This document shows, piece by piece, positions 1-12,043 of a stretch of DNA of 12,043 nucleotides. The position numbers and the translations under genes were made by a program. Origin of the DNA: Bacillota bacterium (GTDB lineage: Bacteria; Bacillota; Syntrophomonadia; Syntrophomonadales; Syntrophomonadaceae). The notes beneath the pieces are model-generated. The model was not told where the DNA came from. It saw only the letters and a program-made list of their open reading frames with translations, and did no database searches. How positions within the stretch are numbered: the first letter of the stretch is position 1; every line of letters begins with the position of its first letter. The DNA lies in the NCBI GenBank assembly GCA_017861475.1, contig JAGFXV010000180.1:1-12043 (forward strand), given 5' to 3'.

Positions 1-509
1 CGTTTTAATTGATCCCCGGGGGCTACCCAGCAAACCAATCGGCGGGCAACCAGTCCGGTGATTTGAACCAGCAATATTTTCTGACCATTGGCATCCAGGC
101 CAAGATAATTACGGACGTTATACGTACCAGCTTCCGGTTTGTAGGCTGCCAGGTATTTGCTGCCGGTTCTCTGCACCCATACAACTTTTCCGTCAACCGG
201 ACTGCGATTTATATGAACATTGAACAAACTGAGGAATATTCTTACTCTGATGGCTTTGCCATGAATATAGCGATCTTCGTTGACTTCTTCGATATCCATG
301 ATCCGACCGTCGGCAGGTGATGTGACGATTTTCTCCCCTTCGCTGGCAATACGTTCAGGATTGCGGAAAAAATAGATACAAAACAAAGCCAATATGATCG
401 CCGGTACCGCTCCCCAATAACCGGTGAAATAGTACAAAGCTGCTGCTGCGCCTGCAAAGAAAGCTATAAATATCCATCCTTCGCGCGCAACAATTTCGTT
501 ATGATTCAT
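1..509 (-). CDS. psd: Phosphatidylserine decarboxylase proenzyme (archaeal-type short family), 3' part missing
   Basis: This enzyme decarboxylates phosphatidylserine to phosphatidylethanolamine at the membrane. The gene begins at an ATG at 507-509, with a G-rich stretch (GGGGATGGGG) about 8 nt upstream, and reads without a stop for 169 codons to the left edge. I translated this frame by hand. The N-terminus has two hydrophobic stretches (roughly residues 12-30 and 33-48), followed by the family motifs FFRNPER, SPADGRI (conserved Asp) and LSLFNVHINRSPVDG (conserved His). Near the cut comes QITGLVARRLVCWV. The short archaeal-type decarboxylases are about 200-215 residues, so only some 40 residues are missing. 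Those would contain the Gly-Ser self-cleavage site that makes the pyruvoyl group, which therefore cannot be checked here. The family call is confident; whether the protein matures normally is unknown. Confidence 0.9.
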   Translation of the reverse strand, partial: MNHNEIVAREGWIFIAFFAGAAAALYYFTGYWGAVPAIILALFCIYFFRNPERIASEGEKIVTSPADGRIMDIEEVNEDRYIHGKAIRVRIFLSLFNVHINRSPVDGKVVWVQRTGSKYLAAYKPEAGTYNVRNYLGLDANGQKILLVQITGLVARRLVCWVAPGDQLK

Positions 510-620
510 TAATAAACCCCATCCCCACGTTATAAATATTAATAAAACCAAACTTTATGTGATTGTAACATTCTGATTACCATTCTACTTTAAAAATAAC
601 AATTTGTCGCTTCCCATTAT

Positions 621-2348
621 TTAAACCGTTATTTTTCGTGCAACTTTTCGCCTGACCGGGTCATAAATAAAAATTATTTTGATCATGGCAGGGCTGAAAA
701 ATGCCGTCTCCGGATCATAGCGAAAATATTCCAAATGTATATTTTTTCTTATTTCACGATTGCTTTGCTCCAGTTTGTCTGATAAATAAAGGCGGCGGAA
801 ATTTTCGTCCTTGATATAACCATATACTTCCTGGTTAACATCATCCGGATTATAGGAATAAAGACATTCCGGCAGACGGGTGCGATTGTTCATAATATAA
901 TCATATTTCAGCAAGTCATTAATTATATCTGTATGATCATCATGATATTTGCGTACAAACTCGAGCAGATATTGATAATAAAATTCCTTTTTATGCCCCT
1001 GCTCAAAAAGCCCCTGCGTCTGCCAGTACAAAGCCAGTTTTTCGAAAAAACCGAAAGCATCATCTTTATATATCTTACTGATAATATATGCAAGACTCTG
1101 CTTCATGTCAGCAGAATTATGATATTTATCCAGTAATGATTCTATCTGCTGAAGCTTGATCATTTCTGCAAAATCCATATATCGGTTGGCTAATACCATA
1201 TACGGCGGCAGGGTTTGAAAAATATATCCGTGCTCTGAAACCATTTCCCTAACAGACGAGCCTTTTAACATTTTCAAAAATCCGAGTTGCAGAACATCGG
1301 GCTGCAGCCGGTAAACATCATTAAATGAACGGGCAAAATCATGATACGTTTCAAAGGGCAAGCCGGCAATGAGATCCAGATGGATATGAAAATTGTGATA
1401 TGATTGGAGCCGGACAATATTATCCCGGACCTTGATCCAGTTTGATCTTCGGTTAACCGCCTGCAGGGCAGGTTCAAAAGTTGATTGTATCCCGATTTCC
1501 AGATTAAACTTTCCGGCCGGAACCGTTGCCAGAAAATCCATCATACGCGCTGATAATGTAGATGCTTCTATTTCAAAATGAAACCTGGTGTCGGTTTCAA
1601 GTCCAACAATCCATTGTATTATCTCCATCGCCCTTTCTTCATGGCAATTGAAAGTGCGATCAACAAATTTTATCTCCCTTATACCCTGCCTGGCTAGAAA
1701 TGCCAAGTCCTGTTTCACCCTGGGCAAAGAAAAAAACCTTACCCCGTGCTGGGTGGATGACAGGCAATAACTGCAGTTGTAGGGACAACCCCGCGAACTT
1801 TCGTAATAGACTATTTTATCATGGATGTCCTGTATATCTGACGAATAAGGGAATGGAATACTGTCCAGATCCTTCATCAGAGGCCGATCCGCATTGCGAT
1901 AAATTTGGTTGTCCCGGCGGTATGTTATCCCCTCAATTTGGCTAACGGCCTCTTCTTCCGTGAGAGCCAGCAGTAATTCCTGCAGCGTATTTTCCCCTTC
2001 ACCGCGCGCGATATAGTCAATGGCAGGATTGTTCTCCAACAGTTGCTCTGCGTCATAGGAAACTTCCGGCCCTCCGAGAATGATTACGGTTTGCGGGCAT
2101 ATTTTTTTATAGTCCGCTGCCAACTCCAAAATCGGCCGGATATTCCAAATGTAACAGGAAAAACATAGTATCTGCGGCTGCTGCAGGTAAATAGCGGCCA
2201 TGATGTCATCCATGGGTTCGTTGATGGTGAATTCTTTTATTTTTATGTGAAGGTTGCTGTATACCTCACAATACGCCCGTAAATAACGTAAGGCCAGTGA
2301 ACTGTGGATATATTTGGCATTCAACGTTGAAAACAAGATCGATTTCAA
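621..2348 (-). CDS. B12-binding-like/radical SAM protein with DUF4080-type C-terminus
   Basis: A 575-residue predicted radical SAM enzyme. Residues 1-130 resemble the Rossmann-like domain found ahead of B12-type radical SAM enzymes (LGGPEVSYD at about 91-99, YIARGEGE at 112-119). No DxHxxG cobalamin motif is visible; the equivalent region reads NAKYIHSSLALRYL. The catalytic domain follows, with the cluster motif CPYNCSYC (C188, C192, C195) and later GIQST (286-290) and LIAGLPFE (326-333). The C-terminal 200 residues match my recollection of DUF4080, which accompanies this subgroup in Clostridia. The start is a TTG at 2346-2348 supported by AAGGA 8 nt upstream. The gene lies 25 bp after murB and is probably co-transcribed with it. 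The substrate is unknown. No clear terminator is seen in the 111 bp before psd. Confidence 0.85.
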   Translation of the reverse strand: MKSILFSTLNAKYIHSSLALRYLRAYCEVYSNLHIKIKEFTINEPMDDIMAAIYLQQPQILCFSCYIWNIRPILELAADYKKICPQTVIILGGPEVSYDAEQLLENNPAIDYIARGEGENTLQELLLALTEEEAVSQIEGITYRRDNQIYRNADRPLMKDLDSIPFPYSSDIQDIHDKIVYYESSRGCPYNCSYCLSSTQHGVRFFSLPRVKQDLAFLARQGIREIKFVDRTFNCHEERAMEIIQWIVGLETDTRFHFEIEASTLSARMMDFLATVPAGKFNLEIGIQSTFEPALQAVNRRSNWIKVRDNIVRLQSYHNFHIHLDLIAGLPFETYHDFARSFNDVYRLQPDVLQLGFLKMLKGSSVREMVSEHGYIFQTLPPYMVLANRYMDFAEMIKLQQIESLLDKYHNSADMKQSLAYIISKIYKDDAFGFFEKLALYWQTQGLFEQGHKKEFYYQYLLEFVRKYHDDHTDIINDLLKYDYIMNNRTRLPECLYSYNPDDVNQEVYGYIKDENFRRLYLSDKLEQSNREIRKNIHLEYFRYDPETAFFSPAMIKIIFIYDPVRRKVARKITV

Positions 2349-2373
2349 AAACTGTTTCCTTCTTCCCGCCCCA

Positions 2374-3273
2374 TTACTCCTCGCCTACGACCCGTACTTC
2401 AGGCTGCAGATCGATGCCATACTTTTCCCTGACCCGCTTCTGCACGATGGCAATCAGCGCCAGGACATCCTCCGCACAGGCGCCGCCTCGGTTTACAATA
2501 AATCCGGCGTGTTTGGGAGAGATTTGCGCCCTGCCATAAGGATAACCTTTCATGCCCAGTTCTTCGATCATCGGGCCCACAAAATAACCTTCCGGCCTTC
2601 TAAAAGTACTGCCGGCACTGGGCATTTCCAGAGGTTGTTTCTCCGCCCGCTTTTGTGCATATTCCTGCATACGGACATGTATTTCATCCATATCGCCGGG
2701 TACCAACTGCATGCGGGCAGTCAGAACATAGGTGGAATTATCCTGAAATATGCTGCGACGGTAGGAATAATTCAGTTCATCCGCTTTAAAAAGGCGGATC
2801 TCACCCGTTTCATCAATGGCCTCAACTTCGATGACCACCTCGCTCATCTCGCCGCCATAGGCACCGGCGTTCATTACTACCGCACCGCCCAGACTGCCGG
2901 GTATCCCTTCGGCGAACTCCAGTCCCTGCAAAGAAGCAGCGGCAGCATTGCGAGTCAGATCATACATGCTGATGCCCGCCTGGGCCTGAATTTGATCTCC
3001 TTGCAGAAGAAATTCCTGAAAATTGGAGCCAAGTTTCATCACTATCCCGCGAATCCCTTTGTCCCTGACCAGTAAATTGCTGCCCCGGCCTATCACCAAC
3101 AGGGGGATGGCATTATTATGGCAATACGTTACCACGCATTTGATTTCCTCAACACTGCGGGGCAGGACCATCAGATCGGCCGGCCCGCCGATATTAAAAC
3201 TGGTATGATATTGCATGAGCTCATTTTCCCGCATGATTGTTGCAGGAAGTTGTCGGCGCAATTCATCAAACAT
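2374..3273 (-). CDS. murB: UDP-N-acetylenolpyruvoylglucosamine reductase MurB
   Basis: MurB is a cytoplasmic FAD enzyme that uses NADPH to reduce UDP-GlcNAc-enolpyruvate to UDP-MurNAc, the second committed step of peptidoglycan synthesis. The 299-residue product has the FAD-binding motifs GRGSNLLV (62-69), GIPGSLGGAV (123-132) and MNAGAYGG (134-141). It also has YSYRRS (169-174), GSTFRRP (221-227, with the proton-donating Ser at 222) and a C-terminal QPEVR carrying the conserved Glu (292). Length and motifs fit the short type found in Bacillus and Clostridia. The frame stays open to 3330, but the ATG at 3271-3273 has AAGGAG 6 nt upstream, so I chose it. The 93 bp between the larA-like stop and this start contains no clear promoter. 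The radical SAM gene follows after 25 bp. Confidence 0.95.
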   Translation of the reverse strand: MFDELRRQLPATIMRENELMQYHTSFNIGGPADLMVLPRSVEEIKCVVTYCHNNAIPLLVIGRGSNLLVRDKGIRGIVMKLGSNFQEFLLQGDQIQAQAGISMYDLTRNAAAASLQGLEFAEGIPGSLGGAVVMNAGAYGGEMSEVVIEVEAIDETGEIRLFKADELNYSYRRSIFQDNSTYVLTARMQLVPGDMDEIHVRMQEYAQKRAEKQPLEMPSAGSTFRRPEGYFVGPMIEELGMKGYPYGRAQISPKHAGFIVNRGGACAEDVLALIAIVQKRVREKYGIDLQPEVRVVGEE

Positions 3274-3366
3274 AAATATCTCCTTACAATAAATGTTCTG
3301 AGATCTTGTCAGTGTAAAGCAATTAGGCATAATTCTTTACTAAATTTTTATGGAATTTCATAGTAT

Positions 3367-4602
3367 TTATTCACATTTGTTAATTTTCACCGCAATTTTT
3401 GGAGCTTCAGGCATGACGATGACCCGGGCCTGCTCCCCGTCACGAATGAAAGCATACTGCAAAGCTTCCTCCATTGAATGCACCGGTTTCAGGAACAAAT
3501 CTTCGGCCTGCTGGTCGGTCAGGGAACTTATCAATAGAATTTCAGCCTTTTCCAGGATTCTGCAAATGGCAAAGGCCTTATGACCGCCCAGCTCAAATTG
3601 ACGGTTGAACCTGTCCTTGATATCCTGCGGGCAAGAAGCAGCATCAATCCAATCGGCAAATTTTTCTTCGCCCAGACCTTCTGCACATTCAGCAGCCAGT
3701 ATGATCGTCCCGCCCGGCTTGACAGCCAGAACCGCCGCATCCATCGCTTTTTGCCAGCTGGCAATGACAATATCTGCCGGCGCATCAATCTTCAGCACAC
3801 TCATCTGTTCAGCATATTGAACCGCCTTAAGCCAGGCCGCCTCCACATCCCCACTGACACAACAGGCAATTTCATGGTGACTGTGAAGAACTACATTGAT
3901 GATAAAATCAACTCCAACCTCGCGGGCTGCCTCCAACATCAGATCACTGACTGGATTGTTTTCATAATTGCCCAGACAAGCCTGGGGATCATTCATCATT
4001 TTATGATTGGCTTCGATGGCCGCACGACCTGCAACACCCGGCAGGATAGATTTTCTTCCTCCGGAATAGCCCGCAAAATAATGCAGTCCCACCACTCCGG
4101 TGGTGATCAACAGATCGGCTTCCGCCACGGTACGGTTGATAATCAGTTCCATTCCATTTGATAAATAACCCAAAGATTTGAGATCATTGTCGCAATCATG
4201 ATTGATGATCCGGTATTTGCTGAAAATATCAGCGCCAAAAATAGCCAGGTTGTCTTCCCCAGTATGGGCACGGTGAATACCGGTGGCGATCACCAGTGTG
4301 ATCTCCTGGTCAGAGATACCAGCGTTATTTAGTTCTTTCAACAATGGCGGCAATATCAATTCATACGGTGTGGGACGGGTTATATCATTGACCACGATAA
4401 CTGCATTGCGGGCTTCTTTAGCAGCAATTATTTCCTGCAAGGTTGGACTTTGCACAGGATGAGCCAAAGACTCTTCCACCATCTCTATTCCGCCGCCGGA
4501 GTTCTCGATATGACGTGGTTCCAATATGGCAGCCAGATTTTTATCATCCAACTGCAGTTTTAAATGGCCGTGGCCATAGGCTAATTCGATCACGATCCTC
4601 AA
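3367..4602 (-). CDS. larA: LarA-type (nickel-pincer) lactate/2-hydroxyacid racemase homologue
   Basis: Members of this family (DUF2088 N-terminal domain) racemise or epimerise 2-hydroxyacids using a nickel-pincer nucleotide cofactor. The 411-residue product carries NDITRPTP (Asp73, Arg76), ATGIHRAHTG (His110), GLHYFAGYSGGRKS (His174 and Lys184, the expected cofactor-tethering lysine) and EANHKMM (His200). These match the spacing of Lactiplantibacillus plantarum LarA. Where relatives, as I recall them, have a loop with a GG-P-D-N-YQ pattern, this protein runs straight from DIVIAS into WQKAMDAA (about 277-290). The loop appears absent, so substrate or activity may differ. The start is uncertain: TTG at 4602, or GTG at 4593 with AGG 9 nt upstream. 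It is divergent from glcD/glcF, which suggests a shared hydroxyacid pathway. The cofactor genes larB, larC and larE are not in the window. Confidence 0.85.
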   Translation of the reverse strand: MRIVIELAYGHGHLKLQLDDKNLAAILEPRHIENSGGGIEMVEESLAHPVQSPTLQEIIAAKEARNAVIVVNDITRPTPYELILPPLLKELNNAGISDQEITLVIATGIHRAHTGEDNLAIFGADIFSKYRIINHDCDNDLKSLGYLSNGMELIINRTVAEADLLITTGVVGLHYFAGYSGGRKSILPGVAGRAAIEANHKMMNDPQACLGNYENNPVSDLMLEAAREVGVDFIINVVLHSHHEIACCVSGDVEAAWLKAVQYAEQMSVLKIDAPADIVIASWQKAMDAAVLAVKPGGTIILAAECAEGLGEEKFADWIDAASCPQDIKDRFNRQFELGGHKAFAICRILEKAEILLISSLTDQQAEDLFLKPVHSMEEALQYAFIRDGEQARVIVMPEAPKIAVKINKCE

Positions 4603-4626
4603 CCTGCCGTTTCCCTGTTTTCATAC

Positions 4627-4655
4627 ATTATACCGTAAGTAGTTGCTTATTATAA
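4627..4655 (-). promoter_or_regulatory. Probable promoter of the larA-like gene
   Basis: On the minus strand a perfect TATAAT (4627-4632) lies 24 nt upstream of the TTG start at 4602. A weak -35 candidate TTATAA (4650-4655) sits 17 bp further upstream and matches TTGACA at only three of six positions. The predicted leader is under 20 nt. The left end of the first repeat element begins just beyond, at about 4658, so the element abuts this promoter. Confidence 0.5.
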
Positions 4656-4742
4656 TCTATAACTGTTAGCCTGATCTGAGGTTTATGCATTAATAAATGC
4701 TACTCTACAGTAATAATGACAGTCTATAATTACCTAAATCGT

Positions 4743-4958
4743 AGAGGTTTATGTTTTAGCTTAGCGCCGGGGGAAGGCGGCAGTCGTGCGACTAAACGTA
4801 ACGTGGTAATAATACACGCAGACTTAGCAAAGAAATCCGAACACGGATACTTGATAGTCATTTTTATCAAAGCTTACGAGAAAACAGACGAGCGCTGTTA
4901 AAACAAATTTGTACAGTCAAAAGACCGTACCCCAAGCGGGCTAATGCATAAACCTCAG
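4743..4958 (+). other. Conserved core of element copy 1, possible structured RNA
   Basis: This is the 216-bp unit from R2 through R3. By hand alignment its first 61 nt match the second copy at 53 positions with no gaps, and its last 69 nt (4890-4958) match at 62. The 86 nt between are much more diverged. As RNA, R2 (GAGGTTTATGTTTTAGC) could pair with R3 (GCTAATGCATAAACCTC) in a 17-pair stem with one G-U and one U-U, closing the whole core. Small local dyads inside include AGTC/GACT at 4782-4793 and TTGATA/TATCAA near 4851-4870. Shared sequence landmarks are GGGAAGGCGGCAG, AACGTAACG, GAGCGCT and ACCGTACCCCAAGCGGGC. Transcription and strand are inferred, not shown. Confidence 0.55.
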
Positions 4959-5051
4959 TATAGTCTATCAGTTATATCTTCTAAAGCATTAAGTTCTGCG
5001 AATGATTTAATCCCCAGCGGAATGTCTTTTAACTTTGCCTTGATTACAGGC

Positions 5052-5086
5052 TAATGCATAAACCTCAGTACAACCTATCAGTCTTA
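5052..5086 (-). repeat. R4 repeat unit of copy 1, facing glcD
   Basis: This additional inverted R unit lies about 90 bp beyond R3. Positions 5055-5083, reverse-complemented, match 6628-6656 (R1 of copy 2) at 27 of 29 positions. It resembles that unit more closely than it does R1 of its own element. Together the two units bracket glcD and its promoter as an inverted pair. Confidence 0.8.
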
Positions 5087-5140
5087 TTATTGGGAACCGT
5101 CATGTATACCAAACTTTTCATAAGGATATTTTAGTGATTA

Positions 5141-5149
5141 TGATATAAT
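5141..5149 (+). promoter_or_regulatory. Extended -10 promoter of glcD
   Basis: TGATATAAT is a perfect extended -10 element (TG-N-TATAAT, hexamer at 5144-5149). No good -35 hexamer is seen at the usual distance, which is tolerated with an extended -10. The expected start of transcription is near 5156, about 43 nt before the glcD ATG. It lies between R4 of copy 1 and the gene. Confidence 0.6.
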
Positions 5150-5198
5150 ATCGAAGTAATAAATCAAGTTGATAATTAAGCTTTTAAGGAGTGAAGAT

Positions 5199-6599
5199 AT
5201 GGATTCCGCAGCAATCAGAAAAGAACTGGTCAAAATGCTGGGTAAAGATAAGGTTTTAACGGAACAACTGGACTTGATGTATTATTCCTATGACAGTTCC
5301 TTTTTGACCCAGATGAAGCCAGCCGACCCGTATGCCGTGGTCTTTCCGAAAAGCACCGAAGATGTGCAGCAGATAATGCGTTTTGCCTATGAGAACAATA
5401 TAAATGTCATTCCCCGCGGTGCCGGCACGGGTGAAACCGGGGGATGCATAGCGGTTGAAGGCGGAATCGTTCTGGATCTGTCCACCTGGGATGAGATCGT
5501 TGAAATAGATGCCAAAAACATGCAGGTCATTGTAAGACCGGGCGTTATCCATGCCAAATTAAATGAGGAATTGGAAAAATCCAATCTCTTTTTCCCGCCC
5601 GATCCGGGCAGCAGTCAAATGTGTACGGTAGGCGGCATGGTTGCCAATAACGCCAGCGGATTACGGGCGGTCAAATATGGCACCACCGAGCAATATATAT
5701 TGGGGCTGGAAGTAGTCACCCCCTCCGGCGATATAATTTATACCGGCGGCATAAAAGCCCGCTGCATTAAAAACGTCTCCGGACTCAATCTGACTAAACT
5801 GATGATAGGCTCCGAAGGAGTCCTGGGTGTTGTCACCCAGATCCGTCTGCGGGTCTGGCCCAAACCGAAAGCTCGCGGCATTGCCATGGCAGTATTCGAT
5901 AATCTTGACGATGCACCTGCTACGGTACTGGATATTTACCAGGGCGGCCTGCTGCCGTCCGGGATTGAAATACTGGACAGTTCAGCCATCAAAGCTGTCA
6001 ATGAATTTAAACCGGAAATCAATTTGCCCGATTGTGAAGCCATCCTGCTCTTTGAAGTAGACGGCAATCTTCCCAGCGTAGAATATGAAGGCGAACAGAT
6101 CAAAGAGATCGCCGGACGGAGAGCCCGGGCGGTGGAATGGTCCACAGACAAAAAACGCATGGCGCAATTGTGGGAGGGCCGAAGCGTAACTGCTTCCGCT
6201 GCTTCAAGGGTCAGAGCTGACGGCACCAGAGTATTTGCCGGTGAAGATATCAGCGTCCCCCTGGCCAAAGTTGCAGACACCTTGCGAGCCATTCGCCAAT
6301 TGGCTGACAAACATGGCATTCAGGTGGTTAACTACGGTCATATAGGCGATGGCAATGTTCATACCGCGCCGGTGATCAACCCCGAAGTCCCGGAAGAAGT
6401 GGAAAGAGTGCTCAAGCTGGTCGACGAAATCCATCTGCTGGCGATTGAAATGAATGGTTCGACCACCGGCGAACACGGTGTCGGTGCAGTACGTCGCAAA
6501 TACGCTGAACTGGAGCATGGCCAGGCGGTTGAGTATATGAAGAGAGTTAAAGACGCCTTCGATCCCAAAGGCATCATGAACCCAGGGAAACTGTTTTAA
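5199..6599 (+). CDS. glcD: GlcD/LldD-type FAD subunit of a 2-hydroxyacid (lactate/glycolate) dehydrogenase
   Basis: A 466-residue FAD-linked oxidase predicted to oxidise D-lactate, glycolate or a related 2-hydroxyacid and pass electrons to its iron-sulfur partner. The FAD_binding_4 domain covers about residues 35-215, with RGAGTGETGG (73-82), TVGGMVANNASG (143-154) and GSEGVLG (204-210). The C-terminal FAD-oxidase domain has GHIGDGNVHTAP (380-391) and GEHGVG (424-429), which supply metal and substrate-binding histidines in relatives, and ends in NPGKLF. The frame is open from a TTG at 5169, but the ATG at 5199 is preceded by AAGGAGTG at 5186-5193 and is preferred. It sits between two copies of the repeat element, 448 bp ahead of glcF, an unusually wide gap for this pair. 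It is divergent from the larA-like gene. The substrate cannot be fixed from sequence. Confidence 0.93.
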   Translation: MDSAAIRKELVKMLGKDKVLTEQLDLMYYSYDSSFLTQMKPADPYAVVFPKSTEDVQQIMRFAYENNINVIPRGAGTGETGGCIAVEGGIVLDLSTWDEIVEIDAKNMQVIVRPGVIHAKLNEELEKSNLFFPPDPGSSQMCTVGGMVANNASGLRAVKYGTTEQYILGLEVVTPSGDIIYTGGIKARCIKNVSGLNLTKLMIGSEGVLGVVTQIRLRVWPKPKARGIAMAVFDNLDDAPATVLDIYQGGLLPSGIEILDSSAIKAVNEFKPEINLPDCEAILLFEVDGNLPSVEYEGEQIKEIAGRRARAVEWSTDKKRMAQLWEGRSVTASAASRVRADGTRVFAGEDISVPLAKVADTLRAIRQLADKHGIQVVNYGHIGDGNVHTAPVINPEVPEEVERVLKLVDEIHLLAIEMNGSTTGEHGVGAVRRKYAELEHGQAVEYMKRVKDAFDPKGIMNPGKLF

Positions 6600-6690
6600 T
6601 ACTCAAATCTGAATGCGAGTTAAGGATAACTGAAAGGTTGTACTGAGGTTTATGCAAGACCTTCCCCAACACATCAAACTAACCCTACGC

Positions 6691-6908
6691 AGAGGTTTAT
6701 GTTTTAGTATAGCGCCGAGGGAAGGCGGCAGCCGAGCGCCGGAACGTAACGGCGCCAAGAACGATAACAAACCCAGTAAAGATATACGTTACCCAAAAAC
6801 GAGACTTGCGTATTAGATAAAGACTCCGAGGTAACAAATGAGCGCTAATAATTCAAATTTATAGAGTCAAAAAACCGTACCCCAAGCGGGCTAATGCATA
6901 AACCTCAG
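6691..6908 (+). other. Conserved core of element copy 2, possible structured RNA
   Basis: This 218-bp R2-to-R3 unit is homologous to the core of copy 1 (216 bp). The R2/R3 closing stem is preserved, with slight changes at its inner end. A perfect 6-bp hairpin GCGCCG/CGGCGC with an 8-nt loop occupies 6736-6755. Copy 1 has no equivalent 6-bp stem there, only a shorter dyad slightly upstream. Two copies are too few for a covariation test, so an RNA role remains a hypothesis. Confidence 0.55.
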
Positions 6909-6927
6909 ACTAAGCTTACAATAATAG

Positions 6928-6954
6928 GCAAGTCAAGAACCGTCCCCGACTTGC
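6928..6954 (+). other. Hairpin between R3 and R4 of copy 2
   Basis: GCAAGTC (6928-6934) and GACTTGC (6948-6954) form a perfect 7-bp stem around the loop AAGAACCGTCCCC. There is no T-run after it, so it is not a standard terminator. The loop and stem sequence recall REP-like palindromes I remember from other Firmicutes genomes; that recollection is unverified. The core ends carry a related phrase, AGTCAAAA-A/G-ACCGTACCCC. Confidence 0.55.
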
Positions 6955-7047
6955 GCGACTAGCGAGGTTAATAAATGCATAAACCTCAGACTAAACTTAC
7001 AGTTATAAATATAAATAAGTTACATCCTCCAGGAAGGAAGAATACTG

Positions 7048-8343
7048 ATGGAATTTAAAGAATTACCTCCCGTAAAAGAACAAATCATGAAATGTGTCCG
7101 CTGTGGAAAATGCCGCAGTGTTTGCCCTACATTTGCTGTAATCGGCAATGAAACCGCCGCCCCGCGCGGTCATGTCTTCATGGTTGGCATGCTGCGCAAC
7201 GGCGTGGTACAACCTACCCCGGAAGTGTATGACCGGCTCAGTAATTGCTTGATGTGTGAATCATGCTCGGTGGCATGCCCATCCGGCATAGATATCCATG
7301 AACTTAACGCCGCTGCGCGTTCCTATATTTATGAGAAAAATCCTTCATTGAGCAAAGAGCTTATTTTTGATACCATGTGGACCCATCCCGGCATGCTGAA
7401 AACATCGGTACGTTTTATGTGGCTGGCACAGAAGACCGGTTTACAGAAGCTCGGCCGCAGCCTCGGTATCACCAAATTGCTGCCCGGCGATCTGCCCAAG
7501 GCAGAGAAGATATTAAGCTCAGTGCCTTATTTCCCCGCCCGCAGTGAATTGTCTGAGGTCAATCCCGCTCGCGGTGAAAAACGTTATACCGTTGGATATT
7601 TTCTGGGCTGCGCCACCAATTTGTTCAATCCTGAGGTAGCTAAAGCAACCGTTGATGTATTGACCCGCAACGGCTGCGAAGTCATTATTCCGGCTGACAC
7701 CAAATGCTGCGGACTGCCCCAGATTGCCAACGGCAAAATGGAAACCGCCCGGGAACTGGCTGCGCATAACGTCAAAATATTCAATTCCTATGATTTTGAC
7801 TATATCGTTACCGATTGCGCCTCCTGTTCATCAGCCCTGTCCCACAAAAACATGGAATTTTTGCTGGGCGGTTTAAAAATAGAAGACCAGGCTTTTTCCT
7901 TTGCTGAAAAAGTAATGGATCTGACCAAATTCCTGATCGATGTGCTGGACGTTCAACCGCCGGTCAACGAGAACGCTAAAAAAGTGAAAGTAACCTATCA
8001 TGATCCCTGTCATCTGGCCAATGCCCAGGGCATCAAAGAGCAGCCGCGGGAATTGCTGCGTCGCATTCCCGGGGTGGAACTGGTGGAAATGAAAGAAGCC
8101 AATCGCTGCTGCGGAGGTTCAGGGACTTACAGTCTGACCCATTATGATAATTCCATGAAGATCCTGGACCGGAAAATAGATAATGCCATGCTGACCGGAG
8201 CCGGCAAGATAGCCACCTGCTGCCCCAGTTGCACCATGCAACTGCGTTATGGTGTAAGCCGCAGCAAATGGCAGGCGGATATTGTTCATCCAGTGGTTTT
8301 GCTAAGCCAGAGTTACCGGCAAGCTAAAGCTTTGGGAAAATAG
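7048..8343 (+). CDS. glcF: GlcF-type iron-sulfur subunit of the 2-hydroxyacid dehydrogenase
   Basis: A 431-residue electron-transfer partner of the GlcD-type subunit. The N-terminus has two 4Fe-4S ferredoxin motifs: C16-C19-C22-C26-P and C67-C70-C73-C77-P. Two CCG (heterodisulfide-reductase-like) domains follow. The first has FLGC at C188, CCGLP at 220-224 and DCASC at 256-260. The second has DPCH at C321, CCGGSG at 354-359 and CCPSC at 391-395. The length fits GlcF. No membrane segment is evident, so electrons probably pass on through clusters to a quinone reductase or another carrier. A ribosome site AGGAAGG lies about 10 nt before the ATG. The TtcA-type gene starts 3 nt after the stop, indicating co-transcription downstream. 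The upstream side is separated from glcD by repeat element copy 2. Confidence 0.93.
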   Translation: MEFKELPPVKEQIMKCVRCGKCRSVCPTFAVIGNETAAPRGHVFMVGMLRNGVVQPTPEVYDRLSNCLMCESCSVACPSGIDIHELNAAARSYIYEKNPSLSKELIFDTMWTHPGMLKTSVRFMWLAQKTGLQKLGRSLGITKLLPGDLPKAEKILSSVPYFPARSELSEVNPARGEKRYTVGYFLGCATNLFNPEVAKATVDVLTRNGCEVIIPADTKCCGLPQIANGKMETARELAAHNVKIFNSYDFDYIVTDCASCSSALSHKNMEFLLGGLKIEDQAFSFAEKVMDLTKFLIDVLDVQPPVNENAKKVKVTYHDPCHLANAQGIKEQPRELLRRIPGVELVEMKEANRCCGGSGTYSLTHYDNSMKILDRKIDNAMLTGAGKIATCCPSCTMQLRYGVSRSKWQADIVHPVVLLSQSYRQAKALGK

Positions 8344-8346
8344 ATT

Positions 8347-9078
8347 ATGAACAAAACTCTGAACAAAAGAATATTCCGCGATGTGCGTATAGCCAACCTG
8401 AAATATAAAATGGTGGAAAACGGCGACCGAATTGCGGTGGGTTTATCGGGCGGTAAAGACAGTACCGCCCTGCTTTATTTTCTCTGTATGCTGCAGAAGT
8501 ATACTCCCCTGGATTTTACTATTTTGCCTGTTTATCTGGATCTGGGCTTCGGCAATGACGCAAGCGGGATGCAGAAATTATGTGATGATGTGAATCTTCC
8601 CCTGCTGATTGAAAAGACCAAGATCGGAACGGTTGTGTTCGATATCCGTCAGGAGAAGAATCCCTGCTCCCTCTGTTCCAACCTGCGCCGCGGAGCACTC
8701 AACCGGACAGCGAAAAACCAGCTATGTAACAAGGTAGCGCTGGGACACCATGCCGATGATGCCGTCGATACGCTGTTCATGTCCATGATATTTGAAGGCC
8801 GCTATCACCTGTTTAAACCCGTCACCTATCTTGACCGGATCGATATTACCGTCATAAGGCCAATGATTTTGGTATCCGAGCAGGACATCAAACGCTTTTG
8901 TACTTCCATTGATTTTATCGCCGCAAAAAACAGATGCCCGGCAGACGGCGTAACCAAGCGCGAAGAAGTAAAAACCATTATCGCAGACATAGAATCACGT
9001 TATCCAGGAGCCAGGCAGCGTATCCTCAGCAGTATCCAAAATGTTGATCCGAACAGTTTCTGGAACCCGGATCTGTAA
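8347..9078 (+). CDS. TtcA-family PP-loop ATPase (tRNA 2-thiolation-type)
   Basis: A 243-residue N-type PP-loop protein. It has the ATP-binding SGGKDS motif (34-39), the CSLC pair (C107, C110) followed by SNLRRGALN, then ALGHHADDAVDT (131-142) and a third cysteine in NRCPADG (C197). In TtcA three such cysteines hold a 4Fe-4S cluster used to make 2-thiocytidine in tRNA. The protein is shorter than Escherichia coli TtcA and could act on another tRNA position or another substrate, so I give no symbol. It starts 3 nt after glcF, with GGGAAAA in the glcF end as a weak ribosome site, so translation may be coupled. A functional link to hydroxyacid oxidation is not obvious; Fe-S dependence is the only common theme. 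A 7-bp dyad follows it at 9098-9115. Confidence 0.85.
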   Translation: MNKTLNKRIFRDVRIANLKYKMVENGDRIAVGLSGGKDSTALLYFLCMLQKYTPLDFTILPVYLDLGFGNDASGMQKLCDDVNLPLLIEKTKIGTVVFDIRQEKNPCSLCSNLRRGALNRTAKNQLCNKVALGHHADDAVDTLFMSMIFEGRYHLFKPVTYLDRIDITVIRPMILVSEQDIKRFCTSIDFIAAKNRCPADGVTKREEVKTIIADIESRYPGARQRILSSIQNVDPNSFWNPDL

Positions 9079-9097
9079 TTATTCAAATGATTTAAAG

Positions 9098-9115
9098 GTG
9101 ACATATAAATGTCAC
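9098..9115. other. Perfect dyad after the TtcA-type gene
   Basis: GTGACAT and ATGTCAC form a perfect 7-bp stem with an ATAA loop, 19 nt after the TtcA-type stop. The next T-run starts about 10 nt later, which is too far for a canonical intrinsic terminator. It may be a weak terminator or a binding site upstream of lexA. Confidence 0.4.
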
Positions 9116-9146
9116 GGTCAGATAAAATTTTTAAACTTTTTTGTCT

Positions 9147-9181
9147 AGAACAATTGTTTTTTTTAGAACATGTGTTATAAT
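9147..9181 (+). promoter_or_regulatory. lexA promoter with two LexA boxes
   Basis: Two dyads fit the Gram-positive LexA (SOS) box core GAAC-N4-GTT: AGAACAATTGTTTT at 9147-9160 and AGAACATGTGTTAT at 9165-9178, centred 18 bp apart. A promoter is superimposed, with TTGTTT (9154-9159), a 16-bp spacer and a perfect TATAAT (9176-9181). The boxes cover both hexamers, so LexA should repress its own gene, as is usual in this family. The outer C and G of the full CGAAC...GTTCG consensus are missing, suggesting moderate affinity. Confidence 0.8.
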
Positions 9182-9205
9182 TTAACAAAAACCAGGAGGG
9201 ATTAT

Positions 9206-9826
9206 ATGGAAACGGTTGATAAATTAAAAAAGCGTCCGCGAATGGTGTTTGAATATATTCAAAGTTATTGCAAAGAACATGGTTATCCCCCATCAGTCAG
9301 GGACATCGGCAAGGCAGTCGGTTTAAAATCAAGTTCCACCGTGCATATGTATCTGGTTCAGCTTGAGGAACTGGGATTGATCCGCCGGGACCCGGCCCGC
9401 CCCCGGGCAATTGTCGTCAACGACACTGAAGAAACACCCAACCTGGAAATGAGCATCCGGCAAATTCCGGTAGTGGGCAAAGTCGCTGCCGGCATACCGA
9501 TACTAGCACAGGAAAATATCGAGAATTTCATGGCAGTGCCAGTCGACCTGCTTGGTCAGGGGAATTATTACATATTAAAGGTTCAGGGAGACAGCATGAT
9601 CGATGCCGGTATTTTTAACAATGATTACGTAATCGTTCATGAACAGCGGGATGCATCCAATGGTGAGATCGTGGTAGCAATGCTGGAAGATGAAGCAACT
9701 GTCAAACGTTATTACAAAATGCCTGATCACATCCGCCTGCAGCCGGAAAACAGTGCCATGGAACCGATCATTGCCAAGGAAGTCAGCATTTTAGGCAAAG
9801 TGGCCGGGTTGATGAGAAGAATGTAA
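9206..9826 (+). CDS. lexA: LexA repressor, SOS regulator
   Basis: A 206-residue LexA, close to the 205 of Bacillus subtilis. It represses DNA-damage genes and cleaves itself when RecA filaments form. The N-terminal winged helix (about 1-70) contains PPSVRDIGKAVGLKSSSTVH. The cleavage bond is Ala95-Gly96 in GKVAAGIP. The peptidase dyad is Ser130 in QGDSM and Lys167 in TVKRYY. The frame is open from an upstream ATG at 9170, but that one lies inside the promoter. The ATG at 9206 follows AGGAGGG by 5 nt and is clearly the start. It has its own SOS-type promoter and ends at a strong hairpin terminator, so it is probably monocistronic. Confidence 0.96.
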   Translation: METVDKLKKRPRMVFEYIQSYCKEHGYPPSVRDIGKAVGLKSSSTVHMYLVQLEELGLIRRDPARPRAIVVNDTEETPNLEMSIRQIPVVGKVAAGIPILAQENIENFMAVPVDLLGQGNYYILKVQGDSMIDAGIFNNDYVIVHEQRDASNGEIVVAMLEDEATVKRYYKMPDHIRLQPENSAMEPIIAKEVSILGKVAGLMRRM

Positions 9827-9841
9827 CTACTCACAAATATT

Positions 9842-9873
9842 AAAAGCGGGAACTGCCAGTTCCCGCTTTTTTT
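9842..9873 (+). terminator. Intrinsic terminator between convergent lexA and glnA
   Basis: AAAAGCGGGAACT (9842-9854), loop GCC, then AGTTCCCGCTTTT (9858-9870) gives a perfect 13-bp stem followed by a T-run to 9873. It ends lexA. The A-run on its left side gives a short U-run on the other strand, so it can also serve glnA, which stops at 9886. Confidence 0.92.
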
Positions 9874-9885
9874 ACGTTTATTAAA

Positions 9886-11214
9886 TTAGAATTTAGCCAG
9901 ATACTCGTCGATCTCCCAATCATAAACCCGGGAGCTGTAATTTTCCCATTCTTTCATTTTGGCAGATACAAAGCGTGAATACACGTGTTCTCCCAGCGCT
10001 TCCTTGATAATTTCATCCTTGCTCAGTTCGTCCAAAGCTTCGTAGAGATTTTCCGGCAGGGACAAGATTCCCTGTTGTTTGCGGGCAGCCAGATCCATTT
10101 CGAAAATGTTCTGTTCCACCGGTTCTGGCGGAGCGATCTGGTTTTTGATCCCATCCAAACCCGCTTTTAAAATAACCGCCAGGCCAAGATAGGGATTGCA
10201 GCTGGGGTCGGGATTGCGAACTTCAATGCGGGTACCGATGCCGCGGCGGGCTGGAATTCTGATGAGCGGACTGCGATTTTTGTATGACCAGGCAATATAG
10301 ACCGGTGCTTCGTATCCGGGTACCAGACGTTTATAGGAATTGACCGTGGGATTGGTGATGGCGCAGATCGCCCGGGCATGTTTTATAACGCCGCCGATAA
10401 AATAGCGACAGGTATCGCTGAGCCCATCTTCCCGGCTGGCATCGTAGAATATGTTCTGCCCGTCTTTAAACAAGGAACAATGCATATGCATTCCCGAACC
10501 GGCAATGCCAAAAACAGGCTTGGGCATAAATGTCGCATGTAATCCATTATTCTGGGCAACGATACGAACTGCTACCCGGAAAGTCATGATATTGTCGGCA
10601 GTTTTCAGTGCGTTGGTATACTTAAAATCAATTTCATGCTGACCGGGGGCAACTTCATGATGGGCAGCTTCGATTTCAAATCCCAGGGTCTGTAGCACTT
10701 CAACCATCTCCCGGCGGGCTTCTTCGCCCATATCCACCGGCGGCAGGTCAAAATAGCTGGCTTTGTCGTTGGTTTTCAGGGTGGGCTGACCGTTTTCATC
10801 CAGATTAAACAGGAAAAACTCCGGTTCCGGGCCCACCTGCATGGTATAGCCCATCTCTGCAGCTTCCTGCAAGGTTTTAGTCAAAATATAGCGCGGACTG
10901 CCCTTAAATGGAGTGCCGTCCGGATCATATATATCACAGATTATGCGGGCTGTTTTTCCGGTTGACTTGGGACTGCTCCAGGGTAAAATCGCAAATGTTT
11001 CCGGGTCCGGCCTCAGATACATATCCGACTCTTCTATACGAACAAATCCTTCTATAGAAGAACCATCAAACATAAGCTCCCCATCCAGCGCCTTTTCAAG
11101 TTGATCAACGGTAATGGAAATCGCTTTAAATACACCCAGGATGTCAGTGAACTGCAGTCTGATGAATTGAACATCTTCTTCCTTACATATTGCCAAAATA
11201 CTTGCCTTATCCAT
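9886..11214 (-). CDS. glnA: Glutamine synthetase, type I alpha
   Basis: A 442-residue enzyme that forms glutamine from glutamate, ammonia and ATP as a cytoplasmic dodecamer. Motifs include MFDGSSIEGFVRIEESDM (48-65), GPEPEFFLF (128-136, metal-binding Glu), HHEVAPGQHEIDF (185-197), GSGMHMHCSL (239-248), NPTVNSYKRLVPGYEAP (288-304, flap Glu) and NPDPSCNPYL (334-343). Length and the arginine in GFVRIEES (Arg59, equivalent to Arg62 of B. subtilis) mark the alpha type, which is feedback-inhibited and not adenylylated. The ATG at 11212-11214 follows a near-perfect AAAGGAGGT by 7 nt, so the longer frame to 11247 is rejected. A DUF456 gene lies 65 bp upstream on the same strand. No GlnR/TnrA-type site (TGTNA-N7-TNACA) was found in that gap. 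Confidence 0.97.
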   Translation of the reverse strand: MDKASILAICKEEDVQFIRLQFTDILGVFKAISITVDQLEKALDGELMFDGSSIEGFVRIEESDMYLRPDPETFAILPWSSPKSTGKTARIICDIYDPDGTPFKGSPRYILTKTLQEAAEMGYTMQVGPEPEFFLFNLDENGQPTLKTNDKASYFDLPPVDMGEEARREMVEVLQTLGFEIEAAHHEVAPGQHEIDFKYTNALKTADNIMTFRVAVRIVAQNNGLHATFMPKPVFGIAGSGMHMHCSLFKDGQNIFYDASREDGLSDTCRYFIGGVIKHARAICAITNPTVNSYKRLVPGYEAPVYIAWSYKNRSPLIRIPARRGIGTRIEVRNPDPSCNPYLGLAVILKAGLDGIKNQIAPPEPVEQNIFEMDLAARKQQGILSLPENLYEALDELSKDEIIKEALGEHVYSRFVSAKMKEWENYSSRVYDWEIDEYLAKF

Positions 11215-11250
11215 CAACAATACCTCCTTTGGTATGTTTCTAACCAAATT

Positions 11251-11279
11251 AGACTAGCACATTAATCCATCTCATGCAA
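11251..11279 (-). promoter_or_regulatory. Possible glnA promoter
   Basis: On the minus strand TTGCAT (11274-11279) and TAGTCT (11251-11256) are separated by 17 bp. The -35 lies directly beside the DUF456 stop codon. The -10 is poor. Read-through from DUF456 is the alternative. Confidence 0.3.
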
Positions 11280-11759
11280 TTAAAAGATAACAATTAAAAA
11301 AGAAATCAACATTACCAGACCCAGCACCAGATTAAAAGCGATCCCGGTAAACAAACCGGCAATCGTTCCCAGTGAGATTTTCATGGCTGAATTTGCATCC
11401 TTGCCAGCCAACATTTCTCCAATCATGGCCCCCAGGAAAGGTCCCACGAAAATTCCGATAGGAGCAAAAATGATAATTCCCAGCAGGGTACCCAGCAGCG
11501 CTCCGTAAATCCCGTATTTGCTGGAGCCGAAATGTTTGGCGCCCATCGTAGCGGAAAGATAATCAACCAACAGTGCCAAAACGGTCAATGCTGCCATGGC
11601 ACCTATATAATAGGCAGTGATTTGATGAAAGCCTTCATACCAACCATAAGCCAAAATAGCAATAAAAATCAGCGGTATACCTGGCACATACGGGATAAAT
11701 ATGCCCGCGATACCGATCAGGATAACGATTACGGCCAATATAACTGCTCCAGTGCTCAT
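11280..11759 (-). CDS. DUF456 family small membrane protein
   Basis: A 159-residue very hydrophobic protein with about four to five predicted membrane segments (roughly residues 5-25, 27-42, 50-68, 82-110 and 132-158). It has a glycine-rich central repeat of the kind seen in DUF456 proteins: a YGIYGALLGTLLG stretch, then IFAPIGIFVGPFLGAMIGE. The N-terminus has no typical cleavable signal. Function is unknown. The ATG at 11757-11759 has GGGAGG 8 nt upstream. It lies between the ynbB-type gene and glnA on the same strand, 62 bp after the former and 65 bp before the latter, so the three may share transcripts. Confidence 0.85.
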   Translation of the reverse strand: MSTGAVILAVIVILIGIAGIFIPYVPGIPLIFIAILAYGWYEGFHQITAYYIGAMAALTVLALLVDYLSATMGAKHFGSSKYGIYGALLGTLLGIIIFAPIGIFVGPFLGAMIGEMLAGKDANSAMKISLGTIAGLFTGIAFNLVLGLVMLISFLIVIF

Positions 11760-11821
11760 AAATAAAACCTCCCTCGTATATTATTGGCCGGGAATGATTC
11801 CCCAACCAACCTCAACTCTGA

Positions 11822-12043
11822 TTATTGTTCCCCCAACAGTTGCTCAATTATCTGCTGAACAACAAAACGACCGTGTTCATAACTCAAAGCTCCCTGGAAA
11901 TATGCCGTATAAGGTTCGCGCAACGGTGCGTCACAGGACAATTCTATAGATGAGCCTTGTACAAATGTTCCGGCTGCCATTACAACCCGGTCTGAATAAC
12001 CCGGCATATCTCCATATTCCAGTTTAACATCACTGTCAACCGG
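11822..12043 (-). CDS. ynbB: YnbB/methionine gamma-lyase-family (aluminium resistance) protein, 3' end only
   Basis: Only the last 73 codons and the stop are in the window; the gene continues past the right edge. The frame reads PVDSDVKLEYGDMPGY, then VVMAAGTFVQGSSIELSCD, then TAYFQGALSYEHGRF, a pattern I recognise as the C-terminus of the PLP-dependent family PF06838 (YnbB, annotated as aluminium resistance or methionine gamma-lyase-like). The real substrate of this family is poorly defined. An internal ATG at 12007 is not the start, because the frame stays open and family-like up to the edge. ynbB lies just upstream of glnR-glnA in B. subtilis, which fits this position. Confidence 0.85.
   Translation of the reverse strand, partial: PVDSDVKLEYGDMPGYSDRVVMAAGTFVQGSSIELSCDAPLREPYTAYFQGALSYEHGRFVVQQIIEQLLGEQ

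Follow-up and report, generated by a model that had tools for sequence, protein, structure and literature searches.

Two copies of the same non-coding element lie on either side of glcD in the window analysed here, a stretch of 12,043 nucleotides from a Syntrophomonadaceae genome (G000; 2.34 Mb, 77% complete), and they raise the question of whether this element is a structured RNA, a piece of DNA with transposase-recognised ends, or both. The reading that we favour, at a probability of roughly 0.55, is that the copies belong to a new Syntrophomonadaceae family of short, non-autonomous, MITE-like repeats, the body of which is a structured RNA of about 150–215 nt. Dispersed and tandem intergenic copies, variable occupancy, nesting, the absence of an ORF and covarying P1 and GGGG/CCCC helices are all directly observed. 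The genes surrounding both copies are, by their predicted products, ordinary. They encode a nickel racemase of the LarA type, scoring 494.7 bits where the LarAH6 malate racemase model requires 500, and GlcD-like, GlcF/LdhH-like and TtcA-like proteins, all below the cut-offs of their models, together with LexA, GlnA and MurB, which score above theirs.

The core of copy 1 spans positions 4743–4958 (216 bp) and that of copy 2 positions 6691–6908 (218 bp). Both are on the same strand, as the original prediction had it, and read in the direction of glcD transcription, one upstream and one downstream of this gene. The two cores are identical in 161 of 218 aligned columns, and a recount of their ends returned exactly the matches counted before, 53 of the first 61 positions and 62 of the last 69. 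No ORF of at least 80 aa overlaps either spacer (4603–5168 and 6600–7047), which agrees with the earlier statement that neither copy contains one. A DNA search with copy 1 recovered copy 2 at an E-value of 3.7e-31 and other places in the same genome at 7e-18 to 2e-40, and the similarity of the two copies is, judged by these alignments, far from chance.

Within these limits, the RNA core of copy 1, from P1 to P1', was delimited by DNA searches and covariance models at 4744..4956 (+ strand, 213 nt) in the larA-like/glcD spacer, and that of copy 2 by covariance models at 6692..6906 (+ strand, 215 nt) in the glcD–glcF spacer. Covariance model R1, built on 12 own-genus copies including both of these, matches copy 1 at 5.6e-47 and copy 2 at 9.8e-52. 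Model R2, which was built on 19 short relatives of about 150 nt and has copy 1 outside its alignment, matches them at 1.4e-7 and 1.2e-5, respectively. The element is closed by P1, a helix of 16 bp with one mismatch in the own genus, which alignments and pair counts (own-genus and family counts for copy 1) place on the + strand of both copies. In copy 1, GAGGTTTATGTTTTAG at 4744..4759 pairs with CTAATGCATAAACCTC at 4941..4956, the mismatch being T4755 opposite T4945, and in copy 2 the segment 6692..6707 pairs with 6891..6906. Inside P1 follow CGC/GCG (P2) and GGGG/CCCC (P3); further in, the 5' side has AAGGCG and the 3' side GACCG. In copy 1, the 5' block (4764..4779, + strand), which is kept in the family forms of the alignment, holds the CGC of P2 at 4765–4767, the GGGG of P3 at 4769–4772 and the conserved AAGGCG motif. 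The conserved 3' motif GACCGTACCCCAAGCG (4923..4938, + strand in the alignments) holds the CCCC of P3 at 4930–4933 and the GCG of P2 at 4936–4938. The conserved internal motifs are strand-specific and can be written as GCGCAGGGGG(A)TAAAGGCGATT ... TAAGACCGGNCCCAAGCG.

The two copies first described are real but are not the whole set, since they account for two of the 12 matches of covariance model R1 in their own genome. The same model finds seven matches in the sister species G001 and none in G002. Elsewhere in the family the form that it detects is shorter, about 148 nt, and overall the model reaches 10 of 54 genomes. Model R2 has matches in 13 of the 63 genomes of the order (the class contains the same 63); the 54 genomes of the family account for all 13 and the other 9 for none, and the copies come from eight genera of this one family. 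The 13 positive genomes are referred to below as carriers. The highest numbers of matches per genome are 40 in G067, 31 in G007, 13 in G036 and 10 in G005, so that the search for many intergenic copies proposed with the original prediction gave a positive answer. Going by the names returned by an exact scan of GTDB species genomes with the 3' motif (29 stretches, all from Syntrophomonas sp. or Syntrophomonadaceae), the carrier family is Syntrophomonadaceae. In a sample of the phylum, 5 of 398 genomes were positive, all in the same family, among the rows listed with seven candidates scored per genome. BLAST with copy 1 found more copies in the own genome and in one of the two other genomes of its genus; its sole other match among 60 relatives, 22 bp long in G025, was confirmed by neither covariance model. 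A first sequence pattern gave no matches in genome contigs, a sequence pattern gave none in viral contigs, and blastn found none for one G007 copy against plasmids or for a window copy against phages. Twenty dispersed copies of G067 have a median identity of 91% (83–96%), whereas for the eight copies from G000 in alignment A1 the figure is only 71%, so that the G000 copies are older.

With regard to placement, all 36 of the G067 matches examined lie between ORFs of at least 80 aa (36 of the 40 matches, with tandem copies taken singly and four partial matches left out), and their orientation to the flanking genes is mixed (13/11/8/4). Across the family, 79 loci were inspected, namely 80 drawn from 94 matches minus one with runs of N. 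No overlap with an ORF of at least 90 aa was seen at 78 of them, and the 79th overlaps a 144-aa ORF. Tandem arrays with a period of 211 are frequent, as are copies that abut the ends of other copies, and copies also nest. Joined-flank queries were used at four G067 loci (eight junctions prepared) for comparison with orthologous sites. Loci 1 and 4 have an element-free counterpart in G036, G023 and G065, locus 2 has one in G023 and G036, and locus 3 has one in G065 and about 100 bp of other sequence in G023, with split matches in G036 and G066. Similarly, the glcD–glcF spacer measures 448 bp in G000, where it holds the element, 119 bp in G001 and 56 bp in G002; the core is absent from it in both of these sister species, and G001 has a different palindrome there. 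Because the copies occupy different sites in different species, gain seems likelier than loss, although loss in the relatives could in principle give such a pattern. The element is thus short, non-coding, dispersed and multi-copy, with presence and absence at orthologous sites, as expected of a MITE.

The junctions were also considered. At G067 locus 2 the insert, which has the ends ACTCAACC...GGTTGAGT, lies between two TA dinucleotides where G023 and G036 have a single TA. Terminal inverted repeats of 8–10 bp outside P1 are present at locus 2 and in the X-type copies, and most left junctions of 20 aligned major-subfamily copies are without such a repeat. TA or TTA is common at both sides of other copies. 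A matched-pair test for target duplication on 28 copies was unconvincing, with only one of 54 offset/length combinations reaching p 0.027. Exact TTAACTCAAC ends were considered as a general terminus and rejected, as G067 has 11 such sites where the control count is 8, and G036 has 9 where it is 3.

The outer repeats had been described as part of a layered architecture, R1 > R2 > core < R3 < R4. Of these, R2 and R3 are the two ends of the element itself. R1 and R4 are additional right ends and no fixed part of it. The right end of copy 1 extends past P1 at 4957..4979 (+ strand; repeat family D1 and copy flanks), and this extension is partly common to other right ends. The R1 repeat of copy 1 is an extra right end in reverse (4650..4692, − strand; inverted repeats I2 and I6 and DNA matches), formerly delimited as 4658–4692, a segment which does end in CTGAGGTTTATGCATTA as stated for the R units. 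R4 of copy 1 lies at 5049..5087 (+ strand; D1, 87%). For copy 2, the reversed extra right end R1 lies at 6626..6656 (− strand; D7 and I7) and R4 at 6970..7008 (+ strand; D1, 72%). The inverted R1/R4 pairs were recovered mechanically at both sites (I6 and I7, 84% each). When right ends were counted within 160 bp of a core, with at most two mismatches in 15 bases, the combination of an inverted right end upstream and a further right end downstream was found only at these two of 16 own-genus cores, and three others had an upstream right end in the same orientation. As the architecture of the element, the layered order is therefore not supported. Solo right ends at three loci (L043, L046 and L047) were rejected as autonomous copies, the adjacent ORFs matching NlpC/P60, AIM24 and HhH-GPD.

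The evidence for an RNA comes from the way in which the helices change. Within the own genus P1 is nearly invariant, with two-sided change in 3 of 32 pairs (4 cells, against 0.8 in shuffled alignments). A family alignment made without reference to structure shows two-sided change in 15 of 25 pairs and in 48 cells against 14.3 shuffled, with far lower values in slid controls. In A3, an alignment of 94 copies that was fitted to the model structure and so leans towards it, 279 two-sided cells were counted against 73.4 shuffled, numbers inflated by relatedness (the effective number being about 35), and the check for covarying pairs suggested at the outset thus turned out positive. The A3 score was 0.404, compared with 0.140 in shuffled and 0.041–0.116 in slid alignments. 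The number of A3 pairs with two-sided change, a weak measure, was 19 against 16.6, with 30 of 500 shuffles as high. An unguided MI/APC ranking on A3 placed mostly P1 and P3 pairs in the lead. P2 showed no two-sided change in any of the three pair counts, and conservation is its sole support. Furthermore, the non-Watson–Crick cells of P1 comprise 73 G·U, 22 A·C and 122 other mismatches, read on the structure-fitted A3 as well. Counted once per cluster, G·U exceeds A·C by 43 to 16 (binomial p 0.0003), and 11 of the 16 pair positions favour G·U (p 0.011). A DNA inverted repeat would be expected to carry G·U and A·C equally, and the excess therefore points to RNA-level selection on pairing of the + strand.

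Predicted folding is less uniform. Against dinucleotide shuffles the window copies have z-scores of −5.1 and −4.1 on the + strand, and the − strand is also more stable than its shuffles (−4.1 and −2.1). Of the two strands, the + strand gives the more stable modelled fold in 72 of 93 family copies, but only in 4 of 12 own-genus copies. Together with the stability of both strands in the window copies, this counts against, or at least not for, RNA selection on the window copies themselves. Promoter-like sites number 8 against 4.4 in shuffles, and terminator-like sites 5 against 2.6. Across the family, selection appears to maintain the body of the element as a folded RNA. The original suggestion of a structured RNA or transposase-recognised ends is borne out, and both halves seem true: the ends form a helix, with compensatory change and a G·U bias, and the copies are dispersed, at positions that differ between species.

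The explanation that comes closest to the favoured one, although we hold it to be unlikely, is a pure DNA element, in which P1 would be a MITE's terminal inverted repeat, its two strands complementary because one transposase has to fit both ends, and the RNA fold would have no role. The mobility and dispersal of the copies, the TA junctions and the 8–10 bp terminal inverted repeats outside P1 in some full copies speak for it, and the own-genus strand comparison (4 of 12) also sits well with it. Passages of one study describe bacterial MITE transcripts as highly base-paired in general (PMC2229807). However, a DNA palindrome would not favour G·U over A·C, which stand at 43:16 in P1. Moreover, the sequence of P1 varies, and the non-palindromic motifs directly inside it show single-strand conservation, which is opposite to the expectation for transposase ends.

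Distinctly less probable is the proposal that the conserved RNA is the active part of a new mobile RNA system, as a guide for an RNA-directed enzyme or as a catalyst, with dozens of intergenic copies as its source and a protein beyond current models as its user.

Known RNA families and partner enzymes were also looked for. Rfam at relaxed thresholds, run on the window, ten family loci and two element-only stretches, gave nothing below an E-value of 2 on the element, which leaves the suggested link to HEARO or other Rfam families without a match and makes the element, as far as Rfam can tell, a separate family. At E-values of 2–7, the other strand of the element region matched SNORD75, the plastid ycf3 intron and HrrF, far below gathering scores. 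Outside the element there were matches to L20_leader (window 9792–9880) and to Phe_leader and Rp_sR47 (L090 and L087), also below gathering scores. Known insertion sequences were examined through IS630 and TnpB models and through neighbouring proteins. The IS630 transposase NF033545, rejected as a partner, is present in 5 of 54 genomes and in 0 of 13 carriers; TnpB (PF07282), likewise rejected, is present in 12 of 54, of which 4 are among the 13 carriers and 8 among the 41 non-carriers. Among 149 neighbouring proteins (of 154 ORFs), 242 Pfam families were found, none with more than five members; the 25 commonest included no transposase, and PADLOC found nothing recurrent beyond three members among the 25 families listed.

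Guide-RNA cargo, meaning an omega- or HEARO-like scaffold that a TnpB/IscB-type nuclease would use in trans, with flanking host DNA as the guide, is very unlikely. HEARO and the omega RNA of IscB are structured RNAs of mobile elements, some copies of which have no ORF. A structured RNA in an ORF-less mobile element would suit such a system, as would GTTA or similar sequences at many G067-subfamily left junctions. Conversely, HEARO and the omega RNA are absent from the Rfam matches of the element, and only four carriers have TnpB. Even less can be said for a catalytic RNA, self-cleaving or self-splicing, that moves through an RNA intermediate. The compactness of the fold, in which internal loops are conserved and helices vary in sequence, and the head-to-tail tandem arrays would fit it, but no Rfam ribozyme or intron family matches this strand (one match, to a plastid intron at E 2.7, is on the other strand of R1), and locus 2, with TA at its junctions and terminal inverted repeats, points to DNA insertion. 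The sequence CCGGNCCCAAGC, which we took to resemble twister ribozymes, has no Rfam match, and this likeness was dropped. A cis-regulatory RNA of the glcD–glcF genes, such as a riboswitch or leader, is scarcely credible and as a general role already contradicted, for although both window copies face the way glcD does, the copies adjoin unrelated genes in mixed orientation, two sister species have no core in the glcD–glcF spacer, and the larA–glcD copy of G001 is inverted relative to the window.

Known repeats offer partial parallels. Passages of PMC2229807 describe NEMIS/Correia, ERIC and RUP as non-coding repeats of about 100–200 bp in many copies, with long stem-loop transcripts and, in most, TA termini; NEMIS transcripts are proposed RNase III targets, and RUP has IS630-Spn1 as a partner. 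Going by these passages, the present element resembles them in being short, non-coding and multi-copy, with TA at junctions and transcripts predicted to fold. It differs in its conserved non-palindromic motifs inside a helix that changes with compensation between genera and, unlike RUP, no IS partner was found for it. This separation from the three families is one of description, the sequence searches having covered Rfam, plasmids and phages. Like MITEs mobilised by IS630, the element has TA junctions at locus 2, but NF033545 was found in none of the carriers. The MRSC motifs of a noncoding RNA scan of 50 genomes have many copies per genome and inconsistent orientation to genes, as described in parts of PMC11109978, and by this general description they share the multi-copy, mixed-orientation habit of the element; the term Syntrophomon* does not occur in the main text of that article as available. 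No published account of the element was found in titles, abstract openings and passages of PMC2229807, PMC11109978 and PMC2267715.

Under the favoured reading of a mobile repeat with a structured RNA body, an enzyme acting in trans would insert the DNA between genes, at sites rich in TA/TTA. Transcription through from a neighbouring gene would then let the insert fold as a self-contained domain closed by P1, which a double-strand RNase may process or a protein may bind. Such processing or binding could make insertion between genes tolerable and tune the flanking mRNA. The two window copies would accordingly sit in the leader and in the glcD–glcF spacer of a glcD–glcF transcript.

Bacterial miniature repeats are usually described as DNA elements with incidentally folding transcripts. 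For this element the RNA form is apparently selected, because pairing has been kept during sequence turnover, with a G·U bias, across eight genera. It thereby opens to test the idea that functional RNAs are carried by small mobile repeats, and the 13 carriers among the 54 family genomes provide a clean set for a presence/absence search for the missing partner protein.

By-eye inspection of the element copies revealed that some contain a second module of the type CACCCTCCGGGTATTAC..ATGTTCSC..ACTATTAAGG, inserted between the closing helix P1 and the inner GGGG/CCCC helix P3. In other copies, also judged by eye, the right end is replaced by a stretch that resembles the complement of this module. 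These variants, again as seen by eye, occur across genera, with one or other of the two stretches found at the loci L032 (1421-1694), L041 (1503-1764), L191 (2024-2206, G067:C14) and L196 (6662-6830, G036:C6). Two rearranged copies are also present at locus L008 of the window's genome (1107-1565, G000:C413), where about 35 nt are duplicated inside one copy and the adjacent copy has a large internal deletion, the ends being intact in both.

With regard to the neighbours of the family copies in alignment A4, queuosine genes are slightly recurrent, Queuosine_synth and QueH each accounting for 3 of the 149 neighbouring proteins, counted protein by protein.

The stretch that separates the core of copy 2 from its R4, an extra right-end repeat, holds a REP-like palindrome, GCAAGTCAAGAACCGTCCCCGACTTGC (6928-6954). 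The glcD-glcF spacer of the sister species G001 is filled by a similar palindrome, AACCGTCCCC, and the REP-like palindrome looks like a repeat family separate from the element.

Adjoining glcD is a LarA-type nickel racemase gene (3367-4602), which scores slightly below the LarAH6 malate racemase cut-off. Instead of glycolate, the substrate of the predicted glcD/glcF pair may be a 2-hydroxyacid of which malate and lactate are examples.
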